This document shows, piece by piece, positions 1 to 64,000 of a stretch of 64,000 nucleotides of DNA. Positions within the stretch are counted from its first letter, which is position 1. Each line of letters starts with the position of its first letter. Source of the stretch: Arcobacter defluvii (lineage in GTDB: Bacteria > Campylobacterota > Campylobacteria > Campylobacterales > Arcobacteraceae); the NCBI RefSeq assembly GCF_013201725.1, contig NZ_CP053835.1:2728001-2792000 (forward strand). The letters run 5' to 3'. The position numbers and the translations under genes were made by a program. The notes below the pieces were generated by a model that was not told where the DNA came from, ran no database searches, and saw only the letters and a list, made by a program, of their open reading frames with translations.

Positions 1-149
1 GGATAATTTTCAATTTCTGATGAACTTGTAATCTGTCCACCTGGCATTCCCATTTCAAACATTACAACATTTTTTAATCCACCTCTTGTAGCGTATAATC
101 CGGCTGTTAATCCAGCTGGACCTCCACCAATAATTGCTAAATCTAACAT
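1..149 (-). CDS. trxB: Thioredoxin reductase, N-terminal part (cut by window edge)
   Basis: The first 49 residues are visible, from the ATG at 149. They start [17 protein letters not shown], a Rossmann FAD-binding motif (GGGPAG), followed by a GMPGGQI stretch typical of thioredoxin reductase. The rest lies outside the window. The enzyme reduces thioredoxin with NADPH, and trxA follows upstream on the same strand, which supports the call over other FAD disulfide reductases. The two genes are separated by a strong terminator downstream of trxA, so they are probably separate transcripts. Confidence 0.9.
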
Positions 150-313
150 ATCAAATCCTTATTTTTTATTTATATAGTTCATAATATTTTTAAAAACATT
201 ATGATACTAAAATATTTGTAAGTTGTAGGTTAAATATAACTTCAAATATTAAGGATAAATTTTATCATTTAATAATTTATATCTATCTTAATTTATTTAT
301 AAGTTTAAATAAA

Positions 314-342
314 AAAAGGGAGAAGTAAAACTTCTCCCTTTT
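314..342 (-). terminator. Intrinsic terminator of trxA
   Basis: A 12-bp perfect stem (aaaagggagaag / cttctccctttt) with a 5-nt loop. Read on the minus strand it follows trxA and ends in a run of T, the classic rho-independent form. Confidence 0.85.
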
Positions 343-365
343 AAATAATTATATACTCTAAAATA

Positions 366-683
366 TTATAATAATGAGTTAATTTTATCTGTAAATGCTT
401 GTTTTGAAGATGCCCCAACCATTTGATCTACAACTTCACCATTTTTCATAAATAAAATTGTAGGAATTGATCTAATTCCATATTTAACTGCTAAATCTTG
501 TTCTTCATCTGTATTAACTTTACAAATTTTTGCTTTACCTTCAAAATCTGCTGCTAACTCTTCAATAACAGGAGCAATCATTCTACAAGGTCCACACCAA
601 GGAGCCCAAAAATCAACCATTGAAACACCTTCTTGTGTTGTTTCTTCAAAATTTGCTGCTGTTAATTCAATATATTTTCCCAT
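366..683 (-). CDS. trxA: Thioredoxin
   Basis: A 105-residue protein with the thioredoxin fold and the active site WCGPC at about residues 29-33, followed by the cis-Pro region (SIPT) near residue 73. It is a cytoplasmic disulfide reductant recycled by thioredoxin reductase, whose gene starts on the same strand just downstream. Length is normal for the family. The ATG is preceded by an AAGGA Shine-Dalgarno sequence. It diverges from alaS, and the 180-bp gap between them should hold both promoters. Confidence 0.97.
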   Translation of the reverse strand: MGKYIELTAANFEETTQEGVSMVDFWAPWCGPCRMIAPVIEELAADFEGKAKICKVNTDEEQDLAVKYGIRSIPTILFMKNGEVVDQMVGASSKQAFTDKINSLL

Positions 684-865
684 TTTATTTCCTTATTATT
701 AATTTTAATATTCTCAATTTGTACACTATAATTTATATAAAAATATAATTGATTGATTATAACTTGTGAAAACTTAAATTTAGTTTTACATTTATTTAAC
801 TTACTAATAAAGGCTAAATATTTTTTTAGATAAAATAAGAGAATTTAATTTAAAATGGATAATTT

Positions 866-3421
866 ATGGATATTAGAAAAGAATATTTAGAATTTTTTAG
901 AAGTAAAGGACATGAAGTTATCTCTTCAATGCCTTTAGTTCCAGATGATCCTACATTAATGTTTACAAATGCAGGAATGGTACAGTTTAAGGATATATTT
1001 ACAGGTGCTGTTCCAACACCAAAAAATCCAAGAGCTACTTCTTGTCAATTGTGTGTAAGAGCTGGGGGAAAACATAATGATCTTGAAAATGTAGGTTACA
1101 CAGCACGTCATCATACATTGTTTGAGATGTTAGGGAATTTTTCTTTTGGAGATTATTTCAAAAAAGACGCAATAGCTTATGCTTGGGAATTTGTTACAGT
1201 AAATCTTGCATTACCAAAAGATAAATTATGGGTAACTGTTCATAATGATGACAATGAAGCTTTTGAAATTTGGTCAAAACATATTGATCCATCAAGAATT
1301 ATGAAATTTGGTGATAAAGACAACTTCTGGTCAATGGGAGATACAGGTGCTTGTGGACCTTGTAGTGAAATATTCTATGATCAAGGCGAAGAACACTTTA
1401 ATAGTTCTGAAGATTACATGGGTGGAGATGGTGATAGATTCCTTGAAATTTGGAATTTAGTATTTATGCAATACGAAAGAACAGCTAATGGAAAACTAAA
1501 TTCTCTTCCAAAACCATCAATTGATACAGGAATGGGTTTAGAAAGAGTTATTGCAATTAAAGAAGGTGTATTTAATAACTTTGATTCATCTAATTTCAAA
1601 CCAATTATTGAAAAAATCGAAGAACTTGCAAATAAAAAAGCAACTTCAGAAAATATTGGTTCATATAGAGTAATCGCTGATCACTTAAGAGCAACATCAT
1701 TTATGTTATCTCAAGGTATTTTATTTGGAAATGAAGGAAGACCTTACGTTTTAAGAAGAATTTTAAGACGAGCTGTTAGACATGGATATTTAATTGGATT
1801 TAGAAAACCATTTATGGCACAACTTCTTGATACTCTTATAAAAATTATGGGTGGACACTACACAGAACTTGTTGAAAATAAAAACTTCATAAAAGAACAA
1901 TTAACTCTAGAAGAAGATAGATTCTTTAAAACTATTGATTTAGGTATGTCATTATTTAATGAAGAGTTAGCAAATACAAAAGAGATTTTCTCTGGAGAAA
2001 TTGCATTTAAACTTTATGATACTTATGGTTTCCCTTTAGATTTAACAGAAGATATGTTAAGAGATAGAAATTTAAAAGTTGATTTAGCAAAATTTGATGA
2101 ATTAATGAATGCACAAAAAGCAATGGCTAAAGCTGCTTGGAAAGGAAGTGGTGACGCTTCTAATGATGGTGATTTCAAACAATTAATTGAAAAATATGGA
2201 ATAAATGAATTTGTTGGTTATACTAATATTACTTATAAATCAAAAATTGTTGCACTTTTAGATGAACATTTTAAAGAAGTAAAAACTTTAGAAGCAGGAA
2301 CTACTGGTTGGGTAATGTTAGATAAAACACCATTTTATGCAACAAGTGGTGGACAAACAGGAGATATTGGAGCATTAGAAGATAATAAACATGTAGCTAT
2401 TATCGAAGAGACTTCAAAATTCCATGGATTAAATCTTTCAAAAGTAAAAGTAGAAAATTCTACTTTAGCTCAAGGTGAAAGTGTTGATGCAGTTGTTGTA
2501 AATAGATATGAAATTGCAAAACATCATAGTGCTACTCACCTTTTACAAAGTGCATTAAAAATGGTTTTAGGAGAAAGTGTTTCACAAGCAGGTTCATTAA
2601 ATGATGCAAACAGATTAAGATTTGACTTTACATATCCAAAAGCAATGACAACTGAGCAAATTGAAGAAGTTGAAGATTTAGTAAACTCTATGATTGCAAG
2701 AGGAATTTCTGGAAATATTGAAGAATTACCTATTGATGAAGCAAAAAACAAAGGTGCAATTGCTATGTTTGGTGAAAAATATGGTGATGTTGTAAGAGTT
2801 GTTAGTTTCTCAGATGTTTCAGTTGAATTTTGTGGAGGAACACACGTAAGAAATACAGCTGATATTGGAAGTTTTTATATTGTAAAAGAATCAGGTGTTA
2901 GTGCAGGGGTAAGAAGAATTGAAGCTGTTTGTGGAGCTTCTGCAATAAAATATACTAAAGAAATTATTTCAAAAATGAATGAAATTCAAGCAGAAATTAA
3001 AAATAGTGATGTAATTTCTGGAATTAAAAAATTAAAAGAACAAATTAAAGATTTGAAAAAAGAAATTGAAGTGGCTCTTAGCCAAACTTCTGCTCCAATA
3101 AATGAAGAAATTATTGGCGATACTAAAGTTGTAGTGGCTGTTGTAGAAAATGGTGATTTAAAGAAAATTGTTGATGATATGAAAAATGCAACTGAAAAAC
3201 TTGCGATTTTACTTTTGCAAGCAAAAGATGACAAAGTTATGATTGTTGCAGGAAGTAAAAATACAAATATCAAAGCTGGTGATTGGATTAAAAATATAGC
3301 ACCAATCGTAGGTGGAGGTGGAGGTGGAAGACCTGACTTCGCACAAGCTGGTGGAAAAGATGTAACAAAAGTTGAAGAAGCAAAAATTGCAGCTTTAAAT
3401 TATGCAAAAGAAAATTTATAA
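866..3421 (+). CDS. alaS: Alanine--tRNA ligase
   Basis: An 851-residue, full-length enzyme that charges tRNA-Ala. The N-terminal class II catalytic domain starts with the typical [13 protein letters not shown] and [18 protein letters not shown]. The editing domain has its zinc-binding HxxxH (HSATH) near residues 553-557 and CGGTH near residue 655. The C-Ala domain ends with a glycine-rich [15 protein letters not shown] stretch. A small membrane-protein gene follows after 9 bp and is probably co-transcribed. Confidence 0.98.
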
Positions 3422-3430
3422 GGATAAGAA

Positions 3431-3910
3431 TTGAGTGAATTATTTAACAATTTCTCAACTTTAATTGTTTTTTTACATATCTTATCAGCAATAATTTGGG
3501 TTGGAGGAATGATTGTAATTAGATTTGCAGTTCATTATTCTATGCAAAATATTGAAGATCCAAAAATAAAATTAGGAAGAACTTTAGAAAATCTAAAAAG
3601 ATTTTTTTCTATGGTTATTCCTTCTATTATTCTTCTTTTAATTACAGCTGTTATTATGATTTTAGCTTTACAATTAAAAGGAACTGAACTTTATAAATTT
3701 GTGATAGTTAAAGAACTTATTTGGACTATTATGACTATCATATTTATTGTTATATATATGAAAAGAAATAAAGCTCAAAAAGCTTTCGATAATGGTGATT
3801 TTGCAACAGCAAAAAACCAACTAGCACCTTTAGCTCAATATCTAATACCTACAAATATTTTTCTAGGCTTAGTTGCTATAATTTTAGGAATAACCCTCAG
3901 AGGTTTTTAG
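3431..3910 (+). CDS. Small four-TM membrane protein (CopD-like)
   Basis: A 159-residue membrane protein with a TTG start, preceded by AAGGAT and lying 9 bp after alaS. Four hydrophobic segments are visible, near residues 8-30, 60-82, 90-110 and 135-157. The first contains FLHILSAIIWVGGM, which resembles the haem- or copper-related CopD/YkgJ-like families of four-helix membrane proteins. No catalytic motif is visible and the substrate cannot be told. Its stop overlaps the start of an open frame (3913-4110) that may be a second, coupled small gene. Confidence 0.7.
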   Translation: MSELFNNFSTLIVFLHILSAIIWVGGMIVIRFAVHYSMQNIEDPKIKLGRTLENLKRFFSMVIPSIILLLITAVIMILALQLKGTELYKFVIVKELIWTIMTIIFIVIYMKRNKAQKAFDNGDFATAKNQLAPLAQYLIPTNIFLGLVAIILGITLRGF

Positions 3911-3912
3911 TA

Positions 3913-4110
3913 TTTCTTACTAAACGATTAAATGCAGAAAAATATCTATTTTCAGATGGAATATCAGAAATTAGAGTTGAAATAGATAGAGATAAGTTTC
4001 CAATGACAACTATCAATGAGAAAACAAAAATAAAAATTACAGGAGAAGTTGAAAAAGAGTTTCTTCAATCTCCTGAAATTGATGTAGATTTTGTAGAGAT
4101 AATTAGATAA
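3913..4110 (+). pseudogene. Small open frame without a usable start codon
   Basis: Sixty-five codons run open from just after the stop of the preceding gene to a TAA at 4108. The product would begin FLTKRLNAEKYLF and end VDFVEIIR. It is rich in charged residues with alternating hydrophobic ones (EIRVEID, KIKITGEVEKEF), as in a small folded beta-rich protein rather than random sequence. An AGAGG lies about 8 nt upstream, but the codons there are TTA GTA TTT CTT, with no ATG, GTG or TTG. Either the start was lost, or a frameshift fuses it to the upstream membrane protein, or an odd start is used. The family is not recognised. Confidence 0.45.
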
Positions 4111-4117
4111 TTATCTC

Positions 4118-4834
4118 TCAATCTGATAAATAATATTCTATTGTAGATACAATTCTTATATTTTTTATATATTCAGTATTTTTATCCCTACTTGTAATAA
4201 CAAATTGACCTTGAGAAGCTTTTTTAATTTTGCCAAGCTTACTATTTGAATCTTTTGCAAATTTAAGTGCAACACTTCTTGCATTGTTTGTTGCTTCTTC
4301 AATCATCATTGGTTTAATATCATTTAACTTTGTATATATATACTCAATTTTTGAATCATAATCATCTATCTTAAACAAAATTCCTTTTTTTGATAATTCA
4401 AATAATTTTCCATTTATATCTCTAATTTTTTCTATATTTGTCGAATAAATATTTATAGTTCTATTTGCTACATATCTAACTTGAACTTCTTGATTTGAAT
4501 ATTCATTTGCCATTTTATCGATTATTGCTGGAGAGTTAATTGTTATTTCTTCTCTAGCTATTCCATTACTTTCAAGAAAAGAGAGTATTTCTTGTGTATC
4601 ATTCTCAATATTTTTATATAACTCATCTAAATTATTATTTATAACACTAAATTTTATAGGCCACAAAACAATATCAGCATTTACTTCTTTTTCAGACAAA
4701 CCTTTAACAACAACTGTACGTTCAAGTTCTTTATATTTTATAACACTTGTTGAGATCAAATAACCTAATATACTTAATCCTAAAAAAATAAAAAAACCTA
4801 AAATAAAAGATGATTTTGTATCAATTTTTTCCAT
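4118..4834 (-). CDS. SIMPL-domain (DUF541) periplasmic protein
   Basis: A 238-residue protein with one N-terminal membrane anchor (about residues 10-31), followed by the RTVVVKGLSEKEVNADIVLWPIKF start of a SIMPL domain and ending SIVEYYLSD-like. SIMPL proteins are periplasmic or membrane-anchored beta-alpha proteins of poorly known role in bacteria. It lies 2 bp after the MFS gene on the same strand, so the two are probably one operon. No enzyme motif is visible. Confidence 0.8.
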   Translation of the reverse strand: MEKIDTKSSFILGFFIFLGLSILGYLISTSVIKYKELERTVVVKGLSEKEVNADIVLWPIKFSVINNNLDELYKNIENDTQEILSFLESNGIAREEITINSPAIIDKMANEYSNQEVQVRYVANRTINIYSTNIEKIRDINGKLFELSKKGILFKIDDYDSKIEYIYTKLNDIKPMMIEEATNNARSVALKFAKDSNSKLGKIKKASQGQFVITSRDKNTEYIKNIRIVSTIEYYLSD

Positions 4835-4836
4835 AT

Positions 4837-5988
4837 TTAAACCTTTGAAAATAAATTTTTATTTTTATATACAAAAAATATTACGATAAATAATATAAAA
4901 ACAAATCCATAAAGCATTATATCCCAACCAAAATGTTTATATATAATAGAAGGAAAAAATGAACCTGTTGCTCCACCTAAATAATAAAAAGTTAAATACA
5001 TACCTGAAGTTAATGATTTTTGTGAAGATTTCATTGAATTGGCAAGTCCAGTACTTACAGTGTGAACAGTAAACATCCCAATACAAAATAAAAATAACAG
5101 TAAAAACAAATAAATGATATTTTCATTTGTTAAAAATATTGTAATAAATAGGAAAAAAGAGATTGCTACTAACATTGTATTTACTTCTCCTCTAAAAAAG
5201 TTTACAATTTTTTTAGAACCCAAAGAGACAACAATTCCCATACCATAGCCTAAATATAACAATGAAATTTGGAATTCAGAAAAAGATTCTGAAATTTCTT
5301 TTACTCTAAATGGTAAAACATTTAAAACTCCAGCAAAAACAAAGAACATACAAAACATAATAAAATAAACTATTACAAATCTTCTATCATTTAATATATA
5401 TACAATATCTTTTATTTTTGGTTTTACCATTGTTGCATCACCTTCATAATCTAATTTATTTATTAAAAAAATTGAAAATAAAGTAGCAACTGATAATGAA
5501 TAAAAAACATATTGATAAGAAAAATTTGTAGCTATAAAACCTGAAAAAACTCTTCCAACTAATCCACCAAAAACTGTTGCTGCAACATAAATAGACATAT
5601 TAAATTTAATATTTTTTTTATCAATATTTGCCAAAATACTCATCAATGAAGTTAAAATTGCAGGAACAACTAATGCCTCACAAACTCTTAAAAATAAAAA
5701 AGTTTCATAACTATTTGCTAATCCTAAAAATATATTTGTAATTAATAAAATACTTGAAGCTCTTACTAACATTTTTTTTGCACAAACTTTTTCTAAGATA
5801 TATCCATAAATAATAGGTGAAATTGCTAAAAAAAGCATAATTACAGCAGTAAATTGAGAAGCTTTTATAACTGAAATATCAAACTCTTTTGCAAGTAAAG
5901 GTTGTAATGGCTGAGTAGCATACATAATAGATAAAACAACAATAATACAATAAACAATAATCAATAAATTAATTCTCATAACCTTCAC
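4837..5988 (-). CDS. MFS transporter
   Basis: A 383-residue protein with about 12 hydrophobic segments, starting MKVMRINLLIIVYCIIVVLSIMYATQPLQPLLAKEF. The QPLQPLLAKEFDIS phrase and the pattern of helices match the major facilitator superfamily, close to the YnfM/AraJ type of drug or metabolite exporters. The substrate cannot be read from sequence. Its start overlaps the end of the upstream lipoprotein gene by about 20 bp, and a SIMPL protein follows, so the three genes are likely co-transcribed. Confidence 0.85.
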   Translation of the reverse strand: MKVMRINLLIIVYCIIVVLSIMYATQPLQPLLAKEFDISVIKASQFTAVIMLFLAISPIIYGYILEKVCAKKMLVRASSILLITNIFLGLANSYETFLFLRVCEALVVPAILTSLMSILANIDKKNIKFNMSIYVAATVFGGLVGRVFSGFIATNFSYQYVFYSLSVATLFSIFLINKLDYEGDATMVKPKIKDIVYILNDRRFVIVYFIMFCMFFVFAGVLNVLPFRVKEISESFSEFQISLLYLGYGMGIVVSLGSKKIVNFFRGEVNTMLVAISFFLFITIFLTNENIIYLFLLLFLFCIGMFTVHTVSTGLANSMKSSQKSLTSGMYLTFYYLGGATGSFFPSIIYKHFGWDIMLYGFVFILFIVIFFVYKNKNLFSKV

Positions 5989-6535
5989 TTTCTCTTGTAA
6001 AATATGAGTTTAAGAAATTCATTCTAACTAAGCTATTTGAATAATTAGATGAGAATCTAGGTTTATCTAAATATAAATTATTATAACTTTTGTCAAATGA
6101 TTGAATTTGCTCTGTTGTATAAATTCCAGCATAATCAATAATAAATAAATCTTCAAATACAGTATATTTGTAGATTATATTTACATAATACTTTTCATCA
6201 ATTAAATATGTGTTATATTCAGAATTATTATGTTCAATTCTCTCAATAAGTCTAAATGACTTAGCTTTTATAGTTGATTTAAACAAATCTACAAAGTATC
6301 CTCTTTGTAAACCATTCCATTTACAAAAATTGTCTAAATTTATATATTCAATAAACAATTTATCATATTTATTATTTGTTGATTGTGAGATATATGAAAA
6401 ATTTGTACATGAATCAAAAGTAGAAATCTTTTTTTCATTTTCTAATTTTAAATTATTATCTAATCCTAAGTTTTGAGTAGAAATACATCCATTTAAACCA
6501 AAAACAGTTAACATAAATATAAAATATTTTAACAT
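5969..6535 (-). CDS. Lipoprotein of unknown function
   Basis: The best start is the ATG at 6535, preceded by a strong AAGGGG seven bases upstream. An earlier in-frame ATG at 6613 would put 26 charged residues before the signal peptide. From 6535 the protein is 188 residues, with signal peptide MLKYFIFMLTVFGLNGC, whose LNGC is a lipobox for lipidation at the cysteine. The rest is polar and rich in Tyr, Asn and Phe, with no motif I recognise. It overlaps the MFS gene downstream. Confidence 0.7.
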   Translation of the reverse strand: MLKYFIFMLTVFGLNGCISTQNLGLDNNLKLENEKKISTFDSCTNFSYISQSTNNKYDKLFIEYINLDNFCKWNGLQRGYFVDLFKSTIKAKSFRLIERIEHNNSEYNTYLIDEKYYVNIIYKYTVFEDLFIIDYAGIYTTEQIQSFDKSYNNLYLDKPRFSSNYSNSLVRMNFLNSYFTRESEGYEN

Positions 6536-6660
6536 TTTTTTCCCCTTAAAATAATGCCTCATTATACTCCTAAAAGTTTTAGACTTGACATATTTTTGAT
6601 TTTTTAATATCATAAACTAAATCTTTACTAGAAAATGGCTTAAAAGGGGAATCTTATAAT

Positions 6661-7278
6661 ATGAATATTAAAAATTTATTAGTTATATCTATTTATATTT
6701 CCTTATTTTTTACAGGTTGTTCTTTCAAAACTAGTGAAGAAGTTGTAGATATGTCTTCATATCTAAAAAATAAAAATTCTATACATTCTAATGCTTCTCT
6801 TCAAGAAAGCAATTACCAGAATTACATAAAATCTAAACAATTATCAAAAAAACACTCTAAAAATAATCCTTTTAATGAATTTACTAATAACAACTACATA
6901 ACAAAAAAATCGGCTTTAAACAATGAATTGTTTGATTTCTATTCTAAATGGGAAGGCGTAAGATATAAACTTGGAGGAGAATCTAAAAAAGGAATAGATT
7001 GCTCAGCTTTTATTCAAAAAGCATTTAAAGAAAAATTTGATTTAGAGATGCCAAGAACTACACTTTTACAAGCAAAAGTAGGAAAAGAAATAAAGAAAAA
7101 TGAGCTTGAAATTGGAGATTTAGTATTTTTTAAAACTGGTAAAAGTAAACATGTTGGAATATACATTGATAATGGTAAATTTATGCATGCATCAACAAAA
7201 ATTGGTGTTACAATTTCTGATTTAGATAATGACTATTTTAGTAAAAACTATTGGAAAGCTCAAAGAATTATAGATTAA
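6661..7278 (+). CDS. NlpC/P60 peptidase lipoprotein 1
   Basis: A 205-residue lipoprotein. The signal peptide ends at lipobox FTGC (about residues 17-20). An Asn/Ser/Lys-rich linker leads to a C-terminal NlpC/P60 domain (about 95-205) with catalytic cysteine in GIDCSAF and histidine in KHVGIY, plus a second His in FMHAST. The family cleaves peptide stems of peptidoglycan, often D-Glu to diaminopimelate bonds. A close paralogue follows after 25 bp on the same strand. Confidence 0.88.
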   Translation: MNIKNLLVISIYISLFFTGCSFKTSEEVVDMSSYLKNKNSIHSNASLQESNYQNYIKSKQLSKKHSKNNPFNEFTNNNYITKKSALNNELFDFYSKWEGVRYKLGGESKKGIDCSAFIQKAFKEKFDLEMPRTTLLQAKVGKEIKKNELEIGDLVFFKTGKSKHVGIYIDNGKFMHASTKIGVTISDLDNDYFSKNYWKAQRIID

Positions 7279-7303
7279 TTCATAAATATATAGGAGAAAA
7301 ATA

Positions 7304-7936
7304 GTGATAAAAAAGATTTTTGTAATAATACCTATTCTAATATTTTTCACCGCATGTAGTAATAAAAATCAGAATATTGAATCAAATAACTCTCAATCAG
7401 AAAAAACAACTTTAACATATATAGAATATAAAAAACTTTATGAAGAAAAAAATAAAAAAATAAAAAATAAACCTATTTTAGAATATGAAACGGTAATAAC
7501 GCCAAAAGAATATAAAACTCTAATGTTAAATGAAAATAGTGAAAATGTTAAATCATCATCTGAAATACCAAAAAGAAAACAAGCTTTTAATGACTTTTAT
7601 AATGAGTGGAAAAATGTTAGATATAAACTTGGTGGAGAATCTAAAAAAGGTATAGATTGTTCGGCATTTACGCAAAGAATTTATAAAGACAAATTTGGTA
7701 TAAAATTACCAAGAACAACTCTTACACAAGTTAATATGGGTGTTGAAGTAAAAAAAGCTGAATTAATCCCAGGAGATTTGGTTTTTTTCAAAACGAGTAA
7801 AACAGATAAACATGTAGGAGTTTATGTAGGAAATGGAAATTTTATGCACGCTTCTATTAAGGGTATCCAATTCACAAGTTTAGATAAACCTTTTTATAAA
7901 AAAAATTATTGGACTTCAAGAAGAATTATAGATTAA
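7304..7936 (+). CDS. NlpC/P60 peptidase lipoprotein 2
   Basis: A 210-residue lipoprotein with a GTG start preceded by AGGAG. The lipobox is FTAC near residues 15-18. The C-terminal NlpC/P60 domain repeats almost every block of its upstream neighbour (KWxxVRYKLGGESKKGIDCSAF, PRTTL, GDLVFFKT, KHVGxY, FMHAS), while the N-terminal linkers differ. This is a tandem duplication with diverged linkers. It ends 11 bp before the convergent AEC carrier gene. Confidence 0.88.
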   Translation: MIKKIFVIIPILIFFTACSNKNQNIESNNSQSEKTTLTYIEYKKLYEEKNKKIKNKPILEYETVITPKEYKTLMLNENSENVKSSSEIPKRKQAFNDFYNEWKNVRYKLGGESKKGIDCSAFTQRIYKDKFGIKLPRTTLTQVNMGVEVKKAELIPGDLVFFKTSKTDKHVGVYVGNGNFMHASIKGIQFTSLDKPFYKKNYWTSRRIID

Positions 7937-7947
7937 TCCTTCTTTCT

Positions 7948-8874
7948 TTAAAATCCTCCATAAATTATCAAAGCAATTGGTATATACAAAACTGAAATTA
8001 AAGTGCTTAATAATACTGTAAAAGATGCTTTTTCTGGTCTAGCTTTTAAAAGTACAGCTAGAGTTACTGTATTTCCAGCAAGTGGAACTACCGAAAATAA
8101 AAACAATACTTTATAAATCTCTTCATTTAAAAAGCCTATAAAATTTCTATCTATAATTATTATTGCTAAAATTACTCCTGGCCAAAAAATAAACTTGTAA
8201 AAATAGGCAACTTTTAAATATTTTTTATCTAAATCTTCTTTTAGATTAAAACCTTTCATTCCCATTCCTAACATCATCATTCCAAGGATTCCATAAGCCC
8301 ATTTTAAATTTTCAAAATAAGGTATTAAAAAATCAGGTGTTCTGACTCCTACAATATTCAAAGAAACTCCAGCTATAAATGCATAGAGCAATGGAAGTTT
8401 AATTACTTTCATAATTGATTGTCGTGCAGTAAAAGTTCCTTTTGCCGTTACATAAAATCCTGTTGTATTTTCATAAAGTAAAGATGCTAAAGTTGCAAAA
8501 ATAAAAATATTTGCTGATTCAGGACTTAACAATATCATAGCAAGAGGAATACCAAAATAGCCCGTATTCCCTGTTCCACAAGTAAATGCTAAAGTATTAA
8601 TACTTGCATCATTCCAATCTTTTTTATATCTTTTTAGTATATAAAATGCAATTGACGAACCAAAGAAAAAAACAAACAAAGGTAAAAAAAGTAATTGAAG
8701 ATTAATTTCAATAGATAAAGTTGCAAAAAATATTACAACTGGACCCAAAATATATATAAGAAGAAAGGCTATCAAATCTCTTTTCACTTTTAAATAACGT
8801 GATAGAACATATCCAATTGCAATATTCAAATATAATGGAGAAATTTTTCCTAATAAAATAAAAAATAAATTCAT
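7948..8874 (-). CDS. AEC-family permease
   Basis: A 308-residue membrane protein with about ten hydrophobic segments in the two-times-five arrangement of the auxin efflux carrier family. The phrases PLYLNIAIGYVLSRYL near the N-terminus, GTGNTGYFGIPLAMILL at about 104-120, and PLAGNTVTLAVLL near residue 270 are typical, the glycine/asparagine breaks marking the transport site. Bacterial members export or import small carboxylates such as malate; the substrate here is not known. It is a stand-alone gene convergent with the NlpC/P60 pair. Confidence 0.85.
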   Translation of the reverse strand: MNLFFILLGKISPLYLNIAIGYVLSRYLKVKRDLIAFLLIYILGPVVIFFATLSIEINLQLLFLPLFVFFFGSSIAFYILKRYKKDWNDASINTLAFTCGTGNTGYFGIPLAMILLSPESANIFIFATLASLLYENTTGFYVTAKGTFTARQSIMKVIKLPLLYAFIAGVSLNIVGVRTPDFLIPYFENLKWAYGILGMMMLGMGMKGFNLKEDLDKKYLKVAYFYKFIFWPGVILAIIIIDRNFIGFLNEEIYKVLFLFSVVPLAGNTVTLAVLLKARPEKASFTVLLSTLISVLYIPIALIIYGGF

Positions 8875-9008
8875 ATAAACTTCTTAAAATAAATTAGGAT
8901 AATTTTAACGAAAATTAGCAAAATAAAGTAAACGCATGATTTAAAATTTAGGAAGCAGAAAGGATAATGAATGTTTTTCATCATACGTTTACCATTATCA
9001 GAATAATT

Positions 9009-9045
9009 GTAATAAAATCATATGATAATTATATGATTTTATTAC
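9009..9045 (-). terminator. Long hairpin at the end of the permease gene
   Basis: A perfect 15-bp stem (gtaataaaatcatat and its complement) with a 7-nt loop. It includes the stop codon of the minus-strand permease gene. The arms are A/T only apart from a few C and G. It probably ends transcription or protects the mRNA 3' end. Confidence 0.6.
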
Positions 9046-10331
9046 AAAGCTAAATATTTTGATAAAATATATAAACATAATATACAAATAAAATACATCT
9101 TAATAACATAGACTAAATTTAATTTAAATATCTCTTTAGCATCACAATTATATCTAGCAACTATTGTCAGATTTTGACCTGAAAAAGGTGAAGTTGAAAC
9201 TGTTGTTGACCATGCCATTAAAAATGTTACTGCTAAAAGTGTATGATTTACTCCACTTAAAAAATCTCCAATAATTGCTATTGTAATAATTGGATGTATT
9301 CCAATAAAAGATAAAATGATAAATATTAGAAGTAAAACTGATGCAATTTGCCAATCAAAAACTTCAAAGGGTAAAGATAAATTTAATCCAATTAAAATAG
9401 AACTAACTGAAATACCAAACATTCCAGCAACTAAAAAAAGAGATAACTCTGATTTCATTTTAGGTAATTCATCTAAAACATGAAATTTTAATATTTTTAT
9501 TGATTCTTTTAAATTCTTTTTTGTTGGTAAAATAAATAAAGTCATCAAGATTGAAAAAGATGAAATTAAAATAATTACTTTTATTTCTGGATGAAAATGA
9601 TTTGTAATTAAAACTAATAAAGCAAGAACTATTGGTAAAAATAATGAATCAAAAGATAAAGGATACCCAGAAAATTCATCTATATTAAATTTTTTATTTT
9701 TTATCACTTCAAAATATGTAATAAAAAAAGTAATAACTGCTAAAAAAATTCCATTTATTAAAATTGTTGATGTATCTAATTTTGGAGCATAAGTAATAGC
9801 AGCAGCAAAGGCTACAAAAAATGGTGACCAATAAGCATCACTTGCAAATGCTCTTGTTAAAAGAACTATTTGAGCACTATTTAAAGCACCTTTTTTATAC
9901 ATTTTATCTGCAACTAAAATTAATGAAGACAAATTTATCACCGAACCAAACAGATGTACACTCCAATAAGTTTTTATAAAAGATTGTCTTCCTTTTGGTA
10001 AGTTTGTATTTTTTTCTTCTTTGGGTATTGCTATTAATCTTAAAAAACCTACTCCTATTAAAAGAGTTAATAGATATTGATTTACGGTAAATACTTTTAT
10101 AAAGTTTATATCATAATGATTAAAAAAACTAACACCAAAAAATACAAAACTTAGAATCAATAAAATTACAACTATTTTTTTACTTTTTAGACTTGAAAAT
10201 AAAAGAACAAATGCAATCCAAGCTAAAACTCCAGAGATTATTAAAAGTTCTTTATGAAAAAAATAAAAATAAATTGTAGATATAAAAGAAGAGAAAATCA
10301 ATATTCCAGATATTCTTGATAATATTTGCAT
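9042..10331 (-). CDS. Multi-TM permease, ion-transporter-like
   Basis: A 429-residue, very hydrophobic protein with about 12 membrane segments. A loop near residues 106-150 carries charged residues (PKEEKNTNLPKGRQSFIKTYWSVH) and is followed by GSVINLSSLILVADKM and RAFASDAYWSPFFVAFAAAITYAP. The second half has GIHPIITIAIIGDFL and AWSTTVSTSPFSGQNL, the kind of broken-helix loop seen in anion/ion-transporter (IT) superfamily permeases. I do not recognise the exact family. It ends 1 bp before the upstream EamA gene begins, so they are likely co-transcribed. Confidence 0.65.
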   Translation of the reverse strand: MQILSRISGILIFSSFISTIYFYFFHKELLIISGVLAWIAFVLLFSSLKSKKIVVILLILSFVFFGVSFFNHYDINFIKVFTVNQYLLTLLIGVGFLRLIAIPKEEKNTNLPKGRQSFIKTYWSVHLFGSVINLSSLILVADKMYKKGALNSAQIVLLTRAFASDAYWSPFFVAFAAAITYAPKLDTSTILINGIFLAVITFFITYFEVIKNKKFNIDEFSGYPLSFDSLFLPIVLALLVLITNHFHPEIKVIILISSFSILMTLFILPTKKNLKESIKILKFHVLDELPKMKSELSLFLVAGMFGISVSSILIGLNLSLPFEVFDWQIASVLLLIFIILSFIGIHPIITIAIIGDFLSGVNHTLLAVTFLMAWSTTVSTSPFSGQNLTIVARYNCDAKEIFKLNLVYVIKMYFICILCLYILSKYLAL

Positions 10332-10332
10332 T

Positions 10333-11220
10333 TTATTTTTCTCTTTTTTTTAGAAATATCGATAAATATATTCCTAAGAATATTAAAATTATTCCAACAA
10401 TATGGTAAGTTTGCATTACTTCACCAAGAAAGAAATAAGCCAGAATTGCTCCAAAAATTGGCATCAAATGTGTAAATTGCCCTGCTTTGTTTGCTCCAAC
10501 TTCAAGAATCGCCCTATTCCAAAAATAAAAAGATAAAATTGATGGAAAAATTACAATATATGCTAAAGAGTACAAAACTTCATTTTTTTCTAAAAAACTA
10601 AATTCAAAACTATAACCTTGATATAAAAAAACTATAAATAAAATTATTGTTCCAATTAGCGTAGTAATACTAAAGAACTCTATAGAGTTTAACTCTTTTG
10701 GTTTATATTTTAATAACACTGTATATAAAGCCCAATCAACACAAGCCGCTATTATCCATAAATCTCCATGTGTAAACTCAAGTTCAAATATATGATCTAT
10801 TTCACCTTTTAATATAAGATAAATAACTCCTAAAGTTGAAAGAATTACTCCTGAAAATTGTATTTTTGTAATTGAAGTTTTAAAGATAATAGCTGATAAG
10901 ATGATAATAAATATTGGAATACTTGAATTTATCAATAAAGCATTTGTTGCTGTTGTAGTTTGCAAACCATAATACAAAAAAGTGTTAAAACCAGAAATTC
11001 CTAAACTTCCTAAAATCAAAAGAACCAAATACTCTTTTTTAAATACTTTTAAAATATTTTTATAATTTATAATAAGAAATGGAGACAATAATAAAAGTAC
11101 AAAAAACCATCTAAAAAATGATAATTGCATTGGTTCAATACTACTTGAAACCAAACGACCAAAAATAAAATTACCAGACCAAAAAAGGACTGTTAAGACT
11201 AATAATACATAATATTTCAT
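10333..11220 (-). CDS. EamA/DMT-family exporter
   Basis: A 295-residue protein with ten predicted membrane helices in two homologous EamA halves. The first half begins LLVLTVLFWSGNFIFGRLV and contains TTTATNALLINSSIPIFIIIL. The second contains ANKAGQFTHLMPIFGAILAYFFLGE, the hallmark of the drug/metabolite transporter family. It ends in a basic tail (LKKREK). The substrate is not evident. It sits in a run of minus-strand transporter genes. Confidence 0.9.
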   Translation of the reverse strand: MKYYVLLVLTVLFWSGNFIFGRLVSSSIEPMQLSFFRWFFVLLLLSPFLIINYKNILKVFKKEYLVLLILGSLGISGFNTFLYYGLQTTTATNALLINSSIPIFIIILSAIIFKTSITKIQFSGVILSTLGVIYLILKGEIDHIFELEFTHGDLWIIAACVDWALYTVLLKYKPKELNSIEFFSITTLIGTIILFIVFLYQGYSFEFSFLEKNEVLYSLAYIVIFPSILSFYFWNRAILEVGANKAGQFTHLMPIFGAILAYFFLGEVMQTYHIVGIILIFLGIYLSIFLKKREK

Positions 11221-11301
11221 AAACTACTTTCAATTTTTTACTATTATACTAAAAACAGATAATATATCTCTTTTTTCTAAATCTCTGCGATTTTCATGCG
11301 A

Positions 11302-12249
11302 TTATTTAGCTCTTTTTTTATCATATAAGAACTCTAAAATTGTTGAAACTGCTCTAGTATATGGAGCATCGAAACCTTGTTTTTCACAGTTTTTAATAAC
11401 GACTCCACAAATATCTTCAAGTTCTAAATCTCTATTTTTTTCTAAATCAATTAACATTGAAGGTTTTATTGATTCAAAATTTGTCATTAGTTCAAACATC
11501 TTATTTACATTCTCTTTTGGGATATTAACTCCTGCAGTTTTTGAAGCAAGTGCTGTTTCACTCATAAGCCCATAAATTAGTTTTGAAACTTTTTTATCAT
11601 TTATTAACCTTCCTGTTTTTTCACCTAAAAGTGCACAAATTGCATTTACACCATTATTAATGATAAGTTTATTCCAAAGTTCGAGTTTTATATTTTGACT
11701 TAAAAATGTAGTTGTATCAGTTTTATCAAGCTCTTTTTTTAGATTTTCTAAAAACTCTTGATTTTGTTTTGTTGGGTACATTGCTCCTAAAATAGTTTGA
11801 ACTTCTCCTGTTGATTCCACATGTCCTAAAGTAATTGTATGAGCTGCAATTAGTCTTGTTAATCCACCAATTACATACTCTTTATTATAATGTTCACACA
11901 TAATATCTTCATTTTCAACACCATTTTGCAAAGAGATAAAATATGGAATTTCTTTTTTATTTTTTATCCATTCTTCCAACTTCAAAGAAATATTTTCTGT
12001 ACTCATAGATTTTGTTGCCAAAAAAATAATATCTATATCTTTTGGATTTAATTGTAGAAGTTCTTCTATACTTAAAGCTTCGATTTTTTCATTTAAACTA
12101 AATGTTGAATGTGTTAATTTTATTTTATTCTCTTTTAAATATTCAAGATTTTTACCACGAGCTACAAATTTTACATTATGACCTAATCTATGAAATAATA
12201 CTCCATAAAATACTCCAACTCCACCAGCACCTATTACAACTATATTCAT
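11302..12249 (-). CDS. panE: 2-dehydropantoate 2-reductase
   Basis: A 315-residue NADPH-dependent enzyme of pantothenate synthesis. It has the N-terminal Rossmann motif VVIGAGGVGVFYG (about residues 4-16), ATKSMSTENISL, the SLQNGVENE block near residue 105, and the catalytic lysine region KLELWNKLIINNGVNAICAL near residue 190. The C-terminal helical domain carries SMLIDLEKNRDLELEDICG. Length is normal. It begins 81 bp from the divergent maf gene. Confidence 0.9.
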   Translation of the reverse strand: MNIVVIGAGGVGVFYGVLFHRLGHNVKFVARGKNLEYLKENKIKLTHSTFSLNEKIEALSIEELLQLNPKDIDIIFLATKSMSTENISLKLEEWIKNKKEIPYFISLQNGVENEDIMCEHYNKEYVIGGLTRLIAAHTITLGHVESTGEVQTILGAMYPTKQNQEFLENLKKELDKTDTTTFLSQNIKLELWNKLIINNGVNAICALLGEKTGRLINDKKVSKLIYGLMSETALASKTAGVNIPKENVNKMFELMTNFESIKPSMLIDLEKNRDLELEDICGVVIKNCEKQGFDAPYTRAVSTILEFLYDKKRAK

Positions 12250-12330
12250 TTTTGTTTTCCTAAATTGTATTAATATTTTAAAAATTTATTATATTCAAAT
12301 TGAGTATAATCCAAATAAAAAAGGATTATT

Positions 12331-12876
12331 TTGATAAGACTTGGCTCAAATTCACCAACTCGTGCACTTATTTTAAAAAATTTTGGAATTGATTTTATTC
12401 AAAATGGTGGAGATTTTGATGAAGATTCAATCAAAACAACAAATCCAAAATCATTTTGTTATGAAGCAACTTTAGGAAAATTCAAAGAACTTTATAAAAA
12501 GTATGGTGTTGAAGATATGCCTCTTTTAGTTGCAGATAGTGTTGTTACTTGTGAAGGAAAACTTTTAAGAAAAGCAAAAGATTATGATGATGCTAAAGCT
12601 ATGCTTGAACTTCAAAGTGAAAATAAAACTTCAGTTATTACTTGTATGATTTATAAATCAAAAGAAAAAGAGGTAATTAACCTTTCAATTACAACTTATC
12701 AATTTTCAGAATTTAATAAAGAAGATATGGAAGAGTATTTAAATAGTGGTGAATGTTTTGGAAAAGCTGGAGCAATCATGGTTGAAGGTTTTTGTAAACC
12801 TTATATAAAAAGTGTAAATGGATACGAAAGTACGGCTATGGGATTATGTGTTGAGAAATTGAAAATATTTTTATAA
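12331..12876 (+). CDS. maf: Maf-family nucleotide pyrophosphatase
   Basis: A 181-residue protein starting at a TTG preceded by AAAAGGA. The N-terminal RLGSNSPTRALIL matches the phosphate-binding SxSPRR region of Maf in a variant form. VADSVVTCEGKLLRKAKDYDDAKAML matches the family's ADTVV...LGKP.d..dA..ML block, and CFGKAGAIMVEG corresponds to the DKAGaY.iqG block. Maf proteins hydrolyse non-canonical nucleoside triphosphates and can affect division. The SNSPTRA and FGKAG departures from consensus are worth noting. Confidence 0.85.
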   Translation: MIRLGSNSPTRALILKNFGIDFIQNGGDFDEDSIKTTNPKSFCYEATLGKFKELYKKYGVEDMPLLVADSVVTCEGKLLRKAKDYDDAKAMLELQSENKTSVITCMIYKSKEKEVINLSITTYQFSEFNKEDMEEYLNSGECFGKAGAIMVEGFCKPYIKSVNGYESTAMGLCVEKLKIFL

Positions 12877-12901
12877 TTTAAGAGGAATAATCCTCTTAAA
12901 T
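12876..12901. terminator. Bidirectional hairpin between maf and the peroxidase gene
   Basis: Perfect 11-bp stem (atttaagagga and its complement) with loop ataa, exactly in the 27-bp gap between two convergent genes. The flanks give A/T tails in both directions. Confidence 0.65.
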
Positions 12902-12903
12902 CT

Positions 12904-13929
12904 TTAGTTGAAAGTTGGTTTTTCAGTTTCTATTGTAGATTCTGGAAGTTGTGGATATATTATTTCTGGTTTATCACCTTTTAATGATTTTAAGAATGTT
13001 ACAATTTTTTGAGCATCAGCATCAGAAATTTTAATACCTAATTGAACAGAACCCATCTCTTTTACTGCTTCATTCAATGACCATATTTGTCCATTATGAA
13101 AATATGGTGCTGTCTCTGTTATATTTCTTAATGTTGGTGTTTTTACCATTCCATTTGCATCACCTTTAAAATCCCCTACATTCATAAATTTATATTTTGC
13201 TGCTACTTGGAATGCTTGCATTGTTCCACCTAATGCTATTCCTGTATGACATGCTGTACATCCTTTATCAATAAATGTATTTAATCCTTCTTTTTCTTCT
13301 TTACTTAATGCTTTTTCATCTCCACTTAAGAATTTATCAAATCTTGATGGAGTTACTAATGTCTTCTCAAATGTTGCGATTGTTGCCGTTATTTTTGCAA
13401 AATCTACTTTTACTTCTTTTCCATATGCACCTTTAAACTCTTCCACATATTCTGGTATTGAGTTTATTCTTTGTTCTACTAATGATGGTGGTGCTGCCAT
13501 CTCTGGTCCTGCTTGTACTGGTCCTTGTGCTTGATCTGCTAGGTGTGGGCTTCTTCCATCCCAAAATTGTGCTTTAAAGAACACTGAATTATACACGGTT
13601 GGTGAATTTAAGTGATGTGGATTTGCTGTCCATCCATGTCCTATTGCTGCTGGCACTCCATCTGCTCCACCTAATGCAAGATTATGACATGTATTACATG
13701 ATATCAATCCACTTCTTGATAATCTTGGATCAAAGTACAATTTTTTCCCTAATTCTACTTTCTCTTTTGTTATTGGATCTTTCTTATCATCTATCATTTT
13801 CATTAATTTTGCATTATCTGTTGGTATTGCTTCTAGTCCACTATTCTTCGCTTTTGTTATCAAAGTCTCTGCTGCTAACAATGTACTTGCACCTAATAAA
13901 CAAACTGTTAAAGAAATTGCTAATTTCAT
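12904..13929 (-). CDS. Di-haem cytochrome c peroxidase
   Basis: A 341-residue periplasmic protein with signal peptide MKLAISLTVCLLGASTLLAAE. It has two haem c sites: CNTCH near residue 78 (in LISCNTCHNLALGG) and CTACH near residue 224. These are the high- and low-potential haem motifs of bacterial CcpA/MauG-type peroxidases, with the typical FWDGRSPHLADQAQGP region between them. It reduces hydrogen peroxide with electrons from cytochrome c. The ATG follows a full AGGAGG, so expression may be strong. Confidence 0.93.
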   Translation of the reverse strand: MKLAISLTVCLLGASTLLAAETLITKAKNSGLEAIPTDNAKLMKMIDDKKDPITKEKVELGKKLYFDPRLSRSGLISCNTCHNLALGGADGVPAAIGHGWTANPHHLNSPTVYNSVFFKAQFWDGRSPHLADQAQGPVQAGPEMAAPPSLVEQRINSIPEYVEEFKGAYGKEVKVDFAKITATIATFEKTLVTPSRFDKFLSGDEKALSKEEKEGLNTFIDKGCTACHTGIALGGTMQAFQVAAKYKFMNVGDFKGDANGMVKTPTLRNITETAPYFHNGQIWSLNEAVKEMGSVQLGIKISDADAQKIVTFLKSLKGDKPEIIYPQLPESTIETEKPTFN

Positions 13930-14247
13930 AATAATCCTCCTAAATAAATAATTTTAACTATATGACAATTTTTATTAAATGAAAATTAATTTTATAATAT
14001 TTTAGAATTTTTTTTATAATTTTAACTTATAATTTAAGAGTAAAAATATCCTATTTTAAAGCATTTTAGCTAATAATATAAGATATTTTTTATCCTAAAT
14101 TAATATATTATTCTATAAGTATAATTTATTAATTTTATCTAATAAAGAGAGCTATTATAAAACTAAATTGTAAATTTTTATTATTGAAATCTTTACATAT
14201 GTAAAATTTTTCTTGACATTTTCTTTGAGAGAAGAACTAAATAAATA
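13930..14247. other. Gene-free stretch upstream of the peroxidase gene
   Basis: This 318-bp, very A/T-rich stretch lies between dxs and the peroxidase gene, both on the minus strand. It should hold the end of the dxs transcript and the peroxidase promoter. I see the AGGAGG ribosome binding site next to 13929 and a perfect 14-bp palindrome (tttacatatgtaaa) at 14192-14205 that could be a regulator site. No open frame of note. Confidence 0.5.
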
Positions 14248-16053
14248 TTATTTAATTCTTAAGATAAGTTGCTGTGGTAAAAGTCCTAAACTTTCTTCTA
14301 CTTGTTTTGTGTCACCATGTTCTATAAAGTGATCTTCATATTCAAAAGATGTAACTTGTACATTATGAATATTTTCATCATTTAGTACTTCTAATATCGC
14401 ACTTGAAACTCCACCTTGTTTTTGTGAATCACTAAATACATACCAATCATCATATTCTTTTGAAAGTTCTATTAAAGTCTCTTTATCTATTGGTTTTACA
14501 AATCTTAAATCTAAAATTGATATATCTTCTGCATGCAAAGCTTCTGTTTCAATTGCCCTGCTAACGCCTGCTCCATAACCAATAAATAATTTATTTGAAG
14601 TCCCTTCTTTTAAAAGTTCAGCTTTTCCTAACTCAAATTGAGTTGGTAAATAATTTAACTCTTTAAAATTACCTCTTGGATATCTTATTGCACATGGACT
14701 TTGTAAACTATAAGCAAATTCTAAACCTAATTCTAAAGTTTTATTATCCCTTGGAGCAAACAAAATCATATTTGGAATAAATCTTAAATATGAAATATCA
14801 AAAGCTCCTTGATGAGTTTCTCCATCATTTCCTACAATTCCAGCTCTATCCATTGCAAAAACAACAGGTAAATTCATCAAACAAACATCATGAATAATTT
14901 GATCAAATCCTCTTTGTAAAAACGTTGAATAAATTGTAATATATGGTTTAAATCCCTCTTTTGCCATAGCAGCCATTGAAGTTATTGCATGTTGTTCTGC
15001 AATTGCAACATCCCAAAATCTTTCAGGAAACTTATCCATAAGTTTATTTATTCCTGTACCACTAGGCATTGCAGCAGTTACACCTACAATATTTTCATAT
15101 TTTGAAGCTAAAGCAATCAAAGCATCTGCAAAAACTGCTGTTGCAGATTTTGGAGCAACTTTTTTTACAAATTCTCCATCTTCAATATTAAAAGGTCCTA
15201 CTCCATGCCACTCTTCATGTTGCCCTTCAGCGATTTTATAACCTTTGCCTTTTATTGTATGCGCATGAACAATAACTGGTTTTTGCATTGCTTTTGCAAT
15301 TTGTAAAGTTTCTATAACTTCTTCAATATCATGCCCATCAATAGGACCTATATAATCAAGTCCCATTTCTTCAAATAAAATTCCTGGAGTTATAAGTTTC
15401 ATAGCCTCTTCCATTCTTTTTGCTATGTAAGTTGTACCTTCTGGCATATTATTTCTTATAAATTTATCAACTTTTGTTTTAAAACCTTGATAATATTTCC
15501 CTGCAAGTAGTTTTGAAAGATATTTAGAAATAGCTCCAATTGGTTTTGCAATACTCATTTCATTATCATTTAAGATAATTACTACTGGAAGTTTCAAATC
15601 TCCAAGTTCATTTAATGCTTCATAAACCATTCCAGCTGTCATAGAACCATCACCAATCATTACAATTGGAACTCTATTCTCTTTTTTTAATTTTATTGAT
15701 TTTGCTGCACCAACAGCCAATGAAATAGAAGTTGAGCTATGTCCAGCTACAAAATAATCAGCAGGACTTTCATTTGGTTTTGTAAAACCACTTAATCCAC
15801 CAAATTGCCTAACTGTTTCAAACTCTTCCCAACGTTCTGTTAATAGTTTATGAGGATAACATTGATGAGATACATCAAAAATAAAAGGATCACTATACGC
15901 ATCAAATACATAATGCATACCAAGAGTTAACTCAACTGCACCAAGTGTAGATGAAAAGTGTCCACCCTTTCTTGATACAACATCAATTATTCTTTCTCTA
16001 ATTTCTTGTGAAAGTTCTTTTAACTCTTCTAGTGATTTTTCTTTTATTTCCAT
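14248..16053 (-). CDS. dxs: 1-deoxy-D-xylulose-5-phosphate synthase
   Basis: A 601-residue thiamine-diphosphate enzyme that makes DXP from pyruvate and glyceraldehyde 3-phosphate, the first step of the MEP isoprenoid route. Visible are the SRKGGHFSSTLGAVELTL start, the GHSSTSIS block, the TPP motif GDGSMTAGMVYEALN, HTIKGKGY, and the transketolase-type DRAGIVGNDGETHQGAFD block. Length is normal for the family. hisC lies 12 bp upstream on the same strand. Confidence 0.97.
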   Translation of the reverse strand: MEIKEKSLEELKELSQEIRERIIDVVSRKGGHFSSTLGAVELTLGMHYVFDAYSDPFIFDVSHQCYPHKLLTERWEEFETVRQFGGLSGFTKPNESPADYFVAGHSSTSISLAVGAAKSIKLKKENRVPIVMIGDGSMTAGMVYEALNELGDLKLPVVIILNDNEMSIAKPIGAISKYLSKLLAGKYYQGFKTKVDKFIRNNMPEGTTYIAKRMEEAMKLITPGILFEEMGLDYIGPIDGHDIEEVIETLQIAKAMQKPVIVHAHTIKGKGYKIAEGQHEEWHGVGPFNIEDGEFVKKVAPKSATAVFADALIALASKYENIVGVTAAMPSGTGINKLMDKFPERFWDVAIAEQHAITSMAAMAKEGFKPYITIYSTFLQRGFDQIIHDVCLMNLPVVFAMDRAGIVGNDGETHQGAFDISYLRFIPNMILFAPRDNKTLELGLEFAYSLQSPCAIRYPRGNFKELNYLPTQFELGKAELLKEGTSNKLFIGYGAGVSRAIETEALHAEDISILDLRFVKPIDKETLIELSKEYDDWYVFSDSQKQGGVSSAILEVLNDENIHNVQVTSFEYEDHFIEHGDTKQVEESLGLLPQQLILRIK

Positions 16054-16065
16054 TTCTAATAAACT

Positions 16066-17172
16066 TTATTTTAAATTTTCTAATACTTCGTCTAATTGTT
16101 CAAATACTTTTGTATTTTGCTCATTTCTTCCTATCGTAATTCTAATTGCATTTTGACCATAACCAGTTAAATCTCTTACAATTACTCCTCTTTCTAATAG
16201 TTTTTGAGCTACAACTTTTGATACAAATTTATCTCCCATTTTAATTGTTATAAAATTTGTATAAGAAGGAATATATTCAAATCCTTTTTTTGTTGCATAC
16301 TCTTCATATCTTGTCATTTCTTCGAAGTTTTTAGCAATACAACTTTTTACAAAATCTTCATCTTTTAATGCTTCAATAGCTGCTGCTAATGTTAAAGTTG
16401 TGATATTAAATGGAGCTCTTAATTTATATAAAGTTTGAATAATATCAGCTTGTGCTATACCATAACCAACTCTCATTCCTCCAAGTGCATATGCTTTAGA
16501 AAAAGTTCCTAAATAAATTGCATTTGGAAATTTTGTCATTAAATCTTTTGGCACAATTCTTTTTTTCTCATCTTTAAAAGAAGCATATTCTTGATAAGCT
16601 CCATCTACAACTATTAAAGTTTCAGGACTTACTGTTTGCAAAAATGCATAAACATCATCTTTATCTACACATTCACCTAATGGATTATTTGGGATACATA
16701 AAAAGATCACATCTGCACCATGTTCTTTATATAGTTTTGAAAATTCTTCAAGATTATGTTGTTCTGAATCAGTTTTAATAATAGTTGCACCTGCTTGTTT
16801 TCCATAAATTTCATACATTGCAAAAGTTGTTTTTGCCATTAAAATTTTTGAACCTTTTTGGCATTTTGCGTGAATACAAAATTCTATTATTTGGTCACTT
16901 CCTGAACCAATAATCACATTTTCACTTTCAACTTCAAATTTTTTTGCTAATGCTTCTTTTAATTCAAACATTGAATCATCAGGATATACAAACATATTTT
17001 TTGCAATTTCTTGAATTTTTGCAATTACTTTTGGAGATGTTCCATAAGGATTCTCATTTGATGCAAGTTTGATTACATTTTCAGGTTTTACACCATATTC
17101 TCTAACAACCAATTCTATTGGTTTTCCTGCTTCATAAATTGAAACATTTTCTAATACTTCATTAAATTTCAT
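16066..17172 (-). CDS. hisC: Histidinol-phosphate aminotransferase
   Basis: A 368-residue PLP-dependent class I/II aminotransferase. It has the [13 protein letters not shown]-terminal block, [19 protein letters not shown], and the PLP lysine in [17 protein letters not shown] near residue 225, followed by the C-terminal [10 protein letters not shown] arginine region. It carries out the seventh step of histidine synthesis and, next to pheA, may also act on aromatic keto acids, as HisC-type enzymes do in related bacteria; that is inference. Confidence 0.93.
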
Positions 17173-17189
17173 CTATTTTTCCTAAATTC

Positions 17190-18269
17190 TTAAATATCAT
17201 TTATCTCTTTTACATAAGAGCCTAAAATTTTAACACTACTTTTGTGTTTTTCTAAAACTTTTTTCACATTTTCATCATCTTTATGACCATCAAAATCTAT
17301 AAAAAAGATTGAATTACCTTCAACTATATGTGATTTTATTTTCGTTAGATTAATACCAGCTTCATTAAAATCAGTTAAAAATTCTACTAAAACCCCTTGT
17401 CTATCTGGAAATTTTACTAAAATTGATGTTTTATCATTGCCACTTGGGGCATTTTCAAAATCACTGATTATAAAAAATCTTGTTTTATTATTATCTTTAT
17501 CTTCAATATTTTCAAATAAAATTGGAAGATTATATAATTTGGCACCCACATGAGGACAAATCGCAGCACTTCCTGCTTCAGTCGCAGCTATTTTTGCAGC
17601 TTTAGTTGTTGATTCTATAGGAATCAACTCTGCTTCATCTAAGCCAAAATTTGTTAAAAATCTTCTACATTGATCAAATGCAATATCTTTTGAATAAATT
17701 CTTTTTATATCACTTACCTTATCACAAGTTGAAGCTAATGTATGATGAATATCAAGAACAACTTCTGCAATAATTTTTAAATCATATTTACTAAAGCCAT
17801 TTATCGTGTCATTTACAATTCCATTTGAAGAATTTTCTATTGGAACAACACCAAATTTAACTTTTTTAGTATTTACTTCTCTAAAAACTCCCTTTATAGA
17901 ATTAATAGGAATATAAGAACTCATTGCACCAAACCTAGCTTCAGCTGCTTGATGAGTAAAACTTCCTTCAGGCCCTAAATATCCAATATTTTCTGGTAAT
18001 TCTAAATTTCTTGAGATTGCAAAAATTTCTAAAAAAAGTGCTTCAATAGCATTTTTATTTAATAAACCTTTTTTTGCTTTATTAATTTCTTCTAATCTTT
18101 TTATTATTGCTTTTTCTCTTTCAGGTCGATAAATTGCACCACCACTTTTTGCTTTTAAATTACCAACTCTATGAACAATTTGCATTCTTTCATTTAACAA
18201 ATCTAAAAGTTTATTATCTATTGAATCAAGTTGATTTCTAAGCTCCAATAATCCATCTTCGTTGTTCAT
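17190..18269 (-). CDS. pheA: Chorismate mutase / prephenate dehydratase
   Basis: A 359-residue bifunctional P-protein of phenylalanine synthesis. The N-terminal chorismate mutase domain (about 1-85) has RNQLDSIDNKLLDLLNERM and REKAIIKRLEE. The prephenate dehydratase domain (about 95-270) has GYLGPEGSFTHQAAEARF, VPIENSSNGIV and ESTTKAAKIA. The C-terminal ACT domain (about 275-355) for phenylalanine feedback contains KIKSHIVEGNSIFFIDFDGH. hisC follows after 17 bp and lysA precedes by 10 bp: an amino-acid operon. Confidence 0.96.
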   Translation of the reverse strand: MNNEDGLLELRNQLDSIDNKLLDLLNERMQIVHRVGNLKAKSGGAIYRPEREKAIIKRLEEINKAKKGLLNKNAIEALFLEIFAISRNLELPENIGYLGPEGSFTHQAAEARFGAMSSYIPINSIKGVFREVNTKKVKFGVVPIENSSNGIVNDTINGFSKYDLKIIAEVVLDIHHTLASTCDKVSDIKRIYSKDIAFDQCRRFLTNFGLDEAELIPIESTTKAAKIAATEAGSAAICPHVGAKLYNLPILFENIEDKDNNKTRFFIISDFENAPSGNDKTSILVKFPDRQGVLVEFLTDFNEAGINLTKIKSHIVEGNSIFFIDFDGHKDDENVKKVLEKHKSSVKILGSYVKEINDI

Positions 18270-18279
18270 AACAGCCTTT

Positions 18280-19488
18280 CTATTTTATAAACTCTTCTTC
18301 TAAAGCAATTATATCTTCAAAAGTTTCTCTTCTTCTAATTAATCTATCTTTTCCATTTTCAATAGCAATTTCAGCAACTTTTCCTCTTGTATTGTAATTA
18401 CTTGACATTGTAAATCCATAAGCTCCTGCGCTATAAATAGCTACTAAATCATTATGTTGTGTTTTTTGTAATTTAATATTTTTAGCAAAAAAATCTCCAC
18501 TTTCACAAACTGGACCAACTAAATTACAATCGCTAAACTCTTGATTATCGTTTAAAACTTCAACTCTATGATAAGCATTATAAAGTGCAGGTCTGATTAA
18601 ATCATTCATTGCACCATCCACAATAACAAATCTTTTATTTCCATTTACTTTTTCGTATAAAACTTTAGTTACAAATGTTCCAGCATTTCCCACCATAAAT
18701 TTTCCTGGTTCACAAACAACTGTAATATCAAGACCAAACATATTTTCCAAAATTGATTGAGCATATTCATTTGTATCAATTAATTTTTCATCTTTATAAA
18801 CAATACCTAATCCTCCACCAACATCAACAAATGATAATTCAATTTTTATAGCTTTCAAATTTCTTACTAAATCTGTAATAATTTTTACAGACTCTTTAAT
18901 TGGTTGAAGTTGAGTTAATTGTGAACCAATATGACAATGCATTCCAACTGGGTCTAAATTTTCACTATTTTTACATTGAATATACATTCTTTTTGCTGTA
19001 TCTATATCAACTCCAAATTTATTTTCATGTAAACCTGTTGAAATATATGGATGTGTTTGTGGGTCAATATTTGGATTTATTCTTATTGAAATTCTTGCTA
19101 TTTTTCCAAGTTCCTTTGCAATTAATTCAACTCTATTTAACTCAGCATCACTTTCAACATTTATCATTAAAATATCAAGTTCAAGTGCTTGTTTTATCTC
19201 TTCATCAATTTTCCCAACACCTGAAAATATAATTTTATATGCTGGAATTCCAACCTTTAAAGCTCTTTTAACTTCGCCAATACTAACACAATCTGCACCT
19301 GCTCCAAGATTTGCCAAATGCTTAATAACGCTTAAATTTGAATTTGCTTTAACTGCATATGCAATTAAAGATTTTCTAGCTCTAAAAGCACCTTTTAATT
19401 CTTCATATTGTTTTGTAATATAATCAAAATCATATACATAATATGGTGTTTGATACTTATTTGCTAACTCTTTAAAATTTATACTCAT
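18280..19488 (-). CDS. lysA: Diaminopimelate decarboxylase
   Basis: The ATG at 19488 is chosen over one four codons earlier because an AGGATG lies at proper spacing before it. The protein is about 402 residues, a fold-type III PLP enzyme that makes lysine from meso-diaminopimelate. The PLP lysine is in LIAYAVKANSN near residue 50. HCHIGSQL, the glycine-rich DVGGGLGIVY, EPGKFMVGNAG and the catalytic cysteine in GPVCESGDFF are all present. It heads the pheA-hisC-dxs run. Confidence 0.95.
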   Translation of the reverse strand: MSINFKELANKYQTPYYVYDFDYITKQYEELKGAFRARKSLIAYAVKANSNLSVIKHLANLGAGADCVSIGEVKRALKVGIPAYKIIFSGVGKIDEEIKQALELDILMINVESDAELNRVELIAKELGKIARISIRINPNIDPQTHPYISTGLHENKFGVDIDTAKRMYIQCKNSENLDPVGMHCHIGSQLTQLQPIKESVKIITDLVRNLKAIKIELSFVDVGGGLGIVYKDEKLIDTNEYAQSILENMFGLDITVVCEPGKFMVGNAGTFVTKVLYEKVNGNKRFVIVDGAMNDLIRPALYNAYHRVEVLNDNQEFSDCNLVGPVCESGDFFAKNIKLQKTQHNDLVAIYSAGAYGFTMSSNYNTRGKVAEIAIENGKDRLIRRRETFEDIIALEEEFIK

Positions 19489-19558
19489 TTTTATAATCAT
19501 CCTATATTTAAAATCTTAATTTAAAATTTCATTAAATTTAAAAATAAAATTTTATTTC

Positions 19559-21116
<1,558 letters not shown>

Positions 21117-21117
21117 A

Positions 21118-22320
21118 TTAAACATCTTCCTCAAGCACAAGAGCTTTAACACCAGGTAATATTTTTCCTTCAATTAATTCTAAAGAAGCTCCACCACCTG
21201 TACTTATAAATGTCATTTCATCTTCATCACCAGTTACTCTAACTAAATCTGCTGTATCTCCACCACCAACTACTGTTGTAGCGAATGAATTAGCAACTGC
21301 ATGAGAAATTTTTGTACTTCCTTTTGCAAATTTATCCATTTCATAAACACCCATTGGTCCATTCCATAAAATAGTATTTGCATCATTTAATGCTTCACTA
21401 AATAAAAGTGCAGATGCTGGTCCAATATCTAATCCCATCCAATCTTTTGGAATTTCTTGAATAGTTACGATTTTTGCTATTGCTTCTGCATCAAAGGCTT
21501 CTGCAGCAACTACATCAACTGGTAAATACAATTTAACACCTAATTGTTTTGCTTCTTGCATTATTTTAATCGCTTCAGGAATTAAATCTTCTTCAACTAA
21601 AGAATTACCAATTTCATGTCCTAATGCCTTTAAAAAGGTAAAGGCCATTCCTCCACCAATAATAATTTTATCAACTTTTGGTACAAGATTATGAAGTGCT
21701 TCTAATTTTCCAGAAACTTTAGAACCACCTACTATTGAAACAAATGGTCTTTTTGGATTATGAACTATATGATGGAAAAATTTAATTTCTTTTGCCATTA
21801 AAAATCCAGCAGCTTTGTGGTTCATATCAAAATATTTTGCAATTCCTTCAACTGATGAATGAGCTCTATGAGAAACTCCAAAAGCATCATTAATATAAAT
21901 TTCTGCCATTGAAGCTAACTTTTTACTTAATTCTTCATCATTTTTAGTTTCACCAACTTCAAATCTCATATTTTCAAGAAGCAGAATTTCTCCAGATTTT
22001 AACTCTTGAGCCATTTTTAATGTCTCATCCGAAATAATACCTGGAGCCATTTTTATATCTTGCTTTAAAAGAATATGTAATCTTTTTGCAATAGGTAATA
22101 AAGAGTATTTTTCTTCATAACCACCTTTTGGTCTTCCAAAATGTGATGCTAAAATAACTGAACAATCATGATCTATACAATATCTAATAGTATTTAATGC
22201 ACTTCTAATTCTTCTATCATCTGTAATATTGTTATACTCGTCCATTGGAACGTTAAAATCACATCTAATGAAAACTTTTTTACCTGTGATATCAATATTT
22301 TTGATTTCTTGTAATTTCAA
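21118..22320 (-). CDS. pgk: Phosphoglycerate kinase
   Basis: A 400-residue, two-domain kinase of glycolysis and gluconeogenesis. It begins [25 protein letters not shown], the signature substrate-binding block. [40 protein letters not shown] and [12 protein letters not shown] of the nucleotide domain are all visible. Length is normal. gap lies 18 bp upstream and tpiA follows: a gap-pgk-tpiA-fabI operon. Confidence 0.97.
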
Positions 22321-22338
22321 TTTATATCCTTGAAAAAA

Positions 22339-23334
22339 TTATTTTGTAGCTATGTGAACACCCATGTCCACTAATCTTGTTGAGTATCCCCATTCATTGT
22401 CATACCAAGATAAAATTTTTACCATGTTTCCTTCAATAACTTGAATTGTATCTAAAGGAACTACTGTAGATAATGTTTCACCATTGAAATCTGAACTTAC
22501 TCTATACTCTTCATCTATACCTAAAATACCTTTTAAATTACCCTCAGCAGATGCTTTAAATGCTTCACATACTTCTTCTAAAGTTACATCTTTTTTAAGT
22601 GTTACAGTTAAATCAACTAAAGATACATTTGGTGTTGGAACTCTAATTGCTTGACCGTTTAATTTACCTTTTAAATGTGGCATTACTTTTCCAATAGCTT
22701 TAGCAGCACCTGTGCTTGAAGGAGTTAAGTTAGTTGCCCCAGCTCTTCCTTTTCTTGGATCTTTTTTATCTTTTGCATCTAAAATTGGTTGAGATGAAGT
22801 ATATGAGTGGATTGTAGTCATTAAACCTTTTTCAATTCCAAATGCATCATCTAATACTTTTGCTACAGGAGCTAAACCATTTGTAGTACAAGAAGCATTT
22901 GATACAATTGGTTGTCCAGCATATGTATTTTCATTTGCACCAATTACAAATGTTGGTGTATCATCTTTTGCAGGTGCTGAAATAACAACTTTTTTTACAC
23001 CATTATCAATATATGCTTGGCAAGATTCTTGAGTTAAAAATGCTCCTGTGCATTCTAAAACAACATCTACACCATATGCAGCAAAATCAATTTTAGAAGG
23101 GTCTCTTTCACTTAATAACTTAGCTTTATCTTTACCAATATAAATATATCCATCTTCAACTTTTACATCAAGTTTTGGTCCGTGAACTGTATCATATTTT
23201 AAATTATATTGGATCATTTCTTCACTACCACTAGCATTTGCAGCTACTAACTCAACATCGTTTCGACTTGCAATTATTCTTGCTACGCATCTTCCGATTC
23301 TTCCTAAACCATTTATTGCAACTTTAACAGCCAT
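22339..23334 (-). CDS. gap: Glyceraldehyde-3-phosphate dehydrogenase
   Basis: A 331-residue NAD(P)-dependent enzyme. The Rossmann motif AINGLGRIGRCVAR is at the N-terminus. The catalytic cysteine sits in SNASCTTNGLAP near residue 148. KVMPHLKGKLNGQAIRVPTPNVSLVDL and WYDNEWGYSTRLVDM complete the pattern. It is the first gene of the minus-strand glycolysis operon and diverges from nadD across 90 bp. Confidence 0.97.
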   Translation of the reverse strand: MAVKVAINGLGRIGRCVARIIASRNDVELVAANASGSEEMIQYNLKYDTVHGPKLDVKVEDGYIYIGKDKAKLLSERDPSKIDFAAYGVDVVLECTGAFLTQESCQAYIDNGVKKVVISAPAKDDTPTFVIGANENTYAGQPIVSNASCTTNGLAPVAKVLDDAFGIEKGLMTTIHSYTSSQPILDAKDKKDPRKGRAGATNLTPSSTGAAKAIGKVMPHLKGKLNGQAIRVPTPNVSLVDLTVTLKKDVTLEEVCEAFKASAEGNLKGILGIDEEYRVSSDFNGETLSTVVPLDTIQVIEGNMVKILSWYDNEWGYSTRLVDMGVHIATK

Positions 23335-23424
23335 TTGTTCCCTTTAATATAAATCTAAATGGTAGATATTTTATCGAAAAATTGCTATAATAATATTTAA
23401 GTATATTACAAAGGTTTTAAATAG

Positions 23425-23964
23425 GTGCGAATTGCAATATTTGGTGGTAGTTTTGACCCAGTTCATATAGCTCATGTTGCTATTGTTGAGGCTGCTTTAG
23501 AAAATCTAAATATTGATAAATTAATTATTGTTCCTACTTATTTAAATCCCTTTAAAAATAGCTTTTATTTAAAACCAGAAATTAGATTTGAATTACTTAC
23601 AAAAGTTTTTCAAAAATTTAAAAAAGTTGAAATTTCTAATTATGAAATAAATCAGAAAAAAGTAAGTTATACAGTTGATACTGTAAATTATTTAAATAGT
23701 TTATATCAGCCAACTAAAATATATTTTATTTTAGGTGAAGATAATATTGAAAATTTAGATAAATGGTACAAAATTAATGACTTAAAAAAAATGGTTGAAT
23801 TTGTAGTAGCAACAAGAAAAGGTTTTGAATCAAATAAAGCAAAAGAATTTAAAATTTTGGATATAAATATTGATATTAGTTCAACTTTATTAAGAGAACA
23901 TATTGATATGAATTATGTTCCAATTGAAATTAAAGATGATATATTAAATCTTAAAAAAGGGTAA
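23425..23964 (+). CDS. nadD: Nicotinate-nucleotide adenylyltransferase
   Basis: A 179-residue enzyme with a GTG start, forming nicotinate adenine dinucleotide in NAD synthesis. It begins RIAIFGGSFDPVHIAHVAIVE, the GGSFDPxHxGH nucleotidyltransferase motif, and ends with ISSTLLREHI, the ISSTxIR signature. It is slightly shorter than the usual 190-215 residues. rsfS follows after 6 bp, the common nadD-rsfS pairing. Confidence 0.92.
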   Translation: MRIAIFGGSFDPVHIAHVAIVEAALENLNIDKLIIVPTYLNPFKNSFYLKPEIRFELLTKVFQKFKKVEISNYEINQKKVSYTVDTVNYLNSLYQPTKIYFILGEDNIENLDKWYKINDLKKMVEFVVATRKGFESNKAKEFKILDINIDISSTLLREHIDMNYVPIEIKDDILNLKKG

Positions 23965-23970
23965 AAGTTT

Positions 23971-24297
23971 TTGAATACAAGATTAGAAAACATAAAAAAA
24001 ATATTAGATGACAAAAAAGCGGAAAATATAGAGATTATTGATTTAACATCAAAAGACTATATTGTTGATTATGTTGTAATTGCAACAACATTAAATCCAA
24101 AACATGGTTTTGCATTATTAAACTACTTAAAAAGTGATTTAAAACCACAAGGTGAAGAGTTCTTAAGAGTTGATGAAGATGATGAATGGACAATCATTGA
24201 TTTAGGTGATATTTTTATACATTTAATGAGTGAAAAATATAGAACAAAATACTCTTTAGAAGAGTTTCTTCATACTTTAGGAAATAAAGAGTTATAA
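23971..24297 (+). CDS. rsfS: Ribosomal silencing factor
   Basis: A 108-residue protein with a TTG start. It has the family pattern ENIEIIDLTSKDYIVDYVVIATTLNPKHGFALLNYLK, then WTIIDLGDIFIHLMSEKYRTKYSLEEFL at the C-terminus. RsfS binds ribosomal protein L14 and keeps subunits apart when nutrients are low. The gene follows nadD directly and is followed by a hairpin shared with the convergent argS unit. Confidence 0.92.
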   Translation: MNTRLENIKKILDDKKAENIEIIDLTSKDYIVDYVVIATTLNPKHGFALLNYLKSDLKPQGEEFLRVDEDDEWTIIDLGDIFIHLMSEKYRTKYSLEEFLHTLGNKEL

Positions 24298-24302
24298 AAA
24301 AA

Positions 24303-24325
24303 GGAAGAAAATTTACTTTTCTTCC
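24303..24325 (-). terminator. Terminator of the argS transcript
   Basis: A 9-bp perfect stem (ggaagaaaa / ttttcttcc) with a 5-nt loop. On the minus strand it is followed by seven T residues. The stop codon of the small 41-residue ORF lies in the loop, so translation ends inside the terminator. Confidence 0.8.
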
Positions 24326-24438
24326 CCTCCTCTTAAAAGCTTATTGTAATTGGATGCTGCATCTCTTGCTCCACCCATATTACCAGTATAAATCGCATAA
24401 CAAACTATAATAATTAGAATCCCAATTACCCATTTCAT
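24313..24438 (-). CDS. Small single-TM protein (41 residues)
   Basis: The ATG overlaps the argS stop (TAATG), a typical coupling signal. The product begins MKWVIGILIIIVCYAIYTG, a single membrane helix, followed by a polar tail ending LLRGGEEK. It ends within the terminator of the transcript. The size, start overlap and clean hydrophobic-then-polar layout argue for a real gene. The function is unknown. Confidence 0.65.
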   Translation of the reverse strand: MKWVIGILIIIVCYAIYTGNMGGARDAASNYNKLLRGGEEK

Positions 24439-26027
24439 TACATTATATCCTTAGCCTTAATCCCTAATAAAGATAATCCAACATTTATACTTAATGCTGC
24501 CATTGATAATACTTTTAAATATAAATTTTGTTCATCACTCCCAATAACTTTATGCTCATTGTAGAATTTATGAACTGATGAAGCAAGATTATATAAGTAT
24601 TCAGTTATTTTTTGCATATCTCTTTTTGTAAATGCTTCACTTAATATTGATTCAAGAAGTAATGATTCATAAACTAAATTTAATCCATCTTGATTTAAAT
24701 TATCAAAATTTATATTTTCAATATCTTTTGTCGTAATTCCTGCTTTTACAAAAACTTGATTAATTCTAGCATGAGCATAATTTATATAAAAAATTGGATT
24801 TGATGAATCTTGATTTTTTAACATATCAATATCAAATTCTAAATGAGTGTCACTTTTTCTTGTTAAGAAAATAAATCTTAAAGCATCTGGACCTATTTCT
24901 TCAGTAATATCTGACATCAATATAACATTTCCAGCACGTTTACTCATTTTATAAGGTTCACCACCTTTTAGTAATTGTACCATTTGAGACAAAATAACTT
25001 CAAGTTTTGAAGAATCATTTCCTAAAAATTCAATTGCTGCTTTTACCCTTGGAATATATCCATGATGATCTGCACCCCAAATATTTATATATCTATCATA
25101 ATTTCTATCGTATTTATCTTTATGATAAATAATATCTCCAGCTAAATATGTTGGAATACCATTATCTCTTACAACTACTCTATCTGAATCATCACCATAT
25201 TGAGTAGATTTTAAATAAATCTTGTCATTTTTTTCATATAAAGAACCATTATCTTCAAGTACTTTTTTTGTTTCATCCCATGCATAATATAAAGATTTCT
25301 CAGAAACAAAATTTTCAAATTCAATACCTAAATCTTTTAAATCTTTAATGATGATTTTCATCACTTCATCTTTTCCAAATCTAGCCATTTCTTTAAATCT
25401 AGATTCATCATAAAAAATCTCATTTCCATGTGTTTCTTGAATTTGTTTAGCTATATCTATTAAATAGTCACCTCGATAATAAGTTTCTGGATATTCAACA
25501 TTTTCATTTAATAAAAAATCTCTTGCAGCTAAAGAAATAGATAGTCCTAACATATCCATTTGCGCACCAGCATCATTTATATAATATTCTGTTGTAATAT
25601 CATAACCTAAATATCTTCCAACACGAGCAAGAGTATCTCCTGCAATTGCTCCTCTTGCATGACCAATATGAAGTGGTCCAGTTGGATTTGCAGAAACATA
25701 TTCTAATAAGATTTTTTCATCTTTTTTATTTTGTTTTGCGAAATCTTCTTTTTGAGTTAAAGCTTTATCAACTAATGATTGTAAAAAAGAGTTTGATAAT
25801 TTAAAATTTATAAACCCTTTTACAGCTTCAACTTTTTCAAACATCTGACAATCATCAAATTTTGAAACTAATTCATCTGCAATAGCCATTGGTGATTTTT
25901 TCAACTCTTTTGCTAAAGAAAATGCAACTGGAGTTGCATAATGTCCCAAAGATATATCCTTAGGTTTTTCCAAAACAAGACTTATTTCTAATGTTTTTTC
26001 AATAAATTCTTTTACTAAATTTTGCAA
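24438..26027 (-). CDS. argS: Arginine--tRNA ligase
   Basis: A 529-residue class I aminoacyl-tRNA synthetase. The HIGH-type motif is PTGPLHIGHARGA near residues 110-122, and the KMSKR-type loop is PYKMSKRAGN near residue 355. The C-terminal DALR anticodon-binding domain contains YAHARINQVF. Length is normal for the short bacterial form. tatA lies 9 bp upstream on the same strand. Confidence 0.97.
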   Translation of the reverse strand: MQNLVKEFIEKTLEISLVLEKPKDISLGHYATPVAFSLAKELKKSPMAIADELVSKFDDCQMFEKVEAVKGFINFKLSNSFLQSLVDKALTQKEDFAKQNKKDEKILLEYVSANPTGPLHIGHARGAIAGDTLARVGRYLGYDITTEYYINDAGAQMDMLGLSISLAARDFLLNENVEYPETYYRGDYLIDIAKQIQETHGNEIFYDESRFKEMARFGKDEVMKIIIKDLKDLGIEFENFVSEKSLYYAWDETKKVLEDNGSLYEKNDKIYLKSTQYGDDSDRVVVRDNGIPTYLAGDIIYHKDKYDRNYDRYINIWGADHHGYIPRVKAAIEFLGNDSSKLEVILSQMVQLLKGGEPYKMSKRAGNVILMSDITEEIGPDALRFIFLTRKSDTHLEFDIDMLKNQDSSNPIFYINYAHARINQVFVKAGITTKDIENINFDNLNQDGLNLVYESLLLESILSEAFTKRDMQKITEYLYNLASSVHKFYNEHKVIGSDEQNLYLKVLSMAALSINVGLSLLGIKAKDIM

Positions 26028-26036
26028 TACTTTCTC

Positions 26037-26267
26037 TTATGATTGTTTTGTTTCATTTTTATCAGTTGCATTTACTTCTGATTTTTTTTCAATTTCATCA
26101 ACTTTTTTTGCATCTGCTATTTCATCTTCATCATCTTTAACAGCTTTTTTAAAGTTTTTGATTCCTGAACCTAATCCCTTAGCTAGTTCTGGTATTTTCT
26201 TACCACCAAATAATAGTAATACAACTAATGCAATTAATAACCATTCCATACCACCTGGCATACTCAT
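26037..26267 (-). CDS. tatA: Sec-independent translocase protein TatA
   Basis: A 76-residue protein: a short N-terminus, one membrane helix ([37 protein letters not shown]), the [14 protein letters not shown] hinge and amphipathic helix of TatA, then an acidic/basic polar tail. TatA forms the pore of the twin-arginine export path for folded proteins. tatB and tatC are not in the window. Confidence 0.93.
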
Positions 26268-26337
26268 GACTTATCCTTATTATATTGATTTTGTGGAGCA
26301 TTATAACTATATAATGCTTAAAAAAATTTTGAGTAAT

Positions 26338-26724
26338 TTACTTAAGAAAAAATTGGATTAATTTATATCCACTACCTGCTGCGATAATTGTACCGATTAA
26401 ATTTGATAAGATATTCAAAATTGCTAAATAAATTGAGGTACTAAAAAGTAAATATGTTTCAATTGCAAATGTAGAATATGTAGTTAATGCACCTAGAAAT
26501 CCAGTTGTTAAAAAAGCTTTTACATTTACAGAAACTGTAAAATGAGAAAAGTATGCAAATAGTACACCAATAATAAATGAACCAACTAGATTTACTAGTA
26601 AAATTCCTAAAGGAAATTCTATAGAAAAATACCTATTTGTAAAATGAACAGCATAAGCTCTTACAATTGCACCTAAGAATCCTCCTAGTCCAATTGCTAA
26701 GATTGTTTGCCAGCTAAGAGACAT
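26338..26724 (-). CDS. crcB: Fluoride ion channel CrcB
   Basis: The ATG at 26724 (MSLSWQTILAIGLGG) fits CrcB better than the in-frame ATG ten codons earlier. The product is 128 residues with four membrane segments. GGFLGAIVRAY near the N-terminus, the asparagine region GILLVNLVGSFIIG, and TTGFLGALTTYSTFAIE near residue 75 with its Phe box are the family's signature. It is a dual-topology fluoride channel. Its start overlaps the end of plsC by about 11 bp. Confidence 0.93.
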   Translation of the reverse strand: MSLSWQTILAIGLGGFLGAIVRAYAVHFTNRYFSIEFPLGILLVNLVGSFIIGVLFAYFSHFTVSVNVKAFLTTGFLGALTTYSTFAIETYLLFSTSIYLAILNILSNLIGTIIAAGSGYKLIQFFLK

Positions 26725-27409
26725 AATTATTGCACTCTTTATCAAAGACTTCATTCATTTTTATTTCCGTATCTTCAAACCATGATGTCTCTTTTGATGC
26801 TAGAACTGGTTCTAAAAAAATGACTTTTACAATTCCAGGTGTTGCTTTTAAACTTTTAGAATCAACAATATTTCTTGTATTAAATAAAATTATTGGTTGA
26901 ACTCTTAAGTTATATTTATTTGCAACTATTTTAGCTCCTGGTTTAAAACTTCCCATTTTTTTACCATTACTTCTTGTGCCTTCTGGGAACATTGCAATTG
27001 GTCTACCCTTGTCTAATCTATCTTTTGTCTCTTTTAATAAAGTAATTATTCCAGCTTTATTTTCTCTATCTATGCTTATCATTCTTGGAGCTTTTATGAT
27101 ATGCCCAAAAAAGAATAAATCTGTAATCTCTTTTTTTGCAACCCAAGCTAAATCTCGAGAATGAATATATTCAATTACTATAATATCAAGTAAAGATTGA
27201 TGATTCATGATTAACATATCACATGATTCATCAAGTTTTCCTTCAATTTCTAGTTTAATTCCTAAAACAAACATTTGGAAAGTCATCCAAATTTTTATTA
27301 CTTTATGTGTATGATTTTTAAATATATACATAAATAAGACTGTAACTGCAACCGTAATAGAAAATTGTATAAAAAGTATAATTCCTCTAATTCTCGCCAA
27401 AACTCTCAT
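26714..27409 (-). CDS. plsC: 1-acyl-sn-glycerol-3-phosphate acyltransferase
   Basis: A 231-residue membrane-associated acyltransferase with one N-terminal hydrophobic segment. It has the catalytic HX4D motif as MNHQSLLD near residues 70-76, the substrate motif MFPEGTRSNG near residues 138-147, and the VQPIILFNT block near residue 172. It makes phosphatidic acid in phospholipid synthesis. It overlaps the upstream gene by 23 bp and crcB downstream. Confidence 0.93.
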   Translation of the reverse strand: MRVLARIRGIILFIQFSITVAVTVLFMYIFKNHTHKVIKIWMTFQMFVLGIKLEIEGKLDESCDMLIMNHQSLLDIIVIEYIHSRDLAWVAKKEITDLFFFGHIIKAPRMISIDRENKAGIITLLKETKDRLDKGRPIAMFPEGTRSNGKKMGSFKPGAKIVANKYNLRVQPIILFNTRNIVDSKSLKATPGIVKVIFLEPVLASKETSWFEDTEIKMNEVFDKECNNYVS

Positions 27410-28463
27410 CCTTTATCCAACCAATAAAATCATTATCTAAGCCAAGAACTTTGATGAAACCATTTTTTCTTTGTAGAACTTCAACTTTTTGTTCATTTTC
27501 AACTTTAAAAAAGATTGTAGAATTTTTTGTTGGTAAAATATAAACAAAAGAATCCTTTTTTACTACGCCTTTACTATTTGGTAAATTATAAAGTATCGCA
27601 ATGATAAATGATATTAATGTTAAGATCAAAAACCATTTATTTCTTTTCCAAATAAGTAATATAAATAAAAATACAAAAATCACAATAGCTGCAACTTTTT
27701 TGTATCTTTCAAAAGTAGAATCATTTGGATTTAAATCTGTTTGAGTACTAACTAATTCATTTTGTAAAATTAATGGAATTTTTACATCTTTGAAACTTTT
27801 TGTCATTGAATTGTAATATGTAAATATTAAGTTTTTTTGATAAATAGGTGTTACAAAATAATAAACTAAATTTTGCGTTCCTTCCCATTCTTTTAAATTT
27901 GAAATTCCTTGTTCTTCAATATTTTTTAATTTAAAATCTTCTAAATTTGAATTTAAAGCATCAATATCAATTATTGTTAATGCTTCTTTATTATTATATT
28001 GCTTTGTTTTATATGCCTTTAACAAAATATTATCTGCAATTATATTTGAAAATCTTTCATCACCTTTTCCTATATCTGAATATCTAATAGGAGTTGCAGA
28101 TAATTCACTTACATCAATTAAAGAATCATTACTCCATAATTTTACTTCAATATCTGGAAGTTTAAAATTTCCTGCTTTTACTTTAAAATAATAACTATTT
28201 TCATAAGTATCATTAGATATCTTTTCCCATTCACTATTTGAATTTAAAACTGTAATATTTGAAGAATTTGTAAAAGTAGTAGACAGCTTATCAAAATTAT
28301 CAGTAGTAATTAATGCTTTTATAACAACTTCAAATTTTTGATTTTTATAAACGTTACTAGGAATTTTTTTATAAGATAAATATAAATTTTTGGCAGCAAA
28401 AAGATTTACTGAAAAAAGAATATTAAATAATAAGATAAATAGAAATATTTTTTTCATTTTCAT
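27387..28463 (-). CDS. BatD-like exported membrane protein with SH3-like tail
   Basis: A 358-residue protein. A signal peptide (KIFLFILLFNILFSVNLFAA) leads to a beta-rich periplasmic part (about 22-240) with the style of oxygen-tolerance protein BatD (YKNQKFEVVIKALITT). Two membrane helices follow (about 255-272 and 277-295). A C-terminal stretch, KVEVLQRKNGFIKVLGLDNDFIGWIKDES, looks like a small bacterial SH3-type domain. I infer an envelope role; the partner genes of Bat systems are not next to it. Confidence 0.6.
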   Translation of the reverse strand: MKMKKIFLFILLFNILFSVNLFAAKNLYLSYKKIPSNVYKNQKFEVVIKALITTDNFDKLSTTFTNSSNITVLNSNSEWEKISNDTYENSYYFKVKAGNFKLPDIEVKLWSNDSLIDVSELSATPIRYSDIGKGDERFSNIIADNILLKAYKTKQYNNKEALTIIDIDALNSNLEDFKLKNIEEQGISNLKEWEGTQNLVYYFVTPIYQKNLIFTYYNSMTKSFKDVKIPLILQNELVSTQTDLNPNDSTFERYKKVAAIVIFVFLFILLIWKRNKWFLILTLISFIIAILYNLPNSKGVVKKDSFVYILPTKNSTIFFKVENEQKVEVLQRKNGFIKVLGLDNDFIGWIKDESFGEN

Positions 28464-28470
28464 TTTTACA

Positions 28471-28493
28471 TAAAGAGATTTGTCATCTCTTTA
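28471..28493 (-). terminator. Hairpin after purQ
   Basis: An 8-bp stem (taaagaga / tctcttta) with a 7-nt loop that includes the purQ stop codon. It lies just before the start of the BatD-like gene, so it may attenuate rather than fully stop transcription. Confidence 0.5.
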
Positions 28494-29162
28494 TTGTAAA
28501 AAACCCTTCAGCATATTTACTCCATCAGTTGAACCTAATATCTCTTCAATAGCTCGCTCAGGATGAGGCATTAAACCAAAAACATTTCTTTCTTTATTAC
28601 AAATTCCTGCGATATTAGAAACTGAACCATTCATATTTACTAAATTTCCATCTTTATCGCAATATTTTAAAAGGATTTGATTATTTTTTTCTAACTCTTT
28701 TAAACCTTCTGCATCAATATAATAATTTCCATCATGATGAGCAACTGGAATATTCAAAACTTCATCTTTTTTTGTTAAAGATAAAAATGTATTATCAGTA
28801 TTAATTACTTTTAAAGTATGATATTTAGAAATAAAATGTAAAGAATCATTCCTTTTCATAGCACCAGGTAACAATCCTGCTTCTAATAAAATTTGAAATC
28901 CATTACAAATTCCTAAAACTTTTCCACCTTTTGCAGCATATTCTTGAACTGATTCCATAACATTTGCAAATCTGGCAATCGCACCACTTCTTAAATAATC
29001 ACCATAAGAAAAGCCACCAGGAATTACTAATAAATCAGTATCAGAAGGTATTTTTTTTTCTTTATGCCAAATAACTTCTACATCACAACCTAACTTTTCA
29101 AAAGCATATTTTGTATCATATTCACAGTTTGTTCCAGGAAATTGTAATACTGAAATTTTCAT
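28491..29162 (-). CDS. purQ: Phosphoribosylformylglycinamidine synthase subunit PurQ
   Basis: A 223-residue class I glutamine amidotransferase. It starts ISVLQFPGTNCEYDT, has PGGFSYGDYLRSGAIA, the nucleophile cysteine in LGICNGFQILLEAGLLPGA near residue 86, and the His-Glu pair in GLMPHPERAIEE. It supplies ammonia for the fourth purine step together with PurS and PurL. purS precedes it by 1 bp; purL is not in the window. Confidence 0.97.
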   Translation of the reverse strand: MKISVLQFPGTNCEYDTKYAFEKLGCDVEVIWHKEKKIPSDTDLLVIPGGFSYGDYLRSGAIARFANVMESVQEYAAKGGKVLGICNGFQILLEAGLLPGAMKRNDSLHFISKYHTLKVINTDNTFLSLTKKDEVLNIPVAHHDGNYYIDAEGLKELEKNNQILLKYCDKDGNLVNMNGSVSNIAGICNKERNVFGLMPHPERAIEEILGSTDGVNMLKGFLQ

Positions 29163-29163
29163 A

Positions 29164-29409
29164 TTAACCTACTATTTGTATATTATAATCTTCAATTACT
29201 GTATTTGCTAAAAGTTTTTCACACATTTTAGTAACTTCAGCTCTTGCTTCTTCTTCATTTGAAGAGTTTAATTCAATGATAATTTGTTTACCAATTCTTA
29301 CATCTTTAACAATCTCTTTAAAACCTAATGTATCTAAAGCATGATGAGTTGCTTTACCTTGATCATCAAGAACACCTTGTTTTAATCCTACATTTACAAT
29401 TGCTTTCAT
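29164..29409 (-). CDS. purS: Phosphoribosylformylglycinamidine synthase subunit PurS
   Basis: An 81-residue protein with the PurS pattern VNVGLKQGVLDDQGKATHHALDTLGF and VRIGKQIIIEL. It is the small bridging subunit of the PurLQS complex. It forms a tight unit with purQ and lies 73 bp after purC on the same strand. Confidence 0.95.
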   Translation of the reverse strand: MKAIVNVGLKQGVLDDQGKATHHALDTLGFKEIVKDVRIGKQIIIELNSSNEEEARAEVTKMCEKLLANTVIEDYNIQIVG

Positions 29410-29482
29410 TTGTCACCTTCAATTTATTTTTTTGCGATTATATCTAAAACTGCCTTATAGCAATTTAGCTCTTTTAAGCCTA

Positions 29483-30433
29483 TTAACTCAATCTTTTAAG
29501 AATTGTTGTATATCCACTTAAAATTTTATCTTTGATTTCTTGTGGAACAATAACATCTAATTTTTGACCAGGTTTTAACTCTTTTGCCTGTTCTTTCCAA
29601 TTACTTGCTTTTCCAAAATCTCTTAAAATTTGTTTATCCATAGAAATATAATTTTGTTTTTCAAAATCTTCTTTTGAAATAAATCTTGAACTTTCAGGTG
29701 TTAATATTTCATCCCCTAAAATCCATTCACCTTTTGAATTTACAAAAACTTCAAGTTTTGTATCAACTACAATAATTCCATTATCTTGTGCAAACTTTGT
29801 AAATTCACTAAATAATTTTTCTAAACTTGAGATGATTTCAGGGAAAGTATCTCTTACTTTTTGTGAATTTAATGGAATATCTTTCACACCCTTTGTTGTT
29901 GGAGTAAATAATGGTGTTTCAAATTTTGACCACTCTTTTAAATCTGAAGAGAGATTTAATCCATATGGATCTTGACCTTTTTGCGTCGCTTCAAATAAAG
30001 AACCTGTTAAATAATTTCTAAAAATCAATTCAAATTGAACAACTTCTCCATCAATTTGGGCTTCTAATGCTTTACATAATTCCATTAATTGACATCTTGG
30101 AGCAACACTTAAATTTTGATCAACAGTTTCATCTAAAATAGCTGTTCTTACACCTAATTTTTTAGCAAATTTTGCACCATTATTTGAAATTGCCGTTTGA
30201 GAAACACCTTTCCCTTCAATTTCAAGATTTAATGGAATATCAAATACCGAACATCTATCACTTCTTACTAATAAAACTTTTGCATCATCACCTGGACAAG
30301 TATAAAGATCTGCATTTTTTCCTATATAAAATAAATTGTAACCTAATTGCTCAAGTTCTTCAATACCTTTTTGAGATGTAATCTTTTTCGATTCTGGCCA
30401 AAGTCCAAGCGCAATAATTTCACTAATTTTCAT
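29483..30433 (-). CDS. purC: Phosphoribosylaminoimidazole-succinocarboxamide synthase
   Basis: A 316-residue ATP-dependent ligase of purine synthesis. Visible are the N-terminal KKITSQKGIEELEQLGYNLFYIGKNADLYT, the FELIFRNYLTGSLF block near residue 135, and the nucleotide/metal block IVVDTKLEVF...LGDEILTPESSRF near residues 222-255. It is of the longer SAICAR-synthase type rather than the 240-residue bacterial form. ctpA lies 8 bp upstream. Confidence 0.9.
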   Translation of the reverse strand: MKISEIIALGLWPESKKITSQKGIEELEQLGYNLFYIGKNADLYTCPGDDAKVLLVRSDRCSVFDIPLNLEIEGKGVSQTAISNNGAKFAKKLGVRTAILDETVDQNLSVAPRCQLMELCKALEAQIDGEVVQFELIFRNYLTGSLFEATQKGQDPYGLNLSSDLKEWSKFETPLFTPTTKGVKDIPLNSQKVRDTFPEIISSLEKLFSEFTKFAQDNGIIVVDTKLEVFVNSKGEWILGDEILTPESSRFISKEDFEKQNYISMDKQILRDFGKASNWKEQAKELKPGQKLDVIVPQEIKDKILSGYTTILKRLS

Positions 30434-30441
30434 CTATTTTC

Positions 30442-31740
30442 CTATTCTTTATTCATAATTATTAAACTTTTCAAGATTGCTAATGAAGTATTCAATTGAT
30501 TATCTTCCAACAAGTCTTCACCTGTAATTACTTTTTTTGTTTCATCATCTAATATTTTTTCTTGTTTTTTTACATCATCTACTTTTTCAAGTTCTCCTTC
30601 TAGATGTTTTTTTAAGTCAGCTTCTTTTATTTTAAATGCATTATCTTCTGTTTGTGTTACTTTACCTGCTGCAACAACAATATCAGGTGTTACACCTACT
30701 GCTTGTATTGTTCTTCCACTTGGTAAATAATATTTTGCAATTGTTAATTTTATATTTTCTGTTCTTTCATTATCAATAGGAAGTACAGCTTGAACTGAAC
30801 CTTTCCCAAAAGTTTTTTCTCCAACAATAACTGCACGTTTATGATCTTGTAAAGAACCACTTACGATTTCAGAAGCAGATGCTGAACCTTCATTTACAAG
30901 AACTACTAAAGGTAACTTTGTTTTTGTATTAAAACTTGATGCTTCGAATTTTTCTTCATCTTCAGCTGTTCTTCCTTTTTGAGAAACAATTACACCTTTA
31001 TCAACAAATAAATCAACTGTACCTATTGCTTGAGACAATAATCCTCCAGGATTGTTTCTTAAATCTAAAATAAATCCTTTTGCATTTTTATTTTCATTTA
31101 TAATTTTTTCTAAATCTTCTGTAACTTTTGTATCAAAACTTGAAACTCTTAAATAGACAACATTTTCATTTTCTATAGTTTTTGCAAATACAGATTGTAT
31201 TTTTATGATATCTCTTTTCATTTTTATTTCAAGAGGTTTTAATTCACCTTTTCTAACAACTGTTATTGAAATATCAGTTTTAGGTTCACCTCTCATTATA
31301 TTAACTGCTTCATCTAAAGTCATTCCAATAGTCGAAGTATCATTTATTTTTAAAATAATATCACCTGCTTTAATACCTGCTTTAAAAGCTGGGGTATCAT
31401 CAATAGGAGAAATAACAGTTAATGCACCATCTCTCATACCAACAGTAATTCCAAGTCCACCAAACTCACCTTTTGTTTGTATGTTCATCTCTTTTGATGC
31501 TTTTTTATCAAGATAACTAGAGTGTGCATCTAGTTCCTGCATCAAACCTTTTAGTGCTTTATCAACTATTTCTTGTAGTTTAATATCGTCTACATAATAC
31601 TTTTCAACTGTTCCAATAACTTTTGTCAATTTTGACAATGATTCAAATCTTGTTTGTTCTGGCTCAGCAACTTCCTCTTTTGAAAAAAGTGATTGTGATA
31701 AAATTAATGCAATTGTAGAAGCTAGTAGTAATCTCTTCAT
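30442..31740 (-). CDS. ctpA: C-terminal processing peptidase (S41)
   Basis: A 432-residue exported serine protease. The signal peptide MKRLLLASTIALILSQSLFS precedes an N-terminal helical part, a PDZ domain (about 95-180, EFGGLGITVGMRDGALTVISPIDDTPAFKAGI), and the S41 core. The core has RNNPGGLL, the catalytic serine in NEGSASASEIVSGSL near residue 285, and the lysine in GEKTFGKGSVQ. The tail is charged. It cleaves periplasmic proteins at their C-termini and often acts in cell-wall control. Confidence 0.93.
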   Translation of the reverse strand: MKRLLLASTIALILSQSLFSKEEVAEPEQTRFESLSKLTKVIGTVEKYYVDDIKLQEIVDKALKGLMQELDAHSSYLDKKASKEMNIQTKGEFGGLGITVGMRDGALTVISPIDDTPAFKAGIKAGDIILKINDTSTIGMTLDEAVNIMRGEPKTDISITVVRKGELKPLEIKMKRDIIKIQSVFAKTIENENVVYLRVSSFDTKVTEDLEKIINENKNAKGFILDLRNNPGGLLSQAIGTVDLFVDKGVIVSQKGRTAEDEEKFEASSFNTKTKLPLVVLVNEGSASASEIVSGSLQDHKRAVIVGEKTFGKGSVQAVLPIDNERTENIKLTIAKYYLPSGRTIQAVGVTPDIVVAAGKVTQTEDNAFKIKEADLKKHLEGELEKVDDVKKQEKILDDETKKVITGEDLLEDNQLNTSLAILKSLIIMNKE

Positions 31741-31854
31741 TTCTTTAATAACCTTTAAAATTTATAGAAAAAAATTATACAAAAAAGTTTATAAAAGTAA
31801 GATTTTATTAAAAATTTTGTACCATATCACCTACTTTAGAAAAAGGTCACTGAT

Positions 31855-32433
31855 ATGAGTATAAAAGAAGATGTTAATTATGTAAAAAATGAATTGAGTA
31901 GCGAAGAAAAATTTCTTGAAAATTTCGTGAAAGGTGAAAGATTTTTTAAAAAATATAAAACATTAATCTTTGGATTTATAGTAATCATCATCATAGGTTC
32001 AATTGGAACTATAATCAAAAAAAATATTGACGAAGCAAATAAATTTGACGCAAATATTGCACTAAACAAATTTTTAGAAAGTGGTGATGAAAAAGCACTA
32101 ACTACGCTTAAAGATAAAAATGAAGAATTATATGAAGTTGCACTATACTTACAAGCTAAAAAAGAAAATAAATCTGTTGAAATAAATATCCCTTTGCTAA
32201 AAGAGTTACTTAAATTTCAAATAGCAACAACAAATAATGATCAAAAAGAATTAGATAATTTATCATTACAAAATGATTTTTTACTAAAAGAATTCGCTAT
32301 ATTTAATAAAGCACTTTTATTGGTAAATGAAGGAAAATTTGAAGAAGCAAAAACTACTTTAAAACAAATCCCTCAAACTTCAAAAGCATTTGAATTAGCA
32401 AATTTATTAAATCACTATTTACTTACAAAATAA
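31855..32433 (+). CDS. YfgM-like anchored TPR protein
   Basis: A 192-residue protein: a charged N-terminus, one membrane helix (TLIFGFIVIIIIGSIGTII, about 37-55), then a helical periplasmic part with TPR-like repeats (KALLLVNEGKFEEAKTTLKQIPQTSKAFELANLL). Size and layout match YfgM, an ancillary SecYEG/BamB-linked protein. The next gene is a BamB-like lipoprotein, the same order as yfgM-bamB in enterobacteria, which supports the call. The assignment is inference from architecture and context. Confidence 0.55.
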   Translation: MSIKEDVNYVKNELSSEEKFLENFVKGERFFKKYKTLIFGFIVIIIIGSIGTIIKKNIDEANKFDANIALNKFLESGDEKALTTLKDKNEELYEVALYLQAKKENKSVEINIPLLKELLKFQIATTNNDQKELDNLSLQNDFLLKEFAIFNKALLLVNEGKFEEAKTTLKQIPQTSKAFELANLLNHYLLTK

Positions 32434-32442
32434 GGAAAAAAC

Positions 32443-33426
32443 ATGAAATATCTTTTAATTTCATTATCAACTCTACTTCTATTTACGGCTTGTTCTAGTA
32501 AAAAATATTATGAACCAGAAGATGTAAGTAGCAACATTGAATTAAATAAAGAATCTATGTCTTCATCAATAAAATCGATGAATAAAATTGGTGCAACATT
32601 AGATGATAATAAAATTATTACAAAAAATGGTATTTCTGAATTTGAATTACCTGAAGGTTTTGATTTTATAAATGTTACTGATGATGGCAGAATCATTGCA
32701 ACTAACTATGTTGATAAATTATTAATAGGAAATGAAGAAAGAACTGTAAAAGATGTTGTTGTAGCAGCATCTATAAAAAATGGTAAGTTAGCAGTTGTTT
32801 ATTCTAATAATACAATTGAACTAATTGATATGAATAGCGATAAAACTTTATTTAAAGAGTATTTACCACTATCATTAGCAAATGATACAAGAATTGCAAA
32901 TCCATATTTTATGGGTAATCTAATTTTGTTCCCTACATTAAACGGAAAAGTTATTATTGTTTCAGCACTTAATAATGAATCAGTTAAAAACATTGCTGTT
33001 GATCCTGATAATGAATTTAATAATATTATTTCATTAAATGTAATTGAAAGTACTCAAACTCTGATCGTTGCAAGTCCAAATAAAATTGTTTCAATTTCAC
33101 CAAAAGAAATTTTATCTAAAGAGTATGACTTAAGAGATATTATTGTAAATAAAGAAAATATTTATATAGCAACTATTGATGGACAAATTATCAAATTAAC
33201 AGCTAATTTAGAAGAAGTAGCTAAGAAAAAATATAAATATGCCAAAATTCATGCACTTGCATTTACTGACTCTTTATATGCTGTTGAATCACAAGGATTT
33301 ATAATAAATATTAGTGAAGATTTTAAACAAGACACTGTTTATGATTTTGGATTTGACAATGAAGAAAGAATGATTGCTATTGGAAATAGAATATATTTTG
33401 ATTCAAAATATATAACTCTTCCTTAA
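32443..33426 (+). CDS. BamB-like outer-membrane assembly lipoprotein
   Basis: A 327-residue lipoprotein with signal peptide and lipobox FTAC (MKYLLISLSTLLLFTACSS). The rest is repeated beta-strand blades of about 40 residues (for example GKLAVVYSNNTIELIDMNSDKTLFKEY and GKVIIVSALNNESVKNIAVD), as in a WD/PQQ propeller. BamB is the propeller lipoprotein of the BAM complex that inserts outer-membrane proteins. It follows the YfgM-like gene by 9 bp. It is shorter than the usual 390 residues, so some blades may be missing. Confidence 0.6.
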   Translation: MKYLLISLSTLLLFTACSSKKYYEPEDVSSNIELNKESMSSSIKSMNKIGATLDDNKIITKNGISEFELPEGFDFINVTDDGRIIATNYVDKLLIGNEERTVKDVVVAASIKNGKLAVVYSNNTIELIDMNSDKTLFKEYLPLSLANDTRIANPYFMGNLILFPTLNGKVIIVSALNNESVKNIAVDPDNEFNNIISLNVIESTQTLIVASPNKIVSISPKEILSKEYDLRDIIVNKENIYIATIDGQIIKLTANLEEVAKKKYKYAKIHALAFTDSLYAVESQGFIINISEDFKQDTVYDFGFDNEERMIAIGNRIYFDSKYITLP

Positions 33427-33436
33427 GAAAATTATG

Positions 33437-33460
33437 TAGGTCTAAAATATTTTAGACCTA
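33437..33460. terminator. Shared terminator between the BamB-like gene and truD
   Basis: Perfect 10-bp stem (taggtctaaa and its complement) with loop atat in a 40-bp gap between convergent genes. A/T-rich flanks on both sides allow action in both directions. Confidence 0.7.
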
Positions 33461-33466
33461 ATATAA

Positions 33467-34465
33467 TTAAGAAAAATTTCTATTTGCTAGAAACTCTACA
33501 AAAACTGTTGCATAAGAACCCTTAGGCAAAATAAAATTTAAACTACAAACTTTTTTTGAAGCATCATATTTACAAGTTATATCTTTTGGAAAAACCATAG
33601 CTTCTCTTCTATAACCTTTTTCTTGAATATATAAATCATCATATTTTTCTTCAATTTTTAAAGCCTCTCCCATTGCTTTAAAAACCTTTCTTCCAGGAAG
33701 TAATCCTGTTGGAACAATTCTAAACTCTTTAAAATCTTTTGTTATTTTTTCTGTTATTGTTTTTGGAGTAAATAATTTATCTTTTTCTAGATCTAAAAAA
33801 ATATCTCCATCAAGTAACTTAAATTCATTTTCATCTAATTTAAGTCTTTCTACTAACCAAGCATTAAAAAAACTACTTTGATAAGCAGATATTAACATTT
33901 TCGCTAATTTTCTATCTTTTATAATTTCTTCACCATAAATTACAGATTTTGCTTTTTCAAGATTTTCAATAACTTCTTTTCCAAATCTTTGATAACCAAA
34001 ATAATTTGGCATACCATTTTTAGTAATTATTTTAATAATCTTTTGAATATGATTTATATCAGCAACTTCCACGTCATGTAAATTTATTTTGAATTTATTC
34101 CCTTCTAAATCACCAATATTTAATTTTTGATTATGTAAAAAAGTTTCAAGTATTTCAATTTTTTTATTTCTGAAAAGTTTTATTTCTTTTGAATATTTTT
34201 TAGGAATTGTTATGTATTGAGTAGTTGTAGCCCTTTTGTCTTTTAGACCAGCGTAACCTATCTCATTTGAGTAAATACCAAGGAATTTTGCTAATCTATC
34301 AATTAGTTCCCAAGTATCGCAATTTGTTTTTTTTATTTTTAAAACTAAAAAACTTCCACTTTGAGAAAATTTTATAGCTTGTTCCTCAACTATAAAATCC
34401 TCTTCATTTTGAATAAATTTGAAATTTAAAGTTTTATCGTTTAAAGGATAAAATCTTTTTATCAA
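33467..34465 (-). CDS. truD: tRNA pseudouridine(13) synthase
   Basis: A 332-residue TruD-family enzyme. The catalytic aspartate lies in IGYAGLKDKRATTTQ near residues 68-82. NYFGYQRFG near residue 155 and the C-terminal LPGRKVFKAMGEALKIE region match the family. It isomerises uridine 13 in tRNA-Glu. Its ATG overlaps the stop of the DksA-family gene (4-nt ATGA-type overlap). Confidence 0.92.
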   Translation of the reverse strand: MIKRFYPLNDKTLNFKFIQNEEDFIVEEQAIKFSQSGSFLVLKIKKTNCDTWELIDRLAKFLGIYSNEIGYAGLKDKRATTTQYITIPKKYSKEIKLFRNKKIEILETFLHNQKLNIGDLEGNKFKINLHDVEVADINHIQKIIKIITKNGMPNYFGYQRFGKEVIENLEKAKSVIYGEEIIKDRKLAKMLISAYQSSFFNAWLVERLKLDENEFKLLDGDIFLDLEKDKLFTPKTITEKITKDFKEFRIVPTGLLPGRKVFKAMGEALKIEEKYDDLYIQEKGYRREAMVFPKDITCKYDASKKVCSLNFILPKGSYATVFVEFLANRNFS

Positions 34466-34833
34466 TTCTTAGCTCTTTTTACAAACTCTTGTTCATATAC
34501 TGTTCTACACTCTGTACAAAATTTAGCAAAAGGTTTTGCTTTTAATCTACCAAGAGGAATAGTAACTCCACACATATCGCAAATACCGTAAGTTCCAGCA
34601 TCTATTTTTTTCAATGCTTCTTCTATTTGATTTAACTCTTCTAATTGATGATTTGCTATCATCCCCTCTGTAAAAGAGTCACTAACTAGCTCTGCATAAT
34701 CTAAATCATCATTTATATCTTGATCTTTTAATTGGTCAATATTTGATCTACTATTATGTATATTAGCTAAAATATTATCTTTTCTTTCAAGTAAAATTGC
34801 TTTTAACTCGTCAATTTGATTTTTATTTGGCAT
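34462..34833 (-). CDS. dksA: DksA/TraR-family zinc-finger protein
   Basis: A 123-residue protein with an N-terminal coiled coil (LKAILLERKDNILANIHNSRSNIDQLKDQDI) and a C-terminal four-cysteine zinc finger (GICDMCG ... FCTECR, about residues 85-115). Acidic residues at the coiled-coil tip (DINDDLDYAELVSD) match the DksA tip that reaches into RNA polymerase. It probably modulates transcription together with ppGpp. It is co-transcribed with truD. Confidence 0.88.
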   Translation of the reverse strand: MPNKNQIDELKAILLERKDNILANIHNSRSNIDQLKDQDINDDLDYAELVSDSFTEGMIANHQLEELNQIEEALKKIDAGTYGICDMCGVTIPLGRLKAKPFAKFCTECRTVYEQEFVKRAKN

Positions 34834-35043
34834 ACTCTCTCCTTAAATATTCGCGCAATTATATACTTTTTATTATGTATTATTTATTAAGAAGTGTTTA
34901 AGGTACGATTTATAGGACTTTTTAGAAAAAATAAATAATAATTAAAATCATAAAATTTTAATATTTTATTGATTTTTCTTAATTTTATTTAACTCATAAT
35001 TAACTAAAAAAAGATAAAATCATATAAATTAAAAGGAGTTATT

Positions 35044-35295
35044 ATTACTACTTTATCAAAAACTTTTATTTTTTTTATAATTTTAATCTTATCAATTTTT
35101 ATTTTTCTTATCTTTTTTCATTCAAATAAAAATATAAATTATTCAACAAAAATAAGTGCAATTACAAAAATCCCTAATCTTGCTTATTCAAATAATATTT
35201 TTGAAGCAAGAATAAAAGAGTACAAAGATTATTCAACAAATCTTTATCCACTTTCTATACAAATAAATTATTTGGATTTTGTATATGAAAAATAG
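35044..35295 (+). CDS. Small exported/anchored protein with an apparent ATT start
   Basis: An open frame of 83 codons ends with TAG at 35293. The only start with a good ribosome binding site (AAAAGGAG, 5 nt away) is ATT at 35044; no ATG, GTG or TTG lies near the 5' end. The product starts with a hydrophobic helix ([18 protein letters not shown]) and continues as an 60-residue polar tail ending YLDFVYEK. Its last codons overlap the ATG of the ABC permease by 11 nt, typical of translational coupling. The family is not recognised. Confidence 0.6.
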
Positions 35296-36463
35296 TGTTT
35301 TTTTTAATTTTTTATTTTTACTTTTAAGTAAACATAAATCAAAACATATAGCTATTTTTATAATTTCTATATTAATAGTTTTTTTAACATCATCAATTTT
35401 ATTTTTAAAAAACTCTTTGCAAAAAGAAGTAAACAATACTTTAAAAAATCAAAGTGATTTTATAATACAAAAAATAAATAGTGGAAAGACTCAAAATATT
35501 CCTACTTCTTGGATAGATGATTTTAGTTCTATAAATGGTGTAACTTCTGTTCAACAAAGAGTTTATGGTTTATACTATTTTATGCCAGAAAATATTTATT
35601 TTACAATTATTGGAGTTGATTTTTTTGAAGAAACTACAAATAAAAATATAAAAGAACTTCTAAACATTTTAAACATCTCTGATTTCTTAAGTACAAATTC
35701 TATGATTATTGGAAATGGTGTAAAAAAAGTCTTTGATAAATATCACTATTTTGATTTTTATGATTTTAAACTTTCAAATAAAAATTTAGAAACTATCAAA
35801 ATTTTCAAAGATTTACCAAAAGAAGCAAATTTAGTTGCAAATGATTTAATAATAATGGATATAAATCTTGCAAAACAAATATTAAATATAAATGAAGATG
35901 AAGCAACAGATATTATTTTAAATGTTCCCAATAATCTAGAAAGACAAAATGTAAAAGAACAAATACTTATAAAACACTCAAATATTAGAGTTTTACAAAA
36001 AGATGAATTAAAAAAAATGTATGAAAATATGTTCAACTACAAAGGTGGAATTTTTTTGATTTTATTTATTGTTGTTTTATTTACTTTTATTTTGATTTTA
36101 TATCAAAGATATTCAATGATAAGTTCAACTGATAAAAGAGAAATTGGTATTTTAAAAGCTGTTGGTTGGAGTATAAAAGATATTATCAAACTTAAAATCA
36201 TGGAAAATTTTATAGTTGCTTTTATGGCATTTATTATTGGAGTTATTTTTGCTTATATTTTTATATTCATTTTAAATGCACCTATTTTAAAAAATATTTT
36301 TATTGGTTTTTCAAATATTCAGAATGATTTTACAATATCTTCAAATATTAAAATAAGTAGTTTAATCACCCTATTTTTATTTTTTATGATTCCATTTTTA
36401 AGTGCTATTTTAATTCCTGTTTGGAAAGTTGCTATTATTGATTCTACAAAGAGTATGAAATGA
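35285..36463 (+). CDS. ABC transporter permease (MacB/FtsX type)
   Basis: The ATG at 35285 is preferred to a TTG two codons earlier, since it overlaps the upstream gene in the usual way. The 392-residue protein has an N-terminal helix ([21 protein letters not shown]), a large periplasmic domain (about 40-250), then three C-terminal helices with the FtsX-type [26 protein letters not shown] loop. This is the MacB/LolCE-like architecture for extrusion or membrane-protein handling rather than import. It overlaps the ATPase gene by 4 nt. Confidence 0.88.
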
Positions 36464-37131
36464 TACAAATAAAAAACCTAAATAAAATATTTTATGAAAA
36501 TACAAAAAAAGAGTTTTATGCTCTAAAAGATATAAATTTAGAGATCGAAACTTCAACTTGCGTAATTTTAAAAGGTATTAGTGGAAGTGGGAAATCAACT
36601 CTTTTATCACTTATTGCAACTATGGAAAAACCAACAAGTGGTGAAATTATTATTGATGATGAAAGTGTTGCTAAACTTCCAGATTTACATAGTTCTAATT
36701 TTAGAGCAAAAAAATTAGGATTTATTTTTCAATCATATAATCTATTCAATGAACTAAGTGCAAAAGACAATGTTTCAATTCCATTAATTCCAGTTGGTTT
36801 TTCTCAAAAAGAGATAAATGAAAAAGTTTTAAAAGCTTTAGAAATAGCAAATATTTCACATAAAAAAGATGAGTTAGTATCAAATCTTTCAGGTGGAGAA
36901 AAACAAAGATGTGCAATAGCAAGAGCAATTGTAAATAATCCTGATATTATTCTTTGTGATGAACCAACTGCAAATCTTGATTTTGATAATTCAATCAAAT
37001 TTATTGAAAATTTAAAAGAGTTAAAAAAATTAAACAAAACAATTATTGTTGCAACTCACGACCCAATTTTTGATAATCTTGATTTTATTGACAACGTTAT
37101 AAATATAAAAAATGGAATAATTTGTGAGTAG
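36460..37131 (+). CDS. ABC transporter ATP-binding protein (MacB/LolD type)
   Basis: A 223-residue ATPase with Walker A GISGSGKSTLL (about 39-49), Q-loop FIFQSYNLF, ABC signature LSGGEKQR (about 144-151), Walker B IILCDEPTANLD, and H-loop ATHD. The LolD-like ATPases pair with FtsX-type permeases, as here. It overlaps both neighbours, by 4 and 8 nt, so the four genes 35044-38092 form one operon. Confidence 0.95.
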   Translation: MIQIKNLNKIFYENTKKEFYALKDINLEIETSTCVILKGISGSGKSTLLSLIATMEKPTSGEIIIDDESVAKLPDLHSSNFRAKKLGFIFQSYNLFNELSAKDNVSIPLIPVGFSQKEINEKVLKALEIANISHKKDELVSNLSGGEKQRCAIARAIVNNPDIILCDEPTANLDFDNSIKFIENLKELKKLNKTIIVATHDPIFDNLDFIDNVINIKNGIICE

Positions 37132-38092
37132 TATTTTATTATCAAATGAAGTAATTATATTTTTATTTGTGCAAATTATTCTTTTTATTTTATTAACAAT
37201 TGCTTTTTATTTTTCACTCTCTATTATAAAAAATTGGGATTTTAATAAAACAACAAACAAACAATATAAACTTGAAAAAACCTCTTATTTAGTGATTCTA
37301 ATCATTAGTTTCACGCTAATTGTAAAAATAGTTTTATTTCCCTATTTTGCTTATAGTTTAGATAATTTATCAAATATTGTCCCAGGTGCTATGTGTGCAG
37401 CTGGAATTGTTGGAGCAAATAAATTTGGACAAATAAATCTTGCTTTAAAGATTTTAATTTTATTTTTTATTGGTGTTTGGTTAATAATAAACACTTTAGA
37501 TTTAAAAGCAAAAACATATCCATATACACAAAAAAAATATATTTTATACATTTTTATTTTTATTTTATCTATTATTGAACTCTTTTTAGATTTTTCATTT
37601 CTAGATAATATCTCTACAAAAGAGCCAGTAATGTGCTGTTCTGTAATATTTGGAGTTAATAATACAGGAAGCAAAATCCCTTTTGATTTATCAATTACAA
37701 ATCTTTTGATTGTTTTTTATCTATTATATGTTCTAACAACAATTTTAAGTATTCAAAAATTATCTTTTTTAAATCTAATAATAAATTTTATGTTTTTATA
37801 TATTGGTTATTATGCAGTAACTTACTTTTTTTCAACTTACATATATCAACTTCCAACTCATCAATGTCCTTTTTGTATGCTTCAAAAAGAGTATTATTTT
37901 ATTGGATATTTTATTTGGGGAACTCTATTTTTAGGAACTTTTTTTGGTGTTTCAAGTTTCATTTTAAAAACTTTTATTAATAAAGATTTAGCATATACAT
38001 ACAAATATTCTTTAATATTTAATACTCTTTTTATACTCTTATGCTCTTTTTATGTGATTAAATATTATTTGATTAATGGAGTTTTTTTATAA
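37124..38092 (+). CDS. Eight-TM membrane protein with paired Cys motifs
   Basis: A 322-residue protein with a GTG start overlapping the ATPase stop. About eight membrane segments are visible. It has two related cysteine blocks, VPGAMCAAGIVGANKFG near residue 85 and EPVMCCSVIFGVNNTG near residue 168, and a CxxC in HQCPFCMLQKEYY near residue 245. CxxC flanked by membrane helices suggests disulfide exchange or metal binding. I do not recognise the family. The fixed linkage to a MacB-type transporter suggests that it acts with it. Confidence 0.7.
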   Translation: MSSILLSNEVIIFLFVQIILFILLTIAFYFSLSIIKNWDFNKTTNKQYKLEKTSYLVILIISFTLIVKIVLFPYFAYSLDNLSNIVPGAMCAAGIVGANKFGQINLALKILILFFIGVWLIINTLDLKAKTYPYTQKKYILYIFIFILSIIELFLDFSFLDNISTKEPVMCCSVIFGVNNTGSKIPFDLSITNLLIVFYLLYVLTTILSIQKLSFLNLIINFMFLYIGYYAVTYFFSTYIYQLPTHQCPFCMLQKEYYFIGYFIWGTLFLGTFFGVSSFILKTFINKDLAYTYKYSLIFNTLFILLCSFYVIKYYLINGVFL

Positions 38093-38095
38093 AAA

Positions 38096-38120
38096 TCCGT
38101 GCTGAATTTATCAACACGGA
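38096..38120. terminator. Hairpin between the ABC operon and the repeat lipoprotein
   Basis: tccgtg pairs with cacgga, extended by three more pairs after one mismatch. On the minus strand it is followed by five T residues, so it ends the lipoprotein transcript and may also serve the plus-strand operon. Confidence 0.65.
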
Positions 38121-38133
38121 ATATAAAAAATAA

Positions 38134-38358
38134 TTATTTACTTTCAGTTTGTGCAGCTGGAGCTGTTTCTTCTTGTGCAGGAGCTGTTGTTTCAGTTTGT
38201 GCTGCTGGTGCAGTTTCTTCTTGTGCAGGTGCAGTTGCTTCAGTAGTTTGTGCTGCTGGAGCTGTTACTTCTGTTTGAGTTGCAGGTGCTTTTTTCTCTT
38301 CATTACAACCTGTTAATAAAACTAATGCTACAGCTGTTCCTAATAAAATTTTTTTCAT
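38134..38358 (-). CDS. Small Ala/Pro/Thr/Glu-repeat lipoprotein
   Basis: A 74-residue protein with signal peptide and lipobox LTGC (MKKILLGTAVALVLLTGC). The mature part is almost only Ala, Thr, Glu, Pro and Gln in repeats of 16-17 residues of the form AAQTxTTAPAQEETAP, about two and a half copies. The DNA repeats in step (about 48-51 bp), so copy number may vary between strains. A flexible surface spacer is likely. The function is unknown. Confidence 0.75.
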   Translation of the reverse strand: MKKILLGTAVALVLLTGCNEEKKAPATQTEVTAPAAQTTEATAPAQEETAPAAQTETTAPAQEETAPAAQTESK

Positions 38359-38473
38359 GGTATTGCGTCCTTTTTTATATTTTTGTTTCCTTAAAAAACA
38401 ATGTGGAATAATATCAGATTAATCGTGTATTAATTGTGTTATATCTATAAAAATAACTCTTTTGTTATACTTA

Positions 38474-40162
38474 TTATTTTATCTTTGGAATTGATATTTT
38501 AAAAATTGCTCCATTTTCTATATTTTCAGCAATAATAGTACCTCTCATATTCTTTTCTATAATCATTTTTGAAAGATATAAACCTAAACCTGTTCCATTT
38601 TGCGACTCTTTTGAAGATATGTATGGTTCAAATATTTTATCTATTAATTTATTATCAATACCACCTGCATTGTCAATAAATTCAATATATATTAAATCAT
38701 TATCACATTTTAAATTTACAATTATTTTTCTTTTTTCTATATTTTTACTTAAAAATGCATCTACAGAATTATTTATTAAATTCAGAAATACTTGTTTTAT
38801 TTCACTTTCAAAAGATAAAATTAAAAAACAATTTAAATCAAGTTTATGTGAATATTTAATTTCATACTCTATATTTTTATCTTTTAATCTAACTTCTGAT
38901 AATTCAAAAGATTGGCTAACAGCATCTAAAAAATTAAATTCTGTTTTATTTTTAGAAGGTTTGAAAAAGTTTCTAAAATCATTTATTGTTTTTGACATAT
39001 AATTTAACGTATTTTTTATATTTGTAGTTGCAAAATTAAATTGTTCATCATCTAAAATATTCATCTCTTTTTTTATTTCTATTTCTTGAATTAATACAGA
39101 AATTCCATTTAATGGTTGTCTCCATTGATGTGCAATCATCGCAATCATTTCTCCCATTGCTGAAAGTTTTGATTGTTGTAAAATAAATTTTTGTTGACTT
39201 TCTAATTCATCAAATAATTTTTTTGGTATTTTTGCTAAATAATAAGCCAAAATAAATGAGATAATAAATATTACAAAAATTAAAATAATAATTTTGCTAT
39301 TTACAAATTCAAAAAAACTTAGAGCCCAATCTTTTGGAGTAAACCCAATATGTAAAACTTCATTATTTATATTATCAATTAATATATCTTCTAAAATAAA
39401 TTTATCTTTTTCTAATATTGGAGTTTTTTCTAAATCTTTAGTCCATTGAGGTCTATTTTCAAAACTTGAAACTAAAACTTGATTATCTTGGTCAAAAACA
39501 TCAACATTAAAAGTATTTGATTGGATAAGTTCTTGCAAAAATTTATTTGCAAAAATATTTACAATTAAAATTCCACGTCTTTTATTTTTATATACGATGG
39601 GTATAGCAAATCGCCAAACAGGTTTTATAGGTTTCTCTATTTTTCCATTTTCGATATTTAAATTTAGTTTTGAAACATATATCATATTTTGTTCTAAAGC
39701 CATCGTTTCTATGAAATAATCTCTCTTACTTTTATCTTGTAAAGATACTTCTGAAATTATATTTGGAATCTCACCATAAAAGTTTCTATCTATTCTAATC
39801 TTTTCTTTTCCTGTCTCATCTAAATATCTAAGTTGTGTAACCTCTGGTTTATCACTCATTAAAGTATCAAAAAGACTCAATAAATTCTCATGATTTTCTT
39901 CATTTGGATTTGTTAGATATTTAAGAAATATTGTATTTTCATCTAAAGAAATTAAAAATCTTTTATATTGTTCATAAAATTTTGTAATATTCTTTTTCTT
40001 TTGCTCAAATTCAAATTTTGCTTTATCTAGATTTGATAATTTTTGATAATTTGACAATTCTGCAAAAAGAATAAGAAGTATTAAACTAGATAAACTGATT
40101 CCTGCTAAAATGAATAAATAAGTAAATCTACTTAAATAATTAACTCTACTTAAAAATTTCAT
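38474..40162 (-). CDS. Membrane sensor histidine kinase
   Basis: A 562-residue kinase: an N-terminal helix (about 15-35), a long periplasmic sensor region of dCache type (about 40-285, with RYLDETGKEKIRIDRN and WRFAIPIVYKNKRRGILIVNIF), a second helix (about 290-312), a phospho-acceptor box AMIAHQWRQPLNGIS near residue 348, and a C-terminal ATPase with NSVDAF, DNAGGI and GTGLGLYLSK. It overlaps the REC-GGDEF-EAL gene upstream by 4 nt, so the two should be one signalling unit. Confidence 0.92.
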   Translation of the reverse strand: MKFLSRVNYLSRFTYLFILAGISLSSLILLILFAELSNYQKLSNLDKAKFEFEQKKKNITKFYEQYKRFLISLDENTIFLKYLTNPNEENHENLLSLFDTLMSDKPEVTQLRYLDETGKEKIRIDRNFYGEIPNIISEVSLQDKSKRDYFIETMALEQNMIYVSKLNLNIENGKIEKPIKPVWRFAIPIVYKNKRRGILIVNIFANKFLQELIQSNTFNVDVFDQDNQVLVSSFENRPQWTKDLEKTPILEKDKFILEDILIDNINNEVLHIGFTPKDWALSFFEFVNSKIIILIFVIFIISFILAYYLAKIPKKLFDELESQQKFILQQSKLSAMGEMIAMIAHQWRQPLNGISVLIQEIEIKKEMNILDDEQFNFATTNIKNTLNYMSKTINDFRNFFKPSKNKTEFNFLDAVSQSFELSEVRLKDKNIEYEIKYSHKLDLNCFLILSFESEIKQVFLNLINNSVDAFLSKNIEKRKIIVNLKCDNDLIYIEFIDNAGGIDNKLIDKIFEPYISSKESQNGTGLGLYLSKMIIEKNMRGTIIAENIENGAIFKISIPKIK

Positions 40163-42162
40163 TTTTTCTCTTTTAATAATTCATCTAAAGATTTTGCTTC
40201 ACTAAAATAGTAACCTTGGAAATAATCAACTCCTAAATTTTTCAAAATATTAAAAGTTTTTTCATCTTCAACAAATTCTGCAACAACTTTTATATCACAT
40301 TTTTTACAAAAAGTAATAATTGATTCAATTAAAATAAAACCTCTATATTCACCAACTTTCTTTACCAAAGAACCATCTAATTTTATTTTATCAATAGGCA
40401 AAGATAGAAAATATTCATAATTAGAATATCCACTACCAAAATCATCAATTGCAATTCTTGCACCATAACTTTTCATTAATGTACAAAATTTTATAGTTTT
40501 TTCCATATCAATTAAACCTTCACTTTCTAAAAGTTCAATAGTTATAACTGATTTGTGTTCTTTTAATATTTTTTCTAAATAATCAATAATTTCTGGATTT
40601 ATAATATCTTCATAAGAAAGATTTATTGAAATTTCTTTATGTAAAAGTGATTCTCCTTCCATAGCTTTTTTAATAATAATCTTTGTAAATTTTGTATAAT
40701 TTTTGGAATGTTGAATATTATTTAAAAAAGAATAAGGTGTTAAAACTTTTTTTTCAAAACTATCATATATTCTTGCAAGAGCTTCGTATTTTATTATATT
40801 TTTATCTTTATCAACTATTGCTTGAAAATAAGTGATAATTTCATCATTTAAAAATGCATTTTTTATCTTTTTTTCAAGTTCAATATTTTTTTGAAAAGCT
40901 TCTCTGGAATCAGTAACATTTGAAAAATCAATATAGTTTAATTTTCTATCTTGAGCCACATCTTTAGCTATTAAAGCTTCTGTTAAAATGTCAAATTGTT
41001 CAAAATAAGCTCCACCAAAAGTAAACGATAAATCTAAATTTATCGTTTCATCTATCAAAAATGTTGAAGATTCTAAAAAACTCAATAATTCATTTGAAAG
41101 TTTTGCTAAATCTTGTTCTTTAATTTTTATTGAAGATTTTAGTAAAATTGCAAATTTATCACTATCTAATTTGAATAAATGTAAATTTTGTCTTTTATTT
41201 AATTTTATAAATTCTTCTAATTTAGAAGAGATATCTCTTAAAATCTTATCTCCAACTTCATAACCATACATTTTAATATATCTTCCAAAATTATCAATAT
41301 CTATAATAATTAAAGAATTTAGAGAATCTTTACTCTCATTTATATTTTTAATTAAAGAAGATCTATTTTGAAGTTTAGTAATTGGTTCAAGATATAATGA
41401 ATTTATTATCTCTTCTTTTTCTCTTACAACTAAACTTATATCTTTAAATATAAAACTAATTGAACTAATTTCATCATAATCAAATTCTAAAGCAAAAGCA
41501 GTCAAATTTACAATATATATTTTATTTTGAAAATTTATATTTATTGTTTTATTGTAAACTTCATACTTATTTACAAATTCATAAATTATTTTTAAATCTT
41601 TTTCATCTATTAAAGAAGAAATATGTTCTATTTTATATTTTGAAATTTGATCGCTTAAATCAGAGAATAAATCAAAATTTATATCTTTAATTAAACCATC
41701 TTTAGTTGTACTTATTATTAGATTGCTTTTACTAATAGCTTCTTTAAAATGTTCAATTTGAATTTTTTTTCTTTCTAGTTCCCGTTTTGTTTCTACTCTT
41801 TGAGAAATTTTTGAAACTGTCTGTAATAATTTTCGTAAATCTATAGGTTTTTCTATAAAACTCTCTATACTTAATTCTATAGCTTTTTTTAAATAATCTA
41901 TTTCGTTAAAAGCTGTTGTAATTATTACAGGAATATCTAAATCTTTCTGCCTTAATTTTTCTACTAAATTTATACCATTTAGTTTTGGCATTCTAATATC
42001 AGTAATAATTATATCAATTGGATTTTTTTCTATGATACCTAAAGCTTCTTCACCATCATATGCTGTAAATATTTTTTGATTTAAAAGTTGTAAAGTCCTA
42101 GAAACAGAATCAGCCACTATTTTGTCATCTTCTATGTATAAGATATATATTTTTTCTGACAT
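40159..42162 (-). CDS. Response regulator with degenerate GGDEF and EAL domain
   Basis: A 667-residue protein. REC domain at about 3-118 with the phospho-aspartate in IIITDIRMPKLNG and the K in IEKPID. A PAS-like middle follows (about 140-250). A GGDEF domain (about 265-400) has lost the signature: LDSDKFAIL replaces GGDEF. The C-terminal EAL domain keeps YEALARI, IDDFGSGYSNYEYF and KLDGSLV, so it is probably an active c-di-GMP phosphodiesterase. The histidine kinase follows with 4-nt overlap and is the likely partner. Confidence 0.9.
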   Translation of the reverse strand: MSEKIYILYIEDDKIVADSVSRTLQLLNQKIFTAYDGEEALGIIEKNPIDIIITDIRMPKLNGINLVEKLRQKDLDIPVIITTAFNEIDYLKKAIELSIESFIEKPIDLRKLLQTVSKISQRVETKRELERKKIQIEHFKEAISKSNLIISTTKDGLIKDINFDLFSDLSDQISKYKIEHISSLIDEKDLKIIYEFVNKYEVYNKTININFQNKIYIVNLTAFALEFDYDEISSISFIFKDISLVVREKEEIINSLYLEPITKLQNRSSLIKNINESKDSLNSLIIIDIDNFGRYIKMYGYEVGDKILRDISSKLEEFIKLNKRQNLHLFKLDSDKFAILLKSSIKIKEQDLAKLSNELLSFLESSTFLIDETINLDLSFTFGGAYFEQFDILTEALIAKDVAQDRKLNYIDFSNVTDSREAFQKNIELEKKIKNAFLNDEIITYFQAIVDKDKNIIKYEALARIYDSFEKKVLTPYSFLNNIQHSKNYTKFTKIIIKKAMEGESLLHKEISINLSYEDIINPEIIDYLEKILKEHKSVITIELLESEGLIDMEKTIKFCTLMKSYGARIAIDDFGSGYSNYEYFLSLPIDKIKLDGSLVKKVGEYRGFILIESIITFCKKCDIKVVAEFVEDEKTFNILKNLGVDYFQGYYFSEAKSLDELLKEKK

Positions 42163-42268
42163 TTGAGATTCCTAAAATTAAAGAATTTATTTTAGATTAT
42201 ATGTTAATTGAAATAATAATAGTATAAAAGAAAAATTATTTTTAAATAATTTACGGAAGAATTTTAAG

Positions 42269-42344
42269 TGGAGGAGGTAGTCGGACTCGAACCAACGCAT
42301 GTCGGATTTGCAATCCGAGGCATTACCAGCTTTGCTATACCTCC
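42269..42344 (-). tRNA. tRNA-Cys (GCA)
   Basis: A 76-nt cloverleaf with acceptor ggaggta pairing tacctcc, an encoded CCA end at 42271-42269, discriminator U, and anticodon loop with GCA. The U73 discriminator fits cysteine. It lies just outside the left end of the integrated element. Before integration it would have followed tRNA-Ser in a Leu-Ser-Cys cluster. Confidence 0.95.
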
Positions 42345-42362
42345 AACAAAATATTGGATAAG

Positions 42363-42497
42363 TTAAATCAAATAATGATAAAAAGTTAAATGATTTAATT
42401 TTAAAAAATGGCAGAGAGCAAGGGATTTTCTTTGTAATTCCTCAACAATCCCTAAAATAAGGGTTTCTCTATCATTGGCAGATAATGAAAGTATCAT
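42363..42497 (-). pseudogene. Int(N): start and first 24 codons of the integrase, stranded at attL
   Basis: On the minus strand an ATG at 42497 follows AAGGATTATTT, a good ribosome binding site at 7-nt spacing. The frame reads MILSLSANDRETLILG... and enters the 22-bp att core as SLALCH, then runs 14 codons into host DNA and stops at 42363 (44 residues in all). The same SLALCH phrase, in the same frame, opens the integrase body at 49893. In the excised circle the two halves join into one gene. In the integrated state this is a severed N-terminus. Confidence 0.8.
42406..42427 (+). repeat. attL core (22-bp copy of the tRNA-Ser 3' end)
   Basis: The plus strand reads aaatggcagagagcaa followed by gggatt, identical over 22 bp to 49872-49893, where it is the 3' end of tRNA-Ser. 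Only this piece of the tRNA is present here; the flanks differ. It marks the left junction of the integrated element. Confidence 0.9.
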
Positions 42498-42519
42498 AAA
42501 TAATCCTTAAAGTATCATA
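42490..42519 (+). repeat. Left pair of putative integrase arm sites
   Basis: agtatcata occurs at 42490-42498 and 42511-42519, 21 bp apart (two helical turns), within a 12-bp repeat aaagtatcataa. A matching pair with the same 21-bp spacing lies near the right end. The left pair is 62 bp inside the core and overlaps the start codon and ribosome binding site of the integrase N-terminal fragment. Confidence 0.7.
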
Positions 42520-42595
42520 ACCAGTGTTGGAATTATAGCACCAAAAACTTAAATTGCACTTATCTAGAATTATTCACTTAAAAGAAAGCTTTTAT

Positions 42596-43384
42596 TTAAT
42601 GTGTTTTAAAAACTTTCCATGCAGATATTAGTAATATTACACCTAATAAAATTGATATATATTGTGAATTTATATAGTTTAGTAATAATGAACCTATAAA
42701 TACACCTATAAAAGAGCCTACAATCATAAATGTTAAAAATCTTTTTTCATTCATAATTTGATTAAATTGTTCACTTTTAGAATATCTAAAAAATGCCATT
42801 AACATTGTTGGTAAACTAATACATAAGGAAATACTTCCAGCTAATTTTGGGTCTAATCCAAATAATAAAATTAAAGTTGGAATAATAAATTCTCCACCAG
42901 CAACACCTAACACAGCAGCAATTATACCAATCAAAATTCCAGCTATAATGCCGACTACAAATAATAAAATTTGATTTTCAAAAAGAGGAGTTCCTCCAAC
43001 TAAATAATTATGCCCCAATAACATTGATAATGCCAAAGTAATAAGCATAACAAGTATTATTTTATTTAAAAGATTTTGATTAATTCTCATTGCATAATTA
43101 GCACCAATATAAGCACCAAATAGGCTACCTATTAAAATATTCATAATAATAAAGGAATGAGGAATAATCTCTTCAAATCCAATAGTATTACTTCTAAAAA
43201 ATATTGAAAATATAACAACCACTAAAGATACAATTTTATTAATTATAATTGCACTTAATGTTGTGAATCCAAAAAATCCAACTAAAATTGGAAGTCTAAA
43301 TTCAGCTCCACCTAATCCAATTAATCCACCTAATGTTGCAACACTTCCACCAGTTAGGAAAGAATATAAATTCTTATTTTTCAT
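42596..43384 (-). CDS. TauE/SafE (TSUP) family permease, element cargo
   Basis: A 262-residue membrane protein with about eight helices in two halves. GGLIGLGGAEFRLPIL near residue 18 and AAVLGVAGGEFIIPTLILLFG near residue 156 are the paired signature loops of the TSUP family, which export sulfite, taurine-derived sulfonates or other sulfur anions. The substrate here is unknown. It lies inside the integrated element, between the left att core and the relaxase, so it is the likely accessory trait. An inverted repeat covers its promoter region. Confidence 0.88.
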   Translation of the reverse strand: MKNKNLYSFLTGGSVATLGGLIGLGGAEFRLPILVGFFGFTTLSAIIINKIVSLVVVIFSIFFRSNTIGFEEIIPHSFIIMNILIGSLFGAYIGANYAMRINQNLLNKIILVMLITLALSMLLGHNYLVGGTPLFENQILLFVVGIIAGILIGIIAAVLGVAGGEFIIPTLILLFGLDPKLAGSISLCISLPTMLMAFFRYSKSEQFNQIMNEKRFLTFMIVGSFIGVFIGSLLLNYINSQYISILLGVILLISAWKVFKTH

Positions 43385-43422
43385 TATTTACCTTTAAATA
43401 TATAGTAATTCTATTGTATGCA

Positions 43423-43453
43423 ATATTTATACCTTATTATAAAGTATAAATAT
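43423..43453. promoter_or_regulatory. Inverted repeat upstream of the TSUP gene
   Basis: atatttatac at 43423-43432 pairs with gtataaatat at 43444-43453, 11 bp apart. It begins 39 bp before the TSUP start. On the minus strand a TATAAT lies in the spacer, as if the -10 box were framed by an operator. No regulator gene is adjacent. Confidence 0.5.
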
Positions 43454-43529
43454 ATAAAAAAACGATAACAACTTCCTAAATTATTAAAGGAGCTTATCTT
43501 TTTTCTTTTCGTGTTTAGAGTCCCACTAC

Positions 43530-43589
43530 GACCTGAAGGTCTTTCTACTTGCAGTAGAAGTGGTTTAAGGGTTAAAACCCTTAAAAACC
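43530..43589. other. Cluster of hairpins after the relaxase gene
   Basis: Three inverted repeats stand close together in an unusually G/C-rich patch: gacc/ggtc at 43530-43541, ctact/agtag around 43545-43557, and a 10-bp stem tttaagggtt/aacccttaaa at 43564-43585. On the minus strand they follow the relaxase stop. They could be a compound terminator or a structured origin (oriT or replication origin); the sequence alone does not decide. Confidence 0.5.
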
Positions 43590-43599
43590 CAAAAGAATG

Positions 43600-44958
43600 C
43601 TAAGCTCTCGAAAAGTTAAAAGGTAAGTTGTTATCTTTATCTTCTATTTTCCCAAAATTTTCAAAATTTTTATTAAGATTGTTTTGTAAAATAAAATCTT
43701 TGTATTTGTTATTTTCTTGTTCTATTTCTATAAATTTTGTCTTAAAATCTCCAAAATTCTTTACAAAATTCTCTTGTTGTTCTTTCAAAATTTTGTTTTC
43801 TTTTTCCAATTTTCGATTATCGTTGTCTAATGTTTCAATTACTTTTACAAGTTTTGTTTTATCATTCATTAATTCTTTTTCAAAATTTTTTATGTTGTTA
43901 TAATCCATATTTTGAATGTCGATTTTTTTCATTTTTTCAAATTCAGAAATCAAATCTTTGAAAAGTTCATTTATATTTTCAACTTTAGTAATAGTTTCTT
44001 TTTTTAAAATTCCAAACTCTTCTTTTTTTAAATGTTTTTGTAAAACACTTTTTAAATTACTACTTATAAAACCTCTTTGTTCTTTGTCGTTTTCAAACTC
44101 AATTTTGTTTTTGTCGGCCCTTTCTTTTTCCTCTTGTCTAGCAACATTTAACAAATTTGTTAATTGTTCAAATTCGAACGAATCTCTTTCAAAATTTTGT
44201 CTTAAGTCTTTAATGTCATTTTTTACACTTTTAGCAAGATAATATTCTTCTTTTCTTCTTTTTTGTAATTGTTCCAATTCGATTTTTTGTTTTTGTAAAG
44301 CAAATTCTAATGTTTCCAAATGTTCTTTTTTAGTTATGTTTTTACTAATTCCTCTTTGAAAATCCAATTCAACTTGTTGAAAAGAAATCGCTGCTAAATC
44401 TTGCAAATCTCTAAAATCTTGTTTTGTAAAACTACCCAAGATTGATTTTTCTTTTTCCAGATGATAATTATATGCGATAATATGGTAGTGCAAATTTTTT
44501 TTTGCCTCATTTCCCTCATAGTGCCCCTCATCAAAATGCTCAGAATACATTAAAGTTTTTATTCCATAATTTTCGTTTAAATTCTCAATAAATTTTTCGA
44601 TACCTGTACTTAAATCTATATCATTATCAAGATAATAATTCGATTGTTCTTCAGACAAAGCAACTACAAATTCAATTAAATGATTTTGAAGATAATCTCC
44701 AGAATTTTCTCTTTTACTTATTAGTTGTTGTCTTTGTTCTTCTAATTTATCCAAGTTCTCTTTCACTTGATTAAAACTCTCTAAATTGATGAATTCATCA
44801 CCAATTAAGATTTTTGACCTATTCCCTAGACTATCCTCTTTATTTAATAAATAATCTATCTCTTGACCTTTTTTCAATCTATTTACATTATGCTCATAAA
44901 TTAATTCCAAAAAATTTTTATTAACACCTCGAGAGGTTACAGAACTATAATTTCTCAT
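43600..44958 (-). CDS. Pre/Mob-like relaxase with coiled-coil tail
   Basis: A 452-residue protein. The N-terminal part ends in SEHFDEGHYEGNEAKKNLHYHIIAYNYH (histidines at about 141, 157 and 159), which matches the HxDE...PHxH metal site of MobV-type plasmid mobilization relaxases in a diverged form. Residues about 195-430 are long charged coiled coils. The relaxase would nick one strand at oriT for transfer. It is the last of four overlapping genes (44955-45735) with a ribbon-helix-helix protein first, as in mobilization operons. Confidence 0.65.
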   Translation of the reverse strand: MRNYSSVTSRGVNKNFLELIYEHNVNRLKKGQEIDYLLNKEDSLGNRSKILIGDEFINLESFNQVKENLDKLEEQRQQLISKRENSGDYLQNHLIEFVVALSEEQSNYYLDNDIDLSTGIEKFIENLNENYGIKTLMYSEHFDEGHYEGNEAKKNLHYHIIAYNYHLEKEKSILGSFTKQDFRDLQDLAAISFQQVELDFQRGISKNITKKEHLETLEFALQKQKIELEQLQKRRKEEYYLAKSVKNDIKDLRQNFERDSFEFEQLTNLLNVARQEEKERADKNKIEFENDKEQRGFISSNLKSVLQKHLKKEEFGILKKETITKVENINELFKDLISEFEKMKKIDIQNMDYNNIKNFEKELMNDKTKLVKVIETLDNDNRKLEKENKILKEQQENFVKNFGDFKTKFIEIEQENNKYKDFILQNNLNKNFENFGKIEDKDNNLPFNFSRA

Positions 44959-45305
44959 CTATCAAATCCAAAAGTTTCTTCTTCTATTTCCAAACTTTTT
45001 ACATTGTCATAAGACAATTTTTTCATTTTTTCAATTTGATTTTTAAAGTCGTTTAAATTAATTTCTTCAGCAACTTCAACAACTCTTGTTGTTTCTTCTT
45101 CTTCGATAATTTCGACTTTTTTTCTTCCATTTTTTGTAAATTTAGATTTATCTTCTTTAACTTCTTTTAAAGTTTGTTCAAATGCAGCCAATTCTTTTTT
45201 TAAATGATTGTATAACTTATCAATTTTATTTTGTACTTTTCCAATTTCAACCAAATGACCTTTAAATTCGTCATTAAGTTGTTTTAATGTTTTAAACTTT
45301 TCCAT
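44955..45305 (-). CDS. Coiled-coil accessory protein of the mob operon
   Basis: A 116-residue, highly charged helical protein (KTLKQLNDEFKGHLVEIGKVQNKIDKLYNHLKKEL at the start, EEEETTRVVEVAEEIN later). It overlaps the relaxase by 4 nt and abuts the gene upstream. No family is recognised. The position suggests a relaxase helper of MobC type, but that is inference. Confidence 0.5.
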   Translation of the reverse strand: MEKFKTLKQLNDEFKGHLVEIGKVQNKIDKLYNHLKKELAAFEQTLKEVKEDKSKFTKNGRKKVEIIEEEETTRVVEVAEEINLNDFKNQIEKMKKLSYDNVKSLEIEEETFGFDR

Positions 45306-45550
45306 TAGTAAAACTCCTTGAAATCTTGGTTTTCTTGTTGTTTTTGTTTGTTAAGTTGTTTTTCTATTTCCAGAATAATTTTCTCATTTTCGATATTTTG
45401 AGATTTTTTTCTATCTTGATAATCTTCGAAATCTTCTTTATCTTTTTTTAAAAGTTCTTTTGCTTTTGCCAATAAAATTTTTTGTACTTCTTCTCTATTT
45501 TTTCCATTTTTTAACATTGTGTAAATTTCTAATAAAATTGATACTATCAT
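45305..45550 (-). CDS. Small charged protein of the mob operon
   Basis: An 81-residue protein with a short hydrophobic start (MIVSILLEIYTML) and a Lys/Glu-rich helical rest (KAKELLKKDKEDFEDYQDRKKSQ). It touches the downstream gene by one base and overlaps the ribbon-helix-helix gene by 4 nt. Function not recognised. Confidence 0.5.
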   Translation of the reverse strand: MIVSILLEIYTMLKNGKNREEVQKILLAKAKELLKKDKEDFEDYQDRKKSQNIENEKIILEIEKQLNKQKQQENQDFKEFY

Positions 45551-45735
45551 TTAACACCACCTTCAAAATTTTCAATTCTCAACATTTTCATTTTTTGTTT
45601 TAAAGTTAAACTTTCATAATGTTTTTTAACTATTTCATTAACTAAATTTGATTTATTTCTACACTCAATTTTAGATAACTGCTCCAAAAAGTTTACGACA
45701 CTTAATTCTAAATTCACACTTATAACTTTTCTCAT
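45547..45735 (-). CDS. Ribbon-helix-helix DNA-binding protein
   Basis: A 62-residue protein. KVISVNLELSVVNFLEQLSKIECRNKSNLVNEIVKKHYES has the strand, helix, turn, helix layout of the CopG/MetJ/Arc family. First in the mob operon, it may bind oriT or the operon's own promoter in the gap upstream, like the accessory proteins of plasmid relaxases. Confidence 0.65.
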   Translation of the reverse strand: MRKVISVNLELSVVNFLEQLSKIECRNKSNLVNEIVKKHYESLTLKQKMKMLRIENFEGGVK

Positions 45736-46003
45736 TTTAGACCTTTATTTTTTTAGTGTTGATTTTTTAAACTTTATGTTAAAGATAACCAACAAACTTT
45801 ATAATTTATGGAATGATAAGAACGACTTTGATACTTTATAAGGAGTATATGTTGTTGTATTCTATTTATAGAAACGACAAGATAGACGAGTTAGAAATAT
45901 TAAAGCAACGATGAATTATCATTATTTAATTTGGGAATAAGTTTTTAATCTTTTTCCTATATCATTTAATTATAATAAGAAATTTTATTTTTATTAATTT
46001 TTA
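45736..46003. other. Gap between the mob operon and the replication gene
   Basis: A 268-bp region that should hold the mob promoter and perhaps oriT. It has a plus-strand mini-ORF at 45849-45914 (21 residues, MLLYSIYRNDKI...) with AGGAG just upstream. aacgac occurs twice, in aagaacgac near 45828 and gaaacgac near 45871. No clear nic-site consensus was recognised. Confidence 0.4.
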
Positions 46004-47362
46004 TTAACTTTTGATAGGAAATTTTCTCTTTTCTTTAATTTCCCAACAAAAAGTTTTTAATTTGTTCTCTTTTTTAGTTAAATTTGTAACCAAATATTCT
46101 TCTTTGTCATATTTCAAAAGTGTTGTTGTGTCTATATGTTCAAAAATTTTTAAATCAATAACTCTATAAGAGCTAACATTTTTCACGCAGTTATGTAATG
46201 TAAATTCTAAATCTTTGAAAAATGTTTTGAAGTTAAAATCATCAATAAAATTTTTTACATAAAATTCATTAATAACTTTTAAAAATTTTCTATTTGTTCC
46301 AAATCGATTAAATGTAAATAAATCAAATTTACCTGTATTCAAAAAGCAATTATCAAAATCGTTTTTCTTAGCACACTTCCAAAAATCATTTTTTAAATAA
46401 TCAACATAATCTTTTACTAAGTCTAACTCTTTTTTGTCTTTCGTTTGTACTCTCTCTTTTTTTACTTCAATCGAATATTTTGGACTTTCTACAATATGAT
46501 TTTTGATTTTTACTTCTTTAGTCGTTTTGCATTTTGTTGTTATTTTAATATTACATTCGTTCAAAATCTTAACAATAGGATTTTCTTTCAAATCTTTAGT
46601 TATTGATGTGTTATTCTTAATTTTTTTATATAAAAATCTCTCTAATCCATTAAGAATAGAACAAGTAAAAATTCTAATTTTATGAGATTTTTTCCAACCA
46701 TTAAAAACCCTAAATTTCTCACAATCTTCCACATTTGTATTTTTTCTAATGTATTTCAAAAGATAAGAACTAGAACGACTTAAATCTTTTATTTCTTCGA
46801 TTTCGAAAGATTTTCCCAGAGAATTTTTCTTAATTGTGTTTTTAATATGTTGAATTAAATTCTCTTTAAATTCACTTTTTACATATAGAATACTATGAAG
46901 ATGAGGAGTAAAATTTTTATGAGGTTCGAATACTTTTGAATAATATACTTTTTTAAATTCTCTATTAACTCTAAAATTTTTGTAAATATCTCTAAAACTT
47001 GAATTTAATAATTTGTATCCAGATTCGATTGTATTATTTTCGTCAAATTTAGGATTATATCTCTTAGTCGTTTTACTAAATTTGTGATAACTACTTGGTA
47101 AAGTTAATGTTAAAAATAGAGTTGAATATCCTTTTTCTTCGATGATTTTATTTTCCAAAATCTTTTGATTGTACATAAACCAATAATAATCATCTTTTCT
47201 AAATTTAGCTTCGTTATGTTCAAAACTAATTAAATCTTTTTGACCCATTTTTTCAACAATTAGAAAATTATTAAGAAAACGATTTATATCAATTTCTTTT
47301 TTAATAGAAAAATTTTTATATTCAATATTTTTAGTTTTTACATATCTCTCAAATTTAGTCAT
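46004..47362 (-). CDS. GPA-type HUH replication initiator
   Basis: The ATG at 47362 with AAGG six bases upstream is chosen. The 452-residue protein has rolling-circle motif 1 as FLTLTLPSSYH (about 83-93), the HUH motif as EPHKNFTPHLHSILYV (HLH near residue 155), and a two-tyrosine motif 3 as SYLLKYIRK. Y-x-x-K-Y is the phage phiX174 gpA and P2 gpA layout. It would nick its origin and start single-strand replication. The presence of two HUH proteins (this and the relaxase) separates replication and transfer roles. Confidence 0.8.
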   Translation of the reverse strand: MTKFERYVKTKNIEYKNFSIKKEIDINRFLNNFLIVEKMGQKDLISFEHNEAKFRKDDYYWFMYNQKILENKIIEEKGYSTLFLTLTLPSSYHKFSKTTKRYNPKFDENNTIESGYKLLNSSFRDIYKNFRVNREFKKVYYSKVFEPHKNFTPHLHSILYVKSEFKENLIQHIKNTIKKNSLGKSFEIEEIKDLSRSSSYLLKYIRKNTNVEDCEKFRVFNGWKKSHKIRIFTCSILNGLERFLYKKIKNNTSITKDLKENPIVKILNECNIKITTKCKTTKEVKIKNHIVESPKYSIEVKKERVQTKDKKELDLVKDYVDYLKNDFWKCAKKNDFDNCFLNTGKFDLFTFNRFGTNRKFLKVINEFYVKNFIDDFNFKTFFKDLEFTLHNCVKNVSSYRVIDLKIFEHIDTTTLLKYDKEEYLVTNLTKKENKLKTFCWEIKEKRKFPIKS

Positions 47363-47368
47363 CAACAA

Positions 47369-47914
47369 CCTTTTTATTATTGATTCTTAATTATAAGTTA
47401 TATTTTTATTTTTAATAATTTTATTAATTTTTAATAGATGAATTTAATTATTTTAGATTATTTTTATATATTTAATTAATTTTTTAGTTAGATTTATTTG
47501 TTAGACACTTTTTTTATATAGAGTCAAGCAATCTCTAAAACTGCCATTTTAGAGATTGATAAAAAAAGCTTTAACATACTTTTTAAATTAAATTTAATTG
47601 AGTAAAATAAAGATGTTGTGTTGTTTGGTTATGTAAATATAGATAGTCTTAATTTGAAATTGAACTAATATTATTTATATTTTGTTTAAAATGTATTATT
47701 CATTAAAGAATTATATATTGGAAATATGAATCACAAATATGCTTAAATAAAACTTAAATGTTAAGCTATATTTCAGTTGTTTTATTATATAATTGCATTT
47801 AATTAAATATATCCAACTATATTTAAAGTTCTTTTTACATAATAGACTTTACTTTTTAAATAAAAGTATTTAACAATAAGATTATATATACAAAAAACAC
47901 AGGAACTATAAAAG
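47369..47914. other. Long A/T-rich gap upstream of the replication gene, with a strong hairpin
   Basis: This 546-bp stretch is extremely A/T-rich and holds no good open frame. Its one clear structure is a perfect 12-bp stem at 47529-47558 (caatctctaaaa and its complement, loop ctgcca), about 165 bp upstream of the replication gene. It should hold the promoters of the divergent genes and is a candidate replication origin. Confidence 0.5.
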
Positions 47915-48421
47915 ATGAAAAGCATAAACATAAAAGATTGTATATCACAACAAAGAAAAGAATATTTGATAAAATTGAATTATCAAATTGAAATAAATAA
48001 AAAACTATTACCAGAATTAATTGATTTATCTTCAAATGAAGTTGAAAAATTAATTCATACTACTAATAATAAAGATTTTATTAACAGATTAATTCTAAGC
48101 AATGATCAAGAACATTTAGTAAAACTATTAAAAAATCAAAATCTTACTAAAACCATACTAATTAAATTATATAACATATTTGAATCACTAGATAAAAAAT
48201 ATATGTATCAATATTATTTTTTACTTAATAAAAATACTCCATTATCAATTTTAAAATTAATTTTTAATTCTAATATATCTATGGGAGTAGGAACTAATAA
48301 ATATTTAGAATATTTTATTTGTCATCCTAAAACTACAACTTCTTTTTTAAAACAAATTTATAAAAAATATCCAAAAGAATTTTTAAAAGATTTATTAACA
48401 TCAAAAAATATATATCTATAA
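47915..48421 (+). CDS. Unknown helical protein, only plus-strand gene in the element
   Basis: A 168-residue protein (MKSINIKDCISQQRKEYLIKL) with no membrane helix or catalytic motif. It is rich in Leu, Ile, Lys and Asn in short helices, with loose repeats such as FINRLILSNDQEHLVKLL and ILIKLYNIFESL, like an alpha-helical repeat fold. AGGAAC lies about 12 nt upstream. It sits between the replication gene and the integrase in opposite orientation, typical of a cargo, defence or regulatory gene. No function can be given. Confidence 0.6.
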   Translation: MKSINIKDCISQQRKEYLIKLNYQIEINKKLLPELIDLSSNEVEKLIHTTNNKDFINRLILSNDQEHLVKLLKNQNLTKTILIKLYNIFESLDKKYMYQYYFLLNKNTPLSILKLIFNSNISMGVGTNKYLEYFICHPKTTTSFLKQIYKKYPKEFLKDLLTSKNIYL

Positions 48422-48470
48422 TTAATGACATTGATTTCAATAAGCCTATAAAATAATTAATTATATTTCT

Positions 48471-48584
48471 TTAACAAAAAAAAATTTTATTCTTTAAAAC
48501 TACCAAAAATGGAATATCAACCTTTTTAGATTGTTCTTCCATTTTTCTTAGTGTTTTCTTATTTATCTTTGGTGGTTTTGACAT
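48471..48584 (-). CDS. Small basic protein after the integrase
   Basis: A 37-residue frame (MSKPPKINKKTLRKMEEQSKK...) starts 14 bp after the integrase stop on the same strand, with an AGG just upstream. It is basic at the N-terminus, with a hydrophobic end. It could be an excisionase-like helper or a chance frame. Confidence 0.4.
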   Translation of the reverse strand: MSKPPKINKKTLRKMEEQSKKVDIPFLVVLKNKIFFC

Positions 48585-48598
48585 ACCTAATAGCTCTT

Positions 48599-49893
48599 TT
48601 AGATAATAGAAATGCTATCTATAACCTCTTTTTTAACTTTTGTACTAAAACCTTTACCATAAATATTTAAAGTTAGTTTTTTATCATCATTTTTTGAATG
48701 TCCTACTATTTCTTGTATTAATTCCACTTTGTCTGGGTGTTGATTAATTAATTGACTAACAAAATTAGCTCTAAATGTATGTAATGATTTTGTACTATCT
48801 TTATCAATAACCATATATAATTGTTTTAACATTTCTTTATTAAAAGCATTATCAGTTTTAATTGATAATGGAAAATCTAACCCTAAAACCATATCTAAAA
48901 TGTCTTTGTGAATTGGTATTTTTCTAACACCAGTTTCAGTTTTTGATTCTTTTAAATCAAAACAATAGATTTCATCATCTTGGATAATATCTTCTTTTTT
49001 AATACTCCATAGTTCACTAATTCTCATTCCAGTATGTGCAAGAATTTTTAGTATATTCTTATGATATGAACTATAATCATAGTTAAAAATATTTTCTAAA
49101 TCTTTTTTAGTAAAGTTTTCTTTTTTCTTAGTTTCTTCTTTGATAGATACCATTTTAGAACAATTTTCACTTATTAATTTTTTAGATAGTGCGAAATCTA
49201 GGAACTTACTAACATAAATCATATTGTTATTAATAGTTTTTGGGTTTAAACCTTTGTTTTTTAAATGTGTTCTAAAATCTTGAAAATCATCATTGCTTAA
49301 ATTATTAATATTAGTATCTTTAAAATAGTTTTTAAGCTTATCAAAAGTGGTAGCATAGGCTTTATAACTTGCTTGACTAACACTTCTATTAGTTTGTTCT
49401 TTTAATGTCTTTAAAGAGTCTATAAATTGTAATTCTAATAGTGCAAATGTTATATGTTCTTTTTTATCTCTACTATTTGTTAGAGCTTCATCAACTTTTG
49501 TATATTGTTTCTCTAGTGCTATAATTTCTTGATGTGTAGCAGTTGTAATAGCTAATTGTTCTCTTAATTCTTCAATAGTGTCATATTCAAAGATATAACT
49601 ATAATCACCTAGTGTTAGTGTGTACAAAAAATCTTCCTTACTCATAATATCAAATAATTTTTTTCTTTGTAAACAAGTTTTTAAATTATTTGTGTGAAGT
49701 GATATTCTATACAATTTATTATTAATTTTTCTTCTGTAATAAAAAGTTTCATTTACTTTGTAAATTCTTTTAGTATCATAAGTTTTATCAAAAGTATCAT
49801 AGAGCAATTTTTTTTGTTTGCCAAAAGACTTTGAAGCTTGATTTTTAGGGGATTGTTTGTCATTTGTAGGTAAATGGCAGAGAGCAAGGGATT
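48599..49893 (-). CDS. int: Int(C): tyrosine integrase body, no start of its own
   Basis: About 430 residues from the att core onward. An N-terminal arm-binding-like domain (FYYRRKINNKLYRISLHTNNLKTC), a core-binding SAM-like domain (TFDKLKNYFKDTNINNLSNDDFQDF), and a catalytic domain with TGMRISELW (Arg I), LHTFRANFVSQL (HxxR), VGHSKND and the nucleophile in LTLNIYGKG. There is no ATG between the core and the arm-binding domain. The frame is open upstream through tRNA-Ser and tRNA-Leu, but that is tRNA sequence. The true start is the fragment at 42497. Confidence 0.85.
49771..49800 (+). repeat. Right pair of putative integrase arm sites
   Basis: agtatcata occurs at 49771-49779 and 49792-49800, 21 bp apart and 71 bp inside the right core. 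Same sequence, same orientation on the plus strand and same spacing as the left pair. They lie in the integrase coding sequence, where they encode the repeated Tyr-Asp-Thr seven codons apart. Confidence 0.7.
49872..49893 (+). repeat. attR core within tRNA-Ser
   Basis: The second copy of the 22-bp repeat. It covers the last 19 nt of tRNA-Ser, including half of the T arm and CCA, plus 3 nt beyond. The tRNA remains intact. Confidence 0.9.
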
Positions 49894-49963
49894 CGAACCC
49901 TCGGAGGCGTGAACCTCGCCGGTTTTCAAAACCGGTACAATCGACCAACTCTGTCAACTCTCT
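49875..49963 (-). tRNA. tRNA-Ser (UGA)
   Basis: An 89-nt class II tRNA. Acceptor agagagt pairs gctctct with one G-U pair, discriminator G, encoded CCA at 49877-49875. The anticodon loop tttgaaa between ccggt and accgg gives UGA. The long variable arm fits serine. It is the integration target of the element and is kept whole by the repeat. Confidence 0.95.
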
Positions 49964-49975
49964 ACTCATTAATAA

Positions 49976-50062
49976 TGGTGCGAATGATCGGAATCGAACC
50001 GATACTCCCAAACGGGAATTGGATTTTAAGTCCAACGCGTCTACCTGTTCCGCCACACTCGC
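49976..50062 (-). tRNA. tRNA-Leu (UAA)
   Basis: An 87-nt class II tRNA with acceptor gcgagtg, encoded CCA at 49978-49976, anticodon loop cttaaaa giving UAA, and a long variable arm. It lies 12 bp upstream of tRNA-Ser and shares its promoter. Confidence 0.95.
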
Positions 50063-50109
50063 TTTTTATAGGTAAGACAATTTAAGTCTTTTACTCAAAT
50101 TGGACTGGA

Positions 50110-50138
50110 ATTATAATAGGTTTTTTATTTATTGTCAA
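50110..50138 (-). promoter_or_regulatory. Consensus promoter of the tRNA cluster
   Basis: On the minus strand TTGACA and TATAAT are both perfect and 17 bp apart, 47 bp before the 5' end of tRNA-Leu. It should be one of the strongest promoters in the window and drives tRNA-Leu, tRNA-Ser and read-through toward the integrase. Confidence 0.85.
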
Positions 50139-50254
50139 GAGTTTTTTGAATAAATTTCTAAATTTCTAAAAAATACCTCATTTTAATGGAAATTGAACAG
50201 CAATAAATGTATAATTTATTCATATAATTTACGTATATTTAAAAGGATAATACA

Positions 50255-51943
50255 TTGAGAAGTGATGAAGTAAAAAAAGGGTTCGATAGAACACCTCATA
50301 GATCATTGTTAAGAGCAACAGGACTTAAAGATGAAGATTTTGATAAACCATTTATTGGTGTTGCAAACTCTTTTATTGAATTAATTCCAGGACATTTTTT
50401 CCTAGATAAAGTATCTGCTATCATAAAAGAAGAGATTCGTGCAAATGGGTGTGTACCATTTGAATTTAATACTATTGGTGTTGATGATGGAATTGCAATG
50501 GGACATGATGGTATGTTATTTTCTCTTCCTTCAAGAGAATTAATTGCAAATTCTATTGAAACAGTAATGAATGCACATAAACTTGATGCAATGATTGCTA
50601 TTCCAAACTGTGATAAAATCGTACCAGGTATGATTATGGGAGCTTTAAGAGTTAATGTTCCAACTATTTTTGTATCAGGTGGACCAATGGAAAAAGGTTA
50701 CACAAAAGATGGAACTCCAATTGACTTAGCGACTGCATTTGAAGCTGTTGGAAAACATGAAGCTGGACAAATGAGTGATGAAGAGTTAAAAGATATTGAG
50801 TGTAATGCATGTCCAAGTGGTGGTTCATGTTCAGGGATGTTTACAGCTAACTCTATGAATACACTTATGGAAGCTATGGGTATTGCACTTCCTGGAAATG
50901 GAACTATCTTAGCTTTAACGCCCCAAAGAGAAGAGTTATATAGAAAAGCAGCTAGAAGGATTTGTGAAATTGCACTTGATGCGTCATCAAGAGAAAAATA
51001 TAAATTAAAAAATATTTTAAATGAAAATGCAGTTAAAAATGCTTTTGCTGTTGATATGGCAATGGGTGGAAGTTCAAATACAGTTCTTCATATGTTAGCT
51101 ATTGCAAAAGAAGCAAATGTTGATTTTAATTTAGAAGATATAAATAGTATTTCAAAAAAAGTTTCTCATATTGCAAAAATTTCTCCATCATTAAGTACAG
51201 TTCATATGGAAGATATAAACAAAGCCGGTGGCGTAAATGCAGTTATGAAAGAGATGACAAAAAGAGGTGATGATATTTTATTAGATAACCTTACAATCTC
51301 TGGTGAAACTATATTAGAAAAAATCAAAGATGCTTATATCAAAGATACAAATATCATTCACACTATTGATAATCCATATTCACAAGTTGGTGGATTAGCA
51401 ATTCTTTATGGTAACTTAGCAGAACAAGGTGCTGTTATTAAAACTGCTGGAATTACTGGTTCAAGAGTTTTCACAGGGAAAGCTGTTTGTTTTGATGGAC
51501 AACCTGAGGCTATTAAAGGAATTGTTTCTGGAAAAGTAAAAGCTGGTGATGTTGTTGTTATCAGATACGAAGGTCCAAAAGGAGGACCTGGAATGCAAGA
51601 AATGCTTGCTCCTACTTCTTTAATCATGGGAATGGGACTTGGAGATAAAGTTGCGTTAATTACTGATGGAAGATTCTCAGGTGCAACAAGAGGTGCTTCA
51701 ATTGGGCATGTATCTCCAGAAGCTGCTGAAGGTGGAATGATTGGATTATTAAAAGATGGTGATGAAATTCACATTGATGTTGACCAATATATTTTAAGTG
51801 TAAATCTTACATTTGAAGAGATTGCTCAAAGAAGAGATGAATTTGTACCTCTAAAAAAACCTCTTAACTCTTCTTGGTTAGGACAATATAGAGCACTTGT
51901 AACAAACGCAAGTTGCGGAGCAGTTCTAAAAACTGATTTATAA
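50255..51943 (+). CDS. ilvD: Dihydroxy-acid dehydratase
   Basis: A 562-residue iron-sulfur enzyme with a TTG start and AAAGGAT upstream. [13 protein letters not shown] (first cluster Cys), [20 protein letters not shown] (further Cys ligands near residues 190-200) and the C-terminal [22 protein letters not shown] block are all present. It makes the 2-oxo acids for valine, isoleucine and pantothenate. It is followed by its own terminator. Confidence 0.97.
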
Positions 51944-51947
51944 TAAG

Positions 51948-51963
51948 TAGGGCTTTTGCCCTA
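51948..51963 (+). terminator. Terminator of ilvD
   Basis: tagggc pairs with gcccta around loop tttt, then tttt follows directly. It lies 5 bp after the ilvD stop. Confidence 0.8.
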
Positions 51964-52060
51964 TTTTAAAATATTAACCCTCTATTAACCATTGATTGGA
52001 AAATAGTTTACTCTTATACTTTAGAATGTTAGAATAATAAATCGAAAAAAGGATATAAAA

Positions 52061-53482
52061 GTGAAGAAAAAACTTTTAATTATTTCTACAATAATTGCAA
52101 CTCAATTATTTGCTAAAACTATAGATTTTGAGATGATGGATAAAAATCCAGTAAGAGTTACTCCTAATTCTACAACTGAGATTATGTCATTTAACAGCAG
52201 TATTAAAAATTCTTTAAATTCAATTGTTAATATTTCTGCTAAAAGACATGTGGATTCGACTTTAGATACTTTGCCTCTTCAAATGTTTAATGATCCATTC
52301 TTTAAAAGATTTTTTGGAGATCAATTTGGAAATCAACTAAAACAAAATAGAGTCCAAAGATCTTTAGGTTCAGGTGTAATTGTTTCGAAAGATGGTTATA
52401 TAGTTACAAATAATCATGTTATTGAAAATGCTGAAGAAATAACAGTAACTATTGGTGATGATACAACAGAGTATAATGCAAAACTTATTGGTAAAGATGC
52501 AGATAGTGATATTGCTGTTATAAAAATTGAATCAAATGTTGCATTAAATCCTATAAAATTAGGAGATTCAAATAGTTTATTAGTAGGTGATGTAATTTTT
52601 GCTATTGGTAATCCATTTGGTATAGGAAGTACAGTTACTCAAGGTATCATTTCTGCACTTAATAAAAATAAAGTTGGAATAAATAGATATGAAAACTATA
52701 TTCAAACGGATGCTTCTATAAATCCTGGAAATTCAGGTGGTGCATTAGTTGATAGTAGAGGGGCATTAATAGGTATTAACACAGCAATTATCTCTAAAAG
52801 TGGTGGAAACAATGGTATTGGATTTGCAATTCCAGTTGCAATGATAAAAGATGTTGTTGAAAAACTTGTAGCTGATGGAAAAATCACTAGAGGTTATTTA
52901 GGTGTTGCTATTGCTGATTTAGACAATGAATTATCAAAAGTTTATAAAAGAAAAGAAGGTGCATTAGTTTTAGATATATCTGCCGAAACACCTGCTGCTA
53001 AATATGGTCTAAAAAGAGGAGATTTAATTTATGCAATAAATGGAAAAACTATCAAAGATAGAAGTTCTTTACAAAATACAATTGCATCATTTAAACCTGA
53101 TGAAAAAATTAAATTAGACATAGAAAGAGATGGAAAAGATATGTCATTAAACATTGTTTTAGGAGATAGAACAAGTTTAGTACAAATTCAATCAGACAAC
53201 AATACTTTCCTAGGTGGTTTAAAACTTAGTCAAATTGATGCAGAAACACAAAAACAATTTAGATTATCTTCTGATATAACAGGAATTTTAATTTCTGATG
53301 TAGAACCAAAATCTAAAGCTGAAAAAGCTGGTTTCCAAGCTGGTGATGTTATTATTCAAATAGAAGATGTCGAAATTAAAAACTTTACAAATGTTGAAAC
53401 AGCATTAAAAAGATATAATAATAAATATAAAAGAGTTTATGTAAATAGATATGGACAAACTATAATGTTTGTAATTCAATAA
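52061..53482 (+). CDS. htrA: Periplasmic serine protease HtrA/DegP
   Basis: A 473-residue protein with a GTG start and signal peptide (KLLIISTIIATQLFA). Trypsin-like domain with the triad His in IVTNNHVIENA, Asp in DSDIAVIKI and Ser in NPGNSGGALV, then two PDZ domains (about 270-360 and 380-470). It degrades or refolds misfolded envelope proteins. It is followed after 11 bp by a two-component pair in the same order seen for CprRS beside htrA in Campylobacter. Confidence 0.95.
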   Translation: MKKKLLIISTIIATQLFAKTIDFEMMDKNPVRVTPNSTTEIMSFNSSIKNSLNSIVNISAKRHVDSTLDTLPLQMFNDPFFKRFFGDQFGNQLKQNRVQRSLGSGVIVSKDGYIVTNNHVIENAEEITVTIGDDTTEYNAKLIGKDADSDIAVIKIESNVALNPIKLGDSNSLLVGDVIFAIGNPFGIGSTVTQGIISALNKNKVGINRYENYIQTDASINPGNSGGALVDSRGALIGINTAIISKSGGNNGIGFAIPVAMIKDVVEKLVADGKITRGYLGVAIADLDNELSKVYKRKEGALVLDISAETPAAKYGLKRGDLIYAINGKTIKDRSSLQNTIASFKPDEKIKLDIERDGKDMSLNIVLGDRTSLVQIQSDNNTFLGGLKLSQIDAETQKQFRLSSDITGILISDVEPKSKAEKAGFQAGDVIIQIEDVEIKNFTNVETALKRYNNKYKRVYVNRYGQTIMFVIQ

Positions 53483-53493
53483 AAGGATAGACC

Positions 53494-54171
53494 ATAATAA
53501 AAGTACTTATGATAGAAGATGATTTAGAGTTAGCCCAAATCATCACAGATTATTTAAAATCATTCGACATAGAAGTTATAAATACTGATAGTCCATATAA
53601 TGGACTATCAATGCTTAATGTGCATAAAGATTATCAACTTATTATTCTTGATTTAACCCTTCCTGAAATTGATGGATTAGAATTAATCCCAAAAATTAGA
53701 GAAAAATCAAATATACCAATTATCATTAGTTCAGCTCGTGATGATATTTTAGATAAAGTTATGGGTTTAGAAAGAGGTGCTGATGATTATCTTCCAAAAC
53801 CATATAATCCAAGAGAATTGCAAGCTAGAATAAAAACTATTTTAAAAAGAGTAGAATCAAAAGATGAACCTAAAAAAACTGAACAAAACTCTTTATTTGA
53901 AGTAAAAGATAGTGATATGCAAATACTTTTTAAAGGTGTTGCCTTAACTCTTACATTAGCTGAATATGATATTTTAAAACTATTAATTCAAAGAAATCAT
54001 GGAGTTGTTGCAAGAGAAGATTTTATCTATGCAAGTGATAATATAGAAGATGATTCATCGCTTAAAAATATAGATGTAATTATTTCAAGAATTAGAACAA
54101 AACTATCAAAAATTGATGATAGTCAAACTTATATTAAATCAGTAAGAGGTATTGGATATCAGTTAATATGA
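53494..54171 (+). CDS. OmpR-family response regulator (CprR-like), apparent ATA start
   Basis: The first ATG (53509) would begin MIEDDLEL and cut the first beta strand of the receiver domain. Five codons earlier, at 53494, ATA ATA AAA GTA CTT gives IIKVLMIEDD, the usual start of such proteins, with AAAGGA at 6-nt spacing. From there it has 225 residues: REC with phospho-Asp in LIILDLTLPEIDG, K in LPKPYNP, and a C-terminal winged helix (about 130-225). It overlaps the kinase by 4 nt. If the ATG is used, it is 220 residues. Confidence 0.85.
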   Translation: MIKVLMIEDDLELAQIITDYLKSFDIEVINTDSPYNGLSMLNVHKDYQLIILDLTLPEIDGLELIPKIREKSNIPIIISSARDDILDKVMGLERGADDYLPKPYNPRELQARIKTILKRVESKDEPKKTEQNSLFEVKDSDMQILFKGVALTLTLAEYDILKLLIQRNHGVVAREDFIYASDNIEDDSSLKNIDVIISRIRTKLSKIDDSQTYIKSVRGIGYQLI

Positions 54172-55391
54172 TAAAAAATATCTCTATTTCTACTTTTGTA
54201 AATATCATATTTACATTGGCTTTTATCTCTATTTTTATAACTTTTGCAATGTTTATTAATTACGATAAACAAAAACATGAACTATCACTTCAAAATAGAT
54301 ACGAACTAATTGCAGAAAATTTTTTAAGTTCATTCCAAAATCAACCAACTGTTGAATCACTTATAGCTTTATATAAAAAGTTCCAAGTTATGCCTATTGA
54401 AGATAGAGACAAAAAATTAGAAATTATTAAAAATGCTCAAGAGTTAACAATCACTCAAAACTATTTAGGAACTTATAGAGTTTATAAATATAATGACATA
54501 TACTATATTTATGTTCAACAATATGGTTACAATCTAATGTTAAAAGACTCTGCAAACCACAACTATAGTATGGCTTTTATAATCGTTGGATTTGCTATAT
54601 CTTTATTTACCTTTTTATTTTTATATGAAATTTTAAAAAGAAAATTAAGACCTTTAAATACATTAAATAAACAAATTATTGAATTTTCGAATGGAAATAA
54701 AGACATAAAACTAAACTATACAAGCAATGATGAAATTGGAACGATTGCTAGAAATTTCAATGAAGCTATAAACATTATAAACAATCAATCTAAATCAAAA
54801 GATTTATTTATGCGAAATATGATGCATGAATTAAAAACTCCTATCACAAAAGCTATGTTCATCGCTGAAACACTTGAAGATGATAAAACAAGAGAAAATC
54901 TTCAACGTGCATTTAAAAGAATGGATGATATTATCAAAGAGTTAGCAACTGTTGAAAAACTGACTTCTAAAAATACAATGATTTATAAAGAGGAAACTAA
55001 CTTTTTTAATATTTACTCTAAAACTTTAGAATTAATGATGATAAATCCAGAAAATATTGCAGCTAAAATAAGAGACTTCAAATTTGATGTTGATATTTAT
55101 ATGATGTCAATTGCTTTAAAAAACTTAATTGATAATGCGATAAAATTTTCAACAAATAAAAAAGCAATAATCAATGCAAATAAAAAACATATCGAAATAA
55201 TCTCTTTAGGTGAACCACTTAAAAATGAATTATCCTACTATACAGAAGCATTTTCACAAGAAGAAAAAAGAAGTGATGGTTTTGGATTAGGGCTTTATAT
55301 TGTAAAAACAATAGTAAGTTTACATGGATTTAAACTTGAATATAAATACGAAGATGGGAAAAACTACTTTATCATAAATATGGAAAAGTAG
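54168..55391 (+). CDS. Sensor histidine kinase (CprS-like)
   Basis: A 407-residue kinase with two membrane helices (about 9-30 and 137-157), a HAMP linker (LNTLNKQIIEFSNGNKDIKLNY), H-box RNMMHELKTPITKAMF near residue 222, N-box NLIDNAIKFS and GFGLGLYIVK. It overlaps the regulator gene by 4 nt (ATGA). The htrA-RR-HK order suggests control of envelope stress, as described for CprRS in Campylobacter jejuni; orthology is inferred from context. Confidence 0.9.
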   Translation: MIKNISISTFVNIIFTLAFISIFITFAMFINYDKQKHELSLQNRYELIAENFLSSFQNQPTVESLIALYKKFQVMPIEDRDKKLEIIKNAQELTITQNYLGTYRVYKYNDIYYIYVQQYGYNLMLKDSANHNYSMAFIIVGFAISLFTFLFLYEILKRKLRPLNTLNKQIIEFSNGNKDIKLNYTSNDEIGTIARNFNEAINIINNQSKSKDLFMRNMMHELKTPITKAMFIAETLEDDKTRENLQRAFKRMDDIIKELATVEKLTSKNTMIYKEETNFFNIYSKTLELMMINPENIAAKIRDFKFDVDIYMMSIALKNLIDNAIKFSTNKKAIINANKKHIEIISLGEPLKNELSYYTEAFSQEEKRSDGFGLGLYIVKTIVSLHGFKLEYKYEDGKNYFIINMEK

Positions 55392-55403
55392 TTTTCTAAG
55401 TTT

Positions 55404-55829
55404 CTAATTTCTCACATCTTTCATAACTTCAAACCAATTTCTATTAAAATGTTTTTTAATATATTTAGCTCTATGTGGCACTATACAACCTGAACAATTT
55501 TGATGAATATAATCCTCACCAATATATTGTGCTCCATCACGAGACTTGATATTACAAACTGAAAATAGAGTTTTTCCATCTTCTGTTTTTTCAAATCCAT
55601 CCATTTTAAATCTAAAATTTGGACAGGCACATAAATAGCAATTTAAATCTTCCATATCATGACATTTTTTATTATCTTTATAAAGTGGACAAAAATCTGG
55701 TTCATTTTTTACCATATTTTCAAATCTAAAATACTCTATTACCTCATCAACTGATTTATCAGTTAATTTTTTCATTACATTTGCATGAAGATTACCCTGT
55801 TGGATAAACCACTCTTCATAAGTCATCAT
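55404..55829 (-). CDS. Cobalamin-cluster cysteine-rich small protein
   Basis: A 141-residue protein with about nine cysteines in the pattern FCPLYKDNKKCHDMEDLNCYLCACPNF (about residues 47-73), CNIKSRD and NCSGCIVPHRAKYIKKHF (about 114-131). This matches the cysteine-rich small domain (PF04071) found near cobalamin genes, here directly after cbiB with a 4-nt overlap. It may bind iron-sulfur or zinc. The exact role is unknown. Confidence 0.75.
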   Translation of the reverse strand: MMTYEEWFIQQGNLHANVMKKLTDKSVDEVIEYFRFENMVKNEPDFCPLYKDNKKCHDMEDLNCYLCACPNFRFKMDGFEKTEDGKTLFSVCNIKSRDGAQYIGEDYIHQNCSGCIVPHRAKYIKKHFNRNWFEVMKDVRN

Positions 55830-56713
55830 AAAACTCCTAAAACTAATACAATTATTATAAAAATATCTAAACGGTTTCTAAGAGATAATGCCTTTAATAC
55901 ATCATCTTTTTCTATTATCTCTTTTCCATCTCCAAAATATGGTTTATCTTTCAACTTACCAAAATATGAAGTAGGACCGCCAAGTTTAACATTTATAGCT
56001 AGTGCTAAAGCTGATATTGGAAGCCCAGCATTAAAACTATCATGTTTTTTCCCATATTTTTTAAACTCAAGCAATGCTTTTAAACTAAAAAATAGTATTG
56101 AGATTAAAATTGCAGTTATTCTTGCTGGAATAAAATTTAAAACATCATCAACTCTTGCACTAAATTTTCCAAATTTTTCATATTTCTCATTTCTATAACC
56201 AACCATAGAATCAAGAGTATTCACAGCTTTATAAATAAACGCTCCAACTATTCCAAAACATAAAAGATAAAATAGAGGTGCAATTACTCCATCACTAAGA
56301 TTTTCTCCATAAGTTTCAATAGCTGCTTTATTTATATCACTATCACTTAATTCTTTAGTATCACGACTTACAAGCATTGAGATTTTTTCTCTTTTAATAT
56401 TTATATCATCACTTGAAACTACATCTTTTACACTATCATAAAGTAATTTTGAAGACAAAGTAAAGGAAGCTAAAAATCCTTGAACTAAAATATTATCAAA
56501 TAAAGATAATAGATATGAGACTATAAATACAATAAACAAAAGAGAAGAAGTAAGTAATACTCCTCTAAAAATAGAATCTTTATAAAAATATTTTTGAAAC
56601 CAAGAGATATAATTCCCCATCAAAATAATAGGATGTTTAAAAAACTTCAATTCTTCAAACTCTCTAAAAACTCTATCTAAAATATATGCTATTAATGCTA
56701 CTTCATAATACAT
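55826..56713 (-). CDS. cbiB: Adenosylcobinamide-phosphate synthase
   Basis: A 295-residue membrane protein with about six helices. HPIILMGNYISWFQKYFY near residue 27, SRDTKELSDSDINKAAIETYGENLSDGVIAPLFY near residues 115-148, AVNTLDSMVGYRNEKYEKFGKFSARVDDVLNFIPARI near residue 165 and the NAGLPISALALAINVKLGG block are the CbiB signature. It attaches the aminopropanol-phosphate arm to cobyric acid. It overlaps the Cys-rich gene and faces the plus-strand SDR gene. Confidence 0.94.
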   Translation of the reverse strand: MYYEVALIAYILDRVFREFEELKFFKHPIILMGNYISWFQKYFYKDSIFRGVLLTSSLLFIVFIVSYLLSLFDNILVQGFLASFTLSSKLLYDSVKDVVSSDDINIKREKISMLVSRDTKELSDSDINKAAIETYGENLSDGVIAPLFYLLCFGIVGAFIYKAVNTLDSMVGYRNEKYEKFGKFSARVDDVLNFIPARITAILISILFFSLKALLEFKKYGKKHDSFNAGLPISALALAINVKLGGPTSYFGKLKDKPYFGDGKEIIEKDDVLKALSLRNRLDIFIIIVLVLGVL

Positions 56714-56808
56714 TGAACTTACAAATCCTACGATTTTAATTTTTTAATAAATGTTATAATTTCTAAATAAAATGGAATAGTATCATAGTTTATTAAAAGG
56801 AGTCAAAA

Positions 56809-58230
56809 GTGAAAGTATTATTAACCGGCTCAACTGGATATATTGGAAGAAGATTAAAACAAAAACTTCTAGAAGATAAAAATATAGAATTAAAACTCCT
56901 TGTTAGAAATAAAAATAGTGTACGTTCAAACTTACAAAATAAAATAGAAATTATTGAAGGTGATACTTTTAACAAAGACTCTTTAAAAGAGGCTCTAAAA
57001 GATGTTGAAACTGCTTATTATTTAATTCACTCTTTAAGTAATGAAAACTATAAAGACCTAGATAAAATCTCTGCTCAAAACTTTTTAGATGTAGCTTGTG
57101 AATGTGGAGTAAAAAGAATTATTTATCTTGGAGGTTTAGGAGTTAAAAATAAAAATACAAGTGAACACTTATTAAGTCGTATTGAAACTGGTGAAATTCT
57201 AAGTTCAAATAAAAATGTTCAAACTATTTGGCTTCGAGCAGGAGTTATAATTGGTTCAGGAAGTGCAAGTTTTGAAATAATAAGAAATCTTACAGAAAAA
57301 CTTCCAGTTATGACAACTCCCAAATGGGTAACTACAAAAGCACAACCAATAGCAGTAAATGATGTACTTTCATATTTATATAATGCATTATATTTAGAAA
57401 AAAAAGAAAATCTAATAGTTGATATTGGTAGTGAGCAATTAAGCTATAAAGATATGATGTTAAAAACTGCAAAAGTTTTAGGTTTGAAAAGATGGATAAT
57501 TCCACTTCCTTTTATGAGTATAAACCTTTCATCTTATTGGTTAAATCTTTTTACTCCTGTTCCTTTTTCTATTGCAAAAGCTTTGATTGAAGGATTAAAA
57601 TCAGAAGTTGTAATCCAAAATCAAAATGCTAAAAAATATTTCCCAAATATTGTTCCTATTTCCTATGAAGATGCTGTAAAAAATGCAATAAAAGAGATAG
57701 AAGAAAATCAAGTAATAAGTAGATGGAATGACAAAGGTGATGAAGTTTGGGATAAAATAGAGAATAAAGAGATTTCAAAAGCAATTTTTATAGATAGAAA
57801 AGAGGAAAATATTTCAGATATTGATGCCTCTAAAATTTATAAATCATTTATTAGTATTGGTGGAGCTAATGGATGGTTTGATTTTGACTTTTTGTGGGAA
57901 TTAAGAGGAATAATTGATAAACTAATTGGTGGTGTTGGACTAAAACGAGGAAGAAGAAGCCAATGTGATTTAAGAATTAGTGATTGTTTAGATTTTTGGA
58001 AAGTTGTTGATTTAAAAGAGAATGAAAGACTTCTTTTATACGCACAAATGAAAATCCCAGGTGAAGCATGGCTTGAGTTTAAAATCAAAGATAATAAACT
58101 AATTCAATCTGCATATTTTTATCCTAAAGGAGTTTTAGGAAGATTGTATTGGTATGCTTTGATTCCTCTACACTATTTTGTATTTAATAACATGATAAAA
58201 AGTATAATCAAAAAAGCAAAAAGCTTTTAG
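56809..58230 (+). CDS. Extended SDR / NAD(P)-binding protein with DUF2867 tail
   Basis: A 473-residue protein with a GTG start and AAAAGGAG upstream. The N-terminal Rossmann domain has TGSTGYIGRRLKQKL, LIHSLSN and YLGGLGV, as in complex I NDUFA9-like epimerases. The C-terminal part (about 315-470) has SIGGANGWFDFDFLWELRGIIDKLIGG and SIRDCLDFWKVVD-like text typical of the DUF2867 domain. Substrate unknown. It ends 4 bp into the convergent cobQ gene. Confidence 0.8.
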   Translation: MKVLLTGSTGYIGRRLKQKLLEDKNIELKLLVRNKNSVRSNLQNKIEIIEGDTFNKDSLKEALKDVETAYYLIHSLSNENYKDLDKISAQNFLDVACECGVKRIIYLGGLGVKNKNTSEHLLSRIETGEILSSNKNVQTIWLRAGVIIGSGSASFEIIRNLTEKLPVMTTPKWVTTKAQPIAVNDVLSYLYNALYLEKKENLIVDIGSEQLSYKDMMLKTAKVLGLKRWIIPLPFMSINLSSYWLNLFTPVPFSIAKALIEGLKSEVVIQNQNAKKYFPNIVPISYEDAVKNAIKEIEENQVISRWNDKGDEVWDKIENKEISKAIFIDRKEENISDIDASKIYKSFISIGGANGWFDFDFLWELRGIIDKLIGGVGLKRGRRSQCDLRISDCLDFWKVVDLKENERLLLYAQMKIPGEAWLEFKIKDNKLIQSAYFYPKGVLGRLYWYALIPLHYFVFNNMIKSIIKKAKSF

Positions 58231-59618
58231 CTTATACTTTTTACTAGATATTCAACATCTATCTTTTCTTTTAAAGTTGAGATAAAACTATCAACTGTTT
58301 GCTTTTTATAAAGTGCAAAATCAAATCCTATATAATCACTTTTTATAGATTTAAAATATTTTGTTCTAAACTCATCATTATCAAAAATCTTATGTACAAA
58401 TGTACCTTTGAAGTTTTTTTTCTCATATGACAAAGGATATTTTTGACACATTCCATGATGTATTTCAAAACCCTCTATTTTTGTTCCAAATAACTCATAA
58501 CTCTTTTTCTCTAAGATTTTCTCTTTTTCAAAAACTATCACATCATCAATCAAAGCAAAGCCATCTTCACTAATAGCTTCTTCATTTTCTAAAGAGTATC
58601 TATCTTCAAGGGTTTCAAACATCATCTCATATCCACCACAAATGGCACAAATATCTTTTTTGTAGTTTTTGATTTGTTCAAATAGACCAGTTTGCTTTAA
58701 CCATAATAAATCTTTGATAACTAGCTTACTTCCTGGAAGAATCACTAAATCAAACTTTTCTAAAGAGACATTTGAACTAACAAACTCAACTAAAACTTCA
58801 TCATCAGCAATCAATGGTTCAAAATCATTGTAGTTACTCATATATGGATATGAAATCACTGCAACATCTAGTTTTTTGTTTTTTGGATTTTGAACAAAAT
58901 TTTTCAAACTTGCACTATCTTCAAACCCTAGATTAAATGGAATATATGGTAACACTCCTAAAACTTTGATTTTAAAATCTTCTTCGATTATTCTAATTCC
59001 CTCATCAAATAATGACAAATCACCTCTAAATTTATTTACTATTACACCTATTACATTTTTTCTAAGTTTTTCTGGTAGTAGATTATAAACTCCCCAAATT
59101 GAAGCAAAAACTCCACCCTTTTCTATGTCTGCTACAAGTATGATTTTTGTGTTGTATTCGTTTGCAATAAAAATATTTGATAAATCTTTATCCATTAGAT
59201 TTAGTTCAACTGGACTTCCAGCCCCTTCTGCAACTATACAATCATATTTTTCATCAAGATAATCAAAACATCGCTTAACTGCAGGTTTCAACAAATCTAA
59301 ATCCCTATAATATTCTCGCACATCTTTGGAAGTTACAACTTTTCCCTCAACTATAAGTGAAGCAGAACTTCCTCGACCTGATTTTAGTAAAATTGGATTT
59401 AGATGATATGAAGTTGGAACTTTTAAAACCTCTGCTTGAAAATATTGGGCGATTGCTATCTCACTTCCATCATCACAAACATGAGAATTATTTGAAACAT
59501 TTTGTGCTTTAAATGGAACTACATTTACTCCTAAATCTTGAAGGATTTTAGCAATTACAAAAGTTATTGTTGATTTTCCAGCATCGCTTGAAGTTCCAAA
59601 TATCGAGATATTATTCAT
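58227..59618 (-). CDS. cobQ: Adenosylcobyric acid synthase
   Basis: A 463-residue enzyme (also named cbiP) that amidates four side chains of the corrin ring. The N-terminal P-loop is GTSSDAGKSTITF, followed by PFKAQNVSNNS. The glutamine amidotransferase half has the nucleophile Cys in CAICGGYEMMF near residue 320 and the His in IEGFEIHHGMCQ near residue 390. It lies at the end of the cobalamin gene run; the unknown 341-residue gene is 0-1 bp upstream. Confidence 0.94.
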   Translation of the reverse strand: MNNISIFGTSSDAGKSTITFVIAKILQDLGVNVVPFKAQNVSNNSHVCDDGSEIAIAQYFQAEVLKVPTSYHLNPILLKSGRGSSASLIVEGKVVTSKDVREYYRDLDLLKPAVKRCFDYLDEKYDCIVAEGAGSPVELNLMDKDLSNIFIANEYNTKIILVADIEKGGVFASIWGVYNLLPEKLRKNVIGVIVNKFRGDLSLFDEGIRIIEEDFKIKVLGVLPYIPFNLGFEDSASLKNFVQNPKNKKLDVAVISYPYMSNYNDFEPLIADDEVLVEFVSSNVSLEKFDLVILPGSKLVIKDLLWLKQTGLFEQIKNYKKDICAICGGYEMMFETLEDRYSLENEEAISEDGFALIDDVIVFEKEKILEKKSYELFGTKIEGFEIHHGMCQKYPLSYEKKNFKGTFVHKIFDNDEFRTKYFKSIKSDYIGFDFALYKKQTVDSFISTLKEKIDVEYLVKSIS

Positions 59619-60644
59619 TTATTTATTATCCTTATAATCTGATATACCATTATTTGCAATATTCTCAATGATTAATTTATCAAAAGGTTTTTTTAAATTA
59701 TTTATGCAAAAAGTGTTTAACTTATTTCTTGAAAATTCTATTATTTTTAATAATTCATCTGAATAATAAACTTCATCTAAATCCTCAAACCAAAGAATAA
59801 AATGGGCAAATATTCTCAATTCCATTTCTTCAATATACCATTTTTCTGTTGGACAAATTTCTTCCATTAAATATTCAACTATATAATAAATATATAAAAG
59901 AATATAAGGCAATCTGCTATATAAATAAGCCCATTGAGTTAATTTTGAATTATCATCTGAAAAAATAAAGTTTATATTGAATTTATCCGTCTTTATTGCA
60001 TCATGTTCTGTAAATAAATGCATCGCGTGATTACAAATTCCATCAAAATTATCTTCACATCTTTTGTTATATCTTAAATTAGCAAGATATGAAAATGAAA
60101 ATAAACTAGTCAATTCTAATTTATCAAGTACAATATTTATTCTTTCTTCATGTCCTTTTATTCCAGTTTTTTTCATTGTTATACTAGGTCTTAATTCCAA
60201 AGGATTATTTGCTATACTTTTTCCAAACTCTGTTTCACTAATTAACATTGATTCTAATAGATATAAACTTTCTTGAATTGGTTTTCTTATTAACATATAT
60301 GTGATATTTAATTTAGCCTTTTTTGATGAATTAAGTGCTTCATAAATACAATGTAAAGTATCACTTAATAATGCAGGTAAAATAATTGTTTTTAATACTT
60401 TATCCCGATGCTTATAAAATTTATTTTCATGAAGAAATAAAAGAATATCTTCATCATTTTCAAGATTATTTGTAATTTTTTCATCTAAACTAAATTCATA
60501 ATCAAAAATATCCTGATTTTCACCACTTACTAATGTGTTTACTAATAAGTCATGAATAAAAAAGCATAAGTCATGTGCTGAAATAAATTTTTCTGGTAAA
60601 AAGTTATTCTTCATTTTAAATTTTCCATCAAAACTCCTAAACAT
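59619..60644 (-). CDS. Unknown cytoplasmic protein in the cobalamin cluster
   Basis: Up to 341 residues; a second in-frame ATG at 60614 (MKNNFLPEKFISAHDL) gives 331 and avoids overlap with the SDR gene. It is mostly helical and polar, with no signal peptide, membrane helix or recognisable motif. It has a histidine-cysteine region (CEDNFDGICNHAMHLFTEHDA near residue 200). It fits tightly between cobQ and the SDR gene. I do not recognise it. Confidence 0.6.
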   Translation of the reverse strand: MFRSFDGKFKMKNNFLPEKFISAHDLCFFIHDLLVNTLVSGENQDIFDYEFSLDEKITNNLENDEDILLFLHENKFYKHRDKVLKTIILPALLSDTLHCIYEALNSSKKAKLNITYMLIRKPIQESLYLLESMLISETEFGKSIANNPLELRPSITMKKTGIKGHEERINIVLDKLELTSLFSFSYLANLRYNKRCEDNFDGICNHAMHLFTEHDAIKTDKFNINFIFSDDNSKLTQWAYLYSRLPYILLYIYYIVEYLMEEICPTEKWYIEEMELRIFAHFILWFEDLDEVYYSDELLKIIEFSRNKLNTFCINNLKKPFDKLIIENIANNGISDYKDNK

Positions 60645-61323
60645 AAATCATTTTTTTAGTCATTCCACCATCAACAACAAAATCACTTCCAGTTATAAAA
60701 CCTTTATTTCTTAATAAAAATTTAACTACATCAACCACATCATCAGGAGTACCAACTCTTCCACTTGGATGTTGAAAATTATCATCTTTTGTTGGTAGAT
60801 AATCTTCATTTGTATTTATCCAACCAGGAGTTATTGAGTTCACTTTTACATCTGGACTTAAAGAAATTGCTAAAGCATGAGTTAAAGAGCTAATTCCACC
60901 TTTTGAAGCACTATAAGCTTCTGTTCCAACTTCACTCATAATTGCTCTTGTCGAAGAGATATTTATAATATGTCCTTGAGACTCTTTTAAAAAATTTGAA
61001 AACTCTTTTGATAGAATATAAGGTGCAGTTAAATTTGTATTTATTATATTTTCCCACTCTTCGATAGTCTGTTTTTCTAAAATCTTTGAAGAAAAAATCG
61101 CTGCATTATTTACAAGAGCATAAAGTGAATCAATATTTGTTTTTATTTTTTCAATAGTTCTAAGAAGTTGTCCTTTATCTGATAAATCACATTTATAAAA
61201 ATCTACTTTATCCATTTTATTTTCAACAATATCTATATTTATAATATGATATTTTTTTCTTAAATTTTTTGCTATAACTCTTCCAATACCATTTGAGGCA
61301 CCAGTTATAATGATATTTTTCAT
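60637..61323 (-). CDS. SDR-family oxidoreductase
   Basis: A 228-residue classical short-chain dehydrogenase: cofactor motif TGASNGIGRVIA, NNAAIF, catalytic Ser in INISSTRA, Tyr and Lys in AYSASKGG near residues 150-154, and PGWINT. The C-terminal FITGSDFVVDGGM is typical. It is co-transcribed with the genes around it (13-bp gap to the transglutaminase-like gene). Its part in cobalamin synthesis, if any, is unknown. Confidence 0.85.
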   Translation of the reverse strand: MKNIIITGASNGIGRVIAKNLRKKYHIINIDIVENKMDKVDFYKCDLSDKGQLLRTIEKIKTNIDSLYALVNNAAIFSSKILEKQTIEEWENIINTNLTAPYILSKEFSNFLKESQGHIINISSTRAIMSEVGTEAYSASKGGISSLTHALAISLSPDVKVNSITPGWINTNEDYLPTKDDNFQHPSGRVGTPDDVVDVVKFLLRNKGFITGSDFVVDGGMTKKMIYV

Positions 61324-61338
61324 TTAATCTCCTAAATA

Positions 61339-61947
61339 TTATTTATATTCTAATTTATTAATTACTAATTTTTTATTTTGAAATGGGTCAACTATTGCTT
61401 CTATTTCATCTAATTTATATTTCAAAGGAAAACCTATTTTTGAGTTTGTTGCTGTACTTTCTAAGATGTAAAATTTTTCATCATTCACATATAAAGCTTT
61501 TCTTTTTAAATCTATTTTTTCAAGATTAATTATCACAAAAATATGTTCAGGAACTAAAACAAAATATATATCTTTGTAACCTTTTACTTTTAAAAGTGAA
61601 ATTAAAAGATTTGATTTATCATCACAATCGCCAAAATTTTGTTCAACTACTTGTTTTGCACTTCTGGCAATACTTTCATTTATTTTATAAGGAATTCTTG
61701 TAACAAAATCAAGCATAGATTGTACTTCACAAATTTTGTTACTGTTACAATCTTTTGTTAGAAAATTTGCAAGTTTTATAGTATAGTCATCAGTTCTTAC
61801 TTGGTTTACATAAGTTGCATCACAAATATCAATAAACTGATTTTTAACTATAAAAAAGGAACTAATAATCAGATAAATCACATAAGCAAGAAATATAAAA
61901 GATATAAAAAAAGAAAAATATTTTAAAAATCTATTTTCAATCAACAT
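61339..61947 (-). CDS. Membrane-anchored transglutaminase-like protein
   Basis: A 202-residue protein with one N-terminal helix (about 10-32). The probable catalytic core has Cys in NFGDCDDKSNLLISLLKVKGY near residue 108 and His in VPEHIFVIINL near residue 135, then an acidic residue in ILESTATNSKIG, the Cys-His-Asp order of transglutaminase-like thiol enzymes. It lies inside the cobalamin run but has no known role there. It overlaps the aminotransferase gene by 7 nt. Confidence 0.75.
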   Translation of the reverse strand: MLIENRFLKYFSFFISFIFLAYVIYLIISSFFIVKNQFIDICDATYVNQVRTDDYTIKLANFLTKDCNSNKICEVQSMLDFVTRIPYKINESIARSAKQVVEQNFGDCDDKSNLLISLLKVKGYKDIYFVLVPEHIFVIINLEKIDLKRKALYVNDEKFYILESTATNSKIGFPLKYKLDEIEAIVDPFQNKKLVINKLEYK

Positions 61948-62954
61948 ATCTCTTCAAGCGCCCTTTTTAGTACTTCATTTGCACTTGAAGATTTTACAGC
62001 AACTCTTATAAATCTATCATCTAAAAAATCAAAGTTTGAGCAATCTCTAACCATGATTTTAAATGGTTTTAATTTTTCTTGAAACTCTTTTGCATTTAGA
62101 CTTTTTAGTTTTATTAAAACATAGTTTGCACTGCTTTCAAAAACTTTATCTATCAAATTAGAACTTTTTAGAATATTTTCTAACTCTATTTTATTTTTTA
62201 TATTTATGGCTTTTGAAATAGATTTAAAAAGTTTATCATCAAGTGCAGCTTGCAAATAGTTCGAATCAAATTGTGATAATTTCCACATAGGTTCAAACTC
62301 TTTTAGCTTTTCTATATTTGCTTTTGTAGAAACAATAGTCCCTACTCTAATACCTGCACTTGAATAAAATTTTGTCATTGATTTTAAAATATATAAATTA
62401 TCGTAAGTTTCTAGATATTTTATAGCACTAGATTTATCACAAAAATCTAAAAAACTCTCATCAATCAAAATCGTACAAGACTTTTCTATCCAAGTTTTCA
62501 TCAACTCTTCTAAATCATAATATCTTCCATCAGGAGTTGAAGGATTTACAAAAATTACAAAACTATTCTCTTTTACTTCTTGATTAATATTTTCAAATCT
62601 ATTTATTAGATTTAATTCATAGCCAAAATTTAAAGCAGCTTTTTTATACTCTAAATAAGCAGGCGAATAAATAGTACAAGTTTTTAAAGCTAAATGTCTA
62701 AATAGAGTAAAAATAGCGCTACTTCCACCATTAAAAAGCTCAATTTGAGAACTATTAACTCCATAATTTGAAGATATTTTTTTATATAACTTATCATAAG
62801 TTGGATATGAAGATATATCTAAAGTGTTAAAATCTATATTTATTTGAGGTTTTACAAAATTTATATTTGAGGATAAATCTATGATTTCATCAACTCTACA
62901 ATTTAACTCACCTGCAAATTTTTCTATTTGTCCACCATGTTCAAAAGTTTTCAT
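61941..62954 (-). CDS. cobD: Threonine-phosphate decarboxylase-type aminotransferase
   Basis: A 337-residue PLP enzyme of the class I/II fold. FEHGGQIEKFAGELNCRVDEIIDLSSNINF is the CobD/CobC start (HGG...DFSxNINP). The PLP lysine lies in LKSMTKFYSSAGIRVG near residue 203, and the C-terminal arginine is in DRFIRVAVKS. It makes (R)-1-amino-2-propanol phosphate for the nucleotide loop. It shares a 4-nt overlap with cobS upstream. Confidence 0.88.
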   Translation of the reverse strand: MKTFEHGGQIEKFAGELNCRVDEIIDLSSNINFVKPQINIDFNTLDISSYPTYDKLYKKISSNYGVNSSQIELFNGGSSAIFTLFRHLALKTCTIYSPAYLEYKKAALNFGYELNLINRFENINQEVKENSFVIFVNPSTPDGRYYDLEELMKTWIEKSCTILIDESFLDFCDKSSAIKYLETYDNLYILKSMTKFYSSAGIRVGTIVSTKANIEKLKEFEPMWKLSQFDSNYLQAALDDKLFKSISKAINIKNKIELENILKSSNLIDKVFESSANYVLIKLKSLNAKEFQEKLKPFKIMVRDCSNFDFLDDRFIRVAVKSSSANEVLKRALEEIC

Positions 62955-63697
62955 AATATTAAAAGTAATCCTATATTTAAAAGTATTAATTCAGTATGTT
63001 CAAGAGTAAATCCTAAACAATCTCCATTTACAAAGCCAAATTTATTGTTTAAAATTTTTAATACAAAATAAAAACTCAAAAGTGATAAAACAAATAAAAC
63101 TAAAACATTTGTTCCAATAAAAAGTGCGATTATTAGATAAATCAAAGCAAAAAGTTTAAGTTGAGAAATCCCAGAATTTGCAAAGGCTAAAGATAAAAAA
63201 CTATCTTTACTAAATTTAAAATATCCAAGAAGATAAATAAGATTTAATCTAGAAATTACACAAATAAGTAAAAATAGAACATACTGTTTTTCATATAAAA
63301 CATAAGTAATTATTCCAACTTTTAAAAGTACAAATGAAAAACCATATAAAGCTCCAATTGCACCAATAGTTGACTCTTTCATTATCTTATAAGCATCTTT
63401 TCCACTATAAGATGCAAACCAAGCATCAACCACATCTATAATTGCTTCTGTGTGTATAAACCCATAAAGAGCAAGATAAATAACCGCACATACAAAAGAT
63501 GCATATAAAGGATGGAAAAAATCAACTAATACATAATTTAAACCTATTACTATTGAAGCTAAAATCGCTCCAACAAGTGGCAATAAAACTAAAGTATATT
63601 TATAAGTTTCGTTGTTAATTTGCATATTTTTCACAAAAACTGGAATAATTGAAAAATATGAAAGAGCAAAGAAAAAGGCATTTAATAGTTGTTTCAT
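62951..63697 (-). CDS. cobS: Adenosylcobinamide-GDP ribazoletransferase
   Basis: A 248-residue membrane protein with about six helices, the last step of nucleotide-loop assembly. Visible are SYFSIIPV, HTEAIIDVVDAWFASYSGKDAYKIMKESTIGAIGALYGFSFVLLKV near residues 82-126 (the acidic DxxDG-like site) and NKFGFVNGDCLGFT at the C-terminus. It overlaps cobU by 4 nt and cobD by 4 nt, so the run is one operon. Confidence 0.93.
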   Translation of the reverse strand: MKQLLNAFFFALSYFSIIPVFVKNMQINNETYKYTLVLLPLVGAILASIVIGLNYVLVDFFHPLYASFVCAVIYLALYGFIHTEAIIDVVDAWFASYSGKDAYKIMKESTIGAIGALYGFSFVLLKVGIITYVLYEKQYVLFLLICVISRLNLIYLLGYFKFSKDSFLSLAFANSGISQLKLFALIYLIIALFIGTNVLVLFVLSLLSFYFVLKILNNKFGFVNGDCLGFTLEHTELILLNIGLLLIL

Positions 63698-64000
63698 TTT
63701 AATCTTCTTTCTAATCCAAATTTTACTTCATAAACCTCATCACAAAGTTTCACAAGCTCTTGTCCAATAAGTCCCGTAAAATCTACAAATTTTCGTGATT
63801 CTTTATCAAAAGGTATTATTCCATTTGATACATCATTTAAAATAAAAATTATATTTGCTTCTATTTTACAAATCTCTTGAAGTTGCTTTTTTAAAATCTC
63901 TTCATCAACTTCAAGATTATTAAAAAGCCACATAGAAACACAATCTATTAAATATGTATTATTCTTTTGTACAACTTTCTCTAAATTTTTTGCTTCTTCA
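63694..64000 (-). CDS. cobU: Adenosylcobinamide kinase / guanylyltransferase, C-terminal part (cut by window edge)
   Basis: The frame stays open to the window end, so an ATG at 63933 is not the start. The visible 101 residues include YLIDCVSMWLFNNL, FILNDVSNGIIPFDKESRKFVDFTGLIGQELVKLCDEVYEVKFGLERRLK, matching the C-terminal half of CobU (VDCxTxWL, VxNExGxGIVP, RxFRDxxGxxNQ). It phosphorylates and guanylylates cobinamide before CobS acts. Confidence 0.88.
   Translation of the reverse strand, partial: EEAKNLEKVVQKNNTYLIDCVSMWLFNNLEVDEEILKKQLQEICKIEANIIFILNDVSNGIIPFDKESRKFVDFTGLIGQELVKLCDEVYEVKFGLERRLK

Follow-up and report, generated by a model that had tools for sequence, protein, structure and literature searches.

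A putative integrative and mobilizable element of Arcobacter defluvii that pairs a GPA-family replication initiator with a MOBV-like relaxase

The window—the whole 64,000-nucleotide stretch analysed, from a host chromosome of 3,021,240 bp—contains an island of 7,466 bp (42406–49871), sharply bounded by a 22-bp direct repeat of the 3′ end of a tRNA-Ser gene. Exact copies of the 22-mer, AAATGGCAGAGAGCAAGGGATT, start at 42406 and 49872, the right copy being the 3′ end of tRNA-Ser itself. GC content of the island is low (0.19–0.25 per 2 kb), and its genes run on the minus strand in the order int, [a 168-aa ORF on the plus strand], rep, a ribbon-helix-helix (RHH) gene, ORFs of 81 and 116 aa, the relaxase gene and a TauE gene. 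The features are as follows.

42406–42427, unstranded: attL core, 22-bp direct repeat, matching 49872–49893 exactly and present as a single copy in the relative G010
42596–43384, minus: TauE/SafE-family anion exporter gene (Pfam PF01925, 6e-30), between the att repeats
43521–43585, minus: candidate oriT, three hairpins and then GT-AGTGGG, predicted nick between 43522 and 43521
43600–44958, minus: MOBV-like relaxase, predicted N-terminal HUH domain (residues ~1–210) and long coiled-coil tail, from an AlphaFold2 model, VIA comparison and conserved residues
44955–45305, minus: 116-aa coiled-coil protein, recovered (E 2.3e-5) with a profile built on the small ORFs next to five other relaxases
45305–45550, minus: 81-aa small ORF of the mob operon, assigned by position only (the 72-aa family profile did not recover it)
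45547–45735, minus: 62-aa Arc-like (ribbon-helix-helix) putative DNA-binding protein (PHROG 3431, Arc-like repressor, 5.6e-4)
46004–47368, minus: GPA-family two-tyrosine HUH replication initiator (Rep), 454 aa, TTG start, from profiles, motifs and predicted core
47500–47558, minus: candidate double-strand origin (dso), 12-bp-stem hairpin, CTTG^A and AAAAGTGTCTAAC, predicted nick between 47525 and 47524
47915–48421, plus: 168-aa protein, an ORF with no Pfam match and weak PHROG and NCBIfam matches
48599–49882, minus: tyrosine integrase, start codon uncertain (Pfam Phage_integrase 1e-11; PHROG 1, integrase, 3.1e-32)
49872–49893, unstranded: attR core at the 3′ end of the intact tRNA-Ser gene (49875–49963, minus)

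An empty site was found in the relative G010, where one copy of the core lies in an uninterrupted tRNA-Cys/tRNA-Ser region that reads straight through, with 98.8% identity over 162 bp to the window's left flank through the core. The att repeats and this empty site together define an element of 7,466 bp which therefore encloses the TauE/SafE gene, probably as cargo. At the tRNA-Ser loci of relatives from the same genus (own locus excluded; genome G007 gave no locus), tRNA-Cys lay less than 100 bp from tRNA-Ser in 27/29 cases, the two exceptions (L079 and L089) showing no tRNA-Cys within the stretch examined. An integrase with direct-repeat att sites at a specific target is what is expected of an integrative and mobilizable element (IME), as are the relaxase that it encodes and the lack of T4SS genes among the 8 ORFs scanned against Pfam. 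A preliminary description of this DNA had placed the initiator in a non-phage element, which was borne out; the precise limits set by the att copies, and the TauE gene lying between them, had escaped it. Elsewhere, in G018, an inovirus-like prophage (L038:1727–10590) sits beside ilvD, a neighbour of the same tRNA-Ser/Leu cluster.

Rep matched Pfam Phage_GPA (PF05840, E 1.6e-13, 50.8 bits against a cut-off of 31.4), a second Pfam family, REP_ORF2-G2P (PF23343, 4.5e-7), and PHROG 91, ‘nicking at origin of replication’ (2.5e-15); NCBIfam gave no match at E≤1. The protein carries the motifs FLTLTLP (residues 85–91), HLH (156–158) and YLLKY (202–206), within which F85, T87, T89, H156, H158, Y202, K205 and Y206 were invariant in 5/5 aligned Arcobacteraceae Reps; the same residues were also invariant in 8/8 rows of an alignment that included six viral-contig proteins, which we read as P2-like gpA. 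Identity was 28% over 38% of the query to CTXphi RstA and 23.6–23.9% to P2-like replication proteins, and tblastn of Rep against plasmids gave nothing at 1e-5.

The AlphaFold2 model of Rep had a low mean pLDDT (51.4), with 10-residue blocks from 61 to 200 scoring 61–90 and forming a strand-helix-strand-strand-helix core. Foldseek rows 1–17 were all HUH domains (AAV Rep and one wheat dwarf virus Rep, probability 0.94–1.00), with a best E of 1.2e-3 and none ≤1e-3, TM by query ≤0.20, and unrelated enzymes from rank 18. On VIA re-alignment the top match was SIRV1 ORF119, which we take to be an HUH Rep (Z 8.3, rmsd 3.6, 114 aligned residues), followed by ferredoxin-like folds at Z≤7.5, and AAV Rep was absent among the 50 matches listed. 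A sequence search of solved structures with the Rep alignment recovered no relaxase or Rep. Profile and motifs thus assign the protein to the Phage_GPA two-tyrosine HUH Reps, with a moderate match for the predicted fold; the preliminary description was right to name a phiX174/P2 gpA-like initiator.

phiX174 gpA cuts CTTG^A. Upstream of rep in the window, a hairpin of 12 bp leads straight into CTTGACTCTATATAAA-AAAAGTGTCTAAC, and L030, an integrated element of genome G081 in which Rep and relaxase also stand side by side, has hairpin-CTTGATTATCTTAAAC-AAAAGTGTCTAAC at a distance from rep equal to the window's within 2–7 bases. A hairpin-CTTGA followed by A-rich sequence and AGT is present too in L031, the inovirus-like L123 and the contig-end L127, the spacer of L031 being one base too long for the search pattern applied to all loci. 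That pattern matched five times (window, L030, L053, L123 and L127) in 34 loci, two of them overlapping, of 618,094 bases, against 1 match per 6,000,000 bases of Markov sequence. CTTGATA is reported to be a conserved nick site of Rep_1-type dso regions (PMC10378824). Two results count against the IME reading: the search pattern had no match at 21/26 Rep ORF loci and at others scanned, and a dso-like motif is present as well in L053, where the relaxase is not accompanied by any recognised GPA Rep. Within L053, a 237-aa ORF with an HAH motif (11871–12584) lies beside the relaxase, near a 16-bp hairpin-CTTGA site (12837, minus), and is possibly an unrecognised HUH Rep.

The separate relaxase claimed in the preliminary description lies at 43600–44958. 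Its AlphaFold2 model had a mean pLDDT near 52; by VIA its six best matches among solved structures were all MobM (Z 10.7–12.0, rmsd 3.8–4.5, 167–180 aligned residues), after which unrelated glutamate dehydrogenase rows (Z 9.1–7.8) were mixed with the relaxases TraI, TrwC and MobA. H23, H141, D143, E144, H157 and R202-G203 were invariant in 9/9 aligned relaxases, three of which are encoded on plasmids (2.8, 3.4 and 15.9 kb), and these histidine and acid residues are presumably equivalent to those of MobM. The second histidine of the HxH motif, H159, was kept in 5/5 close relatives and is Q in 3/9 proteins (L054, L055 and L110), which counts against the IME reading; so does the lack of any match to Pfam Mob_Pre at E≤1, the Pfam hallmark of MOBV. 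Mob_Pre was approached only by the p21S protein, a distant relative (5.3e-5, just under cut-off), and sequence searches of solved structures with the relaxase alignment and with the p21S protein found no relaxase or Rep. We call the relaxase diverged, MOBV-like by its predicted MobM-like fold and histidine active site, and not a member of Pfam Mob_Pre.

Upstream of the relaxase, the 116-aa coiled-coil protein is a probable mobilization accessory protein on profile evidence, profiles of 72-aa and 138-aa accessory proteins recovered no window ORF, and the 62-aa protein also gave a MazE-family match (3.4e-4) far below cut-off. The relaxase family was present in 10/104 genomes of the bacterial family, some matches being weak or with stops. 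Its profile found no relative among viral contigs and matched only two of the genome contigs (G023 and G081), and all four plasmid records found with relatives (4/4) were typed ‘non-mobilizable’; L110, L111 and L112 are such relatives on plasmids classed non-mobilizable by PLSDB. This suggests that the island points to a MOBV-like relaxase family, with relatives on plasmids, that has been overlooked by Pfam and current plasmid typing.

Replication genes beside this relaxase family varied: a GPA Rep in the window and L030, a Rep_3 in L055 (PF01051, 2.5e-28), and no recognised Rep alongside in L051, L052, L053 and L054. Neighbour genes of 216 and 189–194 aa are common to L030 and L054, of which only L030 has the Rep. 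Varied Reps beside common relaxase and neighbour genes therefore make it seem that replication modules have been exchanged on a conserved mobilization backbone. As further observations, two ORFs of L054 (11684–12751) read as pilin-like, no other T4SS genes being seen in that relaxase element, and L055:4547–9888 (G003) combines an integrase-like ORF, a Rep_3 initiator and a relaxase-like protein in an IME-like module.

The candidate oriT lies on the strand of the relaxase gene, immediately beyond its stop codon on the 3′ side. Three hairpins followed by AGTGGG occur also in L051 (another relaxase element of the same genome) and L052 (G023), their second and third stems differing in sequence, and a related layout is seen in L030 and L054, where hairpins precede TTTAGTGAGCTA; in L053 TTTAGTGAGCTA is in the opposite orientation with no perfect hairpin, and L055 has no core. 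The window, L051 and L052 have 8 nt between hairpin end and predicted nick, as in pMV158, whose inverted repeat stops 8 nt short of the nick (PMC5863519). A perfect hairpin (stem ≥4) with AGTGRG was found 3′ of the relaxase in 5/7 elements (window, L030, L051, L052 and L054; not L053 or L055), compared with 1/164 other ORF 3′ regions (core alone, 11/164) and with 4–15 hits among 1000 shuffles of each of the six regions other than L055; L054 has an additional antisense match. Folding of the region as ssDNA gave z scores of −3.3 (window), −3.4 (L051) and −5.1 (L052), and the covariation term of the consensus fold was unfavourable (+3.2 kcal/mol; an alignment of three sequences with gaps in stems). 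MobM cuts GTGTG/TT, and GTGCG/T is predicted for MobSag (PMC5090054, in part); a looser inverted repeat-plus-GTGNG pattern was met in 53/300 shuffles of the element, which is not significant and counts against the IME reading. The site is a candidate only, because the choice of the AGTGRG core drew in part on the tested regions, L051 is closely related to L052, and the looser pattern lacks significance. By analogy, the same hairpins may alternatively be a single-strand origin, which lies 3′ of the relaxase in IMESag-rpsI (PMC5090054, in part). As a known RNA the array was rejected, Rfam at E≤1 matching only a piece of tRNA-Cys.

With two nickases present, the GPA Rep could be the one that initiates transfer, the MOBV-like protein merely resolving or recombining plasmids (a Pre function). 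IMEs from streptococci whose sole relaxase is of RCR type have been described (PMC5704250, PMC5357655), and virion-less relatives of the island pair Rep with an FtsK-like ATPase in place of a relaxase. However, the MobM-like relaxase comes with an accessory ORF and a conserved oriT-like site of its own, and L051, L052, L054 and L055 are relaxase elements that lack a GPA Rep, so that we think a transfer role for Rep unlikely.

Relatives of Rep (E≤1e-3) were present in 27/104 genomes of the family, own genome counted. Among 29 Rep loci examined with wider flanks, 26 had a Rep ORF, and by their neighbours these comprised 2 with the relaxase, 5 with an FtsK-like ATPase, 11 with a Zot or secretin homologue (inovirus-like), 6 with a small protein related to the 94-aa one of L036, L115, which is likewise and cut by a contig end, and L120, which is of another kind; the three without a Rep ORF were L129, with Zot and secretin homologues, and L118 and L127, without any marker. 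In a 30-row tree the window Rep was sister to that of L030 (96/87) within an 8-row clade (100/100) of 5 FtsK-type, 2 relaxase-type and 1 other locus, with all 11 inovirus-like Reps outside it. Window, L031 and L120 are on long branches in this tree, the window row having an unusual letter make-up, and the tie to L031, whose Rep is partial, is weak (93/81).

The FtsK-type loci form a group of their own. L032:6782–11347 and L033:8870–10000 (own genome, G000:C1 ~2.246 and 1.577 Mb), L031, L034 and L035 carry a GPA Rep with an FtsK/SpoIIIE-like ATPase (that of L032 matching PF01580, 2.3e-8), an 87–108-aa protein (possibly ssDNA-binding) and integrases nearby, with no virion genes seen, an apparently AICE-like layout in Campylobacterota. 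L032 also contains six tandem, very similar ORFs of 317–320 aa, lipoprotein-like in appearance (11937–17736). The island itself was rejected as an FtsK-type element, no FtsK match being found among its ORFs.

Adjacency of Rep and relaxase was limited to 2/104 family genomes, and no excisionase was identified in the element; both count against the IME reading and might indicate a decayed, immobile island. Against this, the annotated ORFs are open and the catalytic motifs and att cores intact, and we consider such decay very unlikely.

No virion genes were found, as the preliminary description had observed: structural phage families gave no convincing PHROG match for 7/8 element proteins (TauE left out), weak tail matches being confined to the coiled-coil ORF (E 0.16 and 0.76), and gaps between element genes held only ORFs of 26–42 aa, among them a hydrophobic one of 42 aa (47803–47931, minus); three other ORFs run antisense within genes. 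Searched for Zot, the same genome gave one partial match, just above cut-off, in a 787-aa ATPase which we read as HerA-like, not Zot. RS1 is a satellite of CTXphi, and the island could be a filamentous-phage satellite of this kind (RS1/TLC), its Rep-made single-stranded circles packaged by a helper inovirus; the Rep family includes CTXphi RstA and the Reps of 11 inovirus-like loci of the bacterial family, and the inovirus-like L123 shares the hairpin-CTTGA origin design. Yet the island has a relaxase, an accessory ORF and a candidate oriT, its Rep belongs to a clade of virion-less elements, and the only Zot match in the genome is not Zot-like, which makes a filamentous-phage satellite quite unlikely. 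With a GPA Rep and an origin of a design shared with at least one inovirus of the family, and with a relaxase, the circle might spread both in phage particles, packaged as ssDNA by a co-infecting Arcobacteraceae inovirus, and by a T4SS through the MOBV-like relaxase, a dual route that we regard as highly improbable. A satellite or prophage remnant was rejected as improbable on the lack of structural genes among the proteins scanned, the virion-less Rep clade and the conjugative module, nothing in the results favouring packaging by an inovirus; the ‘plasmid-phage hybrid satellite’ of the preliminary description likewise finds no support, because the clade that holds Rep is one of virion-less elements and leaves the inovirus-like Reps outside, and the module linked to Rep is conjugative.

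Two loci with a coupling protein (PF02534) were found in the same genome, equal in score and with surrounding ORFs that look alike. One of them comprised, by Pfam, VirB2, B3/B4, B6, B8, B9, B10, B11, VirD4 and a NikA-like protein. In the chromosome the two look-alike conjugative T4SS regions (L064–L066) lie at G000:C1 1.241–1.279 and 1.838–1.857 Mb and provide a candidate helper for the island, the NikA-like protein of the resident element counting against its serving the island.

We consider it probable that the island is an IME, resembling in its workings a pMV158-type mobilizable RCR plasmid that has become integrated and carries a GPA-family Rep. What sequence provides directly are the boundaries, the relative's empty site, the HUH motifs of both nickases, the conserved candidate origins and the T4SS genes. 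As an IME, the island would be released as a circle by its tyrosine integrase, through recombination between the two 22-bp att copies at tRNA-Ser; Rep would use its YLLKY tyrosines to nick the minus strand at the hairpin-CTTG^A site that precedes rep, and the rolling-circle replication so driven would keep or amplify the excised circle. The MOBV-like relaxase, with its small accessory proteins, would nick the same strand at the oriT that follows the relaxase gene on its 3′ side. The resulting complex of relaxase and DNA would pass to the VirD4 coupling protein and T4SS of another, conjugative element in the same cell, and the circle would re-integrate after transfer.

The result would be a compact IME with a phage-type RCR initiator and its predicted nick alongside a separate relaxase and its predicted oriT, and replication and transfer should therefore be separable by two deletions. 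More broadly, one bacterial family harbours related GPA Reps in inoviruses, FtsK-type elements and putative IMEs. The field's review gives its section on the upkeep of excised IMEs the title ‘An Unexplored World’; the IME replication proteins named in the available part of that 2017 review are Rep_3, replisome organizers/DnaC, RepA/RepC and Rep_Trans, not Phage_GPA, and the same part states that none of the Proteobacteria IMEs described carried its own canonical relaxase in the absence of coupling or mating-pore proteins (PMC5704250). Exchange of inovirus Reps with plasmids is already known (PMC6668415, in part), as are phiX174-like initiators in non-phage integrative elements, from RepSA of the actinomycete ICE pSAM2 and its phiX174-like RCR motifs (PMC3218068, in part). 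In the literature searched, most subscription papers lying outside it, we noticed neither the pairing of a GPA Rep with a MOBV-like relaxase in an IME of Campylobacterota nor any other IME that combines a Phage_GPA Rep and a MOBV relaxase.

Compared with known systems, the island shares with CTXphi RstA and P2 gpA the Rep superfamily, FxTLT, HxH and YxxKY being conserved with gpA-like proteins, and differs from P2 and the RstA/RS1 satellite in that no virion gene was found. AICEs such as pSAM2 move double-stranded DNA by an FtsK-like protein, whereas the island has a relaxase and no FtsK. IMEs with a MOBV relaxase (IMESag-rpsI, Tn4451 and Tn5520) likewise combine an integration module with that relaxase and lack a coupling protein or T4SS (available parts of PMC5704250 and PMC5090054). 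The G081 element (Arcobacter sp. CECT 8985, L030/L068) also has an adjacent GPA Rep (39–42%) and relaxase (28–30%), an integrase and a dso-like motif with an identical 13-nt sequence, but is integrated at the 3′ end of a radical-SAM gene, with extra genes of 216 and 189 aa and another oriT-like subtype. Functionally, the closest known system by analogy is pMV158 (RepB and MobM), with a separate RCR HUH Rep and MOBV relaxase, distinct dso and oriT, an inverted repeat 8 nt before the oriT nick and a GTGNG nick core (PMC5863519 and PMC5090054, in part). Unlike pMV158, which has a Rep_2 initiator, the island has a GPA-family Rep and a relaxase outside Pfam Mob_Pre, its candidate oriT lies 3′ rather than 5′ of the relaxase gene, and it is integrated by a tyrosine recombinase at a tRNA in a Gram-negative host.
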